A stretch of DNA of 64,000 nucleotides from Defluviitalea saccharophila (lineage in GTDB: Bacteria > Bacillota > Clostridia > Lachnospirales > Defluviitaleaceae). Location: positions 2,108,001 to 2,172,000 of the forward strand of contig NZ_CP121687.1 of assembly GCF_038396635.1 (NCBI RefSeq), in the 5' to 3' direction. Below, piece by piece: positions 1 to 64,000 of this stretch. Positions within the stretch are counted from its first letter, which is position 1. The number at the start of each line of letters is the position of its first letter. The notes beneath the pieces are model-generated. The model was given only the letters and a program-made list of their open reading frames with translations, had not been told where the DNA came from and made no database searches. A program made the position numbers and the translations under genes.

Positions 1-2
1 AT

Positions 3-410
3 TTAAAAGACGGTATTGCGGAGTATAAAAATCGCATATCAAAGCACTGCAATATAGAAATTATTGAGTTAGAGGATGAAAAAGCACCTGAAAATATGAG
101 CTTAGCTCAGGAAGAAGAAGTCAAACAAAAAGAAGGAAATAAAATTTTAAAATACATCAAAAACAGCGATGGATATATTATTTCGCTAGCTATTCAGGGA
201 AAGCAGTATACTTCCGGCGAATTTGCTTCTCATCTAAAAAAATTAGGTCTTAGAGGAAAAGAATCTATCATTTTTATAATAGGAGGCTCTCTTGGCTTAT
301 CTGATGAAGTCTTAAAACTTTCAAACGAGGAAATCAGTTTTTCAAAAATGACTTTTCCTCATCAGTTGATGCGGCTCATCCTTTTAGAACAAATCTCTAG
401 GCTATTCTAG
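3..410 (+). CDS. rlmH: RlmH, 23S rRNA pseudouridine-1915 N3-methyltransferase (5' cut, C-terminus abnormal)
   Basis: SPOUT-family methyltransferase that methylates pseudouridine 1915 in 23S rRNA helix 69. The frame is open from the window edge; the first visible residues (LKDGIAEY) and the later blocks IIGGSLGLSDEV and SKMTFPHQLMRLILLEQI are family hallmarks, so the start lies before the window. Family members normally continue after LLEQIYRA with about a dozen residues ending in a conserved GEPYHK-like tail. Here the frame stops after LLEQISRLF, and no tail is recognisable in the other two frames of the next 40 bases. The gene is therefore probably truncated at its 3' end. Thirteen bases downstream lies a convergent gene. 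Confidence 0.85.
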   Translation, partial: LKDGIAEYKNRISKHCNIEIIELEDEKAPENMSLAQEEEVKQKEGNKILKYIKNSDGYIISLAIQGKQYTSGEFASHLKKLGLRGKESIIFIIGGSLGLSDEVLKLSNEEISFSKMTFPHQLMRLILLEQISRLF

Positions 411-422
411 CTTATCAATTGA

Positions 423-770
423 TTAAATCGTATTATGGCTAAAGGAAGCAATCATATAAACGGGGATGTTTGTAATAGAACCAACGGAATAAATGCCACC
501 GTATCCGCCGCAACTTCCATATCCGCCATAGTTTTCATATCCTTCGCAGCTGTTTCCGAGAGAACAAGCGGGTGCAGGTCCTTGACCTGTTACCAAAGTA
601 ACAAAGGAAGGATTAACACCGATCAATACTCCAGTGAAGCCGGACCCGGACTGACCTCCGCTGGTCGTATAAATTGTAACGGTTTCCCCTATATATCGCA
701 CAAGTTGATTAAGTATTCCGCCGTAGCCATAACCGTATCCGTACCATCCGTAACCAAGTCCATAGGGCAT
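423..770 (-). CDS. Gly/Tyr-rich small protein, probable spore coat/exosporium component
   Basis: 115 residues. The N-terminus is a Gly-Tyr repeat (YGLGYGWYGYGYGYGG); a middle beta-rich segment (IGETVTIYTTSGG, then FTGVLIGVNPSFVTLVTG) resembles DUF2642-type modules of Bacillus/Clostridium spore coat proteins; it also has a Cys-containing Gly/Tyr stretch (CSLGNSCEGYENYGGYGSCGGYGG). Start chosen at ATG 770 because AAAGGAGA at 785-778 lies 7 nt upstream; an in-frame TTG at 788 would place the ribosome binding site inside the gene. Convergent with rlmH. The spore role is inference from composition and the domain-like middle; no sporulation promoter was identified. Confidence 0.6.
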   Translation of the reverse strand: MPYGLGYGWYGYGYGYGGILNQLVRYIGETVTIYTTSGGQSGSGFTGVLIGVNPSFVTLVTGQGPAPACSLGNSCEGYENYGGYGSCGGYGGIYSVGSITNIPVYMIASFSHNTI

Positions 771-856
771 AGCACAGTCTCCTTTCAAAATGTATTAGGA
801 TTTACAATCCTGTTACATATTATGACAATTATATATATAATGTTCCTTTTTGTTTT

Positions 857-897
857 TTATTACCTAGGAAATTCGGAAGAATTTCCTCCTATGTAAT
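857..897 (-). repeat. Terminator-associated palindromic element, copy a
   Basis: On the minus strand it reads TTACATAGGAGGAAATTC, then TTCCGAATTTCCTAGGTAATAAAA. It begins right after the U-tract of the ymaF terminator (901-929, minus orientation). Same family as six other copies in the window. Confidence 0.6.
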
Positions 898-929
898 AAA
901 AAAAGTAGGGAGGCTGCATCCCTACTTTT
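898..929 (-). terminator. Intrinsic terminator of the ymaF-like gene
   Basis: Stem AAAAGTAGGG (901-910) pairs with CCCTACTTTT (920-929), 9-nt loop. On the minus strand the stem is followed by a T-run (901-898), ending the gene at 936-1292. Confidence 0.85.
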
Positions 930-935
930 ATAGAC

Positions 936-1292
936 TTAGTCCCCTATTGGATTTTCGATTAAAGTAGCAAAGATAAAATCATGAGTATGGCCGGCATTTA
1001 GAGTGGTGGTAGCATTAACGTAGTGGATATGTCTTCCGTCTCCTACACAGATAGCAGGTCCAGTTTCAGCAGCCACTTCATGGTAGTGTTTTTCATAGAA
1101 GTCGGTATTGGTGTATAAAGCATGTTTGTGTCCGCCGCAAGGCAAAGGAATGACTTCGCTGGTTACACCGGCAAAACGGTGGGTATGAGGCTCCACGCCT
1201 TCTGCAACCATTACGCTGCCAACAAATTCATGAACGTGGGTCTGAGCATTTGGCCTTGGTTTGGGTCTGGCTTGGTTTTGGTATTCGTTCAT
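936..1292 (-). CDS. ymaF: YmaF-family His-rich protein
   Basis: 118 residues, rich in repeated His motifs: HVHEF, PHTHRF, GGHKHALY, KHYHE, RHIHY, GHTHDF. This spacing is typical of the YmaF family (Pfam YmaF), small proteins of unknown function found in spore-forming Firmicutes. The regularly spaced His pairs suggest metal binding (inference). ATG at 1292 is preceded on the minus strand by AGGAGGTG at good spacing. The upstream region holds an extended inverted repeat whose arm abuts this ribosome binding site (1304-1353). Monocistronic, ended by the terminator at 898-929. Confidence 0.7.
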   Translation of the reverse strand: MNEYQNQARPKPRPNAQTHVHEFVGSVMVAEGVEPHTHRFAGVTSEVIPLPCGGHKHALYTNTDFYEKHYHEVAAETGPAICVGDGRHIHYVNATTTLNAGHTHDFIFATLIENPIGD

Positions 1293-1303
1293 CTTTTCAC
1301 CTC

Positions 1304-1353
1304 CTCATATATTACTATAGACTTGTATCTTGTCTACACTAGTAATATATGAG
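1304..1353 (-). promoter_or_regulatory. Extended inverted repeat abutting the ymaF ribosome binding site
   Basis: A perfect 14-bp arm pair, CTCATATATTACTA (1304-1317) and TAGTAATATATGAG (1340-1353), encloses a second pair TAGAC/GTCTA (1318-1322, 1332-1336). On the ymaF strand the downstream arm ends GAG and runs into the GGAGGTG ribosome binding site, so it could be an mRNA hairpin limiting translation or a DNA operator. A weak minus-strand promoter (TTGTCA at 1375-1370, TCATAT at 1352-1347, 17-nt spacer) would place the dyad at the transcription start. Confidence 0.6.
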
Positions 1354-1398
1354 AGGCTTGGATTATTTGTGACAAAATCCGACAAAAAATTTAATATC

Positions 1399-1584
1399 CT
1401 ACCGAAGAAAGGGAAGTACCTTAGACTTCACCGGCTCAGGCACTTCTTTTAGTTTTAAAGAATCTATTCTATTGATAATAGAAGGATTTAAGTTCACCTT
1501 GTCTGCCAGTTCTTTCACTGTATAGCATTTATTTTTTCTAAGTTCTTTAATTGTCTTATTTCTGTTTCTGAATTCAAAAAACAT
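1399..1584 (-). CDS. Small helix-turn-helix protein
   Basis: 61 residues. A Cro/XRE-like helix-turn-helix is visible in the segment TIKELRKNKCYTVKELADKVNLNPSIINRID, where VKELADKVNLNPSIINRI would form the recognition pair. ATG at 1584 is preceded on the minus strand by AGGAGTG. The remainder is a short basic tail (KEVPEPVKSKVLPFLR). No ligand or dimerisation domain is present. Target unknown; it is divergent from queT and lies upstream of ymaF, so it could regulate either (inference). Confidence 0.55.
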   Translation of the reverse strand: MFFEFRNRNKTIKELRKNKCYTVKELADKVNLNPSIINRIDSLKLKEVPEPVKSKVLPFLR

Positions 1585-1696
1585 ATCTATACACTCCTAT
1601 TTTGTATTTACATAAAGATTCGATAAAGAGGGTCAAAAGTCCTTTAAAGAAAAATGGCTTTTCTTTATACTTTAAATATGTTATAGTACTACCTGA

Positions 1697-1738
1697 AGTC
1701 AGTTCGCGAAATCCTGACTATAAACAAAACTAAGGAGG
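1697..1738 (+). ncRNA. PreQ1-I riboswitch (translational)
   Basis: P1 stem AGTCAG (1697-1702) pairs with CTGACT (1714-1719) around the loop TTCGCGAAATC, followed by the A-rich tail ATAAACAAAACTAAGGAGG. This matches the class I preQ1 aptamer, whose 3' tail forms a pseudoknot and includes the ribosome binding site. Ligand binding should hide the AAGGAGG and turn off the downstream queT gene. Confidence 0.88.
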
Positions 1739-1746
1739 AATAAAAA

Positions 1747-2241
1747 ATGAATAAGAGGATTTTGTTTTTGGTGCAGTCAGCACTGATTGCTGCAATTTAT
1801 GTGGTGTTAACCCTTCCCTTTGCAGTAATTAGCACAGACTATTTACAGGTGCGTATTTCAGAAGCCTTGACTGTACTGCCGTTCTTTACCCCTACGGCAA
1901 TTCCGGGGTTATTTATTGGGTGTTTAATATCCAATATCTTTATTAGTAAATTTGGTATGGTGGACATTGTTTTCGGAAGCCTGGCTACTTTAATAGCGGC
2001 TTATCTGTCCTATAAAATGCCAAAGAAAATACTGGTACCCATTCCCCCGATCGTCGTTAATGCTATTATTGTAGGATTACTGATTTACTACGGAACCTTT
2101 GGCAAGGTTGAGTGGAATACAACCCTTCTTGTATTTATGGGAGGCGTAGGGTTAGGACAGTTGATTTCATGTTATGGAATCGGATATCCGTTAATGTTAA
2201 TATTAGATAAATACAAACAACATATCTTCAAATACTCATAA
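1747..2241 (+). CDS. queT: QueT-family ECF transporter S component for queuosine precursor
   Basis: 164 residues, very hydrophobic, with about five or six membrane segments. The N-terminal block AALIAAIYVVLTL and the segment QVRISEALTVLPFFTP followed by IPGLFIGCLISN are typical of the QueT family, the substrate-binding membrane subunit of an energy-coupling-factor transporter that brings in preQ1 or a related queuosine precursor. The preQ1-I riboswitch directly upstream (1697-1738) supports this assignment. The ATPase and T components are not nearby and are presumably shared. Ends at a strong terminator. Confidence 0.88.
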   Translation: MNKRILFLVQSALIAAIYVVLTLPFAVISTDYLQVRISEALTVLPFFTPTAIPGLFIGCLISNIFISKFGMVDIVFGSLATLIAAYLSYKMPKKILVPIPPIVVNAIIVGLLIYYGTFGKVEWNTTLLVFMGGVGLGQLISCYGIGYPLMLILDKYKQHIFKYS

Positions 2242-2249
2242 ACCCAACC

Positions 2250-2289
2250 AAGGAGCCTGTCAGTTCAAACTGACAGGCTCCTTATTTTT
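2250..2289 (+). terminator. Intrinsic terminator after queT
   Basis: AAGGAGCCTGTCAGTT (2250-2265) pairs perfectly with AACTGACAGGCTCCTT (2268-2283), followed by ATTTTTG. Its GCCTGTCAGT/ACTGACAGGC core is shared with the long hairpin at 7139-7201. Confidence 0.9.
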
Positions 2290-2370
2290 GTTATATACCG
2301 TCTAAAGTTCCCATATATTTATAGAAAGGCGATTTATTGATAGATTGTGTATCAGCGGGGGGTTAAGATT

Positions 2371-3555
2371 TTGGCACATTACGATGTGGTTATTATAGGG
2401 GGAGGCATTATAGGACTTTCTGTCAGCTATTATCTTCTTTTAAAAAAGAAAAAGGTGCTTATATTGGAAAAAGGAGAACTGGGCAGTGGGGCGTCATCGT
2501 CCTGTGATGATGCCATTTTCCTTCAATCCAAAAAGCCCGGCATTCTTCTTGACATGACTTTAGAAAGTGTACAAATGTACAAATCCTTGTCAAAAGAACT
2601 GAAGACAGACCTGGAATTTGAAAACAGGGGAGGAATGGTCTTAATTGAAGACGATATACAGTTAAAAGCGATGGAGGAATTTGTAAAGATACAGAACAGT
2701 CACGGACTGCCGGTAGAAATGCTGGATAGAAAGGATGTACTGAAAAAGCAGCCCTTTGTAAGAAAAGATATTAAGGCATCCACATACTGCAGTAAAGATT
2801 CTCAGGTGAATCCTCTAAAAGTGATGAGAGGATTTCTTAAAAAGGGTACTGCTCTTGGCCTGGAATTAAAAACCCATGTAGAAATTACGGAAATCGTACA
2901 AAGGGAAAACTATTGGGAGATTGTTCTTAAAGATGGGATTCGTATCAAAACAGAATATGTGGTCAATGCAGCAGGGGCCTGGGCATCGGATATAGGAAGA
3001 CTTATTGACATTGATATCCCTATAAGACCTAAAAGGGGCCAAATTATCGTCACTCAGCAGGTTCCTTCCCTTGGAGAAACCAATGCCTGGAGTGCGGATT
3101 ATATCGCTGCAAAAATGAATCCTCAGATTGTCCAGAGAAAACCTAAAAGATACAGGGAGCTTGGAATTGGACTAGCACTTAGCCAAGCCTCCAGTGGAAA
3201 CTACTTAATAGGAAGTACGAGGGAATACGTGGGATTTGATAAAAGTACGACCTATGAAGCCTTGACGATGATTATGCACGAAGCATTAAGACTATTTCCC
3301 ATCTTAAAAAATGTGCATATGATTCGAAGTTTTGCTGGTCTTAGGCCTGCGTCAGAGGATGGCAAAGCGATTGTTGGAGAAGTAGATGGTAAAAAAGGGT
3401 TTTATATTGCAGCAGGACATGAAGGAGATGGTATAGCTTTGGCACCTATTACCGGAAAGGTTATGGCTTCTATGATTTGTGGCGAGAAAGTCATCTATCC
3501 TATGGAAGAACTGAATTTAAACAGGTTTCAAAATCAAAAAAAGAATGGGGGGTAG
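2371..3555 (+). CDS. FAD-dependent amine/imino-acid dehydrogenase subunit (DadA/HcnC-like)
   Basis: 394 residues. N-terminal dinucleotide-binding motif VVIIGGGIIGLS, then EKGELGSGASS, and a C-terminal GLRPASEDGKAIVGEV, GFYIAAGHEGDGIALAP block, as in the DadA/glycine-oxidase/HcnC family that oxidises the C-N bond of amino acids or N-alkylated amino acids. Start taken as TTG 2371, 8 nt after GGGGGG; an in-frame GTG at 2347 lies before that site. It heads a cluster with a symporter and three iron-sulfur/flavin subunits, the composition of multi-subunit proline, hydroxyproline, opine or HcnABC-type dehydrogenases. Substrate unknown; a secondary amino acid is most likely (inference). Confidence 0.75.
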   Translation: MAHYDVVIIGGGIIGLSVSYYLLLKKKKVLILEKGELGSGASSSCDDAIFLQSKKPGILLDMTLESVQMYKSLSKELKTDLEFENRGGMVLIEDDIQLKAMEEFVKIQNSHGLPVEMLDRKDVLKKQPFVRKDIKASTYCSKDSQVNPLKVMRGFLKKGTALGLELKTHVEITEIVQRENYWEIVLKDGIRIKTEYVVNAAGAWASDIGRLIDIDIPIRPKRGQIIVTQQVPSLGETNAWSADYIAAKMNPQIVQRKPKRYRELGIGLALSQASSGNYLIGSTREYVGFDKSTTYEALTMIMHEALRLFPILKNVHMIRSFAGLRPASEDGKAIVGEVDGKKGFYIAAGHEGDGIALAPITGKVMASMICGEKVIYPMEELNLNRFQNQKKNGG

Positions 3556-3558
3556 AGT

Positions 3559-4995
3559 ATGGATTTAGGATTATGGTTGTGGATTGTTACTGGCTTAATG
3601 TGTACGGTATTTCTGATTATATCCTGGAAGGTAACAGGAAAAGCCCAATCCAGCTTTTCAAATTATGCCATAGGGGGTAAATCCTTTCCTTTATATCTGA
3701 TTTTCTTTACCCAATTTGCAACGATTATGGGAGTTGGGAATTTTATAGGTCATGCAGGAAAAGGATATCAATTTGGTCTTCCCTGGCTAATATTTATTTT
3801 GGGAGAGCAGGGCTCTAAAATTATTTTTGCACTGTTTTTTGCAGGCTTGGCAGGAAGGCTTACCTATAATAGCTTTCCTGAAATGATGGATGATTTAATT
3901 GTGCGAGATAAAGTCACAAGAGCCTTAGGCGGAATCTTAGCTTCTATGATTATGATTGCCTGGATCGGAGGACAGGGAAAGGCCTTTGGAAACATTTTTA
4001 ATATCAGTACAGGAGCAAATCCTGTACCGATTATCTTGCTATTTTCTCTTGTATTTATTGTCTATACAACATTGGGGGGCATATACTCCGTCGTTTGGAC
4101 GGATTTAATTCAAGGAATCTTAGTTGTTATATTTGGTGTTGCTTTTTATGTGTATGCCTTTTCACCGGTTGGCTGGAGTATGGCGGAACTGGGGGTAAGA
4201 CTAGCAGAAGCAGGAAAGGCGGAATTATGGAGCTTTAAAGGAACCAACGTCATACAGCTTATTAACCAGTTTGTAACGGGATGTATTGGTATTCTGGCGG
4301 CTCAGATTTACTGGCAGAGATGCTTCTCAGCTAAGGATAAGAAATCAGCCAGAGACGGACTTTTATGGAGTGGAATCATTGCAATCATATTTGTTATGTT
4401 AACCGCATTGGTTGGTATGGTTATTCTTACATTAAATCAAGGCCTAAAACCGGATGATGCAATGCCTTGGTTTATGCTCAATTATGTTCCAACAGGTATT
4501 GCTGTGATGATTTTTGCACTTATCCTGGCAGCAGGCATGTCTTCAGCAGATTCAAATCTTAACTCTGCATCTATTCTCATTGTGAATGATTTAATCAAAC
4601 CCTTTAAACAACAAGTAACCGATATTCAACTGGTTAAGTATGCAAAATGGTTAACAGTTGTGATAGGAATCTTTGCTGCTTTGGCAGGGATTTATGCCAG
4701 CTCTATTTTAGATTTATTCTCCAGAGCCTATGCCATGGCAGGAGGCGGTTTAGTACCACTTCTGCTTGTTGGACTTATTTGGAAAGAAAGAAAAGGCGAA
4801 AGATTTGAAATGGGTATAAAAAACAGCAAAGTAACCCCATGGGGAGCGAGAGTTGGCATTATCACCGGTTCCATATTAACTCAAATTCCTGCTCTGGGTG
4901 CCAATAGAGTGCTCATTGCTTTAGTAGTATCCGCGATATTGATTGTTGTGGTATCCATATTTACAAAGAAAAATTCCAAAGCGGAAGTCGCATAA
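3559..4995 (+). CDS. Sodium:solute symporter (SSS family)
   Basis: 478 residues with roughly 12-13 membrane segments. The pattern of an N-terminal helix, SFSNYAIGGKSFPL, then TQFATIMGVGNFIG and later ILAAGMSSADSNLNSASILIVNDL is the SSS family (PutP, proline/pantothenate/sugar symporters), which couples Na+ entry to solute uptake. It starts 3 nt after the upstream FAD enzyme and precedes the other dehydrogenase subunits, so it probably imports their substrate (inference). A hairpin without a U-tract follows (5003-5027). Confidence 0.85.
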   Translation: MDLGLWLWIVTGLMCTVFLIISWKVTGKAQSSFSNYAIGGKSFPLYLIFFTQFATIMGVGNFIGHAGKGYQFGLPWLIFILGEQGSKIIFALFFAGLAGRLTYNSFPEMMDDLIVRDKVTRALGGILASMIMIAWIGGQGKAFGNIFNISTGANPVPIILLFSLVFIVYTTLGGIYSVVWTDLIQGILVVIFGVAFYVYAFSPVGWSMAELGVRLAEAGKAELWSFKGTNVIQLINQFVTGCIGILAAQIYWQRCFSAKDKKSARDGLLWSGIIAIIFVMLTALVGMVILTLNQGLKPDDAMPWFMLNYVPTGIAVMIFALILAAGMSSADSNLNSASILIVNDLIKPFKQQVTDIQLVKYAKWLTVVIGIFAALAGIYASSILDLFSRAYAMAGGGLVPLLLVGLIWKERKGERFEMGIKNSKVTPWGARVGIITGSILTQIPALGANRVLIALVVSAILIVVVSIFTKKNSKAEVA

Positions 4996-5002
4996 AAGGA
5001 TC

Positions 5003-5027
5003 ATAGGGCGGACATTGTTCGCCCTAT
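5003..5027 (+). promoter_or_regulatory. Intercistronic hairpin without U-tract
   Basis: ATAGGGCG (5003-5010) pairs with CGCCCTAT (5020-5027). No T-run follows; a ribosome binding site for the next gene does. It could protect or separate the symporter mRNA rather than terminate transcription. Confidence 0.5.
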
Positions 5028-5053
5028 TAAAAATAAATAAGAAGGGAGTATTT

Positions 5054-5314
5054 ATGGAGGATATTATTATCTGTCGATGTGAGGAGATTACCCAAAGGGA
5101 AATTGAAGCGGCCATAGAAGACGGGGCAAGAACCTTTAATGAAGTAAAAAGGTTCACAAGGTGCGGCATGGGCCTTTGCCAGGGGAGAACCTGCAGAGTA
5201 CGAATAGAAAAATTAATTGCCCGAAAAACTAAAAAGCCTCCCAGGCAGGGAAATTATAGACAGCCTGTTCGTCCAGTTAATCTTGGAATAGAAGGTGATA
5301 TTTTAAATGAATAG
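5054..5314 (+). CDS. BFD-like [2Fe-2S] subunit of the amine dehydrogenase
   Basis: 86 residues. IICRCEEITQREIE, then RCGMGLCQGRTC form the C-x-C ... C-x4-C pattern of bacterioferritin-associated-ferredoxin (Fer2_BFD) domains. In HcnB/LhpE-type and archaeal proline dehydrogenases this domain sits on the FAD subunit or as a free small subunit and passes electrons between flavins. ATG 5054 is preceded by AAGGGAG; longer upstream frames overlap the symporter. The gene overlaps the next by 8 nt. Confidence 0.75.
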   Translation: MEDIIICRCEEITQREIEAAIEDGARTFNEVKRFTRCGMGLCQGRTCRVRIEKLIARKTKKPPRQGNYRQPVRPVNLGIEGDILNE

Positions 5315-5636
5315 AATTAAAGAGCACCCGATATTAGGAAAGACAGAAGACAAAAAAGAAGTCACCATTTGGGTAGACGGGAAAGCATTAAAAGCCTATG
5401 AAGGAGAAATGATTGCAGCCACGCTGCTTGCTAATGGCATAAAGGTCTTTCGTTATACCAAAAAAAGAAAAGAGCCCAGAGGCATTTTTTGTGCCATCGG
5501 GCGGTGCACGGATTGCGTTATGGTGGTAGACGGCATCCCCAATGTGAGAACTTGCATTACCCCTGTCAGAGAAGGAATGAAAATAGAAACCCAGAAAGGT
5601 CTGGGTAGTTGGGAGAGAAGTGAAAATGATGAATAA
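5307..5636 (+). CDS. [2Fe-2S] ferredoxin-like subunit (HcnA/Fer2_4 type)
   Basis: 109 residues. VTIWVDGKALKAYEGEMIAATLLANG is the typical start of the Fer2_4 domain seen in HcnA and sarcosine-oxidase alpha N-termini. GIFCAIGRCTDCVMVVDG and VRTCITPV supply the four cluster cysteines. It starts inside the preceding gene and ends inside the next, so translation is coupled. Likely the electron-transfer subunit joining the two flavoproteins. Confidence 0.78.
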   Translation: MNRIKEHPILGKTEDKKEVTIWVDGKALKAYEGEMIAATLLANGIKVFRYTKKRKEPRGIFCAIGRCTDCVMVVDGIPNVRTCITPVREGMKIETQKGLGSWERSENDE

Positions 5637-7125
5637 ATCTGTAGTGGTTATTGGCGGAGGACCGGCGGGTCTTTGCAGCGCCATTGAAGTTGCTCGGGCA
5701 GGGGGGCAAGTTCTTGTTATCGATGAAAACCATAAAGCAGGGGGACAACTTTTTAAACAAATACATAAATTCTTCGGTTCTAAGGAACATAGAGCTGGCA
5801 TTAGAGGGATACATATAGGAGAAATGCTTCTTAAGGAAGCGAAAGACTTAGGAATTGAAATATGGCTAAATACAGAAGCAGTAGGCATTAATGCCAATAA
5901 AGAAATATGGGTGGTGCAAAATAAAAAGAAGTCTTTTATGATCCATGCAGAAAGAATCATTATTGCAACGGGAGCTCAGGAAAATCCAATTAATTTTCCG
6001 GGATGGACTCTCCCTGGAGTAATGGGCGCAGGAGCGGCACAGACCATGATGAATATCCATAGAGTAAAGCCGGGAAATAAAGTGCTTATGGTAGGCTCCG
6101 GCAATGTAGGGGTGATTGTATCCTATCAGCTCATGCAGGCAGGTATAAAGGTAGCCGGAATTGTCGATGTAACCCAAAAGCCGGGTGGATATGAGGTGCA
6201 TATGGCAAAGCTAAGAAGAGCCGGAGTGCCTTTTTATCCAAGGCACACCATTAAAAGAGCCCTTGGAAGTCATTGCGTAGAAGGAGCAGAGATTGTAGAG
6301 GTGGATAAGGATCTAAACCCAATAGAGGGCAGTGAAAAAGTTTTAGATGTAGATACCATTTGTCTTGCTACAGGTTTTACCCCTCTGGGAGAACTGGCAT
6401 GGATGGCAGGATGCGCATTTGAGTTTAACCCTTCTTTGGGAGGACATATTCCTGTCCATGATGAACATATGGAAACCAGTATTAAAGGCATCTTTGTTGC
6501 AGGGGATATAACGGGTATAGAAGAAGCCAGCATCGCTATGGAAGAAGGAAGAATGGCAGGAATTGCTGTGGCGAAATCTTTAGGGCTCTATGAAAAAGAA
6601 GAATATATGGAGCGGATAGTTTGTGTTAAAAACAGGTTAAGTCAGTTAAGGCATAATATTAATGAAGGAAAAAATCAAAACAGCATTCATCTCCCAACAA
6701 AAGGCAGATTATTAAAAGGAGCCGTTGCAATTATTGAATGTACCCAGGAAATCCCGTGTAATCCCTGTGAAGCCTCCTGTCCCAAACATGCCATAACCAT
6801 CGGAGAGAGGATTAGCAATACCCCCAAAATAGATTATGAGAAGTGCATTGGCTGTGGACTATGTATTCCTGCTTGTCCGGGGCAGGCCATCAGCCTTCGG
6901 AATTATGCTTTTTCAGAGGAAGAGGTGGCTCTATCTATCCCCTATGAATTTTTACCTCTTCCTAAAACAGGAGAAACCGTTACGGCAGTAGATAGAAAGG
7001 GGCAAGAAGTATGTTCCGCAAAAGTAGTTCGTGTGGCTGAATCTCCTAAATATGAAGGAACAGCCGTTGTAACCATTTCCTATCCAAGAAAATTCTTTTA
7101 TCAAGTAGCCTCAATTAAAAAATAA
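5626..7125 (+). CDS. FAD/NAD(P)-binding oxidoreductase with ferredoxin domain (HcnB/LhpE-like alpha subunit)
   Basis: About 499 residues. N-terminal VVVIGGGPAGLCSAIEVARAGG binds FAD; a second nucleotide-binding motif is VLMVGSGNVGVIVSYQLM; GIFVAGDITGIEEASIAMEEG closes the flavin fold. A [4Fe-4S] ferredoxin module (CNPCEASCPKHAI and CIGCGLCIPACPGQAI) follows near residues 370-420. The layout matches the alpha subunit of dye-linked proline or hydroxyproline dehydrogenases, with an added clostridial-type ferredoxin domain suggesting ferredoxin as electron acceptor (inference). Starts possible at GTG 5620, ATG 5626 or ATG 5629; 5626 fits the GGGAGAG site. Confidence 0.78.
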   Translation: MMNKSVVVIGGGPAGLCSAIEVARAGGQVLVIDENHKAGGQLFKQIHKFFGSKEHRAGIRGIHIGEMLLKEAKDLGIEIWLNTEAVGINANKEIWVVQNKKKSFMIHAERIIIATGAQENPINFPGWTLPGVMGAGAAQTMMNIHRVKPGNKVLMVGSGNVGVIVSYQLMQAGIKVAGIVDVTQKPGGYEVHMAKLRRAGVPFYPRHTIKRALGSHCVEGAEIVEVDKDLNPIEGSEKVLDVDTICLATGFTPLGELAWMAGCAFEFNPSLGGHIPVHDEHMETSIKGIFVAGDITGIEEASIAMEEGRMAGIAVAKSLGLYEKEEYMERIVCVKNRLSQLRHNINEGKNQNSIHLPTKGRLLKGAVAIIECTQEIPCNPCEASCPKHAITIGERISNTPKIDYEKCIGCGLCIPACPGQAISLRNYAFSEEEVALSIPYEFLPLPKTGETVTAVDRKGQEVCSAKVVRVAESPKYEGTAVVTISYPRKFFYQVASIKK

Positions 7126-7138
7126 TCCCAATGGGAGC

Positions 7139-7201
7139 GGTGCCTGTCAGTCCACATTTCCACATTTGAAACAAATGTGGAAATGTGGACTGACAGGCAC
7201 C
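7139..7201. repeat. Perfect 30-bp inverted repeat (hairpin, possible terminator)
   Basis: The left arm 7139-7168 begins GGTGCCTGTCAGTCCACATT; the right arm 7172-7201 is its exact reverse complement around a 3-nt AAA loop. It follows the amine dehydrogenase cluster and precedes AAATTATTTTTG. The arm contains a tandem CCACATTT and the same CTGTCAGT core as the queT terminator. It may terminate transcription but is longer and more perfect than other terminators here, as expected of a recent repeat element. Confidence 0.8.
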
Positions 7202-7262
7202 AAATTATTTTTGCTTAATATTATAATATAGAGCCTATTTGGAATTTTTGGGGGTAGGTAAT

Positions 7263-8594
7263 ATGAACCCATATGGATTTCGAAAGTGGGTGGTGGGTGT
7301 CGAGGAAAAGGTGCCTCTGATTAACGGGAAGCGCGTTATAGGGATTAATTTTGACAATGGAGCTACCACCCCTCCTCTTGTTTCGGTGATGGCTGCGGTT
7401 AATCGCTTTGTTCCCTGGTATTCCTCTGTTCATAGAGGAACTGGATATAAATCAAGACTTTCTTCACAGATTTATGAAGATGGAAGGAAAGTTGTCTGCG
7501 ATTTTGTTGGAGCAGATCCAAAAAGGGATGTCGTTATCTTTACAAATAATACTACCCAAGCCATTAATAAAGCCGCTAAAAAATTAGGAGAAAAAGGGGG
7601 AAAAGAGGTTGTATTATCTACAGCTATGGAGCATCATTCCAACGATTTACCTTGGCGTGATAAGTTCCATGTGGACTATGTTGGAATCGATGGGGATGGA
7701 CGACTGGATATGGAAGATCTGGAGCGCAAGCTTAAAAAATACGAAGGAAAAGTAAAGCTTGTTACCATGACAGGGGCCTCCAACGTATCCGGTTATATTA
7801 ATCCAATTCACAAGGCAGCAAGAATGGCTCATCAATACGGCGCAAAAATATTCATAGACGGAGCACAGCTCGTTCCTCATACCTATGTGGATATGAAGTC
7901 ACACAGGGATCCTGAACACATAGACTTTTTGGCATTTTCTGCCCATAAATTGTATGCGCCTTTTGGCATCGGGGTGTTAATCGGACCTAAGGAAGTTTTT
8001 CTAGGAGAACCTTCTTCCGATCCCGGCGGAGGAACGGTTAAATTTGTTACCCATGATGAAGTGGTATGGAATGATCCGCCTCAGAATGAAGAGGGAGGCT
8101 CTCCCAATGTCATCGGGGTTATAGCCCTTATACAGGCTATAAAAACCCTGAGTGAAATTGGAATGCATACTATAGAAGCTTATGAAAGACAATTAACGGC
8201 ATATACCATTTATAGATTAAGTCAAATCCCCGATATAGAAATATACGGAGATATTTATAATATAAAAGATAGATTAGGTATTATTTCTTTTAATATTAGA
8301 GGGGTTTCCCATCAAGTTACGGCATTGTCCCTGTCTTATGAAGGAGGCATTGCCGTTAGAAACGGCTGCTTTTGTGCCCATCCTTACATTCAGAAACTTT
8401 TAAAGATGTCAAAAGAAGAAGTAAAAGCTTACGTAAAAGATGAAACAAGAACCCGACCGGGGATGGTCAGGATCAGTTTAGGGCTTTATAACACTTTCCA
8501 TGAGATAGACCGTTTAGCTGCATTATTAGAGCGTATTGTACGGAATAAAAAATATTATATAGATAAATATGAAGGATTGGACCAATTACTATGA
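7263..8594 (+). CDS. Class V aminotransferase, cysteine-desulfurase-like (SufS/NifS/Csd-related)
   Basis: 443 residues from ATG 7263 (GGGGGTAGG upstream; an earlier in-frame TTG at 7239 lies before it). INFDNGATTPPL near the N-terminus, FTNNTTQAINKAA, EHHSNDLPW, FIDGAQLVPH and SAHKLYAPFGIGVLIG (PLP lysine K229) are hallmarks of fold-type I class V enzymes. RNGCFCAHPY carries two cysteines (C369, C371) near where desulfurases hold the persulfide Cys. Followed by a DsrE-like sulfur-carrier protein, so sulfur mobilisation is likely. Not linked to sufU/iscU, so Fe-S assembly is not indicated. Confidence 0.75.
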   Translation: MNPYGFRKWVVGVEEKVPLINGKRVIGINFDNGATTPPLVSVMAAVNRFVPWYSSVHRGTGYKSRLSSQIYEDGRKVVCDFVGADPKRDVVIFTNNTTQAINKAAKKLGEKGGKEVVLSTAMEHHSNDLPWRDKFHVDYVGIDGDGRLDMEDLERKLKKYEGKVKLVTMTGASNVSGYINPIHKAARMAHQYGAKIFIDGAQLVPHTYVDMKSHRDPEHIDFLAFSAHKLYAPFGIGVLIGPKEVFLGEPSSDPGGGTVKFVTHDEVVWNDPPQNEEGGSPNVIGVIALIQAIKTLSEIGMHTIEAYERQLTAYTIYRLSQIPDIEIYGDIYNIKDRLGIISFNIRGVSHQVTALSLSYEGGIAVRNGCFCAHPYIQKLLKMSKEEVKAYVKDETRTRPGMVRISLGLYNTFHEIDRLAALLERIVRNKKYYIDKYEGLDQLL

Positions 8595-8600
8595 AGATTT

Positions 8601-8629
8601 AAAGGGCGAACTATATTCGTCCTTTTATT
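8601..8629 (+). terminator. Intrinsic terminator after the class V aminotransferase
   Basis: AAAGGGCGAA (8601-8610) pairs with TTCGTCCTTT (8616-8625) with one G-T pair, followed by TATTTA. Confidence 0.7.
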
Positions 8630-8724
8630 TATGGGTCGTATGATCCAGTTTTGAATGAATTTTATTATTAAATATTGGATAAGAGGACAAACTACTAGTA
8701 AAATTCCAAAGGAGATGATACAAG

Positions 8725-9201
8725 TTGAGTAAAAAATTAAATCTGCTTATGTTTAGCGGGGATTATGATAAGGCGCTGGCTGCTCTTATTTTGGCCAATA
8801 CGGCAAGAGATATGGATATGGAAGTAACCATATTTTTTGCATTTTGGGGACTCTTTTTGCTTCGAACGGGAGAAGGCGGCAATACGGAAGAGAAAACGCC
8901 CTATGAAAAACTATTTGGGATGATGACCCCTAAAGGACCGGAAGAACTGCCTCTTTCTAAGATGAATTTCAGCGGGTTAGGCAAGAAAATGCTTCTTGAT
9001 ATGATGGAAGAAGACGGGGCACCAAGGCTTATAGATTTTCTAAACGGTGCAAGAAAAAGGGGAGTCAATTTTTACGGATGTAAGCTTTCCATGGAAATTA
9101 TGGGTATTACAAAAGAAGAACTTATCCCTGAGTTAGAGGTAATAGAAGCCAAAGACTACCTCAAAGATGCCCTTGAATCGGATATCCAGCTTTTTATTTG
9201 A
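8725..9201 (+). CDS. DsrE/DsrF-like sulfur relay protein
   Basis: 158 residues, start TTG 8725 after GGAGATGA. LNLLMFSGDYDKALAALILANTAR and DMEVTIFFAFWGLFLL are the core of the DsrE/F-like (DUF in peroxiredoxin-like DrsE) family; a Cys in GVNFYGCKLSMEIMGI is at the position of the conserved persulfide-carrying Cys. Members transfer sulfane sulfur between proteins. It lies 130 nt after a cysteine-desulfurase-like gene, fitting donor and carrier roles (inference). Confidence 0.7.
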   Translation: MSKKLNLLMFSGDYDKALAALILANTARDMDMEVTIFFAFWGLFLLRTGEGGNTEEKTPYEKLFGMMTPKGPEELPLSKMNFSGLGKKMLLDMMEEDGAPRLIDFLNGARKRGVNFYGCKLSMEIMGITKEELIPELEVIEAKDYLKDALESDIQLFI

Positions 9202-9238
9202 CCATAGAACAAATTTTATCTAATGTCCTAAAAATATA

Positions 9239-9266
9239 TTTACAAATTTACTTATAGAGGTATAAT
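9239..9266 (+). promoter_or_regulatory. SigA-type promoter of the PAS histidine kinase
   Basis: TTTACA (9239-9244), 16-nt spacer, TATAAT (9261-9266). Confidence 0.65.
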
Positions 9267-9345
9267 GAAGGTATACGGTATTCAAAAAAATTGATAAATT
9301 TTACTGGTTTTAGGGGGTGATAATATAGATAATAGATTTATTCAT

Positions 9346-10968
9346 ATGGATTTTACAGAACTGGAAAAGGGCCAAGCCTGGCTGGGCATAGCCATGGAAG
9401 GAGCCAATGACGGTTTCTGGGGATTGGACATACCTCAAAATAGAATATACTATAGCGGAAGCTTTAGGGAGTATTTTGATGGGGATAAATCTACTATGTA
9501 TATTCCCTTTGAGTTTTTAAAAGAACTCGTACATCCCCTGGATTTTGGATATTTTAAAGATTCTGTAGAACGTTATCTAAAAAAAGAAATACCTGTTTTT
9601 AAAGTAGAATGCAGGATATTGGCTTATTCTGGAAGCTACGAATGGGTTCTTGTTCAAGGAAAAGGTATTTGGAATGAAAATAATGAGCCCCTGTATCTTG
9701 CAGGATCTTATACCTTGCTTAAAGATTTCAAAAATGCAGCGAACTACCATTATGACACAGAAAAAAGATTAAAAGAGACATCGGCGCTATTAAATACGAT
9801 TTTTGACAGCATACCTGATCCTATTTACATCAAAGATACGGAGGACAGGATTATTAAGTGCAATGCAGCAGCCCTTTCTCTTTGGGGGTTTGCCAGTGAA
9901 GACATTATTGGGAAAAGGTGTACGGATATTAAAATGTGCCATAAGCCTTGCCGTGAGTCTATAACAAAAAAGGCATGTCAATCCAAAGAGATTACAAGAG
10001 TACAAAAATATATAAAGCAATCGGAAAAATGGGTTGATATCATGGCCTATCCCGTTTTAGACAAAGATACCAATGAAGTTCGACTTCTAATTGAGCATGT
10101 TAAAGATATCACAGACTTAAAAAAAGCAGAAATGATTCTTCAGGAAAATATAAAATGCCAGGAAAAGTTACTTCAAGAAGCCGAAAGGACTAATAAAATT
10201 AAAACAGAGTATTTTGCAAACGTATCCCATGAATTAAAAACACCTTTAAATATTATTCTGTCCACACTACAACTTTTAGAAGCCTTCTATTTGCCTTCTC
10301 AGAAAACAAGCAAGTATACAAATATCATGAAACAAAATTGCTACAGACTCCTCCGTCTCTTAAACAATATTATTGATATGACAAAGATTGAATCGGGATT
10401 TTTTAAATTACATTTAGAAAATGCCGACATTGTTAATGTTGTAAAACAGATTACTTTGTCTGTAGAGCAATACATAAAAAATAAATCTATTAATCTCATA
10501 TTTGAAAGTAAAATTGATCAGCAAATAATGGCTTTTGATGCAGAAAAAATAGAGAGAATTATGTTAAATCTTTTATCCAATTCTGCCAAATTTACCCCTC
10601 CGGGAGGAGATATCAAAGTAGGCATAGAAGGAAAGGCCGAAAGCATTCTTATATCCGTAAAAGACACTGGTGTCGGAATACCGCCTAAAAAACAAAGTTT
10701 GATTTTCCAAAGATTTGGTCAGGTAGATTCCAATGCTACAAGGCAGCATGAAGGAAGTGGAATAGGGTTATCTCTTGTTAAATCTTTAGTAGAAATGCAT
10801 AACGGAATCATTCGTTTTCATAGTGAAGAGCAAAAAGGCACAGAATTTATCATAGAACTTCCTATCAAAACCGTTCAGAAAGAAACAAAGAAAACCATTA
10901 ATAATGAAAATAACAGCTATAAAAAAGTAGAAATTCTTAATATAGAGCTTTCGGATATTTATGAATAG
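9346..10968 (+). CDS. PAS-domain sensor histidine kinase
   Basis: 540 residues from the first ATG. Two PAS/PAC regions (about residues 1-130 and 140-265, the second with AALSLWGFASEDIIGKRC), then HisKA with YFANVSHELKTPLNIIL, and a HATPase domain with NLLSNSAKFTPPGG, DTGVGIP and GSGIGLSLVKSLVEMHNG. No membrane segments, so it is a cytoplasmic sensor; the Cys cluster KMCHKPCRESITKKAC in the second PAS might bind a metal or sense redox (inference). No response regulator is adjacent. The best ribosome binding site (GGGGGTGA, 9313-9320) lies 26 nt before the ATG, so translation may begin at the in-frame ATA 9325. Confidence 0.85.
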   Translation: MDFTELEKGQAWLGIAMEGANDGFWGLDIPQNRIYYSGSFREYFDGDKSTMYIPFEFLKELVHPLDFGYFKDSVERYLKKEIPVFKVECRILAYSGSYEWVLVQGKGIWNENNEPLYLAGSYTLLKDFKNAANYHYDTEKRLKETSALLNTIFDSIPDPIYIKDTEDRIIKCNAAALSLWGFASEDIIGKRCTDIKMCHKPCRESITKKACQSKEITRVQKYIKQSEKWVDIMAYPVLDKDTNEVRLLIEHVKDITDLKKAEMILQENIKCQEKLLQEAERTNKIKTEYFANVSHELKTPLNIILSTLQLLEAFYLPSQKTSKYTNIMKQNCYRLLRLLNNIIDMTKIESGFFKLHLENADIVNVVKQITLSVEQYIKNKSINLIFESKIDQQIMAFDAEKIERIMLNLLSNSAKFTPPGGDIKVGIEGKAESILISVKDTGVGIPPKKQSLIFQRFGQVDSNATRQHEGSGIGLSLVKSLVEMHNGIIRFHSEEQKGTEFIIELPIKTVQKETKKTINNENNSYKKVEILNIELSDIYE

Positions 10969-11001
10969 CCCCACAGAATATTTATTCTGTAGGCTTTTTT
11001 T
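10968..11001 (+). terminator. Intrinsic terminator after the PAS histidine kinase
   Basis: ACAGAATATTTATTCTGT hairpin flanked by GCC/GGC, followed by seven T; the stem begins at the stop codon. Confidence 0.88.
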
Positions 11002-11031
11002 AATTTCCATAAAAAAGTTAAAAAAATATAT

Positions 11032-11059
11032 TTGCAAATTGAAAGCTACGTGGTATAAT
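11032..11059 (+). promoter_or_regulatory. Promoter of gdhA (extended -10)
   Basis: TTGCAA (11032-11037), 16-nt spacer, TATAAT (11054-11059) preceded by TGG, an extended -10 form. Confidence 0.7.
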
Positions 11060-11090
11060 GTTGCCGATGTCAGACAATTAGGTATAATGA

Positions 11091-12485
<1,395 letters not shown>

Positions 12486-12532
12486 TCTCATATCCAAATT
12501 GATTTAGGGATATAATTTATGTATAATGTAAT

Positions 12533-12569
12533 AAAGCCTTATTTGTAATTTTCAAATAAGGCTTTTCTA
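12533..12569 (+). terminator. Intrinsic terminator after gdhA
   Basis: AAAGCCTTATTTG (12533-12545) pairs perfectly with CAAATAAGGCTTT (12553-12565), 7-nt loop, followed by TCTATT. Confidence 0.85.
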
Positions 12570-12600
12570 TTATTGATTCATTTATAGAGGGGATGTAAGA

Positions 12601-13434
12601 ATGTATAAGATTTTAAAAAAGGAAAAACTGAACGAAGCTGTTGAGCTAATGGAAGTTCATGCACCCTTTGTTGCACGAAGCTGTGAACCTGGACAGTTCA
12701 TCATTCTTAGGGCAGATGAAAAAGGCGAAAGAATTCCGTTAACGATTGCAGATTATGATAGAGAAAAAGAAACCGTTACAATCATTTATCAAGTGGTTGG
12801 ATACTCTACTCAATTATTAAGCAGTAAGCAAGTGGGGGATACGATCCCTGATTTTGTAGGACCCTTAGGAAAACCTTCTGAGCTTAAAAAACATAAAAGA
12901 GTTTTAGGAATTGGCGGAGGGGTTGGCGCTGCACCCCTATATCCTCAAATTCGCAAACTGAGTGAAATGGGCGTATCCGTAGATGTCATTTTAGGAGGAA
13001 GAAGCAAGGAATTTATTATCCTTGATAAAGAATTTGAAGCGATCTGCGATAATGTATATTACGCAACCGATGATGGTACAAAAGGCAAGAAAGGATTTGT
13101 AACCGATATACTGAATGATTTATTAAATGAAGGCAAGGAATATGATGAAGTGATCGCCATAGGGCCTCTTGTAATGATGAGAGCAGTCGTTAATATTACC
13201 AAACCTAAAAACATACCAACGGCAGTATCTCTCAATCCGATTATGATTGATGGAACAGGAATGTGTGGTGGATGCAGAGTGACTGTTGGCGGAGAAACAA
13301 AATTTGCCTGTGTGGATGGACCGGATTTTGATGGTCTATTGGTGGATTTTGATGAATGTATGAGAAGGCAGGGAATGTATAAGGAAGAAGAACATTCTTG
13401 CCGCATTGGATTAGGAGGAAATTCGCATGCCTAA
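12601..13434 (+). CDS. nfnA: NfnA, electron-bifurcating transhydrogenase small subunit
   Basis: 277 residues. FAD-binding reductase fold (IPLTIADYDREKETVTIIYQVVG), NAD-binding GIGGGVGAAPLYPQIRKL, and a C-terminal [2Fe-2S] motif DGTGMCGGCRVTVGGETKFACVDGP as in sulfide dehydrogenase/dihydroorotate-dehydrogenase electron-transfer subunits. With the next gene it forms NfnAB, which couples NADH and reduced ferredoxin oxidation to NADP+ reduction. It overlaps nfnB by 8 nt. The NADPH link to gdhA upstream supports Nfn rather than a sulfide dehydrogenase. Confidence 0.9.
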   Translation: MYKILKKEKLNEAVELMEVHAPFVARSCEPGQFIILRADEKGERIPLTIADYDREKETVTIIYQVVGYSTQLLSSKQVGDTIPDFVGPLGKPSELKKHKRVLGIGGGVGAAPLYPQIRKLSEMGVSVDVILGGRSKEFIILDKEFEAICDNVYYATDDGTKGKKGFVTDILNDLLNEGKEYDEVIAIGPLVMMRAVVNITKPKNIPTAVSLNPIMIDGTGMCGGCRVTVGGETKFACVDGPDFDGLLVDFDECMRRQGMYKEEEHSCRIGLGGNSHA

Positions 13435-14824
13435 TATGAGTTTAAAGAAAGTAGCAATGCCTGAACAAGATCCCAATGTAAGAAATAAAAACTTTAATGA
13501 AGTGGCTCTTGGATATACCAAAGAACAAGCAATGGAAGAAGCAACAAGATGTCTTAATTGTAAACATAAACCCTGTGTATCCGGATGCCCTGTGAATGTG
13601 CCCATACCAGAGTTTATTAAGGAAGTAGCAGAGGGCAACTTTGAAAAAGCTTATGAACTCATTACTTCAGAAAATAACCTTCCGGCAATCTGCGGTAGGG
13701 TATGTCCTCAAGAAAACCAATGTGAAGGCGTATGTGTCAGAGGAATAAAAGGAGAACCCGTAGGCATTGGAAGACTTGAAAGATTTGTTGCCGACTATCA
13801 TATGCAGAATGCAGAGAAAAAGCCAGCACAGATTTCAAAAAACGGCATAAAAGTTGCAGTGGTAGGGGGAGGTCCTGCAGGACTTACCTGTGCCGGAGAT
13901 TTGGCTAAATTAGGCTATGATGTGACCATTTTTGAAGCTTTACACGCCTTAGGCGGCGTATTGATGTACGGAATTCCAGAGTTTCGTCTTCCAAAAGCAT
14001 TGGTTGAAAAAGAAATAGAAACTATAGTAGATTTAGGAGTTAAAATCAATAAAAATGTTGTAGTGGGCCGTTCCATTACGATTGATGAATTATTTGAAGA
14101 AAGCTACAAAGCAGTCTTTGTTGGAAGCGGTGCCGGTCTGCCTAAATTTATGGGTATTGAAGGGGAAAGTCTAAACGGCGTTTATGCTGCCAATGAATTT
14201 TTAACCCGAGTAAATTTAATGAGAGCATATGATTTCCCCAACAGCCCTACCCCTGTAAAGGTCGGCAGCAAAGTTGCTGTTATTGGCGGTGGGAATGTTG
14301 CTATGGATGCAGCAAGAACTGCAAAAAGACTTGGGGCAGACGAAGTTTACATCATTTATCGCCGCGGAGAAGAAGAACTTCCTGCAAGAAAAGAAGAAAT
14401 CCATCATGCCAAAGAAGAAGGCATCATATTTAAACTGCTTACAAATCCAAAGAAAATTCATGGCGAAAACGGTTGGGTAAAGGCTATAGAATGTGTAGAA
14501 ATGGGTCTTGGAGAACCGGACGAATCAGGAAGAAGAAGACCTGTTGAAGTGGAAGGAAGCAATTTTGTCATGGATATGGATACAGTGATTATAGCCATTG
14601 GGCAAAGTCCTAATCCGCTTATTCGTCAAACGACTCCGGGCTTAGATACCCACAAATGGGGCGGCATTATTGTAGAAGAAGAAACCATGCACACTAGCAA
14701 AGAAAATGTCTATGCCGGAGGAGACGTGGTGACTGGTGCTGCTACCGTTATTTTAGCCATGGGTGCAGGTAAAAAAGCGGCAAAGTCGATCCATGAAAAG
14801 ATCCAAAGCACAATAAATGCATAA
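13427..14824 (+). CDS. nfnB: NfnB, electron-bifurcating transhydrogenase large subunit (GltD-like)
   Basis: 465 residues. N-terminal double [4Fe-4S] region CLNCKHKPCVSGCPVNVPIPEF and ICGRVCPQENQCEGVC, FAD-binding VAVVGGGPAGLTCAGDLAKLGYDV, NADP-binding VAVIGGGNVAMDAARTAKRLGADE and the C-terminal VYAGGDVVTGAATVILAMGAGKKAA. Same fold as glutamate synthase small subunit, but no large subunit is nearby and nfnA is fused in operon, so NfnB is preferred. Confidence 0.92.
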   Translation: MPNMSLKKVAMPEQDPNVRNKNFNEVALGYTKEQAMEEATRCLNCKHKPCVSGCPVNVPIPEFIKEVAEGNFEKAYELITSENNLPAICGRVCPQENQCEGVCVRGIKGEPVGIGRLERFVADYHMQNAEKKPAQISKNGIKVAVVGGGPAGLTCAGDLAKLGYDVTIFEALHALGGVLMYGIPEFRLPKALVEKEIETIVDLGVKINKNVVVGRSITIDELFEESYKAVFVGSGAGLPKFMGIEGESLNGVYAANEFLTRVNLMRAYDFPNSPTPVKVGSKVAVIGGGNVAMDAARTAKRLGADEVYIIYRRGEEELPARKEEIHHAKEEGIIFKLLTNPKKIHGENGWVKAIECVEMGLGEPDESGRRRPVEVEGSNFVMDMDTVIIAIGQSPNPLIRQTTPGLDTHKWGGIIVEEETMHTSKENVYAGGDVVTGAATVILAMGAGKKAAKSIHEKIQSTINA

Positions 14825-14840
14825 AATAGCTTTTTTCATA

Positions 14841-14870
14841 AGCGGGGAACTAGCTTCCCCGCTCATTTTG
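14841..14870 (+). terminator. Intrinsic terminator after nfnB
   Basis: AGCGGGGAA (14841-14849) pairs with TTCCCCGCT (14855-14863), followed by CATTTTGC; palindromic element copy b starts directly afterwards. Confidence 0.8.
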
Positions 14871-14910
14871 CTGCATAGAAAATTCCTTCAGATTTCCTAT
14901 TTAATAAAAG
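14871..14910 (+). repeat. Terminator-associated palindromic element, copy b
   Basis: CTGCATAGAAAATTCC, then TTCAGATTTCCTATTTAATAAAAG. A diverged copy of the family, just after the nfnB terminator. Confidence 0.6.
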
Positions 14911-14978
14911 TACAAACTACTAGACAAACCAAGTATTCTATGGTAAAATACATTGTTGTTCGGACAATTAAATACTGT

Positions 14979-15050
14979 TGGGTAGTCGCCAAGCGGTAAG
15001 GCACAGGATTCTGACTCCTGCATCCGAAGGTTCGAATCCTTCCTACCCAG
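14979..15050 (+). tRNA. tRNA-Gln (anticodon CTG)
   Basis: 72 nt. Acceptor TGGGTAG (14979-14985) pairs with CTACCCA (15043-15049), discriminator G. Anticodon arm CAGGA-TTCTGAC-TCCTG gives CTG, reading CAG. The T-arm contains GGTTCGAATCC. No CCA is encoded. Confidence 0.93.
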
Positions 15051-15056
15051 ATATAG

Positions 15057-15140
15057 GCGGATGTGGCGGAATTGGCAGACGCAGCAGACTCAAAATCTGC
15101 CGGTGGCAACACCGTGGGGGTTCGACTCCCTTCATCCGCA
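15057..15140 (+). tRNA. tRNA-Leu (anticodon CAA)
   Basis: 84 nt with a long variable arm. Acceptor GCGGATG pairs with CATCCGC, discriminator A. Anticodon arm GCAGA-CTCAAAA-TCTGC gives CAA, reading UUG. No CCA is encoded. It lies 6 nt after tRNA-Gln, so both come from one transcript. Confidence 0.93.
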
Positions 15141-15148
15141 TTAAGAAC

Positions 15149-15176
15149 AGAGCACTTTTAAGTGCTCTATTTTTTT
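15149..15176 (+). terminator. Intrinsic terminator of the tRNA pair
   Basis: AGAGCACTTTTAAGTGCTCT self-complementary hairpin followed by ATTTTTTT. Confidence 0.9.
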
Positions 15177-15268
15177 AGCTTAAAACACCAATGCATACTA
15201 TTTTAAACAGGTGGAATAAATAAAGAAAAGATGTAAGAAAATATTTAAAAATAACTTATTAAAATGGG

Positions 15269-15297
15269 TTGAAAAAGTTCTAAGAATCCATTATAAT
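15269..15297 (+). promoter_or_regulatory. Promoter of xylA
   Basis: TTGAAA (15269-15274), 17-nt spacer, TATAAT (15292-15297). It is flanked by two direct copies of TTATTAAAAT (15256-15265 and 15307-15316), 51 nt apart, a possible operator pair. Confidence 0.75.
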
Positions 15298-15343
15298 AGA
15301 ATTAAGTTATTAAAATCAATTTAAAAAGCCTGGAGGGGATCTA

Positions 15344-16660
15344 ATGAGAGAATATTTCGAAGGTATTAAGAAGATACCATATGAAGGACCTAAATCTACT
15401 AATCCTTTGGCGTTTAAATACTACGATCCAGAGAAAGTAGTTGCAGGTAAACCTATGAAGGATCATTTCAGATTTGCAATGAGCTATTGGCATACCTTAA
15501 CCGCAATGGGCGCTGATATGTTTGGAGATGGTACAGCACAAAGACCATGGTCAGGAAAAGAAGGCATGGAGCTGGCTAAGGCAAGGGCAGAAGCAGGATT
15601 CGAATTTATGAGCAAATTAGGAATCGAATATTTCTGCTTCCATGATCTTGATATTGCACCGGAAGGCAATTCTTTAGAAGAAAAATTTGCTTACTTAGAT
15701 GAAATCTCCGATTATATCTTAGAATTAATGAAGAAAACAGGCATCAAATGCTTATGGGGGACAACCAATGCATTCAGCAATCCAAGATTCGTTCATGGAG
15801 CATCTACTTCTCCTAATGCAGATGTATTTGCGATTGCAGCTGCCCAAGTTAAAAAAGCCATTGATATTACTAAGAAATTTGGCGGAGAAAACTATGTATT
15901 CTGGGGCGGAAGAGAAGGCTATGAAACACTCCTTAACACCAATACAGCTTTAGAACAGGACAATTATGCAAGATTCTTGCAAATGGCAGTAGATTATGCT
16001 AAGAAGATTGGATTTACAGGCCAATTCTTAATCGAACCTAAACCAAAAGAACCTACAAAACATCAATACGATTTTGATACCATGACTGTTTTAGGTTTCT
16101 TAAGAAAATATAACTTACAAGATCATTTCAAAATGAATATAGAAGCGAACCATGCTACTTTGGCAGGACATACTTTCCAACATGAACTTAATATGGCCAG
16201 AATTAACGGCGTATTGGGAAGTATTGATGCAAACCAGGGAGATATGTTATTAGGATGGGATACAGACCAATTCCCAACCAATATCTACGACGCTGTTTTA
16301 GCGATGTATGAAGTACTTAAAAACGGAGGAATCGCACCGGGAGGCTTTAACTTCGATGCGAAGGTAAGAAGAGGTTCCTTTGAAGTGGAAGACTTATTCA
16401 TCGGATACATTGTTGGTATGGATACTTTTGCAAGGGGTCTTATTATTGCGGACAGATTGCTTCAGGACAGAGTATTAGAAAGCTTTATTGAAGAAAGATA
16501 TGCAAGTTACAATGAAGGTATAGGAAAAGATATCGTGGAAAATAAAGTAGGCTTTGAAGAATTAACAGCTTATGCCCTTAAACATGATAAGGTTGTTAAC
16601 AAATCAGGCAGACAGGAATTGTTAGAGGATAAAATTAATCAATATATTTATACTATATAA
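15344..16660 (+). CDS. xylA: Xylose isomerase
   Basis: 438 residues, the class II length with the extended N-terminus. Catalytic and metal-site blocks are intact: [84 protein letters not shown] and [18 protein letters not shown]. Converts D-xylose to D-xylulose. ATG follows CTGGAGGGGATCT. 58 nt upstream of xylB, so co-transcribed. No xylR lies nearby; regulation probably acts at the upstream repeats. Confidence 0.97.
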
Positions 16661-16718
16661 TGCTTCATAAAAATTTATAATACGGGTTGCCATCAGGCAA
16701 CCCTTAAGGAGGATTAGC

Positions 16719-18203
16719 ATGATTTTTTTGGGGATTGATTTAGGAACTTCTTCTGTAAAAGTGCTTGCTGTGGATCACAATGGAACAATACTTGGGGAAT
16801 CTTCAAAGGAATATCCGGTATATTACCCAAAAAGCAATTGGGCGGAACAAAACCCTGAAGACTGGTGGGTTAATACCAAAGAAGCTATTAAAGAAGTTAT
16901 TAGTAAAAATAATCTCCCTGCAGGAGAGATTCGTTCCATTGGGTTTAGCGGCCAAATGCATGGACTGGTAGCCTTGGATGAAAACAATAACGTACTGCTT
17001 CCTGCAATACTCTGGTGCGACCAAAGAACGGCAGAGGAATGTGAGGACATTACCAATCATTTTGGACAAGAAAAACTCACAGAACTTGTGGGCAATAAGG
17101 CCCTCACTGGCTTTACTGCACCCAAAATTCTATGGGTTAAGAAAAACCATCCTGAATTGTTTGAAAAAATAAGACATATTCTTCTTCCAAAAGATTATAT
17201 CCGATTTAGATTAACAGGAGATTATGCAACGGATGTATCCGATGCTTCCGGAATGCTTCTTTTAGATGTTAAAAACAGATGTTGGTCTAAAGAAATGATA
17301 GAATACATAGGCATTCAAGAAGAATATCTTCCAAAGCTCTATGAATCCTATGAAGTAACAGGAAAATTATCAGAGGCAGTGAAAGAAGAACTGGGATTAA
17401 CCGGAGAAGTTCTGGTTGTAGGCGGAGGTGGAGACAATGCCGCTGGAGCCATAGGAACCGGAACCGTTAAAGAAGGAACCGTAATGGTGACCCTTGGTAC
17501 TTCCGGCGTTGTGTTTGCAGCCCATGATGCTTACGCTGTAGACAGCCAGAATCGTCTTCATGCCTTCTGCCATTCTAATGGAAAGTATCATTCCATGGGG
17601 GTAATGCTTTCGGCGGCCAGCTGCTTAAAATGGTGGGTAGAAGAAGCCAATAAAGGAATGAACTTTGATGACCTCTTAAAAGAAGCCGGTGAGGCAGAAC
17701 CCGGATGCGGAGGAGTTATCTTCCTTCCATACCTCATGGGAGAACGTACCCCTTATGCTGATCCTGACGCAAGAGGAACCTTCTTAGGATTATCCATGAG
17801 CACCACCAGAGGAGAAATGACAAGAGCGGTATTAGAAGGTGTATCCTTTGGACTAAGGGATTCTCTTGAAATTCTAAAAGACATCAATGTGCCGATTTCT
17901 CAAATCATTGCGATTGGAGGAGGCTCAAAGAGTCCTCTATGGAAACAAATTCTTGCAGATATCTTTGGATATCCGATAGATGAAATCAATACAAATCAAG
18001 GCGGGGCTTTAGGAGCTGCTATTTTGGCAGGAGTAGGCGCAGGAGAATTTAGCAGCATCGAAGAAGCCTGTGATAAATTTATAAAAGTAGTTGGCTCTGT
18101 AAAACCTATAGAGCAAAATGTAGAAAAATATAATAAAATTTATACACGTTACAGAGCAGCTTATCAATCTTTAAAGGATTGGTTTAAGCTTAGTGCGGAA
18201 TAA
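16719..18203 (+). CDS. xylB: Xylulokinase
   Basis: 494 residues, FGGY carbohydrate kinase family. IFLGIDLGTSSVKVLAVD is the N-terminal phosphate loop, IGFSGQMHGLVALD the xylulose-binding MHG motif, and VTLGTSGVVFA and IAIGGGSKSPLWKQILADI belong to the ATPase fold. Phosphorylates D-xylulose to xylulose-5-phosphate. Preceded by AAGGAGGATTAGC and followed by a terminator. Confidence 0.96.
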   Translation: MIFLGIDLGTSSVKVLAVDHNGTILGESSKEYPVYYPKSNWAEQNPEDWWVNTKEAIKEVISKNNLPAGEIRSIGFSGQMHGLVALDENNNVLLPAILWCDQRTAEECEDITNHFGQEKLTELVGNKALTGFTAPKILWVKKNHPELFEKIRHILLPKDYIRFRLTGDYATDVSDASGMLLLDVKNRCWSKEMIEYIGIQEEYLPKLYESYEVTGKLSEAVKEELGLTGEVLVVGGGGDNAAGAIGTGTVKEGTVMVTLGTSGVVFAAHDAYAVDSQNRLHAFCHSNGKYHSMGVMLSAASCLKWWVEEANKGMNFDDLLKEAGEAEPGCGGVIFLPYLMGERTPYADPDARGTFLGLSMSTTRGEMTRAVLEGVSFGLRDSLEILKDINVPISQIIAIGGGSKSPLWKQILADIFGYPIDEINTNQGGALGAAILAGVGAGEFSSIEEACDKFIKVVGSVKPIEQNVEKYNKIYTRYRAAYQSLKDWFKLSAE

Positions 18204-18206
18204 AAG

Positions 18207-18228
18207 CCGGGATTATCCCGGTTTTTTT
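18207..18228 (+). terminator. Intrinsic terminator after xylB
   Basis: CCGGGA-TTA-TCCCGG (18207-18221) followed by seven T. Confidence 0.9.
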
Positions 18229-18308
18229 ATTGCATAGAAAAATCCTCCGGATTTCCTATGCAATAAGAAGTCCTATGGCAGAAGGCACACTCGCACAAAG
18301 TGTATTTT
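18229..18308 (+). repeat. Terminator-associated palindromic element, copy c (long form)
   Basis: ATTGCATAGAAAAATCC, CGGATTTCCTATGCAATAAGAAG, then GGCAGAAGGCACACTCGCAC. It starts directly at the end of the xylB terminator T-run and carries the second module shared with copies d and g. Confidence 0.7.
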
Positions 18309-18337
18309 AAGTATTAATAAAATTTTTAAAATAATCA

Positions 18338-18366
18338 TTGACAAAGTTAAATTTATTTCATATAAT
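18338..18366 (+). promoter_or_regulatory. Consensus promoter of the SAM-riboswitch operon
   Basis: TTGACA (18338-18343), 17-nt spacer, TATAAT (18361-18366). Perfect SigA hexamers, about 33 nt before the first riboswitch. Confidence 0.88.
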
Positions 18367-18399
18367 TCCTATCAACATAGTATAATTTAATTAATTGAA

Positions 18400-18540
18400 C
18401 TCTTATCCAGAGAGGCGGAGGGATTGGCCCAATGAAGCCCGGCAGCCTGCACATATGCAAGGTGCTAAATCCAACAGCTTATTTCAATGAGCTGAGAGAT
18501 GAGAGAGGAAAATTAGACCTCTTTCATAAGAGGTCATTTT
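18400..18540 (+). ncRNA. SAM-I riboswitch 1 (S-box) with weak terminator
   Basis: The aptamer opens with CTCTTATC and AGAGAGGCGGAGGGA, then GGCCC, GATGAAGCCCGGCA-type core (here AATGAAGCCCGGCAGCC), AAGGTGCTAAATCCAACAG and closes with GATGAGAG (P1 partner of CTCTTATC). The expression platform GACCTCTT/AAGAGGTC (18516-18535) is followed only by ATTTTAATT, a short U-tract, so termination may be incomplete. Confidence 0.92.
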
Positions 18541-18630
18541 AATTACATAGGAAATTCCTTCGGATTTCCTATGCAATAAAAAGCCCTTCGGGCAGAATGC
18601 ACACTCGCGCGTATTGATTTTGTCGGCTTT
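18541..18630 (+). repeat. Terminator-associated palindromic element, copy d (long form)
   Basis: TTACATAGGAAATTCC, TTCGGATTTCCTATGCAATAAAAAGCC, CTTCGGGCAGAATGCACACTCGCGC. The most complete copy: first hairpin CATAGGAAAT/ATTTCCTATG, second hairpin GCCC-TTC-GGGC, then a conserved tail. It lies between the two SAM riboswitches. Confidence 0.75.
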
Positions 18631-18703
18631 GCCGACGGCGCTCGGTGCAAGAGTTTCGCAAGCGAAACGCTTACTTGAATTGTAGCTACAATTACATACA
18701 AAA

Positions 18704-18847
18704 CTCTTATCAAGAGAGGCGGAGGGAATGGCCCGATGAAGCCCGGCAACCTGCATTATGCAAGGTGCTAATTCCAACAGCTCAATTTAGATGAGCTGAG
18801 AGATGAGAGAGGACTGATCAACCTCTTTCATCTGAAAGAGGTTTTTT
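18704..18847 (+). ncRNA. SAM-I riboswitch 2 (S-box) with strong terminator
   Basis: The second aptamer: CTCTTATC-AAGAGAGGCGGAGGGAATGG, GATGAAGCCCGGCAACC, AAGGTGCTAATTCCAACAG and GATGAGAG (18802-18809). The platform AACCTCTTTCA/TGAAAGAGGTT (18820-18843) is followed by six T, a full terminator. SAM binding should stop transcription before metQ. Confidence 0.95.
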
Positions 18848-18906
18848 CATTGGTGCCTAAGCACTGAAGGAAGTTTAAAAAATCAAAAAATAGGGAGGAA
18901 ATAAAG

Positions 18907-19722
18907 ATGAAAAAGCTAAGTATACTGATTTTACTCGTTATAACTGTATTAGGGGTATTTGCAGGATGTGCATCAAAAGAAAATAAAACCATTGTTTTCG
19001 GAGTGGCTCCAGGACCTTATGGGGATATGGTGCTTAAGGGTGTTAAGCCAGGTTTAGAAAAGAAGGGATATAAGGTTGAACTTAAAGAGTTCAGTGATTA
19101 TGTACAACCGAATCTTGCCTTAGCCAATAAAGAAATCGATGCGAATGTATTTCAGCATTTGGTGTATTTAAATAAATTTGCAGAAGACCATGGACTTAAG
19201 TTATCCCCTGTTATCAATATACCAACAGCAGCGGTAGGGTTGTATTCCAACAAAGTGAAAAGCCTGGATGAATTGCCGGATGGCGCTGAAGTAACCATAG
19301 CAAATGACCCTACCAACCTGGCAAGAGCTCTTAGGGTCTTAGAACAAGCAGGATTGATTACATTAAATAAAAACATAGATCCTTCTAAGGCATCTGAAAA
19401 AGATATAGAATCCAATCCCAAAAATCTTAAAATCACGCCAGTAGAAGCAGCACAACTGCCAAGAACTTTAGACAGTGTGGACCTTGCTGCCATCAATGGA
19501 AATTATGCTATTTCCGCAGGGATTGATTTATCTACAGCCATTGTCATGGAAGAACTGCAGGAAGAGTATAAAAACCTCATTGCTGTAAGAACAGAAGATA
19601 TCAATGAACAATTCGTAAAGGATATTAAAGAAGTCGTTGAATCAGAAGAGTTCAGGGCAGTTATTGAAAACCCGGACGATATGTTTAAGGCTTTCCAAAA
19701 GCCAGCCTGGTTTTTAAAGTAG
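18907..19722 (+). CDS. metQ: MetQ, methionine ABC transporter substrate-binding lipoprotein
   Basis: 271 residues. Lipoprotein signal with lipobox FAGC (Cys21). IVFGVAPGPYGDMVLKGVKPGLEKKGY and LANKEIDANVFQHLVYLNKF are typical NlpA/MetQ motifs. Binds methionine at the cell surface and hands it to MetNI. First gene after two SAM-I riboswitches, so repressed when SAM is plentiful. Confidence 0.95.
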   Translation: MKKLSILILLVITVLGVFAGCASKENKTIVFGVAPGPYGDMVLKGVKPGLEKKGYKVELKEFSDYVQPNLALANKEIDANVFQHLVYLNKFAEDHGLKLSPVINIPTAAVGLYSNKVKSLDELPDGAEVTIANDPTNLARALRVLEQAGLITLNKNIDPSKASEKDIESNPKNLKITPVEAAQLPRTLDSVDLAAINGNYAISAGIDLSTAIVMEELQEEYKNLIAVRTEDINEQFVKDIKEVVESEEFRAVIENPDDMFKAFQKPAWFLK

Positions 19723-19734
19723 GGAGGAAACGAT

Positions 19735-20748
19735 ATGATTCAATTTAAGGATGTCAGTGTTACTTATGAGGGGGATGAAGGCAAAGTCGAAGCGGTTCAG
19801 AAGCTTTCCCTGCAAATCAATAAAGGAGAAATTTTTGGCATTGTGGGTTCCAGTGGAGCAGGGAAAAGCACCCTGCTTCGCACCATTAATCTTTTAGAAA
19901 GACCATCAGAAGGAAGAATTTATATTAACAATCAGGATATTACCGATTTAAAAGGAGAAGATTTAAGACTCCTAAGACAAAAAATTGGGATGATTTTTCA
20001 ACATTTTAACTTAATTAAAAGAAAGACGGTCTTTGATAATATAGCCTTTCCTATGGTAGCAGCAGGTAAGCCCAGGGAAGAAATTCATAAAAGAGTGAAT
20101 GAACTGCTTCATTTGGTAGGACTTTCAGATAAAAGTAATGCTTTTCCCAGTCAGCTAAGCGGCGGACAGAAACAAAGGGTAGGTATCGCAAGAGCCCTTG
20201 CCAACGAAACAGAAATTCTTCTTTGTGACGAACCTACTTCTGCTCTTGATTTAGAAACGACAAAATCCATTTTAAATTTATTAAAAGAAATCAATCAAAA
20301 ATTAGGCATAACCATTGTCATCATTACCCATGAGATGGATGTGGTTAAAAACATCTGCGACAGAGTGGCGGTGATGAATGACGGGTATTTGTTAGAAGTA
20401 GGGGATGTGTATGACGTATTTGTGAATCCCAAGGATGCCTTTACAAAACAGCTGATTGAACATACCTTCCACCTGGAGTTTCCTGATCAGATATTTAATG
20501 ATTTTAAAGGCAGGGTATTAAAAATCGTTTATAAAGGGGAGGCGGCAACCGAACCTTTACTGTCAGAAGTCTCTAAACGTTACAATATCAAATTGAATAT
20601 TGTACATGGAAAAATAGAGTATATAGGAGATCGCCCTGTAGGAATCCTGGTCGTTGAGTTAGAAGGAGACGAAGGGGAAGTTCAATCGGCAGAAGACTAT
20701 ATCAATGAAAGAACAGCATTTACGGAGGTGGTACTCTATGCAAGCTGA
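19735..20748 (+). CDS. metN: MetN, methionine importer ATPase
   Basis: 337 residues. Walker A GSSGAGKST, signature LSGGQKQRVGIARALA, Walker B ILLCDEPTSALD, and a C-terminal NIL/ACT-like domain (about residues 255-335) that lets methionine inhibit transport. Thirteen nt after metQ; its end overlaps metI by 11 nt. Confidence 0.95.
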   Translation: MIQFKDVSVTYEGDEGKVEAVQKLSLQINKGEIFGIVGSSGAGKSTLLRTINLLERPSEGRIYINNQDITDLKGEDLRLLRQKIGMIFQHFNLIKRKTVFDNIAFPMVAAGKPREEIHKRVNELLHLVGLSDKSNAFPSQLSGGQKQRVGIARALANETEILLCDEPTSALDLETTKSILNLLKEINQKLGITIVIITHEMDVVKNICDRVAVMNDGYLLEVGDVYDVFVNPKDAFTKQLIEHTFHLEFPDQIFNDFKGRVLKIVYKGEAATEPLLSEVSKRYNIKLNIVHGKIEYIGDRPVGILVVELEGDEGEVQSAEDYINERTAFTEVVLYAS

Positions 20749-21391
20749 ACTTATTTTTGATTTACTAAAATCTCTGGGGGAAACCTTTCAAATGGTGGGA
20801 ATAGCACTGATATTATCCGTAATTTTGGGTATTCCTTTGGGTTTATTTTTATTTCTTACATCCAGCGGTTTATTTTTTAATAATAAAACCCTTAATTTTA
20901 TTGGTGGGTTGATTATCAATGTCATAAGATCCACTCCGTTTGTGATTTTGCTTGTACTTCTTTTACCCGTAACAAAGTTTATAACGGGAACAACCATAGG
21001 ATCAGGGGCGGCATCAGTCCCTCTTTCCGTTGCAGCCATAGCCTTTTATGCAAGACTTGTAGAAGCAGCCTTTAGAGAGGTTGACAGGGGAGTCATAGAA
21101 GCGGCTCAGGCAGCAGGAGCAACAACCAAAATAATTATATACCATGTGCTTTTAACAGAAGCCCTGCCCAGTTTGATTGTAGGCATTACAGTAACCGCTA
21201 TTAGCTTAATCGGTTATTCTGCTATGGCAGGGGTTGTCGGAGGCGGAGGCGTTGGAGATTTAGCCATTCGATTTGGATACTACAGATATCAAACCCATGT
21301 CATGATTATTACAGTTGTGATACTGGTGATTATTGTACAGAGCTTTCAATGGTTAGGAGATTATAGTGCAAAAAAAGTAGATAAGAGATAA
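20738..21391 (+). CDS. metI: MetI, methionine importer permease
   Basis: 217 residues with five membrane segments. EAAQAAGATTKIIIYHVLLTEALPSLIVG is the EAA loop contacting MetN, and AMAGVVGGGGVGDLAIRFGYYRYQTHVM is a MetI signature. ATG 20738 chosen because GGAGGTG lies 7 nt upstream inside metN; an earlier ATG at 20705 lacks such a site. Confidence 0.95.
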   Translation: MQAELIFDLLKSLGETFQMVGIALILSVILGIPLGLFLFLTSSGLFFNNKTLNFIGGLIINVIRSTPFVILLVLLLPVTKFITGTTIGSGAASVPLSVAAIAFYARLVEAAFREVDRGVIEAAQAAGATTKIIIYHVLLTEALPSLIVGITVTAISLIGYSAMAGVVGGGGVGDLAIRFGYYRYQTHVMIITVVILVIIVQSFQWLGDYSAKKVDKR

Positions 21392-21430
21392 AGATATTTA
21401 GATAAAATGCAGCTTATAGGGGGAAAAAAG

Positions 21431-22741
21431 ATGTCATATAAAAAATATTGGAATGAAGCCATAGAAGCCATGCCAAGAGAAGAAATTGAAACATACCAAA
21501 CAGAACAGCTAAAGCGGCACCTTCAATTTGCCTATGAAAATTCACCATATTATAAACAATCCTTTGATGAAGCAGGGGTAAGCCCTGAGGATTTTAAAGT
21601 CTTATCCGATTTATCCAAATTTCCTTTTATCAATAAACAAATAGAAAGGGACGCCCAACTCTCAAAACCCTTGCTTGGAACTTTGGCTGCAACATCTGAA
21701 GAAGATGTGGTATTTGTTTCTGCATCCAGCGGTTCAACCGGAGTACCTACCTTAAGTCCTTTTACAAAGGTTGATTTTGATGAGTTTCAGGATGTTCAAA
21801 GCAGACTGTTCTGGGCAGCAGGGGTAAGACCAAATGACAGATATGTTCATGCCTTAAATTTCACCTTGTTTGTAGGAGGCCCTGATGTGATAGGGGCACA
21901 GAATTTAGGGGCATTATGTATATGGGCAGGAACCATTCCTTCTGAAAGACTGCTTTATATTTTAAAGGAGTTCCAGCCTACAGTAATCTGGACGACCCCT
22001 TCCTATGCATGGTATCTTGGAGAAACCGCTAAAAAGCAGGGGATTAATCCTGCGACGGACCTTGCGATTCATAAAATCATTGTTGCCGGGGAGCCGGGAG
22101 GCTCCATAGAAGCCACAAGAAAAGCGATTGAAGAGCTGTGGGACGCAGAAGTTTATGATTTTTACGGTATTTCCGATATTTACGGGGCTTGTGCGGGAAT
22201 GTGCAGTGAAAGAAATGGACTTCATATAGCAGAAGACCAGATTTATGTGGAAGTGATAGACCCTGTAACCTTAGAGCCTGTAAAGGATGGGGAAAGAGGA
22301 GAACTGGTGCTTACGACCCTAAGAAAACAGGCAAGACCGATGATTCGCTTCAGAACAGGGGATATTGCCATCGTCAATAGAGAAAAATGCGGATGCGGCC
22401 GCACCCATGGAAGAATTCAGATTGTAGGCAGACTGGATGATATGCTCATTGTATCAGGCGTTAACATCTTCCCTAGCGATATAGAATTTATCGTTCGAAA
22501 CATTAAGGAGTTAACCGGTGAATACAGAGTTTATGCGCTCTCTGAAAACTTTACCACCAAATTTAAAGTGGAAGTAGAAAAACTTGCTGATGCATCCATC
22601 AGTAATGAAGCATTGGCAGAGAAGGTATCGCAAAGCATTAAAGCAAGATTAGGGGTTAAACCTAAAGAAGTGGTGATACTTGAAGAAGGCACTCTTCCAA
22701 GAGCGACCCATAAGGCGAAGAGATTTGTTGATTTAAGATAA
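21431..22741 (+). CDS. PaaK-like acyl/aryl-CoA ligase (AMP-forming)
   Basis: 436 residues. VSASSGSTGVPTLSPFTK is the ATP-binding loop, VYDFYGISDIYGACAGMC the mid motif, and RPMIRFRTGDIAIV plus GRIQIVGRLDDMLIVSGVNIFPSDIE the hinge and C-terminal domain typical of phenylacetate-CoA ligases. ATG 21431 follows GGGGG. It lies 39 nt after metI, with no terminator between, and precedes an aminotransferase and a 2-oxoacid:ferredoxin oxidoreductase. The real acid may be phenylacetate, indoleacetate or, given SAM-riboswitch control, 3-methylthiopropionate (inference). Confidence 0.85.
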   Translation: MSYKKYWNEAIEAMPREEIETYQTEQLKRHLQFAYENSPYYKQSFDEAGVSPEDFKVLSDLSKFPFINKQIERDAQLSKPLLGTLAATSEEDVVFVSASSGSTGVPTLSPFTKVDFDEFQDVQSRLFWAAGVRPNDRYVHALNFTLFVGGPDVIGAQNLGALCIWAGTIPSERLLYILKEFQPTVIWTTPSYAWYLGETAKKQGINPATDLAIHKIIVAGEPGGSIEATRKAIEELWDAEVYDFYGISDIYGACAGMCSERNGLHIAEDQIYVEVIDPVTLEPVKDGERGELVLTTLRKQARPMIRFRTGDIAIVNREKCGCGRTHGRIQIVGRLDDMLIVSGVNIFPSDIEFIVRNIKELTGEYRVYALSENFTTKFKVEVEKLADASISNEALAEKVSQSIKARLGVKPKEVVILEEGTLPRATHKAKRFVDLR

Positions 22742-22763
22742 GAATAGAAAGAAGGAAAATAGA

Positions 22764-23945
22764 ATGCCGCAAGTAAGTAATCGTCTGGACTTTTTCACAG
22801 AATCCATCATTAGAAAAATGACGCGAATAGCCAATCGTTATGGGGCAATCAATCTATCCCAGGGTTTTCCGGATTTTGATCCGCCGGAGGAACTGCTTAA
22901 AGCGTTAAAAAAGGTTGGAGATGAAGGCCCCCATCAATATTCCATTACCTGGGGGGCACAAAATTTCAGGGAAGCCCTTGCAAAAAAGCAATCAAAATAT
23001 ATGGATATTCCAATTGATCCGGATACGCAAATCGTTGTCACCTGTGGAAGTACGGAAGCTATGATGGCAGCCATGATGACAGCGTGTAAACCGGGAGATA
23101 AAGTCATCGTCTTTTCTCCTTTTTATGAAAATTATGTAGCAGATACGATCCTTGCCGGTGCAGAACCCATTTATGTGCCCCTTCATCCGCCGACTTTTCA
23201 TTTTGATAAAGAAGAGCTTAAAAAAGCCTTTGAACAAAATCCAAAAGCCCTTATCCTCTGCAATCCTTCCAATCCCACGGGTAAAGTCTTTACACGGGAA
23301 GAACTGGAGTTTATTGCAGAACTGACAGTACAATACGATGTTTTTGTTATTACAGACGAGGTCTATGAACACATCGTTTTTGAACCCCATGAACATATTT
23401 ATTTTGCTTCTTTGCCGGGAATGTTTGAGCGAACCATTTCCTGCAGTTCTCTTTCAAAAACATATTCAATTACGGGATGGAGACTTGGATATGTAATAGG
23501 TCCTTCTGAGGTGATTGAAAATGTACGCAAGGTCCATGATTTTCTAACAGTGGGAGCAGCAGCACCCTTGCAGGAAGCAGCGGTAACAGCCCTTCATTTT
23601 TCGGATGAGTATTATAAAGATTTAAGAAAGTTGTATACAGAGAAAAAGAATTTATTCTTAAAAGGTTTAGATGAGTTAGGTCTTAAATACACAGAGCCTC
23701 AGGGAGCTTATTATGTTTTAGTGGATATTTCAGAATTTGGAGCCCCTGACGATACGGTGTTTTGTGAGTGGATGGCTAAGGAAGTAGGGGTAGCCGCTGT
23801 TCCCGGCTCCAGTTTCTTTAAGGAAGATGTGAATCACTTAATTCGTTTTCACTTTGCCAAAAAGACGGATACACTAAAAGAAGCCCTAAAAAGGCTTTCA
23901 ACCTTAAGAGAAAAGGCAAAAACTGCAGAATGGAGGATACCATGA
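22764..23945 (+). CDS. PLP class I/II aminotransferase
   Basis: 393 residues. INLSQGFPDFDPPEEL, LILCNPSNPTGKVFTREEL, VITDEVYEHIVFE, SCSSLSKTYSITGWRLGYVIGP (PLP lysine in SLSKTYS) and FHFAKKTDTLKEAL place it with broad aromatic/methionine aminotransferases (MtnE- and KAT-like). It would interconvert an amino acid and its 2-oxo acid for the adjacent KOR. Translationally coupled to korG by ATGA at 23942. Confidence 0.88.
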   Translation: MPQVSNRLDFFTESIIRKMTRIANRYGAINLSQGFPDFDPPEELLKALKKVGDEGPHQYSITWGAQNFREALAKKQSKYMDIPIDPDTQIVVTCGSTEAMMAAMMTACKPGDKVIVFSPFYENYVADTILAGAEPIYVPLHPPTFHFDKEELKKAFEQNPKALILCNPSNPTGKVFTREELEFIAELTVQYDVFVITDEVYEHIVFEPHEHIYFASLPGMFERTISCSSLSKTYSITGWRLGYVIGPSEVIENVRKVHDFLTVGAAAPLQEAAVTALHFSDEYYKDLRKLYTEKKNLFLKGLDELGLKYTEPQGAYYVLVDISEFGAPDDTVFCEWMAKEVGVAAVPGSSFFKEDVNHLIRFHFAKKTDTLKEALKRLSTLREKAKTAEWRIP

Positions 23946-24490
23946 TTGAAATCAGATGGCATGGAAGAGGGGGACAGGGGAGCTTTACCGCTTCCAGAAT
24001 TCTAGGCGCCGCTGCTTCTTTATACGGCAATAAATATTCCCTGGCTTTTCCCTCCTTTGGACCTGAGAGAAGAGGGGCGCCCATCACTGCCTTTACAAAA
24101 ATAGATGATACTAAAATCAGAGACAGAAGTGAGATTAAACACTGCGACTATATTGTTGTACTGGATGAAACATTGTTTACCCCTTCTTTTTTTCAGGATT
24201 TAAAGCCCGGCGGGAGAATCCTTATCAATACTGCCTGGGGAGAACGATATAAAGAAATCTCACAGGATTTAATTGTAACCTTTGATGCAGAGGCGATTGC
24301 ACAAGAAATATTAGGTAAGCCAGTAACCAATACAGCTATGATCGGTGCATTGCTTGGTATTTCGGAAATTATTCCAATCGAAGCAGGAGCAGAAGGCATA
24401 AACAATGAGTTCTCACCGATTTTAGCCGAGAAAAATATTCGTGTTTTAAAGAAGGCTTATGAAATGATTAAGGGGGGCGGCTATGCATAA
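23942..24490 (+). CDS. korG: 2-Oxoacid:ferredoxin oxidoreductase gamma subunit
   Basis: 182 residues. IRWHGRGGQGSFTASRILGAAA is the gamma-subunit signature, FGPERRGAPITAFTKIDD follows. Start ATG 23942 because TGGAGG lies 5 nt upstream. Overlaps the aminotransferase stop. Part of a four-subunit (gamma-delta-alpha-beta) enzyme as in POR/VOR/KOR; substrate unproven. Confidence 0.9.
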   Translation: MIEIRWHGRGGQGSFTASRILGAAASLYGNKYSLAFPSFGPERRGAPITAFTKIDDTKIRDRSEIKHCDYIVVLDETLFTPSFFQDLKPGGRILINTAWGERYKEISQDLIVTFDAEAIAQEILGKPVTNTAMIGALLGISEIIPIEAGAEGINNEFSPILAEKNIRVLKKAYEMIKGGGYA

Positions 24491-24791
24491 ACCGGAATTA
24501 AAACAGTATGAAAAGCCCAAACACATCAATGACTATCCTTGTGGGCCAGCCGCTCTAGCAGGAACTCTAGTCGCGAAAAACGCAGGATGGCGAACAAAAA
24601 GACCAATAATACATAAAGAAAAATGTGCAGGGTGCTATCTTTGCTACCTGTATTGTCCGGAGGGAACCATTTTTAAAGAAGATAAGAAAATAAATTTCGA
24701 TTATGATTTCTGTAAGGGCTGTGGTATCTGTTCAAAAGTTTGTGCCCACAAAGCCATAGAAATGATAAAGGAGGGGGAAAATGGGAACTAG
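24483..24791 (+). CDS. korD: 2-Oxoacid:ferredoxin oxidoreductase delta subunit (2x[4Fe-4S])
   Basis: 102 residues. Two clostridial-type clusters: CAGCYLCYLYCPEG and CKGCGICSKVCAHKA. Start overlaps korG by 8 nt. Carries electrons to ferredoxin. Confidence 0.92.
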   Translation: MHKPELKQYEKPKHINDYPCGPAALAGTLVAKNAGWRTKRPIIHKEKCAGCYLCYLYCPEGTIFKEDKKINFDYDFCKGCGICSKVCAHKAIEMIKEGENGN

Positions 24792-25974
24792 TAAAGTATT
24801 CGTATCAGGGAATGAAGCTGCAGCCATAGGCGTTAAACTGGCAAGGGCACATGTGATTTCTGCCTATCCCATTACCCCGCAAACTGTAGTGGTTGAAAGA
24901 CTTTCAGAAATGGTTGAAGCAGGAGAGCTTAAGGCAGAATTTATCCATGTAGAATCCGAACACTCTGCCATGTCGGCAGCCATGGGTGCCAGTGCAGTAG
25001 GAGCAAGAGCCTTCACAGCCACATCCTCTCAGGGACTTTTATATATGGCGGAGTGTCTCCATTACGCCAGTGGAGGAAGATTTCCCATTGTGATGATGAA
25101 TGCCAATCGCTCCCTGGCACTTCCCTGGAGTATTTATGGGGATCAAAGAGATTCCCTGTCCTTGCTGGATTCGGGATGGCTTCAGGTTTATGTGGAAGAC
25201 GCCCAGGAAAGCTTGGATATGATGATTCAGGCTTATGCCATCGCCGAACATAAAGAGGTACTAACCCCTGTGATGGTGAATTTAGATGGCTTTGTTTTAA
25301 CCCACACCTATGAACTGGTAGAAGTACCAAGGCAGGAAGATGTGGATGAGTTTTTGCCTCCTTTTGATACGGAAAACAAGCTGGATTTTGAAAATCCTAA
25401 AAATATGTGCTTTAGTTCTTCGCCATCGGATAACATGGAATTTAAGTACCAGCAGCATAAAGCGGCCTTAAAAGCTTCGGAAGTCATCAAAAAAGTAGAC
25501 CAGTCATACCGTGAAAAGTTTGGAAGAGGCTATGGGGGGCTAGTGGATGGATACAGATGTGACGATGCAGAAATCATACTCATTACCTTAGGAAGCATCA
25601 CCGGAACCTGCAGAGTGGTGGTAGATGAATTAAGAAGTCAAGGGAAAAAGGTGGGGGTACTTAAAATTCGTTTTATGCGTCCTTTTCCAGAGAAAGAAAT
25701 CCTTGATATAACCCGGGGTGCAAAGGTTATAGGCGTATTGGAGAAAGATATTTCCTTTGGCTATGAAGGAACCGTCTATACGAATGTGAATTCTGCATTG
25801 ATAAAATCAGGAAGAATCATTAAATCGTATAATTTTATTGCCGGTCTTGGGGGGCGGGATATTTCCAGAGAAGACATAAAATATATGTATGAGTATTTAG
25901 AACAAGCAGCAAGCGGAGCAGAAAAGGAATGCGTCAAATTTATCAACCTGGGGGTGGACACAGATGGGGAATGA
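24781..25974 (+). CDS. korA: 2-Oxoacid:ferredoxin oxidoreductase alpha subunit
   Basis: 397 residues. VSGNEAAAIGVKLARAHVISAYPITPQT, EHSAMSAAMGASAVGARAFTATSSQGL and ALPWSIYGDQRDSLSLLDSGW are alpha-subunit motifs of the PorA/VorA type. Overlaps korD by 11 nt and korB by 11 nt, so the complex is made by coupled translation. Confidence 0.93.
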   Translation: MGTSKVFVSGNEAAAIGVKLARAHVISAYPITPQTVVVERLSEMVEAGELKAEFIHVESEHSAMSAAMGASAVGARAFTATSSQGLLYMAECLHYASGGRFPIVMMNANRSLALPWSIYGDQRDSLSLLDSGWLQVYVEDAQESLDMMIQAYAIAEHKEVLTPVMVNLDGFVLTHTYELVEVPRQEDVDEFLPPFDTENKLDFENPKNMCFSSSPSDNMEFKYQQHKAALKASEVIKKVDQSYREKFGRGYGGLVDGYRCDDAEIILITLGSITGTCRVVVDELRSQGKKVGVLKIRFMRPFPEKEILDITRGAKVIGVLEKDISFGYEGTVYTNVNSALIKSGRIIKSYNFIAGLGGRDISREDIKYMYEYLEQAASGAEKECVKFINLGVDTDGE

Positions 25975-26872
25975 AACGAAAAAAATCAATGCCCGGAATA
26001 TCACCGATAAAGAATTTTTCTATGGACATAAGGGCTGTGCCGGCTGCGGAGGAAGCCTAGCAGTGAGACTCGCCCTGAAAGTATTAGGAGAAAGAACCTA
26101 TACGGTACTTCCAGCAGGCTGTATGTCTGCCGTAGGCTTTGTCTACCCTCAGTTATGCTTTTCTACCAATGCGATGATTTCCACTTTTGCAGGGACAGCC
26201 TCTATGCTTTCAGGCATTGCTGCAGGGGCAAGGGCGTTAGGGATAAAAGACTTTCATGCCGTAGGTATCGCTGGGGATGGGGGGACAGCGGACATAGGCA
26301 TTCAGGCTTTATCCGGCGCTATTGACAGAAACGAACAGATTATTTACATCTGTTACGATAATGAAGCGTATATGAATACGGGTATTCAAAAAAGCGGATT
26401 AACCCCCTTTGGTGCCAGAACCACCACCACCCCTGCAGGCCAAAACATCCATGGAAGTATAACGCAAAAGAAAAATATGTTTGAGATTGCAGCAGCCCAC
26501 GGCATCAGCTATGCAGCGACTGCAAGTATCGGATATGCCCAGGATTTTATGAATAAGCTCGTAAAGGCAAAAGAAGTAAAGGGCACCTCCTATATTCATG
26601 TTTATGCCCCATGCCCGACAGGATGGGGAACCCCAGAGGACATAACAGTGGAATTAGGAAAAGAAGTGGTGGATACCGGGCTGTGGTATTTGGCGGAATA
26701 CGAAAACGGAAGCTTTAAGCTGAATAAAAATCCTGAAGAATTCTTACCTGTAGAAGAATTCTTACGAAAACAGGGAAGGTTCAGGCATTTAGATGAAAAA
26801 GATATTGCACAGATTATAGAAAGTCGGGATAAAAAGTGGGAATATATCAGGAAAAACTGGGAAGTGGCATAA
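25964..26872 (+). CDS. korB: 2-Oxoacid:ferredoxin oxidoreductase beta subunit (TPP-binding)
   Basis: 302 residues. Cluster cysteines in GHKGCAGCGG and PAGCMSAVG; TPP motif GIAGDGGTADIGIQALSGAIDRNEQIIYICYDNEAYMNTG (GDGG ... N). With korGDA it catalyses CoA-dependent oxidative decarboxylation of a 2-oxo acid, or the reverse carboxylation with reduced ferredoxin. The stop codon lies in the stem of a terminator. Confidence 0.93.
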   Translation: MGNETKKINARNITDKEFFYGHKGCAGCGGSLAVRLALKVLGERTYTVLPAGCMSAVGFVYPQLCFSTNAMISTFAGTASMLSGIAAGARALGIKDFHAVGIAGDGGTADIGIQALSGAIDRNEQIIYICYDNEAYMNTGIQKSGLTPFGARTTTTPAGQNIHGSITQKKNMFEIAAAHGISYAATASIGYAQDFMNKLVKAKEVKGTSYIHVYAPCPTGWGTPEDITVELGKEVVDTGLWYLAEYENGSFKLNKNPEEFLPVEEFLRKQGRFRHLDEKDIAQIIESRDKKWEYIRKNWEVA

Positions 26873-26888
26873 CGCCGCTTTCTTTTTT
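26863..26888 (+). terminator. Intrinsic terminator after korB
   Basis: AGTGGC (26863-26868) pairs with GCCGCT (26874-26879), followed by TTCTTTTTT. Its stem contains the korB stop codon. Confidence 0.7.
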
Positions 26889-26930
26889 ATTACATAGAAA
26901 ATCTCTCCGGATTTCCTATATAACAAAAAA
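26889..26930 (+). repeat. Terminator-associated palindromic element, copy e
   Basis: ATTACATAGAAAATCTC, CCGGATTTCCTATATAACAAAAAA. A diverged copy directly after the korB terminator. Confidence 0.65.
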
Positions 26931-27019
26931 TGAAACAAGAAAGTTTGTTTTGCTTCAGGAGACCAATTTTTTTTAGCCGAAGCAGTTCCTTCCTTGTGGG
27001 AAAACTGGATAAAAAACTC

Positions 27020-27048
27020 TTGACATAACTTAAAAAATTTTTTATTAT
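27020..27048 (+). promoter_or_regulatory. Promoter of the T-box operon
   Basis: TTGACA (27020-27025), 17-nt spacer, TATTAT (27043-27048). Confidence 0.75.
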
Positions 27049-27082
27049 AAATAAAACAATAAAACTTATCGGAATACTATGA

Positions 27083-27322
27083 ATTAAAGATAGCGCAATG
27101 AAGGAGAAGAGTAGGTCAGAAATCCTGTTACAGAGAAAAGCTGTCACCGGCTGAGAGCAGCTTGCAGAGATCCTGATTGAAGTGCCCTCCGGAGCAGATT
27201 GTTGAACGTGCAGTAGGCAATCAGGGAGCGCCCTGTACAGCGCATGAAAGATGGGCTTATGCCTAAGTAGAGTGGAACCGCGAAAAGACTTCGCCTCTAA
27301 ATGTAGAGGAGAGGTCTTTTTT
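27083..27322 (+). ncRNA. T-box leader, probably tRNA-Cys specific
   Basis: The T-box core AGAGTGGAACCGCG (27269-27282) precedes a terminator AAGAC/GTCTT with CCTCTA/TAGAGG (27285-27316) and a T-run. Stem I begins around GAAGGAGAAGAGTAGG; its 3' side reads GATTGAAGTGCCCTCC, where UGC (27183-27185) is the likely specifier codon. The antiacceptor UGGA pairs with a discriminator U73, as in tRNA-Cys. Uncharged tRNA-Cys should allow read-through into the methionine-to-cysteine genes. Confidence 0.9.
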
Positions 27323-27324
27323 GT

Positions 27325-27367
27325 TTACATAGGAAATTCCTCCGAATTTCCTGTGCAATAAAAAGCC
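27325..27367 (+). repeat. Terminator-associated palindromic element, copy f
   Basis: TTTACATAGGAAATTCC, TCCGAATTTCCTGTGCAATAAAAAGCC. It starts right after the T-box terminator T-run, inside the 5' UTR of the yrrT-like gene. Confidence 0.65.
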
Positions 27368-27389
27368 AATATCTCAAAGGGGGATAAGA

Positions 27390-28034
27390 ATGTCTAATTT
27401 TAATGTTTTATTTGACCAATGGGCAAGTTCTTATGACGATACGGTCTATGGCGAAGACCATGAGTACGTGGAAGTCTTTGAAAATTACACAAGAATATTA
27501 GATAAAATCAGTACGCAAATAGAAGACAAAAAAGAAGGAACCGTAGTGGAAATAGGTGTAGGGACGGGAAACTTAAGTGAACTGCTTGTAAAAAAGGGCT
27601 TTCATGTCATAGGGATTGAGCCTTCCTATGAGATGAGAAAAGTAGCAAAGGTGAAAGTTCCTTCCCTTAAAATATTGGATGGTCACTTTTTATCCCTGCC
27701 TTTAACTCAAAAAGTAGATGCATTTGTAGCGTCCTATGCATTTCATCACTTGACCTATCATGAGAAAATTGCATCTGTCAAGTTGATGGATGCATTACTA
27801 AAGCCTGATGGAAAGATCGTCATTGCAGATACCATGTTTGAAACAAGGCAATATAAGGCTGAACTTCTTGAAAAAGTAAAAACCAGTAGAGCATTTAATC
27901 TCCTGAAAGACTTAAATACCGAGTTTTATGAAATGATAGAGGATTTAATTAAAATCTTTAGAGATATGGGATATACTTATGAGCTTGAAAAAATGAATCG
28001 ATACGTTTGGATTTTAACCGCACAAAAAAATTAA
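27390..28034 (+). CDS. yrrT: YrrT-like SAM-dependent methyltransferase
   Basis: 214 residues, class I methyltransferase. VVEIGVGTGNLSELLVKKG is the SAM-binding loop, followed by FHVIGIEPSYEMRKVAK and ASYAFHHLTYHEK. In Bacillus the yrrT-mtnN-mccA-mccB operon converts methionine-derived SAH to cysteine; the same neighbours occur here, though mtnN is absent. Its methyl acceptor is unknown. First gene after the T-box. Confidence 0.78.
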   Translation: MSNFNVLFDQWASSYDDTVYGEDHEYVEVFENYTRILDKISTQIEDKKEGTVVEIGVGTGNLSELLVKKGFHVIGIEPSYEMRKVAKVKVPSLKILDGHFLSLPLTQKVDAFVASYAFHHLTYHEKIASVKLMDALLKPDGKIVIADTMFETRQYKAELLEKVKTSRAFNLLKDLNTEFYEMIEDLIKIFRDMGYTYELEKMNRYVWILTAQKN

Positions 28035-28054
28035 TACTGTAAGGAGGCAATATT

Positions 28055-29182
28055 ATGGATATCAGATCATTGGCAATACACGGAGGAGCAAATGGAGACC
28101 CTTATACCGGAGCTGTAACGGTTCCAATCTATCAAACTTCTACCTATGCTCAGAAAAGCATAGGACAGCATAAAGGCTTCGAGTATTCACGAACAGGAAA
28201 CCCCACAAGAGAAGTTTTAGAAAAACTGATAGCGGAGCTTGAAGAAGGCTACAGAGGTTTTGCCTTTGGTTCGGGGATGGCTGCGATTTCATCCGTTTTA
28301 ATGCTTTTAAAATCAGGAGATCATATTCTGGTAAGCGACGATGTATATGGAGGCACCTTTAGAGTCATTGATAAAGTCTTTAAGAACTTTGATCTGGAGT
28401 ATGATTTTATAAATACCAGTGACATCGCTAAAGTAAGAGACAGTATCAAAGACAATACCAAAATGATTTATATAGAAACCCCAACCAATCCCCTGATGAA
28501 ATTAACCTCTATTCATGCTATTGCAGAAATCGCAAAGGAAAAAGGGATTCTTACCGTTGTAGACAATACTTTTGCAACACCCTATCTTCAAAGGCCGATT
28601 ACCCAAGGGGCGGATATCGTTCTTCATAGTGCGACAAAGTACCTTGGAGGCCATAGCGATTTGGTTGCCGGCTTAGTGGTTGTCAATAATGAGGAATTGG
28701 GAAACAGAATGCACTTTATTCAAAATGCGGTAGGGGCAATTCTTGGACCTTTTGACAGCTGGCTTTTGATAAAAGGCATTAGAACCCTGCCCATTCGTAT
28801 GGATAGACACTGCGAAAATGCAGAACAGATTGTGAGCTGGCTCTCAAAACAAAGCTGGGTAAAGAAAATCTACTACCCGGGATACAATGACTCACAGGAT
28901 GTTTTAAGCAGTCAGATGTCAAAAGCTGGAGGCATGATTTCTTTCGAAGTAGATTCCGAAGCCACCGTAGAGAAAGTGCTATCCAATCTAAAGGTCATTA
29001 CCCTGGCGGAAAGCTTAGGAGGGATAGAAAGTTTAATCAGTGTACCGGCTAAAATGACCCACGCCTCCATTCCGGAGGAAATAAGAGAAAAAATAGGAAT
29101 TACCAACAGACTTATAAGACTATCCGTAGGGATAGAATATGTAGAAGACATTATTAAAGACTTGGATATTTCTTTGAAATAA
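28055..29182 (+). CDS. mccB: Cystathionine gamma-lyase (MccB/MetB family)
   Basis: 375 residues, Cys/Met-metabolism PLP family. SIGQHKGFEYSRTGNPTREVLEKLIAELE, FGSGMAAISSVLML, VDNTFATPYLQRP, HSATKYLGGHSDLVAG (PLP lysine) and SLGGIESLISVPAKMTHASIP are intact. In a T-box(Cys) operon beside a cystathionine-synthase-like gene it most likely makes cysteine from cystathionine (MccB), though gamma-synthase activity cannot be excluded from sequence alone. Confidence 0.88.
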   Translation: MDIRSLAIHGGANGDPYTGAVTVPIYQTSTYAQKSIGQHKGFEYSRTGNPTREVLEKLIAELEEGYRGFAFGSGMAAISSVLMLLKSGDHILVSDDVYGGTFRVIDKVFKNFDLEYDFINTSDIAKVRDSIKDNTKMIYIETPTNPLMKLTSIHAIAEIAKEKGILTVVDNTFATPYLQRPITQGADIVLHSATKYLGGHSDLVAGLVVVNNEELGNRMHFIQNAVGAILGPFDSWLLIKGIRTLPIRMDRHCENAEQIVSWLSKQSWVKKIYYPGYNDSQDVLSSQMSKAGGMISFEVDSEATVEKVLSNLKVITLAESLGGIESLISVPAKMTHASIPEEIREKIGITNRLIRLSVGIEYVEDIIKDLDISLK

Positions 29183-29198
29183 GGAGGGGGGATAGGAT

Positions 29199-30110
29199 AT
29201 GGAATATGTGAATCATATTACGGAATTAATTGGGAACACTCCGATGATAAAGATAAACCATTTTGATATTCCGGAGGAAGTTCATTTGTATGCCAAATTG
29301 GAATTTGCCAATCCCGGAGGTTCCATTAAAGATAGAATTGGAAAACATCTTATTGAGAAATATGAGAAAGAAGGAAAACTCAAAAAAGGCAGTACGATTA
29401 TCGAAGCAACAGCAGGCAATACGGGTATAGGCATTGCTTTGGCAGCAGTAAACAGAGGATATAAAGTAATCTTTGTTGTTCCCGGAAAATTCTCTGTAGA
29501 AAAGCAAATGCTTATGAAGGCTCTGGGGGCAGAAATTATCAATATTCCAACAGAAGCAGGACTTCAGGGAGCATATAAAGTAATAGAGGAATTAAAAAGA
29601 GAGATAGAAGATATTGTAGTGGTCAATCAGTTTGACAATCCTGACAATGTAGAAGCCCATTATCTCTATACTGGAAGAGAAATTTATGAGCAAATGGAAG
29701 GGAACATCGATGTCTTTATATCCGGAGCAGGCTCAGGAGGCACCTTTACTGGGGTTATGAAATACTTGAAAGAAAAAAATCCGTCTGTTAAAGGGGTACT
29801 GGCAGATCCCTATGGTTCTATTATAGGTGGAGGGATGTGCCACTCTTATCAAATAGAAGGCATCGGAAACGATTTTATTCCGGGAAATTTAGAAATGACT
29901 CTTATTGATGACGTTGAAAAAATCAGCGATGAAGAAGCCTTTGGGGCAGTAAAGGATTTGGCAAAGAAAGAAGGCCTTTTAGTCGGATCTTCTTCAGGAG
30001 CTGTTTTTGCTGCAGGTTTAAAGCAAGCTCAAAAAATGAAAAAAGGCAATATTGTAATGGTATTTGCCGACAGGTCAGATAGATATTTAAGCAAAAACAT
30101 ATATCAATAA
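29199..30110 (+). CDS. mccA: Cystathionine beta-synthase/cysteine synthase family (MccA-like)
   Basis: 303 residues, fold-type II PLP enzyme without a CBS or regulatory domain. LIGNTPMIKIN, FANPGGSIKDRIGKHLIE (PLP lysine), IEATAGNTGIGIALAAVNRGY and ISGAGSGGTFTGVMKYLKEK match the O-acetylserine sulfhydrylase/MccA group. In this operon it probably joins homocysteine to O-acetylserine to give cystathionine. Sixteen nt after mccB. Confidence 0.85.
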   Translation: MEYVNHITELIGNTPMIKINHFDIPEEVHLYAKLEFANPGGSIKDRIGKHLIEKYEKEGKLKKGSTIIEATAGNTGIGIALAAVNRGYKVIFVVPGKFSVEKQMLMKALGAEIINIPTEAGLQGAYKVIEELKREIEDIVVVNQFDNPDNVEAHYLYTGREIYEQMEGNIDVFISGAGSGGTFTGVMKYLKEKNPSVKGVLADPYGSIIGGGMCHSYQIEGIGNDFIPGNLEMTLIDDVEKISDEEAFGAVKDLAKKEGLLVGSSSGAVFAAGLKQAQKMKKGNIVMVFADRSDRYLSKNIYQ

Positions 30111-30198
30111 AAAGGAGGAAAGGCCACAGGATACAGTATATGGAGATGGGACGACAGAAATCCATTTGGCTTATGAACCAGTAAAGAAATATAAAAAT

Positions 30199-30236
30199 AA
30201 CAGACTGTCAATTTTTATTGGCAGTCTGTTATTTTT
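30199..30236 (+). terminator. Intrinsic terminator of the methionine-to-cysteine operon
   Basis: AACAGACTGTCAA (30199-30211) pairs with TTGGCAGTCTGTT (30218-30230) with one G-T pair, followed by ATTTTTA. Confidence 0.88.
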
Positions 30237-30382
30237 ATGCACTTTTTTCTTTGAGTGCGGAAATTTGAAAAAAAACGCATTTTATTCTAAATACTTTTTT
30301 CAATTAAAGATTTACAATAAATTTGTAATGAATGCTATCGCTTTTAAAAGATAGTAATTTTAACACAATAAGGAGGGTATTT

Positions 30383-31435
30383 ATGTCTATTAAGAAGTTC
30401 ATGAAGAAAGGTGTAGCTCTTGCATTGGCGGTAATGCTTTTAGGCACAGCTGTTGGATGTGGCAGCAGTTCTACTACTACTTCAGAAGCACCTGCATCAA
30501 CCGAGCAAACCACTCAGGAAGCTAAAACAGAAGAGGCACCAGCTGCCCCAGTAGACGAAAAAATTGTTATTGGTTTTTCACAAATTGGGGCTGAAAGTGG
30601 ATGGAGAACAGCCGAAACAGAATCCATTAAGAAAACTTGTGAAGAAGACCCAATGATTGAACTTAAATTCTCAGATGCGCAGCAAAAACAAGAAAACCAA
30701 ATTAAAGCGATAAGAACATTTATTGCACAAGGTGTAGATGCCATTGCCCTTGCACCAGTTGTTGAATCTGGCTGGGAAACTGTATTTACTGAAGCAAAAG
30801 ACGCAGGAATTCCTATTATTTTATTAGACAGAATGGCTGCTGTTGATGAGTCTCTTTATACAACATTTATTGGCTCTGACTTTATTGAAGAAGGAAGAAG
30901 AGCTGCTCAATATGTAATCGATACCTTTGGCCCGGATGCTGAAGTAAATATCGTTGAATTACAAGGAACCGTAGGAGCGAGTGCTGCTACAGACCGTCAA
31001 AAAGGTTTTGCAGATGCAATTAAAGACTATTCAGGCTATAAGATTATCAAATCTCAATCCGGAGATTTCACCCGTGCTAAAGGTAAAGAAGTTATGGAAG
31101 CTTTCTTAAAATCTGACGGAGACAAGATTGATGTATTATATGCTCATAACGATGATATGGCATTAGGTGCTGTTCAAGCGATTGAAGAATACGGATTACA
31201 ACCAGGAAAAGACATCATTATTGTTGGTGTTGACGGCGTTAAAGATGCATTCCAGGCAATTGCAGATGGAAAATACAACTGTACTGTAGAATGTAATCCA
31301 AACCTTGGACCTCAATTGGTTCAGGCTGTTAAAGACTTAAAAGCAGGAAAAACATTAGAAAAATGGATTAAATCTGACGAAGACGTATACTTCGGACAAA
31401 AAGCAATCGATGCATTACCAACTCGTACATACTAG
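30383..31435 (+). CDS. ytfQ: YtfQ-like furanose-binding lipoprotein of an ABC importer
   Basis: 350 residues. Lipoprotein signal with lipobox AVGC (Cys26) and a Ser/Thr-rich linker, then a type 1 periplasmic-binding fold. GFSQIGAESGWRTAETESIK, DAQQKQENQIKAIRTFIAQGVDAIALAPVVESGWE, VELQGTVGASAATDRQKGF and YAHNDDMALGAVQAIEEYG closely follow E. coli YtfQ, which binds galactofuranose. Start ATG 30383 after AAGGAGGG. In this locus arabinofuranose or a short arabinoside is an alternative ligand (inference). Confidence 0.9.
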   Translation: MSIKKFMKKGVALALAVMLLGTAVGCGSSSTTTSEAPASTEQTTQEAKTEEAPAAPVDEKIVIGFSQIGAESGWRTAETESIKKTCEEDPMIELKFSDAQQKQENQIKAIRTFIAQGVDAIALAPVVESGWETVFTEAKDAGIPIILLDRMAAVDESLYTTFIGSDFIEEGRRAAQYVIDTFGPDAEVNIVELQGTVGASAATDRQKGFADAIKDYSGYKIIKSQSGDFTRAKGKEVMEAFLKSDGDKIDVLYAHNDDMALGAVQAIEEYGLQPGKDIIIVGVDGVKDAFQAIADGKYNCTVECNPNLGPQLVQAVKDLKAGKTLEKWIKSDEDVYFGQKAIDALPTRTY

Positions 31436-31446
31436 TGAAAAAAAGT

Positions 31447-31477
31447 GAAAGAGCTTTGTATAAAGCTCTTTCATTTT
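31447..31477 (+). terminator. Intrinsic terminator/attenuator between ytfQ and ytfR
   Basis: GAAAGAGCTTT (31447-31457) pairs perfectly with AAAGCTCTTTC (31462-31472), followed by ATTTT. It would let the binding protein be made in excess over the transporter. Confidence 0.85.
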
Positions 31478-31533
31478 AAACTTATAAATAATGTTCACAA
31501 GGGTAAGTACGATACATCAGGGAGGAAAAAAAG

Positions 31534-33048
31534 ATGGCTGAAAAAGATATCATATTACAAATGAAAGGAATAAGTAAGTACTTTCCCGGAGTCAAGGCGC
31601 TGTCCAATGTGGATTTTACTTTGAAAAAAGGTGAGATCCATGCGTTGATGGGAGAAAATGGCGCAGGAAAGTCCACACTTATAAAGGTATTAACCGGTGT
31701 ACACAAACTGGATGATGGAGAGATTTATTTACATGGTAAAAAGATTACCCCCAAATCTCCGTTAGATGCGCAAAAATCAGGCATCAGCACGGTTTATCAG
31801 GAAGTCAATCTCTGTCCTAATCTGACAGTGGCAGAAAATATTTTTATAGGAAGGCAGCCTAAAAAGAATGGGAACATCGATTGGAATACCATGAATGAAA
31901 AAGCTCAAAAGGCAATGGAGAGATTAAATATATACATTGATGTAAAGCAGCTTTTATCCTCGTATTCTGTTGCCATTCAGCAAATGGTGGCAATCGCCAG
32001 AGCTGTAGACATTTCATCTGGTGTACTGATTCTGGATGAACCTACATCCAGTTTAGACAACAATGAAGTTAAAGAATTATTTAAGATTATGAATAAGCTA
32101 AAAGAAGAGGGAATGGGCATTATCTTCGTTACGCATTTTTTGGATCAGGTATATGAGGTATCGGACAGGATTACTATCTTAAGAAACGGGACTTTAATTG
32201 GTGAATATAAAGTTGAAGAACTTCCAAGGCTTGAATTGGTGTCTAAGATGATAGGAAAAGAATTAGAAGTATTGGAGCATATGCCAAAAGAAAGAAAACA
32301 GAAAGATGAAGAAGATGAAAACTATATTATTTATGCCAAGGGTTTAGGAAAAAAAGGCAGCATAGAGCCTTTTGATTTAAAGATTAAAAAAGGTGAAGTG
32401 ATAGGATTAGCAGGGTTGCTTGGGTCCGGACGTTCGGAAACGGCCAAACTCCTTTTTGGAATAGATAAAAGTGATGAAGGTGTACTCTATATTGATAATA
32501 AAATGTTTACTTCCATGTACCCTAAAAAAGCCATTGATCAGGGTCTGGCATTTTGCCCGGAGGAAAGAAAAGTAGAGGGAATCGTAGGAGAACTAACAAT
32601 CAGAGAAAACATTATTCTGGCTATGCAAGCTAGTAAAGGAATATTTAAATATATACCTATGAAAAAACAACAGGAAATTGCGCAAAAGTATATTGAGCTG
32701 TTAAATATAGTGACACCCAGCATGGAACAAAGAATTGATAAATTAAGCGGAGGCAATCAGCAGAAAGTAATTTTGGCAAGATGGCTTTCTACAGAGCCTA
32801 AAGTTTTGATTCTGGATGAACCCACCCGGGGAATCGATGTTGGTTCAAAAACAGAAATTCAAAAACTGATTTTATCCTTAGCCGCCGAAGGTATGACGAT
32901 TATATTTATTTCATCGGAATTGGAAGAAGTCGTTCGCTGCTGTGACCGCGTAATTGTCTTAAGAGACAGGCTTCAAATAGGAGAGCTTACAGGAGACGAT
33001 TTACAAGAAAGCATGATTATGAAGACCATTGCAGAGGGAGGGCAGTAA
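31534..33048 (+). CDS. ytfR: YtfR-like sugar ABC transporter ATPase (two ATPase domains)
   Basis: 504 residues, RbsA/MglA/YtfR family with two fused ATPase domains. First domain: GENGAGKST near residue 40 and ILDEPTSSLDNNE; second domain: GLAGLLGSGRSETAKLLFG, LSGGNQQKVILARWLS and LILDEPTRGIDVG. As is usual in the family, the second Walker A is degenerate. Energises the YtfT/YjfF permeases. Confidence 0.93.
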   Translation: MAEKDIILQMKGISKYFPGVKALSNVDFTLKKGEIHALMGENGAGKSTLIKVLTGVHKLDDGEIYLHGKKITPKSPLDAQKSGISTVYQEVNLCPNLTVAENIFIGRQPKKNGNIDWNTMNEKAQKAMERLNIYIDVKQLLSSYSVAIQQMVAIARAVDISSGVLILDEPTSSLDNNEVKELFKIMNKLKEEGMGIIFVTHFLDQVYEVSDRITILRNGTLIGEYKVEELPRLELVSKMIGKELEVLEHMPKERKQKDEEDENYIIYAKGLGKKGSIEPFDLKIKKGEVIGLAGLLGSGRSETAKLLFGIDKSDEGVLYIDNKMFTSMYPKKAIDQGLAFCPEERKVEGIVGELTIRENIILAMQASKGIFKYIPMKKQQEIAQKYIELLNIVTPSMEQRIDKLSGGNQQKVILARWLSTEPKVLILDEPTRGIDVGSKTEIQKLILSLAAEGMTIIFISSELEEVVRCCDRVIVLRDRLQIGELTGDDLQESMIMKTIAEGGQ

Positions 33049-33049
33049 T

Positions 33050-34072
33050 ATGCAAAAGCTAAAAACACTACTTCAAGACTTTTCCCATAGGAAAATATTT
33101 TGGCCCCTTGTAGCCATCGCCGTAGTATTGCTTATTAATTTAATTATTACCCCCAGTTTTTTTAGAATTGAAATCAAAAATGGGCACCTTTTCGGAAGTT
33201 TAATTGACATCTTAAATCGTGCCACACCATTGATTATTATGGCTATTGGGATGACATTGGTCATCGCTACCGGAGGAATAGATATTTCTGTTGGTTCTAT
33301 TGTTGCCATATCCGGGGCTATTGCTGCAACATTAATTCAAACCATGCCGGTTCCCCTGGCAATCGTTATCACCCTTATTGCAGCGATTATATGCGGCATG
33401 TGGAATGGCATGCTGGTATCTGGAATCGGCATTCAGCCCATGATTGCCACGTTAATCTTAATGACCGTAGGAAGAGGCGTGGCACAGCTTATTACCAACG
33501 GGCAAATTATCACCATCAACAATAATGTCTATAGCTTTATAGGTACAGGATATTTACTTGGATTGCCCTTTGCTGTTTTTATTGCAGCGGCGGTGATATT
33601 AGTCATCTTCTTTTTAACCAGAAAAACTGCGATGGGATTATTTATTGAATCCGTCGGAGGCAATAGTATATCCAGTAAATATGCTGGAATCAAAGCGAAA
33701 AGAATCATTTTCCAGGTATATGTTATCTGCGGCATTTGTACAGGAATTGCAGGACTTATTATCAGTTCAAACATTAAATCAGCGGATGCCAATAATGCAG
33801 GCCTATGGATGGAGCTGGATGCCATTTTAGCTACGGTTATAGGCGGGACTTCCATGTCCGGTGGAAGATTCTATATAGGCGGTACAGTAGCTGGAGCATT
33901 ATTTATTCAAAGCTTAACGACTACGATTTATTCATTAGGCGTTCCTCCAGAAACCATATTGGTTGTAAAGGCAGTTGTTATCATTTTAGTATGTCTTTCT
34001 CAATCCAATGAGTTTAGAAGTCTTTTATCCGGTATTGCTAATCAAAGACAGAAGAAGGTGATTAAAGCATGA
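33050..34072 (+). CDS. ytfT: YtfT-like sugar ABC permease
   Basis: 340 residues, RbsC-type permease with eight to ten membrane segments. MTLVIATGGIDISVGSIVAISGAIAATL, GMWNGMLVSGIGIQPMIATLILMTVGRGVAQ and IGGTSMSGGRFYIGGTVAGALFI are family motifs. ATG 33050 after GAGGGAGGG; four-nt overlap with yjfF. Confidence 0.92.
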   Translation: MQKLKTLLQDFSHRKIFWPLVAIAVVLLINLIITPSFFRIEIKNGHLFGSLIDILNRATPLIIMAIGMTLVIATGGIDISVGSIVAISGAIAATLIQTMPVPLAIVITLIAAIICGMWNGMLVSGIGIQPMIATLILMTVGRGVAQLITNGQIITINNNVYSFIGTGYLLGLPFAVFIAAAVILVIFFLTRKTAMGLFIESVGGNSISSKYAGIKAKRIIFQVYVICGICTGIAGLIISSNIKSADANNAGLWMELDAILATVIGGTSMSGGRFYIGGTVAGALFIQSLTTTIYSLGVPPETILVVKAVVIILVCLSQSNEFRSLLSGIANQRQKKVIKA

Positions 34073-35103
34073 AAAAGAAATTTCATATTAGCCAGAATAA
34101 CATAACGATTATCGCAACCATCCTGCTGTTTTTTCTGCTGTTTCTTTTTGGGTCAGTAACGTATAAAGGCTTTTTTTCACCCCAGGTATTTTTAAACTTA
34201 TTTATAGATAATGCCTATTTGATTACCATAGCGACAGGATTATCCTTTGTTATTATTACCGGTGGTATTGACTTGTCCGTAGGAGCCCTGGTTGCCTTAG
34301 TCAGCATGATTTCTGCAGATCTGTTGAATAAAGGAGTGCATCCAGTCCTTGTTATTGTACTGGTGCTTATACTGGGTATTGTTTTTGGAGCATTCCAGGG
34401 AACGTTAATATGCAAGTTTAAAATTCATCCGTGGATTGTGACATTAGGAGGTATGTTTTTAGCAAGAGGAACAGCTTATTTAATCAGTACGGACAGTATT
34501 GTAATTACGGATGAACTGTTTAATAACATATCCAAGTTTAAGATTCCTGTTTTTGGTAAATCCTATGTTTCCGTCAGCGTAGTCATTGCCCTCATAGTCG
34601 TTATGATTGCAGTATATATTTCAAAGTATACAGAGTTTGGAAGGAGTATCTATGCGATAGGAGGAGGAGAGCAGTCGGCACTGCTTATGGGATTGCCTGT
34701 TGAGCAAACAAAAATATTAGTATATGTATTTTGTAGTTTTTGTACGGCTTTAGGCGGATTAATGTTTACCTTCTATATGTTGTCTGGATATGCCCTTCAC
34801 TGTAACGGGATGGAAATGGATGCGATTGCAGGATGCGTTGTAGGAGGAATTCTGTTGACAGGAGGATATGGATATGTCATAGGTCCTTTATTTGGTGTAC
34901 TAAGCATGGGAGTTATTCAAACCATCATCATGTTCCAGGGAACCCTTAGTTCCTGGTGGACTAAAATAGCAATAGGATTTCTGCTGCTGATCTTTATTAC
35001 ACTGCAAAGAGTTATCGTTATTCAAAAAGAAAGGAATAAAACGGTTATCAAAACCCAAAGAAAGACTCAAAAGACACAACACAATGCACAATCCATAGGA
35101 TAG
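34069..35103 (+). CDS. yjfF: YjfF-like sugar ABC permease
   Basis: 344 residues, the second RbsC-type permease of the YtfQRT-YjfF system. FVIITGGIDLSVGALVALVSM, LICKFKIHPWIVTLGGMFLARGTAY and GGGEQSALLMGLPVEQTK are present. A basic Thr/Gln-rich tail (KTQRKTQKTQHN) ends the protein. Overlaps ytfT by ATGA. Confidence 0.92.
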   Translation: MKKKFHISQNNITIIATILLFFLLFLFGSVTYKGFFSPQVFLNLFIDNAYLITIATGLSFVIITGGIDLSVGALVALVSMISADLLNKGVHPVLVIVLVLILGIVFGAFQGTLICKFKIHPWIVTLGGMFLARGTAYLISTDSIVITDELFNNISKFKIPVFGKSYVSVSVVIALIVVMIAVYISKYTEFGRSIYAIGGGEQSALLMGLPVEQTKILVYVFCSFCTALGGLMFTFYMLSGYALHCNGMEMDAIAGCVVGGILLTGGYGYVIGPLFGVLSMGVIQTIIMFQGTLSSWWTKIAIGFLLLIFITLQRVIVIQKERNKTVIKTQRKTQKTQHNAQSIG

Positions 35104-35127
35104 TTAAATTATTTCAATATGAAACAG

Positions 35128-35176
35128 AGCTAGAAAATTATTCATTTATTAAAATGATTAAAGCTAGCTCTTTTGT
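35128..35176 (+). terminator. Intrinsic terminator after the ytf operon
   Basis: AGAGCTAG pairs with CTAGCTCT around an AT-rich self-complementary interior, followed by TTTTG. Confidence 0.7.
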
Positions 35177-35210
35177 TGCAGCCTCTTAATCGAATCAATA
35201 GGACAAAAAG

Positions 35211-35231
35211 CAATGCAAGCATTGATATAAT
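35211..35231 (+). promoter_or_regulatory. Palindromic operator candidate within the chemoreceptor/TCS promoter
   Basis: CAATGC-AA-GCATTG (35211-35224) is a perfect palindrome ending 1 nt before TATAAT (35226-35231), so a protein bound here would block the -10 region. The upstream -35 is weak (GACAAA area). Confidence 0.5.
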
Positions 35232-35285
35232 ACAAGTTAAAGGACTTAATTTTTTTACATTATGCCAAATGCGGGGGCGTTTATT

Positions 35286-36992
35286 ATGAGTCGTATCGAT
35301 ACAAAGGAATATAGATTTGGGATTAGAGAAAAACTTTATATCTCCTTTTTTTTAATCATTATATTGCTTAGCAGCATCAATATCGTTATTGTCTTTAATT
35401 CTTCCGGATATATTAGAAAATATGACAGTATATTAAACAACATCATGTCAGCGAATGCGATTAATGGGATATTAAAAGAGGAATTAGATGCTCAGATGAA
35501 TGAAATTGTTGTAGGTAAGAGTACTTTTGAAGAAGGAAAACAGAATGAAATATTAGAAGAAGTAAAAAGTCAATTAAATGTATTAGCCCATAATGTGCAA
35601 ACAGAAGAAATTAAAAGCCAGGTAGAGATTATTACCAGAACGTTCAATACCCTAACCAATCAAATAAATAAAATCGGAGAACAAATTGCCCAAAATAAAA
35701 CCTATGAAGAAAAGATGGCGGCATTAGAGTATATGACGGAAATTACATCCATTATTGATGATGAGATACAAAAGCTGGTGTATCTTGAATTAATCCATGG
35801 TGAACAGGTTCGGGCAAACATTCATAATCAATTTATAGGAAGTATCATTTTTAACAGTATCACCTTAGGCGTTTTGATTTTAATTTCGTTATTTGGGACA
35901 TGGTATATATCAAAATCGATATCCAACCCCATTCAACAACTGCATAAAAATGCATCCCATGTTGCATCGGGAAATTTAACCGTGCAGCACGTTCATGTGA
36001 AGAGTAGGGATGAGGTTCACCTTTTAGCCCAATCTTTTGATCAAATGGTGAATCATCTAAGACATATTATTTCCAGTGTCTATCGTACCAGCAACAAGGT
36101 ATCCGATTCTTCAATACAATTATATGAAAGCATACAATCCAGTCAGCAGGCTACAGAGGAAGTTGCAGCGGCAACTCAAAAGATTATGGAAATTATCTAT
36201 AATCAAAACAAAGAGTTGAAGACATCTGTTGAAGAAGTAGATAAAATGTCCAGTATTTTTTCCGGTTTATTGGAGGAATCCGAGGGCATTTTAAGAAGTG
36301 CGAATCAATCCGTTGAAGTAGCGGCTGAGGGAAATAAATATATAGAAGATTTCATGAATCAATTAAATTATGTATCGGAATCTATTGACCAAACAGCCAT
36401 TGACATAGAAGCTTTTAATACCAATATCAGTGAAATGAATGCATTTATAAAAACCATAAAGGATATTGCTGCCCAAACGAATTTATTAGCACTTAACGCA
36501 TCTATAGAAGCAGCAAAGGCCGGTGAAATGGGGAGAGGTTTTTCTGTCGTTGCACAGGAAGTTAAAAAACTTGCTTATGAATCCGAAATGTCAGCAAAAG
36601 AAATTGAAGAAAAAATTAATAAAGCTCAGAACAAAATACAGGGAATTAATGATAGAATAAAAGAAGGGGTAAGTGAAATTATTAAAGGGAACGAAAAAGC
36701 AAATAAGGCAAAAGAATTCTTTAACATTATTCAATCAGCCAATGAACAGGTCAACAAAGATATCAACAATATATCCAATCACTTACATAGTGTGAATCAG
36801 AATGTAGAACATGTAAAAAGCCTGATAGATAGTGTAAAAGCTTTATCCAATATCATTACCATAGAAGTGGAGACTATCTCAGGAATGGGTGAAGAAGAAG
36901 CAGCCAATATGGAGCAAATTGTGTCTGCGACCTCACTACTTAAGGAATTTGTGAACGAAATGAACGATGTTGTAACTTATTTTAGCATTTAA
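35286..36992 (+). CDS. Methyl-accepting chemotaxis protein of the sugar-sensing operon
   Basis: 568 residues. TM1 about 17-38, extracellular helical sensor region to about 185, TM2 about 190-212, HAMP ([24 protein letters not shown]), then a signalling domain with the conserved hairpin [37 protein letters not shown]. Start ATG 35286 chosen since GGGGG lies 8 nt upstream. Eleven nt before a YesM-like kinase, so it belongs to a sugar-sensing operon and may read the adjacent binding proteins (inference). Confidence 0.9.
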
Positions 36993-37003
36993 GGAGGGAG
37001 AAT

Positions 37004-38779
37004 TTGGGCAGTTCTTACTCATTTTTTAAGAAAAAAGGTATTCGGGTTCAACTCCTTACATATTTTATTTCTTTGATCGTATTGGCAGTAGTCGTCTTAT
37101 CTGGGGTAGGAAGCATGCTCTATAGCCAGGCGATTCAAAGTGAATCCAATTTATACACAGAACAGATGATTAGTCAGATTAAGACGAATATTGATTCTCG
37201 AATTCAGGAAATGGAGAACATTATTTACTTTCTGTCTCAGGATAGCAGGGCCATAGAATTTTTTGCTGTCCATTATGGGGCAGGAGAGGAGGATCTTGCC
37301 CTGAGAAAAGATGTAAAAAGTATTTTAGGAAGGTTTGAAAAGATTTATCCGGAAATAGCAGGAATACTTATTGTCAATAAGAACGATTTAGAGATTAGTA
37401 ATAACATCCAAAGAATTGCAAGGGATCCGCTTGTTTCTGAAAAATGGTATAAAAAAGCGGTAGAAAATCCGGATACCATGCATTTATTCAGTAAACCTAT
37501 TGGAAGAAATATTCAAGGTACCAAAAATTATAGTGCTGATGATGTTGTATGTGTTGTCAAAGCGGTTAAGGATGCTAAGACAGATGAGATTATGGGGGTC
37601 ATATTAATTGATTTAAAGTTAGACATTATCACTCAGATTATAGAACAGGTGCAGTTAGGAAAAAAAGGATTTGTGTTTATTATGGATGAAGAGGGAGGTA
37701 TCGTATATACGCCCGTTAATCCGATTACCTATAGAATTAAGCCTGAGTGGCTTTTAGATGAAAAAGTTATAAGAATTGAAAAAAGAATTAGAGGCAGTTC
37801 TTATCAAATTTTATCCCATTACTCGGATTATACCACCTGGAAAACCATAGGTGTGTTTTCTCTGGCGGAGAATCAGCAGGTAATCTCTCAAATAAACTTA
37901 TATTCCTTTATTATTGTTATTCTTTTTATTGTCTTAGGCATTTTATGTGCTACATATTTTAGTGCCTCAATTGCAGGACCAATAAGTAAACTAAAAGAAT
38001 TAATGAAGAAAGCAGAAGAAGGGGACTTAGATGTTCGATTTAGCAATGTTAACAACAACGAGATAGACGAATTGGGATTTAGCTTCAATCACATGATAGA
38101 AAAAATCAAAAATTTAATCAATCTTGTTTATATCGAGCAGAAGATGAAAAGAGAAGCTGAACTAAAGATTTTGGAGGCTCAGATTAAACCCCATTTTTTA
38201 TACAATACACTGGATACGATTCAGTGGATGGCACAGGAGCATGACGCCCAGGATATTGTTCAAATGGTAAATGCCCTTACGAATTTATTTAGAATCGGCC
38301 TTAATAAAGGAAAAGAACTCGTAACGGTCAAGGAAGAGCTTAAACATATCGAGAGTTATCTTATTATTCAGATGGTTCGATATGAAGATAAGCTGAAGTA
38401 CGAGATTGAAGTGGAAGACGATATCTTAAATTATAATGTTCTAAAAATTATACTTCAGCCCATTGTTGAAAATGCTATTTACCATGGCATCAAGGCAAGG
38501 AGAGGCATGGGAACGATTAAAATCACGGGAAAACAAATCGATAAGAAATTATGTTTCTGTGTAGAAGATGATGGAGTAGGAATGCTACCTGAAAAAGTTT
38601 TAGAAATCAACGAGATTTTACAAGGCAAACAATCCAATGAAAATCCTTGCGGATATGGCATGTTTAATATCAATGAACGTATTAAGCTGGCATATGGAGC
38701 GGAATATGGCTTAGTTGTAAACAGTACCTATGGAGAAGGAACGAGGGTTGAAGTTTGGCATCCGATTATTGAAGCATAG
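37004..38779 (+). CDS. YesM-type sensor histidine kinase
   Basis: 591 residues, TTG start after AAGGAGGGAG. TM1 about 18-40, large extracellular Cache-like domain to about 290, TM2 about 300-320, HAMP (SIAGPISKLKELMKKAEEGDLDV), then the His_kinase domain with EAQIKPHFLYNTLDTIQ (phospho-accepting His397) and a HATPase domain ending DDGVGMLPEK and YGMFNINERIKLAYG. Such kinases sense carbohydrates or their binding proteins and phosphorylate an AraC-type partner, here the next gene. Confidence 0.93.
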   Translation: MGSSYSFFKKKGIRVQLLTYFISLIVLAVVVLSGVGSMLYSQAIQSESNLYTEQMISQIKTNIDSRIQEMENIIYFLSQDSRAIEFFAVHYGAGEEDLALRKDVKSILGRFEKIYPEIAGILIVNKNDLEISNNIQRIARDPLVSEKWYKKAVENPDTMHLFSKPIGRNIQGTKNYSADDVVCVVKAVKDAKTDEIMGVILIDLKLDIITQIIEQVQLGKKGFVFIMDEEGGIVYTPVNPITYRIKPEWLLDEKVIRIEKRIRGSSYQILSHYSDYTTWKTIGVFSLAENQQVISQINLYSFIIVILFIVLGILCATYFSASIAGPISKLKELMKKAEEGDLDVRFSNVNNNEIDELGFSFNHMIEKIKNLINLVYIEQKMKREAELKILEAQIKPHFLYNTLDTIQWMAQEHDAQDIVQMVNALTNLFRIGLNKGKELVTVKEELKHIESYLIIQMVRYEDKLKYEIEVEDDILNYNVLKIILQPIVENAIYHGIKARRGMGTIKITGKQIDKKLCFCVEDDGVGMLPEKVLEINEILQGKQSNENPCGYGMFNINERIKLAYGAEYGLVVNSTYGEGTRVEVWHPIIEA

Positions 38780-38817
38780 TATTATAAAATCCATAAGCAA
38801 TATTGGGGGGAGAATTG

Positions 38818-40026
38818 ATGTGGAAGTTACTCATTGCGGATGATGAGCCCAGAATCAGAAGAGGGCTCAAGAAATCTCTAAATTGGGAGGAACTTGACAT
38901 AGAGGTCATTGGAGAAGCTGAAGATGGTGAAATGGCATTTTTAATGGCTAAGGAGCTTCAGCCGGATATTATGTTTGTAGATATCAATATGCCCTTTCTT
39001 AATGGATTGCAGCTTATTCAAAAGTTAAATTCCATACTGCCGAACTGCATTGTCATCATTATTACAGGCTACGATGAATTTAGCTATGTACAGCAAGCGA
39101 TCAAATTTCAAGTGTTTGATTACTTATTAAAGCCTGTTGATAGCGAAGAACTGCAAAAAATAGTTAAGAAAGCCATCGCTAAATTAGAATCTAGCAAATC
39201 AAAGGCTAAATACATCGAGTGGATGGACGCTCAGTTAAAACAAAATTTACATACCGTTAGAACAAATCTGTTGAACAGGTGGATGAAAGGGAAAATCAGT
39301 TATGAAGAAGTAGAAAATCAGTTTGAATTTTTGAAATTAAACATCCATGGACAGTTAGGCATATTTATCATCAAGCTGTCGGATAAGTCGAATATCGAAA
39401 GCTTTATCAACCAATGGGACAAAAAACTACTATTGTTTGGAGTTCAAAATATCGTGGAAGAACTTGTACAAGAATACACCCCTAATGTGATTTTCAAAGA
39501 TACTGAAGACAGGCTGGTTGGCATTGTATCGATTACCAGTACCATCAATTGGGTAGGCTTAAGCAATATTTTATACAATGCCTTAAAAAAATATTTAGGC
39601 ATTGAAACCATTATTAATCAAAAAACGATTGAGGAAAGTCTGGGAAGCATTCCGGAGCTGTATCAGCAAATGATAAAAGATATTGAGAAAGTAGAAGAAT
39701 ATAATCCGGTAGTTCTTGCTGCCAAAAGATATATTGATACCTATTACTACAAGCAGGATTTAACCCTGGGAGAAGTAGCAGATAAAATCCAAGTAAGTCA
39801 GGCCTATCTTAGTAAGCTTTTAAAAAGAGAATTAGGCCATTCTTTCGTGGATTACTTAACCAAAGTCAGAGTTGAGAAGGCCATTCAGTTTATGAATGAT
39901 CCGACCATTAAGATATATGAAGTTGCAGAACAAGTAGGGTATAATACGCAGCACTATTTTAGTACTGCTTTCAAAAAAGTTATGGGAGTTTCTCCAATAG
40001 GGTATAGAGGGGGTAAAGGTTTTTGA
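38818..40026 (+). CDS. YesN-type response regulator with AraC DNA-binding domain
   Basis: 402 residues. N-terminal receiver (LLIADDEPRIRRGLKKSLNW; phospho-acceptor Asp55 in MFVDINMPF; FDYLLKPVDSEE), a middle linker of about 150 residues, and a C-terminal AraC double helix-turn-helix (LTLGEVADKIQVSQAYLSKLLKRE and KIYEVAEQVGYNTQHYFSTAFKKVMGVSP). ATG 38818 after GGGGGGAG. It probably activates the ytf genes and/or the giant glycosidase gene (inference). Confidence 0.93.
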   Translation: MWKLLIADDEPRIRRGLKKSLNWEELDIEVIGEAEDGEMAFLMAKELQPDIMFVDINMPFLNGLQLIQKLNSILPNCIVIIITGYDEFSYVQQAIKFQVFDYLLKPVDSEELQKIVKKAIAKLESSKSKAKYIEWMDAQLKQNLHTVRTNLLNRWMKGKISYEEVENQFEFLKLNIHGQLGIFIIKLSDKSNIESFINQWDKKLLLFGVQNIVEELVQEYTPNVIFKDTEDRLVGIVSITSTINWVGLSNILYNALKKYLGIETIINQKTIEESLGSIPELYQQMIKDIEKVEEYNPVVLAAKRYIDTYYYKQDLTLGEVADKIQVSQAYLSKLLKRELGHSFVDYLTKVRVEKAIQFMNDPTIKIYEVAEQVGYNTQHYFSTAFKKVMGVSPIGYRGGKGF

Positions 40027-41909
40027 AGCAGACTATCAAACAAGAAATTATAGTGCTTTTGTTTTCCGTAATGCTTTTTCTTTTCATGTATGCTGTGTTT
40101 TACGCCTATTCCTCTATACAGGACAAAGCACGGGATGATGGCGAAAAATATTTAATTGGCGTATCTCAGGCCAATTTGCTGGAACCCTGGCGTATTGTAA
40201 TGAACGAAGAAATCAAAAAAGAAGCAGAAAAGTATAAGGATTTAAAGCTGATATTTACCGATGCTGCACAAAGCAGCCAAAAACAAATTGAAGACATCCA
40301 AAAGCTGCAGGAATATGGTATAGATTTACTGATCGTATCCATGAACAATTCCAAAGAACTCACGCCCATTGTAGAAGAGGTGTATAAAAAGATACCTGTT
40401 ATTGTTCTTGACAGAGCGGTAGAGGGTTATGGATATACTTTATTCATTGGTCAGGATAATGAATCCATAGGAAAACAAACGGGTCAAATGATTTTAGACT
40501 TACTGGGAGAAAAGGGAGGGGAAATCATAGAGATACAGGGACTTAAAGGTTCCCCACCGGTAGAGACCAGAAGCCAGGGCGTTATGAATAAATTAAGAGA
40601 GAATCCCAGGATTCAAATCGTAGACAGAGTCATTGCAGACTGGAATAGAGATAAGGCAGAAGATAAACTAAGCAATATTCTAAATCAATATGATTCGGTG
40701 GACTTAATCTTTGCCCAAAGCGATGCTATGGCACTGGGAGCGTATAAAGCCGCCCAAAAACTGGGCAAAGAAAATATCAAATTCCTGGGTGTGGATGGAC
40801 TATCCGAAGAAAACGGAGGATTGGATTTAGTTGAAAAAGGCATATTAGAAGGGACTTTTATATGCCCCACGGGTGGAAAAGAAGCCGTACAATATGCCAT
40901 AAAAATTTTAAATGGCGAAAAATTTGTACCCAAAAAGATTATTCTTAGAAATCATAAGATAACCTCAGAAAATATCAGTGAGTATAAAAGTAATAAATAT
41001 AATCTCCAAATTCCCCGAACAAATAAAGATAGGATACTTCTGGGCTTTGCTCAGGTTGGAGCAGAGAGCGGCTGGAGAGAAGCCAATACAAGATCTATTC
41101 AGTCAGCGGCATTGGCTGAAGGCATTGATTTAGAAATGCGATTTTGCGACAACAAGGTGGAAAATCAAATACAGGCAGTAAAATCCTTTATTGAGCAAGG
41201 GGTAGATGTTATAGCTTTTCCCCCTATTATTGAGACAGGGTGGGAAGAAATTTTGCAAGAAGCAAAGAAAAAGGGTATACCGATTATCCTTTCAGATAGA
41301 AAAATGAATATCGATGACGAAACCCTTTGGACGACTTATCTAGGCTCTGATTTTATAGAGGAAGGCAGAAGAGCAGGAAGATGGCTGATACAACAGACAG
41401 GTAATGATAAAGAACAGGTAAATATTGTAGAAATTCAAGGCACCATAGGCTCAAATCCCTCTATAGAAAGGAAAAAAGGGTTTGAAGAAATCATAAGAGA
41501 ACATCCCAAATTTAAAATCATAAAGTCCAGATCAGGGGATTTTACCTTTGAGCAGGGTAAAATGATTATGAAAGAATTTTTGGAAGAAACCAAAGGGAAT
41601 ATAGATGTGGTGTATTCCCATAACGATGATATGGCTTTAGGGGCTATAGAAGCTATCGAAGAATATGGACTAAACCCTGGGAAAGATATTCTGATTATAT
41701 CCATTGACGGAACGAAAGCCGCTCTTCAGGCTTTAAGTATTGGGAAGCTTAATTGCGTTGTAGAGTGCAATCCTTTACTGGGACCACAGCTTATGCATGT
41801 TATAAAAGATTTAATGGATGGACAGGAAGTTCCTAAACAGATTATGCCTCCGGAAGATGTCTTTACCAGTGAAAATGTAAAAAGAGTATTGGAAAACAGA
41901 GAATACTAA
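40023..41909 (+). CDS. Membrane-anchored protein with two fused sugar-binding domains
   Basis: 628 residues, TTG start overlapping the regulator stop (TTGA). One N-terminal membrane segment (about 7-30) without lipobox, then two type 1 periplasmic-binding domains in tandem. Domain 1 (about 40-325: LIGVSQANLLEPWRIVMNEE, DRAVEGYGYTLFIGQDNESIGKQ) is RbsB-like; domain 2 (about 336-628: LLGFAQVGAESGWREANTRSIQ, VEIQGTIGSNPSIERKKGFEE, YSHNDDMALGAIEAIEEYG) is close to the ytfQ product. An uncleaved anchor and the kinase neighbour suggest a ligand sensor feeding the YesM-like kinase (inference), not a transport component. Confidence 0.85.
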   Translation: MKQTIKQEIIVLLFSVMLFLFMYAVFYAYSSIQDKARDDGEKYLIGVSQANLLEPWRIVMNEEIKKEAEKYKDLKLIFTDAAQSSQKQIEDIQKLQEYGIDLLIVSMNNSKELTPIVEEVYKKIPVIVLDRAVEGYGYTLFIGQDNESIGKQTGQMILDLLGEKGGEIIEIQGLKGSPPVETRSQGVMNKLRENPRIQIVDRVIADWNRDKAEDKLSNILNQYDSVDLIFAQSDAMALGAYKAAQKLGKENIKFLGVDGLSEENGGLDLVEKGILEGTFICPTGGKEAVQYAIKILNGEKFVPKKIILRNHKITSENISEYKSNKYNLQIPRTNKDRILLGFAQVGAESGWREANTRSIQSAALAEGIDLEMRFCDNKVENQIQAVKSFIEQGVDVIAFPPIIETGWEEILQEAKKKGIPIILSDRKMNIDDETLWTTYLGSDFIEEGRRAGRWLIQQTGNDKEQVNIVEIQGTIGSNPSIERKKGFEEIIREHPKFKIIKSRSGDFTFEQGKMIMKEFLEETKGNIDVVYSHNDDMALGAIEAIEEYGLNPGKDILIISIDGTKAALQALSIGKLNCVVECNPLLGPQLMHVIKDLMDGQEVPKQIMPPEDVFTSENVKRVLENREY

Positions 41910-41943
41910 ATCGTGGTTTGTATGGCAGACCACGATTTTTTTA
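41908..41943 (+). terminator. Intrinsic terminator after the sensor operon
   Basis: AAATCGTGGT (41908-41917) pairs with ACCACGATTT (41929-41938), followed by TTTT. Confidence 0.88.
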
Positions 41944-42039
41944 TGTCCTAAAATTATAAAAAGTTATGTTTTATTGTAAATACTTAAAAATTACAGCTTG
42001 GTAAAATAAAGAAGAGAATATCATGAGGGAGGAATCAAA

Positions 42040-45000
42040 ATGCACAAGAGGATAGTAAGCCTATTTACTGTTTTCTCATTAGTATTGTCCATGCTGATGG
42101 GAGCTTTCCCTGCACAAGTTGCTTATGCAGGAGAAACGTCTGCAGTTCTTCTCGATCAAGAAGAGATAGAATTGCTTGTAGGCGAAGAAGCAATTTTGAC
42201 CGCAGTAGTTGACTCTGACGATATTGCCAATAAAGAAGTATCGTTTACATCCAGCGATGAAACTGTGGCAATAGTAGAGGGAAAAGTATATCACAAAGAC
42301 ACTACTGGAATTAATGAAATTACAATAAAAGCAGTAGGGAAAGGAGAAGCGATTATAACGGCAACAGCTGCCGACGGTGTAACTTCTTCTGCTTGTATTG
42401 TAACGGTAGACGAGCTGGAGCCGCCTGTAAAAGAAGTTGGAGTGTTCATTGACGATTTTGACGATGGCAATGATAACGGATGGACTACATATGCGGCAGA
42501 AGGCGGACAAAATTGGTCTATTAGAGACAACCAGTACAATATCGATGTAAATTGTAATGGTGCCAAATCGATTGCATCAAATACCAATTTTGCTGATTTA
42601 ATTTATGAAGCAGATATAGATGTCTACCAAGGCATTAATTCTGATAATGCGGGACTACTATTCAGAGTGACAGACCCACAACCCAATCAAGGGGATGGGT
42701 ATAAAGGGTATTATGTAGGCATAGACAAAGGACAAAATAAAATCTTGCTTGGCCGCGTTAACAATGGATGGAAAGAATTAGGAAGAGAATCTATTGACAG
42801 AACAATGGGGCACCTGAAAGTTGTAGCAGTAGGCAATCATATTCAAGTCTATTTCAATGATATGGATAACCCTGTCATCGACTGCATCGATGACGACGGA
42901 GACGAAATTACGACAAGGGGAGCTATTGGTATTAGAACCAATTGGGGAAAAGCAAATATTGACAACATATATGTAAGGGAATATTCAGAGGATATTACAG
43001 ATGCTCCTGAGTTTAGCATTGAAGAAGGTGTTTACAGCGAAGAAATAACTGTAAGCATTACTTCTGATTACGATGATGCTGTTATCCGATATACTACCGA
43101 TGGCAGCATGCCCAGTGAGAAATCACCGGTTTACTCTGGAGCGATAACCGTTTCAGACAATACTGTTATTAGGGCTTATGCGCATAAAGAAGGAGCAATG
43201 GCTTCAGAAATCCGTACTGCACAATATATCATAGCAAGTACCGCCGATACATCCATAGATGATTTTGAAGACGGTAATGCGGATGGCTGGACGACTTATG
43301 CAGGCTTTGACACCCATGCCTGGTCAGTACAAGATGGAAAATACGTCGTATCAACACCCAATGGAGACAAAGCTGTATTACAGGAAGATTATACGGATTT
43401 TATTTTAGAAACGGATATTAATCCCTATCAAAGTCCCGACAGCAGCGGAGTAATTTTCAGAGTAAGTGATCCCGGGGATGGCTGCGATAATATGAATGGA
43501 TACTTTGCAGGAATCAATACTAAGGGATTTATTGAAATTGGTAAGATGAACTCAGAAGCCAATAATGGCAGTGGAAACTGGACCGGAATTGCTAAAATCA
43601 TTGCAAATGTAAAGAAGAATCAATACAATCATTTGAAAGTTATCGGAAAGAGAGATAAATTCAGCATATATTTAAACGGAGAATTTGTTGCAGTGTTTAC
43701 AGATTCCGAGTATAAGGATGGAATGGTAGGCCTTAGAGCATGGAATTCACAGGGTGATATTGCCTTTGATAACTTCAAAGTGACAAGTCTTTCTCCTCTT
43801 ATGGAAAAGATTAAAACTCCGGTGATTTCACCTAATGGAGGAAGTTTCAGAGATTCAGAAAATGTTACGATTACATGTGATACCCCTGATGCAGAAATCT
43901 ATTACACCCTGGATGGAACAACACCTACAGAAAATTCTAATGTATACAGCGGATCGATTCTTATTACAGAAACCACTACAGTAAAAGCTATCGCAAAGAA
44001 AAGCGGCATGGAAGAATCTGAGATTGCCAGCGCAACATTTACAAAGCTTTCAGACAGCTTCACAGAAGACTTTGAGGATAAAAATGCGGATGGCTGGATA
44101 ACGTATGAAGGCTCCTGGAGTGCAGCAACCGGTGCATATGTTGTAAATGCCGGAAACGGATTCAAAGCTATTGCCAACGGGACAAACTTCGCTAACTTTA
44201 TTTACGAAGCGGATGTTACAATGATTAACCCCGATAGCGATACCGACAATACAGGATTAATATTTAGGGTTAAAGAACCAACCAATGGAGCAGATAACTT
44301 AAAAGGATATTATGCAGGTATTAAAAACGACGGATTCGTACAAGTCGGACGATTCAACAATAACTGGACAGAGCTTGCCTGTATCCCTTATCCAATCACT
44401 ACAGGCAGCACCTATCGCTTAAAGGTTGAAGCCAAAGGAAAGAATATTGATGTCTATGTGGATGGAGAACATATCGTTAGTGTTGTAGACGAAATGTGGA
44501 CCAGCGGTGCCATAGGTGTTCGTACATGGCAAGTTGGTGCAAGCTATGACAATATTGTTGTAACCGATACAGGAGCGTATACTGATCCGGTTTATGACTG
44601 GTCATGGGTGAAAGGAGCAGTCTTTGTTCCTACCAATGCAGTGAACGAAGTACAACATTGGAAATTCTATGATCCGGAGATTAATGACAGAGAACTTTAT
44701 TATGCCCATATTTATGGACTCAATGCAGTGAGAGTTTATGTTCACTATCTGAACTGGAAAGAAGACAAGGAAAACTTTATGGCTAACCTTGAAGACTTCT
44801 TAACCAGAGCAGACAAATACGGTATAAAAACAGAGCTTGTATTCTTTGATGACTGTTGGGATGATTATCCGGACTGGGAGAAAGAAACTAAAGATCTTGC
44901 GCCTGTTTATGGTGTTCATAACAGCAGATGGCTGGAATCTCCGGGGGATGACATCAAAGCATTATACAATGAAGACATTGAAATCAGAAACAGTTTAAAG

Positions 45001-48000
45001 GCTTATGTTCAAGATATCGTAAACAAATATAAAGACGATGACAGAATATTATTCTGGAATATCTATAATGAGCCCAGCAATGGTGAATCCGGTTTAATGA
45101 ATCAGGTCACAAAGCAGATTATGAATGATGCCCGTATGTGGATTAAGGAGACAGGTACAAAGCACCCTGTTTCTTCAACTGGAGGTTATTTCACAGGGGA
45201 TCCATTCTCCGACTTTATCACATGGCATCCATATGAAGCAGATTATCCTACACCTTATGGCGTAAGAAAAGATATTCTTGCAGACGAATGTATGAACAGA
45301 GGCAGGGATGACAACAACCAAACCGTAAGAGGTATCGTTGAAAACTATTTCAAGAAAGGTATAGGTTTTGTAATGTGGGAATTAGGCATCGGAAGAGACA
45401 ATACGAGATTCCCCTGGGGAGACCCGTTAACAAGCGAACCGGCAGCTCCTTTCCACGGCGTAGTATATCCTGATGGTCATCCATGGGATATTGATGATAT
45501 CAAAGCCCTGACAGAAGAAAATTTCGATAATCTTCCAGTCTTTAGAGTACACTATTTTAAAGACATGGAATTTAAAACCCTTGCTAAAACCTCCATTACA
45601 CCGATGATAGATTTTGATTTGGGAGATGAAAAAGGTACAGGTTCTCCGGATCCTACAGCAGGTATAGGAGAAGACAATTTCTCCATCCGTTGGGCAGGAA
45701 CCATCCAGGCAGAAAACACTGGAGAATATACCTTCTATGTAGACAGCGACAATATCGCAAGAGTATGGATTGGAGAAACACAGCTTATTGATAAAACAAG
45801 TAATCAAAGAGAAGAAGTAAGTGCTAAAATAGCGTTAGAAGGGGGAAAACAGTATTCAGTAAAAGTTGAATACGTTCACGATACAGGAGATGCCAGTATG
45901 CATCTTAAATGGTCAGGTCCAGGCTTTGATAAAACTGCAGTATTGCCTGTATATGTGAATAAAGCTGTAACCTCAATTTCTGTAGAACCGACTGTTTTAG
46001 ATTTAAAAGTAGGTGAAAGTCAAAAACTAACGGCTTACTTAGAACCTATGGATGCATCCAATCAAGATGTGGTATGGAGTTCAAACAAGCCGGGTGTAGC
46101 ATCGGTTGACAAAACCGGTATGGTAACAGGATTAATCGAAGGCACTGCAATCATTACCGTAACGACTGCAGACGGAAGTCATACAGCGACTTGTGAAGTA
46201 ACGGTAAGTCAAGGCAATACCTTCAGAAATCCGATTGTACCGGTTTCCGGACATGCGGGTTCAGCAGATCCAAGCGTAGTATTTAAAGATGGTTACTATT
46301 ACTACTGCAAATCAGACAATGATTCTTCTATTGTTGTTGCTAAAGCAAGAAGATTGCAGGATATAGGCAGTGCACCCCGTGTAACAGTCTTTACACCCCC
46401 TGCCGGAACAGAATATTCAAAAGAAATATGGGCACCCGAGCTGCAATATATACAAGGCAAATGGTATATCTATTTTGCAGCAGACAACGGCAATAATGCC
46501 AATCACCGTATGTATGTCCTTGAAAGCAACACCCAGGATCCACAAGGCACATACACCTTTAAAGGAAAGATAGCAGCCCCTACGGACAGATGGGCAATAG
46601 ATGGTACAGTTCTTGAAACCGATGATGGAGATTTATATTTTGTATGGTCAGGATGGGAAGGTTTTGAAAATGTAAGTCAGAACATTTATATCGCACCAAT
46701 GAGCAATCCATGGACTATCAGCGGTGAAAGAGTGATGATCTCCAAACCGGATCAACCGTGGGAACGTATAGGAACCCCTTATATCAATGAAGGTCCGGAA
46801 ATCCTTAAAAAAGACGGAAAAATATTTATTGTTTATTCTGCCAGCGGAAGCTGGACGGACGATTATTGTCTGGGTATGCTGACCTATTCAGGTGGAGATA
46901 TACTCAATCCATCATCATGGATCAAAGCAGGCCCGGTATTTAGTAAAGTACCAACAGCCTATGGTCCGGGACACAACTGCTTTACTGTATCCCCTGATGG
47001 TACGGAGGACTGGATTGTTTATCACGCAGATAAAAATTCCGGCGGCAGCTGGGAGAACAGAAGTATCCGAGCACAAAAATTCACATGGAATACTGATGGC
47101 ACACCGAATTTTGGCACACCGGTAGCATATGATGAAGAGATACAGGAACCTTCTGGTACTCCAAATGTTATCAGATATAAATATGAAGCAGAACAAGCTG
47201 TGCATGGAGGTAATGTAAAAGTTAACGCTGCAGGCAATGCATCCGGTGGCAAGGTAGCAGGACATATCGATACTATGGGAAGTGATTATGTACTGTTTAA
47301 TATAGAAGCAGAAAAAGCAGGTACCTATATATTATCTGTCATGGCAGCCAACGGCTCTGACGGCGGGGCGATTGCTCAACATGATGTGTCTGTTAACGGA
47401 GGGGAAAGTCAGCTCGTTACTTATAAGAACTACGGATGGAATCACTTTAATCCTTCAACAATTGATGTTGTTTTAAATGAAGGCAACAACACTATTAAGC
47501 TGTCAAAGAGAACAAATTTTGCAGAAATTGATTATATTACACTGGAAGCGGTAGAGAATACTGGAACCCCAGTTCCTGTTGAAGTAGTAAGTATGGATAA
47601 GCAAAACATTACTGTAGGTAAGGGCAAAACTGCAGAACTTACTGCATCCATTAAGCCCGTTTCTGCAATTCATAATGTTGTATGGACTTCCAGCAATCCG
47701 GAAGTGGCTGTGATATCCATAAACAGCACAAATTCAGGGGTAGGAACCATTACCTTTATGGTTACAGGAGTAGTGCCGGGAACGGCAACCATAAAGGTGG
47801 AAAGTACTGAAGATCAAAGCAAACATGCGGAGTGTACTGTAACGGTTCTTGACGATCCGACTGAACCAGATATTTCTTCATTTGTTGTAGATTCATTTGA
47901 GGGCGAAACTTTGGATGGTGCATGGTCCATATTCCAGGAAACTAAAGAAGACTGGAGCTTAACAAAGAATCCCGGTGCACTGACCATCCATACCAGAGCG

Positions 48001-51000
48001 ACTGACGTATATCAAGACAACAATAGTCAGAACAATGTATTCCTAAGAACAATAGACGGAAGCGAAAACTTTGAAATCGTTACTAAAATAACTGCACCTG
48101 TTCGTGCAAACCATCAACAGGGAGGATTATTTGTATGGCAGGATGCTGATAACTTTGTAAAACTTGCTCATGTATGGGATAACGGCAAGACCATAGAAAC
48201 TGCTTATGAAATTAACCAAAAGTATCAAAAGCCAGGAAACTTTGCACCGCATCCGGGAGAAGATACGATTACTTTAAAAATCAAGAAGATAGGCAATGTG
48301 TATACAACCTATTACTGGGACGGCTATGACTGGATTCAGGCGGCAAATTCCTTTACTGCTAATTTGCAGAATGTTAAGGTAGGATTCTTTGCAAACAATA
48401 TTGTAGCAACCAATAGAATTGAAGCGGTATTTGATTACTTTGCTTTTAGAACAATAGAGGGTGGCGTGGAATTAGATAAGCATGCTCTTAAACTCAAGGT
48501 GAACGAAACAGCACAGCTTACCAATAAGAGTGAAAATGCCCAGGAAATTGTTTGGAGTTCAAGCAATCCTGAGGTTGCTTCAGTAGATGCAACAGGCCTT
48601 GTAAAAGCTGTTGCTCCCGGAAGAGCCATCATTAAGGCTATGTCCTTAGAAGAAGATTTCAGTGATGCGTGTGTTGTGACTGTTACATCCTTAGTAGCGG
48701 AGCCGAAAGTTCTGTTTACAGAAGACTTTGGCGATAATAATGCAAACGGCTGGTCTACCTATGGAGGAACATGGCAGGTCATTGACGGACAGTATATGGT
48801 TGATAATGGATCAGGATACAAAGCAGTCTTTGATGAACAAAGCTTTACGGATTATGTATTAGAAGCAGATGTCAAAGTAATCAGCGGTAATGAAGCAGGG
48901 CTCATTTTCAGAGTAAAAAATCCTGAAACAGGAGCAGATGCCTTTGATGGGTATTATCTTGGAATCAATGCAGCAGGCAAATCTGCAGTATTAGGACATA
49001 TGAAGGACAAGAAATGGAATGAGATAGCTATTAGAAATCTTCCTATTTACCATGACCAATGGTACCACTTAAAAGTTGTTGTACATGAAGGACACATTCA
49101 GGCTTATATTAATGATAATCCGCTTAATACCAATGGATATCCGAAGTTTGATGTGCTGGAAACATCCCATTTAACAACTGGAAAGATTGGAGTACGTGCT
49201 CATTTTGCTAATGCAATGTTTGATAACATTAAAGTGTCTTCATATGAGCCGGAAGAAATAAGTGAAAGCTATACAAACTCCGTATTGCCGGGTATTGCTG
49301 ACCCACATGTGCTTTACCATGAAGGCACTTACTATTTATATGGTACCCATACGGCTGACTGGCCGAATATGATCAACGGTATCAAAGTATATACCTCAAA
49401 AGACCTTGTAAACTGGACAGAACACGGATGGGCACTGCATAGAGATAATTCATGGGGCAATAAACAATTCTGGGCACCGGAAGTTATCGAAAAAGACGGC
49501 ACCTTCTATATGTACTATGCCGTAGAAGAACATCTCGCAGTAGCCACAAGCAAATCCCCGCTTGGTCCATTTGTTCAGGAGGTAAAAGCACCAATACATT
49601 ACGATCCTAAAGAGATTGATGCGCACGTCTTTATGGATGACGATGGAAAGATGTATTTCTACTTTGTTCGATTTACTGACGGAAATGTTATCTATGTTGC
49701 GGAATTAAATGAAGATATGAAATCCATTAAAGAAGATACGATAAAAGAAGTATTTAGAGTATCTCAGGATTGGGAAAAGAGTCAAAGAGGAACGGTTGGA
49801 AGAGTCAACGAAGGTCCATTTGTTATTAAACATAAGGGTGTTTATTACATGACATATTCTGCGAACCATTTTGAAAGTCCGGATTATGGTGTAGGATATG
49901 CAACGGCTCCAACCCCAATGGGACCATGGACTAAATATGAATACAACCCAATCATGAAATCCAATGCTCTGGTACCGGGAGCAGGTCATCATTCTTTAAT
50001 TTACTCACCGGATGGTACTGAATTATTTATGGTATACCATACTCATAACAAAGTAGGTACTACGGAGCCAAGAAAACTTGCGATTGATCGCGTGCATTTT
50101 GTACCCCAGGAAAACGGTCCGGATATTATGGAAGTATGGGGACCGACTATGACACCACAGCCAATGCCTTCAAATAAGACAGAGCCAGAACCAGAGCCTG
50201 TAAAGAACACCGATGCAACCTTAAGCTCAATCAAAGTCAATGGGGCAGAATTACCTGGATTTGAACGCAGCAAATATGCTTATACTGTATCCTTGCCGGC
50301 AGGTACAACAAAGGTGCCAACAGTTACAGTAATCACATCTGATGCTAAAGCAACTTATATTATACAAGACGCAAACAAACTACCGGGTACAACCAGTATC
50401 CATGTTACAGCTGAAGACGGAGTAACGAAGAAAGTTTATACAGTAAACTTTACGCTTAAATCAGATCAGGGTGGAGATTCTGGTGATAATGGTTCTGGTG
50501 GTGGAGGTTCCGGTTCCTCTGGAGGAAATGCTCCTGTTAATAAACCAGAAAAACCAAAAGTAGAAGGCAACCAAATCACCTTGCCAAATGTAAAAGCAGA
50601 TACGAAAGGTAACTTAGCATTAGAAGTAAGTGCACAAAGTTTAGAGAATGCAATGAATAATTCAAAAGACAGCACCTTAAGGATCAAAGCAAGCATTGAA
50701 GGAGAAGCAAAAGAAGTAAGTACCAGTCTTCCAGCTAAACAATTAAATGTAGCAAAACAAAAAGGTATAAAGACAGTGGATTTAGATCTGGGCTTTGCAA
50801 CCTTATCCTTTGAACCTGACCTATTTACACAAGATAAAGATGATGCTAAGAACTTAGAGCTTTCCGTAGCAAAAGTAGATATAAGCGAGCTTCCGGAAGA
50901 AGTAAGAACTATCGTAGGAAATGCGCCAGTATATGACTTTAATGCAACGGTAGACGGCAGTAAGGTAAGTAGCTTTGCCGATGGTTATGTCACCATATCC

Positions 51001-51714
51001 CTTGATTATCCTTTAGCAGACATTAACGATCTTCATAAAGTTGTAGTGTACTATATCAGTGATAACGGCACATTAGAAATCGTTAAAGATGTACAATACA
51101 ATGAAGAAACAGGCAAAATCGAATTTAAGGTTTACCATTTCAGTAAATATACTGTTGTAAACCGAAATGTATACTTTAGTGATATCCAGAGACTGGATTG
51201 GGCTAAAGAAAGCATAGAAGCTTTAGCAGCAAGAAATATCATTGACGGAGTAGGCAATAACAAATTTGCTCCAAATGAGAAAGTAACAAGAGCACAGTTT
51301 ATCAAAATGCTTATGAATGCATTGAATCTAGTCAATGAAGATGCAAAGAGCAACTTTACAGATGTTCATAAAGGCACCTGGTATTACAGTGCTGTTGCAT
51401 CCGCTCAGGAACTTGGAATAGTTAACGGAAAGAGCGATGGCAGCTATGGCATCAATGATCAAATTACAAGACAGGAAATGGCAGCAATGGCATACAGAGC
51501 AGCACAGGCAGCGAATATAGAATTAAAAGAAATCATAGGTGCTATGAATTTTGCAGACCAATCCGAAATAGCTTCCTATGCTGAAGAAGCTATAAAAGCA
51601 ATGCAGCAGGTAGGCGTGATAAGCGGAATAGGAGAAAGCAGATTTGCCCCCGGGGATAATGCAACAAGAGCACAAGCCGCTAAGATAATCTACAACTTAT
51701 ATAACTTACAATAG
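42040..51714 (+). CDS. Giant S-layer-anchored multidomain glycoside hydrolase (GH-A + two GH43)
   Basis: 3224 residues. Order (approximate residues): signal peptide 1-31; Big_2 35-127; CBM66/DUF1080-like 137-316; chitobiase C-terminal-like 322-397; CBM66-like 406-586; chitobiase-like 593-672; CBM66-like 674-847; GH clan A TIM-barrel 852-1155 (acid/base Glu1011 in NIYNEP, nucleophile candidate Glu1114 in MWELG); PA14 1167-1307; Big_2 1310-1391; GH43 1393-1710 (Asp1410, Asp1521, Glu1584); CBM6/35 1711-1841; Big_2 1847-1940; ConA-like 1948-2141; Big_2 2143-2220; CBM66-like 2225-2406; second GH43 2411-2711 (Asp2421, Asp2527, Glu2591); cadherin-like 2723-2809; Gly/Ser linker; unknown domain 2841-3045; three SLH domains 3045-3224. 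It likely removes arabinofuranose/xylose from plant polymers at the cell surface. Confidence 0.92.
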   Translation: MHKRIVSLFTVFSLVLSMLMGAFPAQVAYAGETSAVLLDQEEIELLVGEEAILTAVVDSDDIANKEVSFTSSDETVAIVEGKVYHKDTTGINEITIKAVGKGEAIITATAADGVTSSACIVTVDELEPPVKEVGVFIDDFDDGNDNGWTTYAAEGGQNWSIRDNQYNIDVNCNGAKSIASNTNFADLIYEADIDVYQGINSDNAGLLFRVTDPQPNQGDGYKGYYVGIDKGQNKILLGRVNNGWKELGRESIDRTMGHLKVVAVGNHIQVYFNDMDNPVIDCIDDDGDEITTRGAIGIRTNWGKANIDNIYVREYSEDITDAPEFSIEEGVYSEEITVSITSDYDDAVIRYTTDGSMPSEKSPVYSGAITVSDNTVIRAYAHKEGAMASEIRTAQYIIASTADTSIDDFEDGNADGWTTYAGFDTHAWSVQDGKYVVSTPNGDKAVLQEDYTDFILETDINPYQSPDSSGVIFRVSDPGDGCDNMNGYFAGINTKGFIEIGKMNSEANNGSGNWTGIAKIIANVKKNQYNHLKVIGKRDKFSIYLNGEFVAVFTDSEYKDGMVGLRAWNSQGDIAFDNFKVTSLSPLMEKIKTPVISPNGGSFRDSENVTITCDTPDAEIYYTLDGTTPTENSNVYSGSILITETTTVKAIAKKSGMEESEIASATFTKLSDSFTEDFEDKNADGWITYEGSWSAATGAYVVNAGNGFKAIANGTNFANFIYEADVTMINPDSDTDNTGLIFRVKEPTNGADNLKGYYAGIKNDGFVQVGRFNNNWTELACIPYPITTGSTYRLKVEAKGKNIDVYVDGEHIVSVVDEMWTSGAIGVRTWQVGASYDNIVVTDTGAYTDPVYDWSWVKGAVFVPTNAVNEVQHWKFYDPEINDRELYYAHIYGLNAVRVYVHYLNWKEDKENFMANLEDFLTRADKYGIKTELVFFDDCWDDYPDWEKETKDLAPVYGVHNSRWLESPGDDIKALYNEDIEIRNSLKAYVQDIVNKYKDDDRILFWNIYNEPSNGESGLMNQVTKQIMNDARMWIKETGTKHPVSSTGGYFTGDPFSDFITWHPYEADYPTPYGVRKDILADECMNRGRDDNNQTVRGIVENYFKKGIGFVMWELGIGRDNTRFPWGDPLTSEPAAPFHGVVYPDGHPWDIDDIKALTEENFDNLPVFRVHYFKDMEFKTLAKTSITPMIDFDLGDEKGTGSPDPTAGIGEDNFSIRWAGTIQAENTGEYTFYVDSDNIARVWIGETQLIDKTSNQREEVSAKIALEGGKQYSVKVEYVHDTGDASMHLKWSGPGFDKTAVLPVYVNKAVTSISVEPTVLDLKVGESQKLTAYLEPMDASNQDVVWSSNKPGVASVDKTGMVTGLIEGTAIITVTTADGSHTATCEVTVSQGNTFRNPIVPVSGHAGSADPSVVFKDGYYYYCKSDNDSSIVVAKARRLQDIGSAPRVTVFTPPAGTEYSKEIWAPELQYIQGKWYIYFAADNGNNANHRMYVLESNTQDPQGTYTFKGKIAAPTDRWAIDGTVLETDDGDLYFVWSGWEGFENVSQNIYIAPMSNPWTISGERVMISKPDQPWERIGTPYINEGPEILKKDGKIFIVYSASGSWTDDYCLGMLTYSGGDILNPSSWIKAGPVFSKVPTAYGPGHNCFTVSPDGTEDWIVYHADKNSGGSWENRSIRAQKFTWNTDGTPNFGTPVAYDEEIQEPSGTPNVIRYKYEAEQAVHGGNVKVNAAGNASGGKVAGHIDTMGSDYVLFNIEAEKAGTYILSVMAANGSDGGAIAQHDVSVNGGESQLVTYKNYGWNHFNPSTIDVVLNEGNNTIKLSKRTNFAEIDYITLEAVENTGTPVPVEVVSMDKQNITVGKGKTAELTASIKPVSAIHNVVWTSSNPEVAVISINSTNSGVGTITFMVTGVVPGTATIKVESTEDQSKHAECTVTVLDDPTEPDISSFVVDSFEGETLDGAWSIFQETKEDWSLTKNPGALTIHTRATDVYQDNNSQNNVFLRTIDGSENFEIVTKITAPVRANHQQGGLFVWQDADNFVKLAHVWDNGKTIETAYEINQKYQKPGNFAPHPGEDTITLKIKKIGNVYTTYYWDGYDWIQAANSFTANLQNVKVGFFANNIVATNRIEAVFDYFAFRTIEGGVELDKHALKLKVNETAQLTNKSENAQEIVWSSSNPEVASVDATGLVKAVAPGRAIIKAMSLEEDFSDACVVTVTSLVAEPKVLFTEDFGDNNANGWSTYGGTWQVIDGQYMVDNGSGYKAVFDEQSFTDYVLEADVKVISGNEAGLIFRVKNPETGADAFDGYYLGINAAGKSAVLGHMKDKKWNEIAIRNLPIYHDQWYHLKVVVHEGHIQAYINDNPLNTNGYPKFDVLETSHLTTGKIGVRAHFANAMFDNIKVSSYEPEEISESYTNSVLPGIADPHVLYHEGTYYLYGTHTADWPNMINGIKVYTSKDLVNWTEHGWALHRDNSWGNKQFWAPEVIEKDGTFYMYYAVEEHLAVATSKSPLGPFVQEVKAPIHYDPKEIDAHVFMDDDGKMYFYFVRFTDGNVIYVAELNEDMKSIKEDTIKEVFRVSQDWEKSQRGTVGRVNEGPFVIKHKGVYYMTYSANHFESPDYGVGYATAPTPMGPWTKYEYNPIMKSNALVPGAGHHSLIYSPDGTELFMVYHTHNKVGTTEPRKLAIDRVHFVPQENGPDIMEVWGPTMTPQPMPSNKTEPEPEPVKNTDATLSSIKVNGAELPGFERSKYAYTVSLPAGTTKVPTVTVITSDAKATYIIQDANKLPGTTSIHVTAEDGVTKKVYTVNFTLKSDQGGDSGDNGSGGGGSGSSGGNAPVNKPEKPKVEGNQITLPNVKADTKGNLALEVSAQSLENAMNNSKDSTLRIKASIEGEAKEVSTSLPAKQLNVAKQKGIKTVDLDLGFATLSFEPDLFTQDKDDAKNLELSVAKVDISELPEEVRTIVGNAPVYDFNATVDGSKVSSFADGYVTISLDYPLADINDLHKVVVYYISDNGTLEIVKDVQYNEETGKIEFKVYHFSKYTVVNRNVYFSDIQRLDWAKESIEALAARNIIDGVGNNKFAPNEKVTRAQFIKMLMNALNLVNEDAKSNFTDVHKGTWYYSAVASAQELGIVNGKSDGSYGINDQITRQEMAAMAYRAAQAANIELKEIIGAMNFADQSEIASYAEEAIKAMQQVGVISGIGESRFAPGDNATRAQAAKIIYNLYNLQ

Positions 51715-51716
51715 GG

Positions 51717-51757
51717 CAAAAGGGCAACTCTTTAAATATAAAGGAGTTGTCCTTTTG
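51717..51757 (+). terminator. Intrinsic terminator after the giant hydrolase
   Basis: AAAAGGGCAACTC pairs with GAGTTGTCCTTTT (one G-T pair), loop about 13 nt, followed by GTTATG. Confidence 0.75.
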
Positions 51758-51816
51758 TTATGATAAAAAGAATAAAATTTTATTGATAAAAATACTTACT
51801 TGAGAATTCAAATATA

Positions 51817-51825
51817 TGGTATAAT
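51817..51825 (+). promoter_or_regulatory. Extended -10 promoter of the second chemoreceptor
   Basis: TGG followed by TATAAT (51820-51825); no good -35 at 17 nt, as is common with extended -10 promoters. Confidence 0.6.
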
Positions 51826-51858
51826 AACTTGCATGATATTAATAAAGGAGGTATAACA

Positions 51859-53550
51859 ATGAAGCTATTTCCACCACTTAGACTTCGAAGTAAAATGATC
51901 TTGTTTTTTAGCCTTTTATTGTTTGCATTTGGCATTACGATGTTAGCATTTGTCCGAAACGGTGTAAATGATTTGAATCAGTATAATATGGAAAAGCAGT
52001 TAAAATCCATTGTTGATTTAGAATATAAATTATTTTCCCGTGATTTTGAAGGTGCCTGGAACCTGAAGGACGGAAAGCTTTATAAAGGAAATCATTTATT
52101 GGACGGCAGCTCTGATGTGGTAGATGCCATAAGTGGTGCAACCCGATATTCTGTTGCTTTAATTTCTAATAGTCAGGTTGTAGCTACTTCCTTATCGAAT
52201 ATCAATATTTCTCCCGATGTTCAAAAAACTTTAGAAGAAACAAAAGAAACTTTAATAGAAGAAGTTATTTTAGATGACGTTCCTTATGAAGTCATATATA
52301 AGCCTATTACAGATTCCTCGCAAAACGTCATAGGAAGTTTTAGCGTATGGGTTTTAAAAGATGATGTCATTAATATGAGCCGTGAGCTATTTAGAAACTT
52401 AGTATTCATTACTCTTAGTGTTATTATATTAGGCATTATTTTTGTATTAGTGTTTGGCACTAAGATTACCAAGCCTTTATCCCGAGTGATTAAGGATGTT
52501 TTAAAGGTCTCACAGGGAAATTATGCGGTGAAAGTTCAAAGGTATGATGTGGACAGACGAGATGAAGTAGGCGATTTATCCAGAGCAATTAAGGAAATGA
52601 TAGAAAAGCAAAAAGAAATGATTAAGTATTTATCAACGGATGCACAGCAGATGAATTCTTCCTCTCAAAGTCTTTATGCGACCGTTGAGGCAATTACAGC
52701 TCGCGTAGAAGAAATTAGTGCTTCAACAGATGATATTGCTGCTGTTATGACCCAGATTGATGCATCCACCATGGACGTTAATAACACCAGTGCGGTTGTA
52801 GCAGATAATATTAAAAATCTGGCGGGACATATCAGTCAGAGCAATTATACGGTGGGACAGATTAAAGAACGGGCAGAAAACATGAAAAAAGCATCCCAGA
52901 AATCCCAGGAAGAAACCAACCTTATTTATACACAAAAGAAAACTAAGATATTAGAAGCTATTGAAAAAGCAGAAGTCGTAAAAGAGATTAAAAATATGGC
53001 ACAGCTTATTTCAAGCATTGCCGAACAAACCAATCTTTTAGCTCTTAATGCCAGTATTGAAGCTGCAAGGGCAGGGGAGCAGGGAAGAGGTTTTGCTGTG
53101 GTAGCAGAAGAAATAAGAGCCTTAGCAGAACAATCGGCAAGCACCGTTACAAACATACATACTGTTATAGCACAGGTATATGAGGCTTTTGAGAATCTTT
53201 CCAATAACGGAAAGGATATTTTAGACTTCATTAATGATAAAGTTATAAAAGACTATGACTTAATGATGGAGACCAGTATACAATACCAAAGAGATTCAAA
53301 GTTGGTAGAAGAATTGGTTCAAGACTTTACAAACAGTACGAAGAGCATTGCTTCTTCAATGGAACAAATTCAAGAGCAAATTAAAGCCGTTTCTCAAGCT
53401 ATTACCTCTGCTTCTGCCAGCACCCAAACAATTTCCGATGGATTAAAGGAATCCAGTGCAGCTGTAGAATCCATTGTATCCGTTGCTGAGGCACAGTCAG
53501 CCCTGGGAGAACAGCTGGCTACCATGTTAAAGCAATTTAATGTAGACTAA
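51859..53550 (+). CDS. Methyl-accepting chemotaxis protein, single-Cache-like sensor
   Basis: 563 residues from ATG 51859 (AAAGGAGG 8 nt upstream). TM1 about 12-30, extracellular domain to about 180 with [13 protein letters not shown] and [22 protein letters not shown] (single Cache-type), TM2 about 187-207, HAMP ([18 protein letters not shown]), signalling hairpin [41 protein letters not shown]. It follows the giant hydrolase and probably directs movement to products of polymer breakdown (inference). Confidence 0.9.
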
Positions 53551-53561
53551 AAAAGCAAAAA

Positions 53562-53602
53562 CAAATGGGGTTTATGCCTATTCCATAGGTATAAACCCCA
53601 TT
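53562..53602. terminator. Bidirectional terminator between the chemoreceptor and L,D-transpeptidase
   Basis: ATGGGGTTTATGCCTAT pairs with ATAGGTATAAACCCCAT. On the minus strand it is followed by TTGTTTTTGCTTTTTT and contains the last codons of the transpeptidase; on the plus strand by TCTTTC. Confidence 0.75.
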
Positions 53603-54276
53603 CTTTCATACATTGTGAGAGAAATTTTATTACTGATAGGTAGTTTGTGATCTTTTTGGAATCTGTGGACTGCGCTTTTCATGCCTTCTCCGTATTTTCC
53701 GTCACAGTAGCCGTGATAATAACCTAAATCATTAAGTCTTCGCTGAACCATAAGTACATCGGCACCGGTATGCCCCGGCTCCAGTACCCTAAAGTAATCC
53801 CCAAAAGGTCCGAAGACCCCTTTTACAATGGCAACCTTGGTACCAATGGGAATCATCTTCTGCAGTTCATCTGCATCTTTATTATACATTCGGATGCACC
53901 CATGGGAAAGAGGTCTTCCAATGGACCAAGGTTCATCGGTTCCGTGAATTCCGAACTTACCCCAGGGGACGTTAAACCCCATCCAAGTGCCTCCAAAACC
54001 TTCACCCCAATCAGATTTGGAGATGATGGTCCATGTTCCAAGGGGAGAGGGTGAGATGACTCTGCCTCCTGATACAGGATAGGTTTTTATGACCTCTCCG
54101 TTCTTGAATACATACATTTTATAATCGTCTAAATCAACATGAATAAAATATGGATTTTTATTGAGATGAAGGGCTGTTTCATAAAGATGGAGAGCATTGT
54201 AGCGATAGTAAATCATATCCGATAAAACTAAACCCAAAAGTACGAGCAGCAGGATTTGAAGCTTAAAGGATTTCAT
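53578..54276 (-). CDS. L,D-transpeptidase with peptidoglycan-binding domain
   Basis: 232 residues. N-terminal membrane anchor (LQILLLVLLGLVLSDMIYY), YkuD catalytic domain about 45-165 with FGIHGTDEP and RPLSHGCIRMYN (His and catalytic Cys), then a C-terminal PG_binding_1 domain (VLMVQRRLNDLGYYHGYCDG, AVHRFQKDH). Forms 3-3 peptidoglycan crosslinks or modifies the spore/vegetative wall. Start ATG 54276 after GGGGGGAG; upstream frame extension lacks a ribosome binding site. Confidence 0.9.
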   Translation of the reverse strand: MKSFKLQILLLVLLGLVLSDMIYYRYNALHLYETALHLNKNPYFIHVDLDDYKMYVFKNGEVIKTYPVSGGRVISPSPLGTWTIISKSDWGEGFGGTWMGFNVPWGKFGIHGTDEPWSIGRPLSHGCIRMYNKDADELQKMIPIGTKVAIVKGVFGPFGDYFRVLEPGHTGADVLMVQRRLNDLGYYHGYCDGKYGEGMKSAVHRFQKDHKLPISNKISLTMYERMGFIPME

Positions 54277-54380
54277 AAACTCCCCCCTGATTGGGTATGG
54301 TTGAACATTATATGATATGAAAGCGATCAGCATCATAGAACTAAAAAAGACCAAAATCAGAATTTGGCCTTTAAAAAATG

Positions 54381-54408
54381 TTTACTTTTATAATTTTTAT
54401 GCTATACT
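54381..54408 (+). promoter_or_regulatory. Promoter of the structured RNA
   Basis: TTTACT (54381-54386), 16-nt spacer, TATACT (54403-54408), about 9 nt before the first base of the closing stem. Confidence 0.6.
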
Positions 54409-54416
54409 ATAGATAG

Positions 54417-54578
54417 AAGGTAATCGACACCACATGGTGTGGTTGCCACTGGGTGAATAACTTATTGAATCACTCTGCACTGGCATGCAGGGTGATTATT
54501 TTTTCTCCAATAATGCCTTAACGAAGACAACTAAGGAGATAAGCAGGTGGCAACCACACCTGCTTAATCGATTACCTT
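54417..54578 (+). ncRNA. Structured small RNA candidate (6S-like or bistable)
   Basis: An 11-bp closing stem AAGGTAATCGA (54417-54427) / TCGATTACCTT (54568-54578); after an internal loop, a perfect 14-bp helix GGTGTGGTTGCCAC (54436-54449) / GTGGCAACCACACC (54547-54560); then an open region with an apical hairpin AATCACTCTGCA/TGCAGGGTGATT. Closing stem, bubble and apical hairpin resemble 6S RNA. The halves can also refold locally: ACACC/GGTGT at the 5' side and AAGCAGGTG (54541-54549) / CACCTGCTT (54557-54565). A promoter lies just upstream. It occupies the 350-bp gap between two minus-strand genes. Not SRP, tmRNA or RNase P by visible motifs. Confidence 0.6.
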
Positions 54579-54626
54579 GTAGATATCATATCACAGATAA
54601 ACTTAAAATTTCAACAGTATATTATT

Positions 54627-55619
54627 TTAATTATATTTTTTAAGTATTCGTATATCTGTTCCGATAAATTTCAACGCTTTATAGTTTCCAAACACCCTGG
54701 ATACAATTCTTTCGGAATATTGCTTTTGCCAGTCATTAGGAGAGAGGTTTGTAGAGATTATGGTAGGCTTTCTGTCAAGGAGCCTTGCATTGAGACAGTT
54801 AAAGAGTTCTGCTCCGGTAAGGGCGGTATTAAATTCTGTGCCTAAATCGTCAATAATAAGCAAGTCCACCGTAAAAATGGCGTCAAGATAGGCCTTGGAA
54901 TCTTCATTTTCTTCTTTACGAAATCTTTCCTGTTCAAAAAGCTTAAAAAGCTGAAAGGCCGTTAAGTAAAGTACGGTTTTTCCGCGATCTAAGAGGTCTT
55001 TTGCAATACAGTTACATAAAAAAGTTTTCCCGAGGCCGGGATCTCCGTAAAAGATCATATTGTTGAAGGTATCATCAAATTCGTCTACAAATCGGATGCA
55101 ATGGCTGTAAATATTTTTAATGTTTTCTCTCGGAGAGATATTGGCCTGAGGATGAATTTCATCGGAGTAATAACCAAAATTAAAGTTTTCAAAATTCTCT
55201 ACGGACAAGATATCCTTTAAATTGGATTGGTCATAGGCTACATCAATAAGAGCCTGCTTAAAGCAGTGACATGGGGAATTATTAATATAACCCGTATCCT
55301 TGCAGTCGGAGCAGCTATAGGAAGGCTCTAAATAATCTTTATCATATCCATTAACGTATAAAAGCTCTGCTTTTTCAATGACTAAATCTAAGTTCCGCTG
55401 CTCTAAAGATTTGATCAATTCATCCGCTTTTTCAGGATACTGCAAAACAAGCTTTGAAACCTCTATACCGGTAGAGGAAAGGATTCTATCTATCTCAGCA
55501 ATCCTGGGGATTCTGGCATATACTTCTTCCTGTCTGGCTTTTAATCGCCTGTTTGACATGTCCCTTTTGATTTCATAATCCCTCAGGATTTTTTTGTACT
55601 GATTTTCTTTTACCGTCAT
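54627..55619 (-). CDS. dnaI: DnaI/DnaC-like helicase loader (AAA+)
   Basis: 330 residues. N-terminal basic helical region, a Cys cluster YSCSDCKDTGYINNSPCHCFKQ as in DnaI zinc domains, then an AAA+ domain with Walker A FYGDPGLGKTFLCN and Walker B LLIIDDLGTEF. Loads the replicative helicase. ATG 55619 sits 6 nt after AGGCAGGTG; a GTG at 55628 overlapping the upstream stop is an alternative. Directly downstream of a DnaD-like gene. Confidence 0.9.
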   Translation of the reverse strand: MTVKENQYKKILRDYEIKRDMSNRRLKARQEEVYARIPRIAEIDRILSSTGIEVSKLVLQYPEKADELIKSLEQRNLDLVIEKAELLYVNGYDKDYLEPSYSCSDCKDTGYINNSPCHCFKQALIDVAYDQSNLKDILSVENFENFNFGYYSDEIHPQANISPRENIKNIYSHCIRFVDEFDDTFNNMIFYGDPGLGKTFLCNCIAKDLLDRGKTVLYLTAFQLFKLFEQERFRKEENEDSKAYLDAIFTVDLLIIDDLGTEFNTALTGAELFNCLNARLLDRKPTIISTNLSPNDWQKQYSERIVSRVFGNYKALKFIGTDIRILKKYN

Positions 55620-55624
55620 CCATA

Positions 55625-56710
55625 TCACCTGCCTTCAGAAAGCTGTTTACTAAGATATTCTCTTTCTAACCGTTCTAACTCATCAAAATCCCAATTCCTT
55701 TGCTTAAAGTTTACGAATTTACTAGGTTTTGAATAATAATCCGCTGTTTGAGAATCACTGGAATTAGAACCATTTTGCATAGTTTTCTTTTGAAGATATG
55801 CAGCGTCTAATTTTTCAATGTCTTCCAGGGATTTCACTTTATTTTTTGCCCAACTCTTTAATATAGAATCGGTATACTGAAAGCTTGGTTTTTGAGTTTG
55901 AGCAATGGTTCTTCTGCACGCCTCTAAAATAATATCTAAAGCAAAAGTACTGATCCATTTATCCATACATTCAATCTCAGAAGGGGCAGGGTCTCTATTG
56001 GTCAGCCCAAAGCATTTCATGATTTCCCTGTAATCGTTATTAAATACTTTCATTCTGGCTTTGGCTTTTTCAACGGTAGTAATCCCTTCTTCTACCCAGG
56101 TAATGGCCACCTTCTCGATATATCGAATGCTTCTATGGTTATTAGAGATGCAGTGCTCCAATAAAAGTTCTATCACATCTAAAGGCAGTCTTAGCCAATC
56201 GTATAAGCTATATAAAATCTTTAAATCGTTGTGATTTAACATTCGCCCTAAATATCTTTCAGCAATCTTAAAAAGCTGACTGATTTCAGGATTTTTCATG
56301 TAAATTGTTAATTCTTCCGGGCTATAGTCCGGCTTTGATTCTAAATGAATATGTACGTTTTTATTTTCAACAGCAGCGTTAGGAAGCTCAACTTTAGGAT
56401 TCGGTTCCGTAGAAGACACTGGCATACGATAGGCAATATAAATATTATCGTCATCATGCCATTCAAAATCCATCAGGCCTTGCTCTTTCCAATATTGGAA
56501 TGCCTTTATGACATCCGATTCTAATAAGTCCAGTTTTTCTGCCATTTCTTTCGAGGTGAGATTGTGTTGGCAGTGGTAGCAAAAGCGATAGCCGTATAAA
56601 TACACTTTAACAAAATTTCCATTTGCTTTTGGCATATAGGTATCAATAAATTCATTGGAAATTGGTGTTGTGGATAATTCTAGATTGTTTTTAATATTTA
56701 GAATCGCCAT
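55625..56710 (-). CDS. DnaD/DnaB-like replication initiation protein
   Basis: 361 residues. N-terminal winged helix (NLTSKEMAEKLDLLESDVIKAFQYWKEQGLMDFEW), a DnaD/DnaB_2 domain (LTIYMKNPEISQLFKIAERYLGRMLNHNDLKILYSLYDWLRLPLDVIELLLEHC) and a second, similar segment near 235-310. Start ATG 56710 because AAAGGAGGG precedes it; a TTG at 56731 lies before that site. Forms the primosome with the DnaI-like protein, with which it overlaps by 3 nt at the GTGA. Its promoter region faces a DnaA-box cluster. Confidence 0.85.
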   Translation of the reverse strand: MAILNIKNNLELSTTPISNEFIDTYMPKANGNFVKVYLYGYRFCYHCQHNLTSKEMAEKLDLLESDVIKAFQYWKEQGLMDFEWHDDDNIYIAYRMPVSSTEPNPKVELPNAAVENKNVHIHLESKPDYSPEELTIYMKNPEISQLFKIAERYLGRMLNHNDLKILYSLYDWLRLPLDVIELLLEHCISNNHRSIRYIEKVAITWVEEGITTVEKAKARMKVFNNDYREIMKCFGLTNRDPAPSEIECMDKWISTFALDIILEACRRTIAQTQKPSFQYTDSILKSWAKNKVKSLEDIEKLDAAYLQKKTMQNGSNSSDSQTADYYSKPSKFVNFKQRNWDFDELERLEREYLSKQLSEGR

Positions 56711-56748
56711 CACTATCCCTCCTTTCAACAAGGTCCATTGGTACTGCT

Positions 56749-56762
56749 ATTATACCATATTC
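56749..56762 (-). promoter_or_regulatory. Extended -10 promoter of the dnaD-dnaI pair
   Basis: On the minus strand ATGG precedes TATAAT (56754-56749); -35 not clear. The tandem DnaA boxes lie about 80-100 bp upstream of it. Confidence 0.55.
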
Positions 56763-56832
56763 TTTTTGGAATGTTTATAAAAGAAAATTTAGACTTCTAT
56801 AATTCTATACACATTCATTATGTTAATAACTT

Positions 56833-57016
56833 TGTGGATAATGTGGATAAGTTAACACAATACCCGTATATTTTTGGATATAAAATTCCCAAAAGGCTAA
56901 GCTTTTGGGAATCAAAACTGCTGTAAAAATGTGGAATTTAAGGTTTGTTAAAGAGGAAATTATTCACATGATATCTTTTGAGATTCTGTTGACAATTCTG
57001 TGGATAATGTGGATAA
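56833..57016. promoter_or_regulatory. DnaA-box cluster
   Basis: Five boxes: TGTGGATAA at 56833-56841 and 56842-56850 (tandem), TTATTCACA at 56960-56968 (opposite direction, at the murC stop), and TGTGGATAA at 56999-57007 and 57008-57016 (tandem, inside murC). The four are perfect TTATCCACA boxes; the fifth fits TTATNCACA. A near-match CTATACACA lies at 56805-56813 in an AT-rich stretch. Confidence 0.75.
56885..56912 (-). terminator. Hairpin downstream of murC, probable terminator
   Basis: ATTCCCAAAAG (56885-56895) pairs perfectly with CTTTTGGGAAT (56902-56912). On the minus strand TTTTATAT follows, a moderate U-tract after murC. Confidence 0.6.
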
Positions 57017-58402
57017 ATTGGTTCCTAAAAGGTCTTCGCCTATTGTATTCACATCTCCAGCCCCCATAGTTATCAACAGGTCCCCTGGGATACAATTTTG
57101 TAAAAGAAAATTTTCTATGGACTCAAAATCTGAGAAGTAATATGCTTTTTTTCCTAATTTTTCAATTTCTCTTTGTAAATCCTTTGAGTGTACTTCACCT
57201 AAATCTTTTTCACGGGCGGCATAAATATCTGTTAAAATGATGTGATCCGCTGCTGTTAAGGCTTCGGCAAATTCCTTTAAAAATGCCTTAGTTCTTGAAT
57301 AAGTATGGGGTTGGAACACACACCATAATCTATTGTGGGGATAACGATTTGCCACGGCCAGGGTAGCTTTTATTTCTGTGGGGTGGTGGGCATAATCGTC
57401 CACGACGGTAATCCCTTTTAGATCCCCTTTAATCTCAAATCGCTGATGGGTGCCCACAAATTTTTTTAATCCATTTGCCATATCTTCTACGGATATATCT
57501 AATGCATGGGCACAGGCACAAGCGGCAAGGGCATTATAAATATTATGAATACCCGGTACACTTAAAGAAATTCTGCCCATGTTTTTTCCTTGATAAAATA
57601 AATCAAAGCTTCCGCAGGCTTTTTCATTATAGGAAATATTGGCGGCAGTCCACATCACACGACTGGCATCGGTACCAAAGGTGATTACCCTGCAATTCAC
57701 TTCATCCAGTATGGCATGGATATTTTCTATGTCGCCGTTAATCACCAATGCGCCCTCTCTGGGGATTCTTTTTGCAAAAGCAGTAAAGGATTTCATGATA
57801 TGATGAATATCTTTAAAATAATCCAGATGATCTTCTTCGATATTTAAAATAATGCCTATGTAAGGATAGAATTTAAGAAAACTATCACAGTATTCACAGG
57901 CTTCGGTAATAAAATAATCAGAATGGCCCGTACGGATATTTCCCCCTATGGCATCTAATATGCCTCCTACGGATATGGTAGGATCTTTTTTAGTTTCCAA
58001 TAAAATATGGGATAACATAGAGGTTGTTGTAGTTTTTCCGTGGGTTCCGGAAACTGCTATGGCATAAGGATAATTCTTCATAATCTGGCCAAGGAATTCT
58101 GCGCGGTCCATCGTAGGGATATTCTTTTTTCTGGCTTCCATAAGCTCAGGGTTATCTTCTTTAACAGCTGCCGTATAAACCACGAGGTCCAAATCCTCTT
58201 TAATATTTGAAGGCAAATGCCCTAAATGAAAGTCAACTCCCAGTTGCTCCAAATGACGGGTGATTTTGGAGTTTTTCATGTCAGAACCGGATACTTTAAA
58301 CCCCTTTTTTACGAGGATTTCTGCCAAGCCGCTCATACTGATACCGCCAATGCCTATGAAATGGATCTTTTGATTGGTGTTTTCAAAATTAATATCTAGC
58401 AT
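56960..58402 (-). CDS. murC: UDP-N-acetylmuramate--L-alanine ligase
   Basis: 480 residues. IHFIGIGGISMSGLAEILVKKG, ATP loop VSGTHGKTTTTSMLSHIL, and VDDYAHHPTEIKATL are intact MurC motifs; it adds L-alanine to UDP-MurNAc. ATG 58402 is preceded by AGAGGTG. The C-terminus NLSTLSTELSTESQ is odd: its Leu-Ser-Thr repeats are encoded by DnaA boxes, suggesting a coding tail shaped by a DNA signal. Divergent from purR. Confidence 0.95.
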   Translation of the reverse strand: MLDINFENTNQKIHFIGIGGISMSGLAEILVKKGFKVSGSDMKNSKITRHLEQLGVDFHLGHLPSNIKEDLDLVVYTAAVKEDNPELMEARKKNIPTMDRAEFLGQIMKNYPYAIAVSGTHGKTTTTSMLSHILLETKKDPTISVGGILDAIGGNIRTGHSDYFITEACEYCDSFLKFYPYIGIILNIEEDHLDYFKDIHHIMKSFTAFAKRIPREGALVINGDIENIHAILDEVNCRVITFGTDASRVMWTAANISYNEKACGSFDLFYQGKNMGRISLSVPGIHNIYNALAACACAHALDISVEDMANGLKKFVGTHQRFEIKGDLKGITVVDDYAHHPTEIKATLAVANRYPHNRLWCVFQPHTYSRTKAFLKEFAEALTAADHIILTDIYAAREKDLGEVHSKDLQREIEKLGKKAYYFSDFESIENFLLQNCIPGDLLITMGAGDVNTIGEDLLGTNLSTLSTELSTESQKISCE

Positions 58403-58551
58403 AGTGCACCTCTATTCGTTTATATTATAGATTTATATTAAAACAAGAATGAATAATTTATTCCACAAAACCAAAAATTGATTTTAACATGGATTATTCT
58501 AAATATAATATTATACTACATTATTATTCCAGAAAAAAGTAAAACTTGAAA

Positions 58552-58587
58552 CCGAATATTTTATCAAAAAAGACTTAAAATATTCGG
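58552..58587. promoter_or_regulatory. PurBox palindrome upstream of purR
   Basis: CCGAATATTTTA (58552-58563) and TAAAATATTCGG (58576-58587) are inverted copies separated by 12 nt, each with the CCGAA core of PurR boxes. The right half overlaps the purR -35 (TTAAAA 58575-58580; TATAAT 58598-58603; 17-nt spacer), so purR is probably autoregulated and PRPP-responsive. Confidence 0.8.
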
Positions 58588-58645
58588 CAATTTGGTGTAT
58601 AATGATAAGAACTATACCATTTTAGTAAATGGAAGGAGTTCAACA

Positions 58646-59455
58646 GTGAATCGAATTAACAAAAGTGAACGGATAGGAACCATTATAAAAATTCTTACGG
58701 AGAATCCACAGAAGATTTTTACTCTTAATAAATTTGGAGAGTTATTTGAGTGTGCCAAATCCACTTTAAGTGAAGACATTGATATTGTAAAAAATATATT
58801 CAATAAGTTTGAATTAGGTGAAATTGAAACCGTAGCGGGAGCTGCAGGGGGCGTCTTTTATAAACCTGTGATGACAAAAGACAAGATTAAAAATTTCTGC
58901 GAAGAACTCTGCGCAAAAATTAACCAAACCGACAGAATTATTCCCGGAGGATATATATATTTAAACGATATCATTTATTCTCCAGAAATCAGCTATACTA
59001 TGGGAAAAGCCTTAGCCAGTTTTTTTCAGCACCTTGAGTTTGATTATATTGTTACCATTGAAACAAAAGGTATTCCCATTGCCCTAATGACCGCAAGAGT
59101 ATTAAATAAACCTTTAGTTGTCGTAAGAAAGGAAGGGAAACTAACAGACGGAACAGCGATTCATATGAATTATTTAACGGGGTCTTCAAAAAGAATCCAG
59201 ACCATGTCCTTAGCCAAACGCTCTCTGCCTAAGGGGTCAAAAGTCATTTTTATTGATGATTTTATGAAAGCAGGGGGAACAGCCAAAGGGATCGTAGACT
59301 TGATGAAAGAATTTGAATGCGAAGCTGTTGGAGTCGGGGTTTTAATGGCAACAAAAGAGCCAAAAGAAAAGCTGGTGGAAGATTACGTTACCTTGCTGGT
59401 TTTAGAAAAAGTAGATGAAGAAAAAAAAGAGATTATCGTAAAATCATCCTTATAG
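58646..59455 (+). CDS. purR: PurR, purine operon repressor (Bacillus type)
   Basis: 269 residues. N-terminal winged helix (RIGTIIKILTENPQKIFTLNKFGELFECAKSTLSEDI) and C-terminal phosphoribosyltransferase-like domain with the PRPP loop VIFIDDFMKAGGTAKGIVDLM. Start GTG 58646, 7 nt after GGAAGGAG. Binds PurBoxes and is released by PRPP. Its own promoter has a PurBox pair. Confidence 0.94.
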   Translation: MNRINKSERIGTIIKILTENPQKIFTLNKFGELFECAKSTLSEDIDIVKNIFNKFELGEIETVAGAAGGVFYKPVMTKDKIKNFCEELCAKINQTDRIIPGGYIYLNDIIYSPEISYTMGKALASFFQHLEFDYIVTIETKGIPIALMTARVLNKPLVVVRKEGKLTDGTAIHMNYLTGSSKRIQTMSLAKRSLPKGSKVIFIDDFMKAGGTAKGIVDLMKEFECEAVGVGVLMATKEPKEKLVEDYVTLLVLEKVDEEKKEIIVKSSL

Positions 59456-59475
59456 ACGGCCTTTTAGGCCGTTTT
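59456..59475 (+). terminator. Intrinsic terminator after purR
   Basis: ACGGCC-TTTTA-GGCCGT followed by TTTAA; the stem starts right after the stop codon. Confidence 0.8.
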
Positions 59476-59587
59476 AACATAATAGTTATAAATTTTCAAC
59501 AATTATGGATTGCTAAAATATAACAGTTTGTGATATTATAAATATACTAGAAACTAAATATATATTGAGAAGGGGAAGTGGGGGACT

Positions 59588-60865
59588 ATGCACAAAAAAG
59601 AGATTATTTCCATGCTTTTAGCAGGAGGACAAGGAAGCCGTCTTGGCATACTCACTAAGAATCTTGCAAAGCCTGCAGTTACTTTCGGAGGGAAATATCG
59701 AATTATCGACTTCGCCTTAAGTAATTGTATTAATTCAGGAATTGATACCGTAGGCGTTCTCACTCAATATGAACCACTACGCTTAAATCAACATATAGGG
59801 ATAGGTATTCCTTGGGACCTCGATAGAAAGTCAGGGGGCGTTACGATTTTATCTCCCTATGTAAAAGAACAAGAAGGGGCTTGGTATTCGGGAACAGCTA
59901 ACGCTATTTATCAAAATATCAAGTTCATTGACAATTATAATCCTGAGTATGTACTGATTCTTTCAGGAGACCATATCTATAAGATGGATTATAGTAAGAT
60001 GTTAGATTACCATAAAGAAAATAACTGTGATGCAACCATTGCCGTATTAGAAATTCCGATAGAAGAAGCCCATCGCTTTGGAATTATGAATACCGGAGAC
60101 GGAGATCGCATCGTTGAATTTGAAGAAAAGCCCAAAAATCCTAAGAGCAATTTAGCGTCCATGGGCATTTACATATTTACATGGAAAAAATTAAGACAAG
60201 CACTCATTGATGATAATGCGCGCCATGAAGACAGCGATTTTGGAAAGCATATTATTCCTACGATGTTAGAAAATGAAGATAGGGTTTATGCGTATCGCTT
60301 CAGAGATTATTGGAAAGATGTAGGAACCATCGAATCTTATTGGCAAGCCAATATGGAACTTATTGAAACGCTCCCCAGTTTTAATTTATATGAAGAGTTC
60401 TGGAAGTTTTATACCAATTTAGATGACCAGACACCTCAATATATTGGGGGAGAAGCAGAAGTTCAAAAGAGTATTATCTCGGAAGGCTGCGAAGTCTACG
60501 GAGAAGTCATCAATTCCGTATTAGGGCCTGGAGTAATTGTAGAAAAAGGCGCTGTTGTAAAAGATACGATTGTAATGGCAAATACCGTAGTAAAAGAAGG
60601 TTCTGTGCTTGATCGCTGCATCGTAGCTGAAAATTGCATCATTAATGAAAATGTTAGAATAGGAGAAGGAGAAAACATACCTAATGAAAAGAAACCAAGC
60701 ATATATAACACAGGTATTAGTGTTGTAGGGGAAAACACTACGATACCTGAGGGCGTATGGATTGGTAAAAACTGTGTTGTATATGGGGATACAACACCGG
60801 AGCATTATGACAACGGAAGATTAGAGTCAGGATCTTCTCTGATTCTGGAAGGGGTGGAAGCATGA
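59588..60865 (+). CDS. glgC: Glucose-1-phosphate adenylyltransferase
   Basis: 425 residues. Catalytic N-domain with [44 protein letters not shown] and [12 protein letters not shown]-terminal left-handed beta-helix repeats ([20 protein letters not shown]). Makes ADP-glucose for glycogen/granulose storage. ATG after AAGGGGAAGTGGGGG. Overlaps glgD by ATGA. Confidence 0.96.
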
Positions 60866-61971
60866 GAGCGGTTGGAATTATCTTAGAAGGCGGAAAAAGT
60901 GAAAAGCTAAAGGATTTACTTGTAAAAAGAGCTATTCCGGCTATGCCCATAGGCGGATGTTATAGAGCAGTAGACTTTACTCTTAGCAATATGGCTAATT
61001 CGGGAATCAATAAAGTAGCCGTTATTACCCAATACAACTGCCGTTCCCTTTTAGACCATTTATCCTCTGCAAAGTGGTGGGATCTAGGAAGAAAACAAGG
61101 AGGACTTTTTGTTTTCTCACCTTACATCTCCAATAATAATCCTTTCGGATATCGTGGAACTGCAGATGCCATCTATAGAAATATAAGCTTCTTAAAGAAA
61201 AGTAACGAACCCTTTGTAATCATCGCATCTGGGGACGATATTTATAAAATGGATTATAATAAAGTGCTTGAATATCATCAGCAAAAACAAGCGGATATTA
61301 CCATCGTATGCAAGGATTTAAAAGGAGAAGATGTATCCGATTACGGCGTTATGAATCTTGATGAGGATTATAGATTAAAGGAATTCGAAGAAAAGCCAAT
61401 CGATCCTCAAAGCAGTATCATATCTTTAGGCATTTATGTGATACAAAGAACCCTGCTGATTAAGCTTTTAGAAGATATCGTATCCGAAGGTCGTTTTGAT
61501 ATTGTAAACGATATTATTGTAAGATACAGAAGAAAACTTAAAATATACGGATATCCTTTTGAAGGATACTGGAGAAGCATCAGAACAACAGAGTCCTACT
61601 TTGATGTAAATATGGACTTCTTAAAGAAAGATGTAAGAGATTTATTCTTAAATCAATATCCGTATATTGCAACAAAAGTAAAGGACGAACCACCTGCAAA
61701 ATACAATCCAGGAGCTTGCGTAAAAGACTGCTTGGTTGGCGGAGGCTCCATTATAAACGGATGTGTAGAAAGTTCTGTTTTATTTAGAAAAGTCTTTACA
61801 GGTACAGATTCACATATTAAAAATTCTGTTATCATGGAAGGCACATATGTTGGAAACAACTGCAAGATTGAATACGCAATCTTAGATAAAGAAGTTGTAG
61901 TTTCTGACGGAAGAGAGCTTATCGGTACGAAGGAAAAACCGATTATTTTGAAAAAAGGTAGCGTAATTTAG
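60862..61971 (+). CDS. glgD: GlgD, regulatory subunit of ADP-glucose pyrophosphorylase
   Basis: 369 residues. Same fold as glgC but with degenerate active-site motifs: [22 protein letters not shown] replaces the GGQGSRL loop, and [12 protein letters not shown] remains. In Firmicutes GlgD pairs with GlgC and raises activity rather than catalysing. Coupled to glgC through ATGA. Confidence 0.92.
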
Positions 61972-62014
61972 CCTAAGTTGTATTATTAAGTAAAATTAGA
62001 ATATAGAAAACATA

Positions 62015-62043
62015 TTGATATTTGGATAAATCTGTTATATAAT
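62015..62043 (+). promoter_or_regulatory. Promoter of spoVG
   Basis: TTGATA (62015-62020), 17-nt spacer, TATAAT (62038-62043); a SigA-type promoter. No clear SigH promoter was seen although spoVG is SigH-driven in Bacillus. Confidence 0.7.
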
Positions 62044-62115
62044 AAGGTCATATATGGAAACGGGATCTGGGGGGTTACTCTAGGACCGCATCATGTTACA
62101 GAGAGGAGTTCACAT

Positions 62116-62421
62116 ATGGAAATCACAGATATTCGTGTACGTAAAATTAACAAGGAAGGTAAAATGAAGGCAGTTGTTTCTGTTACTTTTGATAACGAAT
62201 TTGTTGTGCATGATATTAAGGTAATCGAAGGCGATAAGGGTCGTTTTATTGCAATGCCCAGCCGTAAGACGATTGATGGAGAATTTAGAGATATTGCTCA
62301 TCCAATTAATTCTACAACCCGTGATAAGATCCAAACAGCTGTTTTGGAAAAGTATGAAATGGTGCTTCTAGCAGAATCAGATGAAGTTGAGGACGAAATT
62401 GCTGCCGATATCGAAATGTAA
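62116..62421 (+). CDS. spoVG: SpoVG, RNA/DNA-binding regulator
   Basis: 101 residues, standard length. [39 protein letters not shown] and [19 protein letters not shown] are nearly family consensus. In Firmicutes it affects septation, sporulation and gene expression. ATG after GAGAGGAG. Typically next to purR and glmU, as here; yabJ is missing and glgCD sit between. Confidence 0.96.
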
Positions 62422-62431
62422 TGAGTAATTC

Positions 62432-62480
62432 AAAGGACGGTTCCTTTCGGTTTTTAAAACCATAAGGAGCCGTCCTTTTT
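62432..62480 (+). terminator. Intrinsic terminator after spoVG
   Basis: AAAGGACGGTTCCTT pairs with AAGGAGCCGTCCTTT (G-T pair), followed by TT. Palindromic element copy g starts directly afterwards. Confidence 0.85.
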
Positions 62481-62570
62481 GATTATATAGGAAATTCCTA
62501 TGCAATAAAAAGCCTTTTGGGCAGAATGCACACTCGCGCATATTGTATTTTGTTGGCTTTCTTATTGAAA
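62481..62570 (+). repeat. Terminator-associated palindromic element, copy g (long form, shortened hairpin)
   Basis: TTATATAGGAAATTCCTATGCAATAAAAAGCC, then TTTTGGGCAGAATGCACACTCGCGCATATTG. The centre of the first hairpin is deleted compared with copy d, but the second module and tail match it. Confidence 0.75.
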
Positions 62571-62627
62571 ATTTATTATAAACATGAGAAAATGTAGGGG
62601 ATATTATGAAACAAGGAAGGGATAGGA

Positions 62628-64000
62628 ATGAGTATTTCAGATACAAGGGGATTATCAACAATCATACTGGCTGCCGGGGAGGGCACCAGAATGAAATCCA
62701 AAAAATCAAAGGTATTACATAAAGTACTGGGCAAAAGTCTGATACAACATGTGATCAATGCTGCAAAATATGCAGGAAGTGAGAAAACTTGCCTTGTCAT
62801 CGGATATAAAGGCGAAGAAGTAAAAGAAGCTATCGGAGATGGTGTAGAATACGCAGTCCAAAAAGAAAGACTGGGTACTGGCCATGCAGTGATGCAGGCA
62901 GAGTCCTTTATTGGAGAAGAAGGGGATATCCTTGTATTATATGGCGATACCCCACTGATTACCGGAGAAACTTTAAAAAATATGATCGAAACCCATAGAA
63001 AAGAACAAAATGGTGTAACCATTTTATCGGCTATCGTAGAAGATCCTACGGGCTATGGAAGAATCATAAGAGACGAAAGTGGAAACTTTGTAAAAAATGT
63101 TGAACACAAGGATGCTAATGAAGAAGAATTAAAGGTAAGAGAAATTAACGGAGGCATGTATTGTTTTCAGGCAAAACTCTTAAAGGAAGCCTTAAAGGAG
63201 CTTACTAATGATAATGTTCAGGGAGAATATTATCTTACGGATACTCTTCATATTATTTTATCTAAGGGCTATAAGGTTAATGCAATGATTGTTAAAGATA
63301 CCAATGAGATATTAGGCGTTAATTCAAGGGCGCAGCTTAGTGAAGTAACCCAGATTATGAAAAGACGCATTAATAAAAAATTTATGGATGAAGGAGTTAC
63401 TATCATAGACCCTGAAAATACCTATATTGAACCGGATGTTTCAATTGGAATAGACACCATTATATATCCTGGTTCTATTATCCAAGGGGAAACGGTGATT
63501 GGAGAAGACTGCATTATAGGGCCAAATACAAGAATAGAGCATGCAAAGATAGGCAATGATGTAAGTATTGAATCCAGCGTTGTTTTAGAGAGCGAAATCG
63601 GTTTAAGCACCACCGTAGGACCCTTTGCTTATATCAGGCCGAACAGCAAAATTGGAAGTCATATAAAGATTGGTGATTTTGTTGAAGTAAAAAATTCTAC
63701 TATAGGCAATCATACAAAAGTATCCCACTTAACTTATATTGGAGATGCCGATGTGGGAGCGAACGTTAATTTTGGCTGTGGTACGGTTATTGTAAACTAT
63801 GACGGACGTAAAAAACATAGAACGACCATTGAGGACGGAGCATTTATAGGATGCAATACGAACCTGGTTTCTCCCGTTACCGTTCATAAAGAAGCTTATA
63901 CAGCAGCAGGATCTACCATTACGGAAGATGTACCTTCAAGGGCTTTAGGAATCGCCAGAGCAAGGCAGATCAATAAAGAAAATTGGGTGGATAAGAAAAA
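62628..64000 (+). CDS. glmU: GlmU, bifunctional UDP-GlcNAc pyrophosphorylase/acetyltransferase (3' end cut by window)
   Basis: About 457 codons are visible without a stop; family length is about 455-460, so the gene is almost complete. N-domain [39 protein letters not shown]-domain left-handed beta-helix and acetyltransferase block [21 protein letters not shown] and [13 protein letters not shown]. Start ATG 62628 after AAGGAAGGGATAGGA. Makes UDP-N-acetylglucosamine for the cell wall. Confidence 0.97.

Follow-up and report, generated by a model that had tools for sequence, protein, structure and literature searches.

Tandem DnaA-box modules at the murC-dnaD junction of Defluviitalea saccharophila: a probable DnaA-responsive operator of the primosome genes dnaD and dnaI

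Genes and DnaA boxes at the murC-dnaD junction

The window (that is, the whole stretch of DNA analysed: 64,000 nucleotides, positions 2108001-2172000 of the single-contig, 3,014,560-bp genome of Defluviitalea saccharophila) carries on its reverse strand murC, a dnaD-like gene and a dnaI-like gene (Table 1). Judging from conservation, the start codon of dnaD is probably the ATG at 56708-56710. The dnaD promoter listed in Table 1, like all the dnaD promoters mentioned throughout, is a prediction from the sequence. A PurR gene was also identified in the window by profile, and one open reading frame of 3224 aa (42040-51714) apparently encodes a large secreted multidomain protein, with apparent carbohydrate-active and S-layer-like repeats near its end.

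Genome-wide statistics of boxes and 18-mers were obtained by pattern searches. Shuffling predicts 3.27 exact TTATNCACA boxes in the window, and not one shuffle out of 100 gave as many as the nine that are present; six of these nine sites are packed into 350 bp at the murC-dnaD junction. An exact-match scan recovered the five perfect DnaA boxes which a preliminary description of this DNA had placed within 56833-57016; they start at 56833, 56842, 56999 and 57008 on the reverse strand and at 56960 on the forward strand. The other observations of that description were likewise borne out: (i) the tandem 18-mer TGTGGATAATGTGGATAA is found at both 56833-56850 and 56999-57016; (ii) the box reported at the murC stop, TTATTCACA, overlaps the stop codon; and (iii) the MurC C-terminal residues NLSTLSTELST are the translation of the boxes, the third LST corresponding to the degenerate box TTGTCAACA. 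A sixth box, TTATCCACA, which the description lacked, lies inside the 5' end of dnaD; among the relatives' loci compared, it is present in L023, L024 and L027, and was not found in L026, L028 and L029.

The 18-mer TTATCCACATTATCCACA has exactly two copies in the 3.01-Mb genome, both of them at the murC-dnaD locus, where they form a proximal and a distal module. The helical register of the proximal module with respect to the -10 hexamer matches that of relatives. Between both modules lies a terminator-like hairpin.

Table 1. Features of the murC-dnaD locus (positions are those of the window).
Feature	Position	Strand	Remarks
dnaI-like gene, DnaC/DnaI-type AAA+ helicase loader	54627..55628	-	NF005304 (406.9 bits), PF01695, PF00308
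dnaD-like gene, two DnaB_2/DnaD domains	55625..56710	-	PF07261 (1.4e-38), TIGR01446; overlaps dnaI
Sixth DnaA box, TTATCCACA	56669-56677	-	exact match inside dnaD 5' end; codons ELSTT
Predicted dnaD promoter, -10 TATAAT	56749..56754	-	invariant in seven family genomes
Predicted dnaD promoter, -35 TAAACA	56772..56777	-	17-bp spacer; invariant in seven family genomes
Degenerate third box, TTATTAACA	56821..56829	-	3 bp past the proximal pair; kept in family alignment
Proximal module, two head-to-tail DnaA boxes, TTATCCACATTATCCACA	56833..56850	-	exact match; module end 78 bp from dnaD -10
Hairpin GATTCCCAAAAG..CTTTTGGGAATT, then TTTTAT; likely murC terminator	56884..56913	-	MFE -14.5, z=-3.3; family-conserved
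murC, UDP-N-acetylmuramate--L-alanine ligase	56960..58402	-	TIGR01082 (499.9 bits); distal module at 3' end
Inverted DnaA box, TTATTCACA	56960..56968	+	overlaps murC stop codon; invariant in family
Degenerate third box, TTGTCAACA	56987..56995	-	3 bp past the distal pair
Distal module, tandem DnaA boxes in murC 3' end	56999..57016	-	exact match; codes for LSTLST

Modules and promoter spacing across the order

In 65 murC-dnaD intergenic regions from Lachnospirales-type genomes, 197 DnaA boxes were counted, versus 2.63 expected from dinucleotide shuffles. At least one box is present in 60 of these linked regions and at least two in 53; in the coding sequences on either side, these loci contain 20 boxes (murC bodies) and a single one (dnaD bodies). 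Boxes upstream of dnaD, at this density above chance and conserved together with the gene, are the pattern of a DnaA-controlled promoter. They recur at the level of the genus and of the family, and in many of the order's families: the exact 18-mer was found in 83 of 295 genomes in a whole-order scan, many of the copies lying just upstream of dnaD and in dnaD orientation, and 70 of 80 new loci from one large family have at least one box. Conservation in relatives, on which the preliminary description had made its reading depend, was found. Among sequences from the class's other orders, all 27 sampled murC 3' ends are free of boxes, and only two of the sampled dnaD upstream regions are box-bearing, with a single box each. 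At a closer range, 43 of 54 box columns are invariant among seven genomes of the window's family, versus 95 of 211 columns in the remaining intergenic region. In this family the promoter and the boxes are invariant, and in two species an insertion has lengthened the DNA between them by roughly one helical turn.

The anatomy of the modules was studied in 200 distinct murC loci by scanning for tandem pairs with up to two mismatches over 18 bp. A tandem pair occurs in 133 of these loci and two pairs in 87. The distal module keeps a fixed position at the murC stop (distance from stop to module start: median 0, IQR 0-0). In 81 loci the first pair begins immediately past the stop codon, and in most other families the distal module starts exactly at the stop, the codon directly adjoining the first box (e.g., loci L177-L189). 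The window's family, together with a few more, has the distal pair inside the end of murC instead, where its translation is LSTLST; 24 of the 37 LST motifs at such murC ends are exactly TTATCCACA. Immediately before the distal pair stands a G in 73% of cases, at what is usually the third position of the stop codon; this yields the ten-base form GTTATCCACA, the form preferred by DnaA. Because the stop codon abuts the first box and because of this frequent G, the murC stop codon seems to have been shaped by the DnaA binding site. A degenerate third box resembling TTNTCAACA, 3 bp past the distal pair, recurs in 110 distal modules. The distance between modules has a median of 161 bp (IQR 155-165) and shows peaks close to 155, 165 and 176 bp; its periodicity of about 11 bp (R 0.47-0.53 after thinning) is suggestive only.

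The position of the proximal module relative to the dnaD promoter follows a helical rule. From the module end to the -35 hexamer, most two-module genomes have 25, 35, 45-48, 55-56 or 66 bp; when the -10 (TATAAT) alone is taken, without a -35, the distances are mostly 49, 58-60, 67-71, 78-79 or 89 bp. After thinning at 80% MurC identity, the phasing reaches R=0.76 at 10.1 bp (n=31), and after thinning at 65% it reaches R=0.83 (n=15), with a jitter p<2e-4 in the discovery set. As a control, the distance from the -10 to the start codon shows no phasing (R=0.17), and shuffled intergenic controls gave a mean R of 0.22 and a maximum of 0.33. The MurC tree implies a minimum of 27 changes of register. 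When 31 phylogenetically independent pairs (i.e., pairs whose paths share no branch) were compared, 15 differed by 0-1 bp, seven by 9-12 bp, none by 2-8 bp and nine by more than 12 bp.

After the discovery set, the rule was fixed: (i) the last tandem module; (ii) the nearest TATAAT-like hexamer; (iii) a period of 10.0; and (iv) the phase taken from discovery. It was likewise the discovery set, with its only weakly phased single-module genomes, that led to the restriction to two-module genomes. A first held-out sample included few two-module genomes and had little power (all genomes, n=9, p=0.36; two-module genomes, n=6, p=0.028). A second one, with one genome per genus of one large family, provided 27 two-module distances and followed the phase (V=0.72, p<5e-5); among these distances were 49 (three times), 58-60 (four times), 67-71 (16 times) and 79, with outliers at 93, 97 and 126. 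The 12 single-module genomes of that second sample did not follow it (p=0.29). In discovery and held-out sets alike, the geometry of boxes and predicted promoter is constrained in two-module genomes. A weak -35 as a sign of activator dependence was considered too and rejected: linked and detached dnaD promoters show no difference in the quality of their -35 hexamers.

Possible roles of the boxes

The element probably serves the dnaD-dnaI primosome operon as a DnaA operator made of two modules. Control of these genes by DnaA was one of the roles put forward in the preliminary description, and it is well supported by the order-wide conservation and the helical phasing to the promoter. DnaA would bind the high-affinity head-to-tail pair plus the degenerate third box, approximately 60-110 bp upstream of the predicted dnaD start site, and in most two-module species this proximal DnaA would sit on the helix face of RNA polymerase in the style of a class-I activator, the CRP-type spacing of such activators being the comparison for this placement. 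A further DnaA complex, which would loop to the proximal one or cooperate with it, probably occupies the identical pair at the murC stop, in most cases 155-166 bp farther upstream. In this way, DnaA activity would set the supply of DnaD and of the helicase loader that DnaA itself recruits. Regarding the sign of the regulation, activation is slightly favoured over repression. An order-wide feed-forward circuit, in which DnaA would be a face-of-the-helix, class-I-type activator of its own helicase-loader operon through two looping tandem-box modules, one of them fused to the murC stop codon, with loader supply and perhaps free DnaA depending on a single nucleoprotein complex, is a tentative extension towards which we lean somewhat less than away from it.

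Repression of dnaD-dnaI by the phased DnaA site, for instance through looping between modules, is a sub-case of the operator reading, overlaps with the confidence placed in it, and is rather doubtful. The peaks in module distance recall loop-forming operators and, in B. subtilis, DnaA activates sda and is known to repress several genes, ywlC and vpr among them (PMC4447404); nevertheless, the predicted promoter is not covered by the proximal module, which is placed upstream of it, the usual position of an activator.

A rival reading, which is unlikely, holds that the boxes are an extra-origin DnaA sink or timing element anchored at the murC 3' end, comparable to the six DnaA-box clusters of B. 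subtilis or to datA of E. coli, dnaD being merely a neighbour. Boxes are found after murC in 14 of the 26 genomes with dnaD elsewhere (12 of 24 when G258 and G271, both chosen for carrying the 18-mer, are left out), and nine of the box-keeping detached murC 3' ends precede a convergent gene; truly detached dnaD loci have boxes in two of about 20 cases. Genus g115, in which pepF follows murC, retains both intact modules between the two genes, with 42 of 45 box columns invariant versus 59 of 227 other columns. The locking of the distal module to the murC stop and the tendency of the locus, in complete relatives, to be found in the part of the chromosome nearer the origin (some 0.1 to 1.26 Mb from dnaA) also speak for a sink. 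Since boxes persist at detached murC ends, the murC-anchored boxes would have, or would recently have had, a role free of dnaD, most simply that of a cluster bound by DnaA, comparable to the B. subtilis clusters. A pure dnaD operator is weakened by the boxes staying with murC after dnaD has moved. In other detached lineages, the boxes have been lost from the murC 3' ends. Against a sink stands the strong and replicated helical phasing to the dnaD promoter, for which a sink has no need; moreover, boxes are commoner where dnaD follows murC (60 of 65 versus 12 of 24). It was the promoter phasing that changed our reading from a pure DnaA sink to control of dnaD. In our view, linked genomes likely use the element mainly to control dnaD-dnaI, and it may act as a sink as well. 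The DnaA titration proposed in the preliminary description may likewise accompany such control, given the boxes at dnaD-less murC ends, some of them between convergent genes. That pepF is the true target in genus g115 is improbable, since upstream of pepF boxes are absent in most families tested; the window's own family, however, has a different cluster there, with 11-bp spacing, which leaves pepF control in g115 a slight possibility. In the window's genome four DnaA boxes with 11-bp spacing are located upstream of pepF (oligoendopeptidase F) at 2064732-2064773 (L015, L314), and similar arrays upstream of pepF were seen in several genomes of the window's family and in none of the other families tested.

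Chance, or neutral inheritance of repeats in AT-rich intergenic DNA, is extremely improbable. Some related genomes do share positions through descent; against this, the 197 boxes compare with 2.6 expected, conservation is above that of the flanks, and the spacing is quantised in independent pairs and held-out genera. Chance is ruled out by the shuffles and the held-out test.

Finally, the preliminary description had considered an origin-like element, without claiming an oriC, a suggestion that finds no support. The dnaA gene is at 1,912,981-1,914,288, in a locus with a 14-box cluster, and the murC-dnaD locus (2,164,833) is 252 kb off, not next to dnaA/dnaN at the replication start as an oriC would be. 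A secondary replication origin at murC-dnaD could be imagined from the perfect boxes, the AT-rich DNA and the adjacent helicase-loader genes, but is hardly credible given the distant dnaA cluster, the absence of the tandem 9+9 module from most oriC loci of complete relatives and the phasing of the module to a promoter at the murC-dnaD locus. Two more three-box clusters lie outside oriC in the window's genome, at 1426427-1426456 and 2418907-2418936 (L008, L019).

Related DnaA systems

As in the DnaA-regulated promoters of B. subtilis (sda, ywlC, vpr) and E. coli (nrdAB), box clusters are here located upstream of a gene tied to the state of replication (PMC4447404, PMC8203912). The present case differs from them in its dnaD-dnaI target, its head-to-tail 9+9 modules and its order-wide quantised promoter distance. 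Neither dnaD nor dnaI appears as a target among the named or top-ranked DnaA sites of B. subtilis (PMC4447404) or in a review (PMC8203912). In Caulobacter, a helicase gene is likewise regulated by DnaA, since dnaB, which encodes the replicative helicase, belongs to the DnaA regulon (PMC8203912); it differs from dnaD-dnaI in gene, phylum and site layout. In a full-text literature search, with most subscription papers outside its reach, no description of this arrangement of boxes before dnaD-dnaI was found. The dnaB operon of B. subtilis has reportedly been discussed as a possible DnaA target.

With several strong DnaA boxes outside oriC, the murC-dnaD locus also resembles the DnaA-box clusters (DBCs) of B. 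subtilis. One of these DBCs is downstream of both gcp and ydiF, like some of the detached murC clusters, which lie between convergent genes, and the joint removal of six DBCs advances initiation (PMC5295017, PMC13220808). Unlike in the DBCs, promoter phasing points here to transcription control, and the murC position is specific to the order. The datA and DARS loci of E. coli are likewise DnaA-box loci away from the origin, but they need IHF/Fis and act on the nucleotide state of DnaA (PMC5295017).

The matching of initiator activity to helicase-loader supply has been little studied beyond E. coli and B. subtilis. Boxes fixed before the loader genes suggest that the initiator may also set the amount of helicase loader, and the murC-dnaD locus predicts a direct transcriptional link between DnaA and the loader in a large order of gut bacteria. 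In addition, helical phasing would be a comparative-genomics signature of DnaA acting together with RNA polymerase, which could be used to find further DnaA targets.

Several of the order's genomes (L061, L062, L064, L066, L069 and L070) also carry the same exact 18-mer within the hpf-secA region or close to it, this region being a second recurrent tandem-box site.
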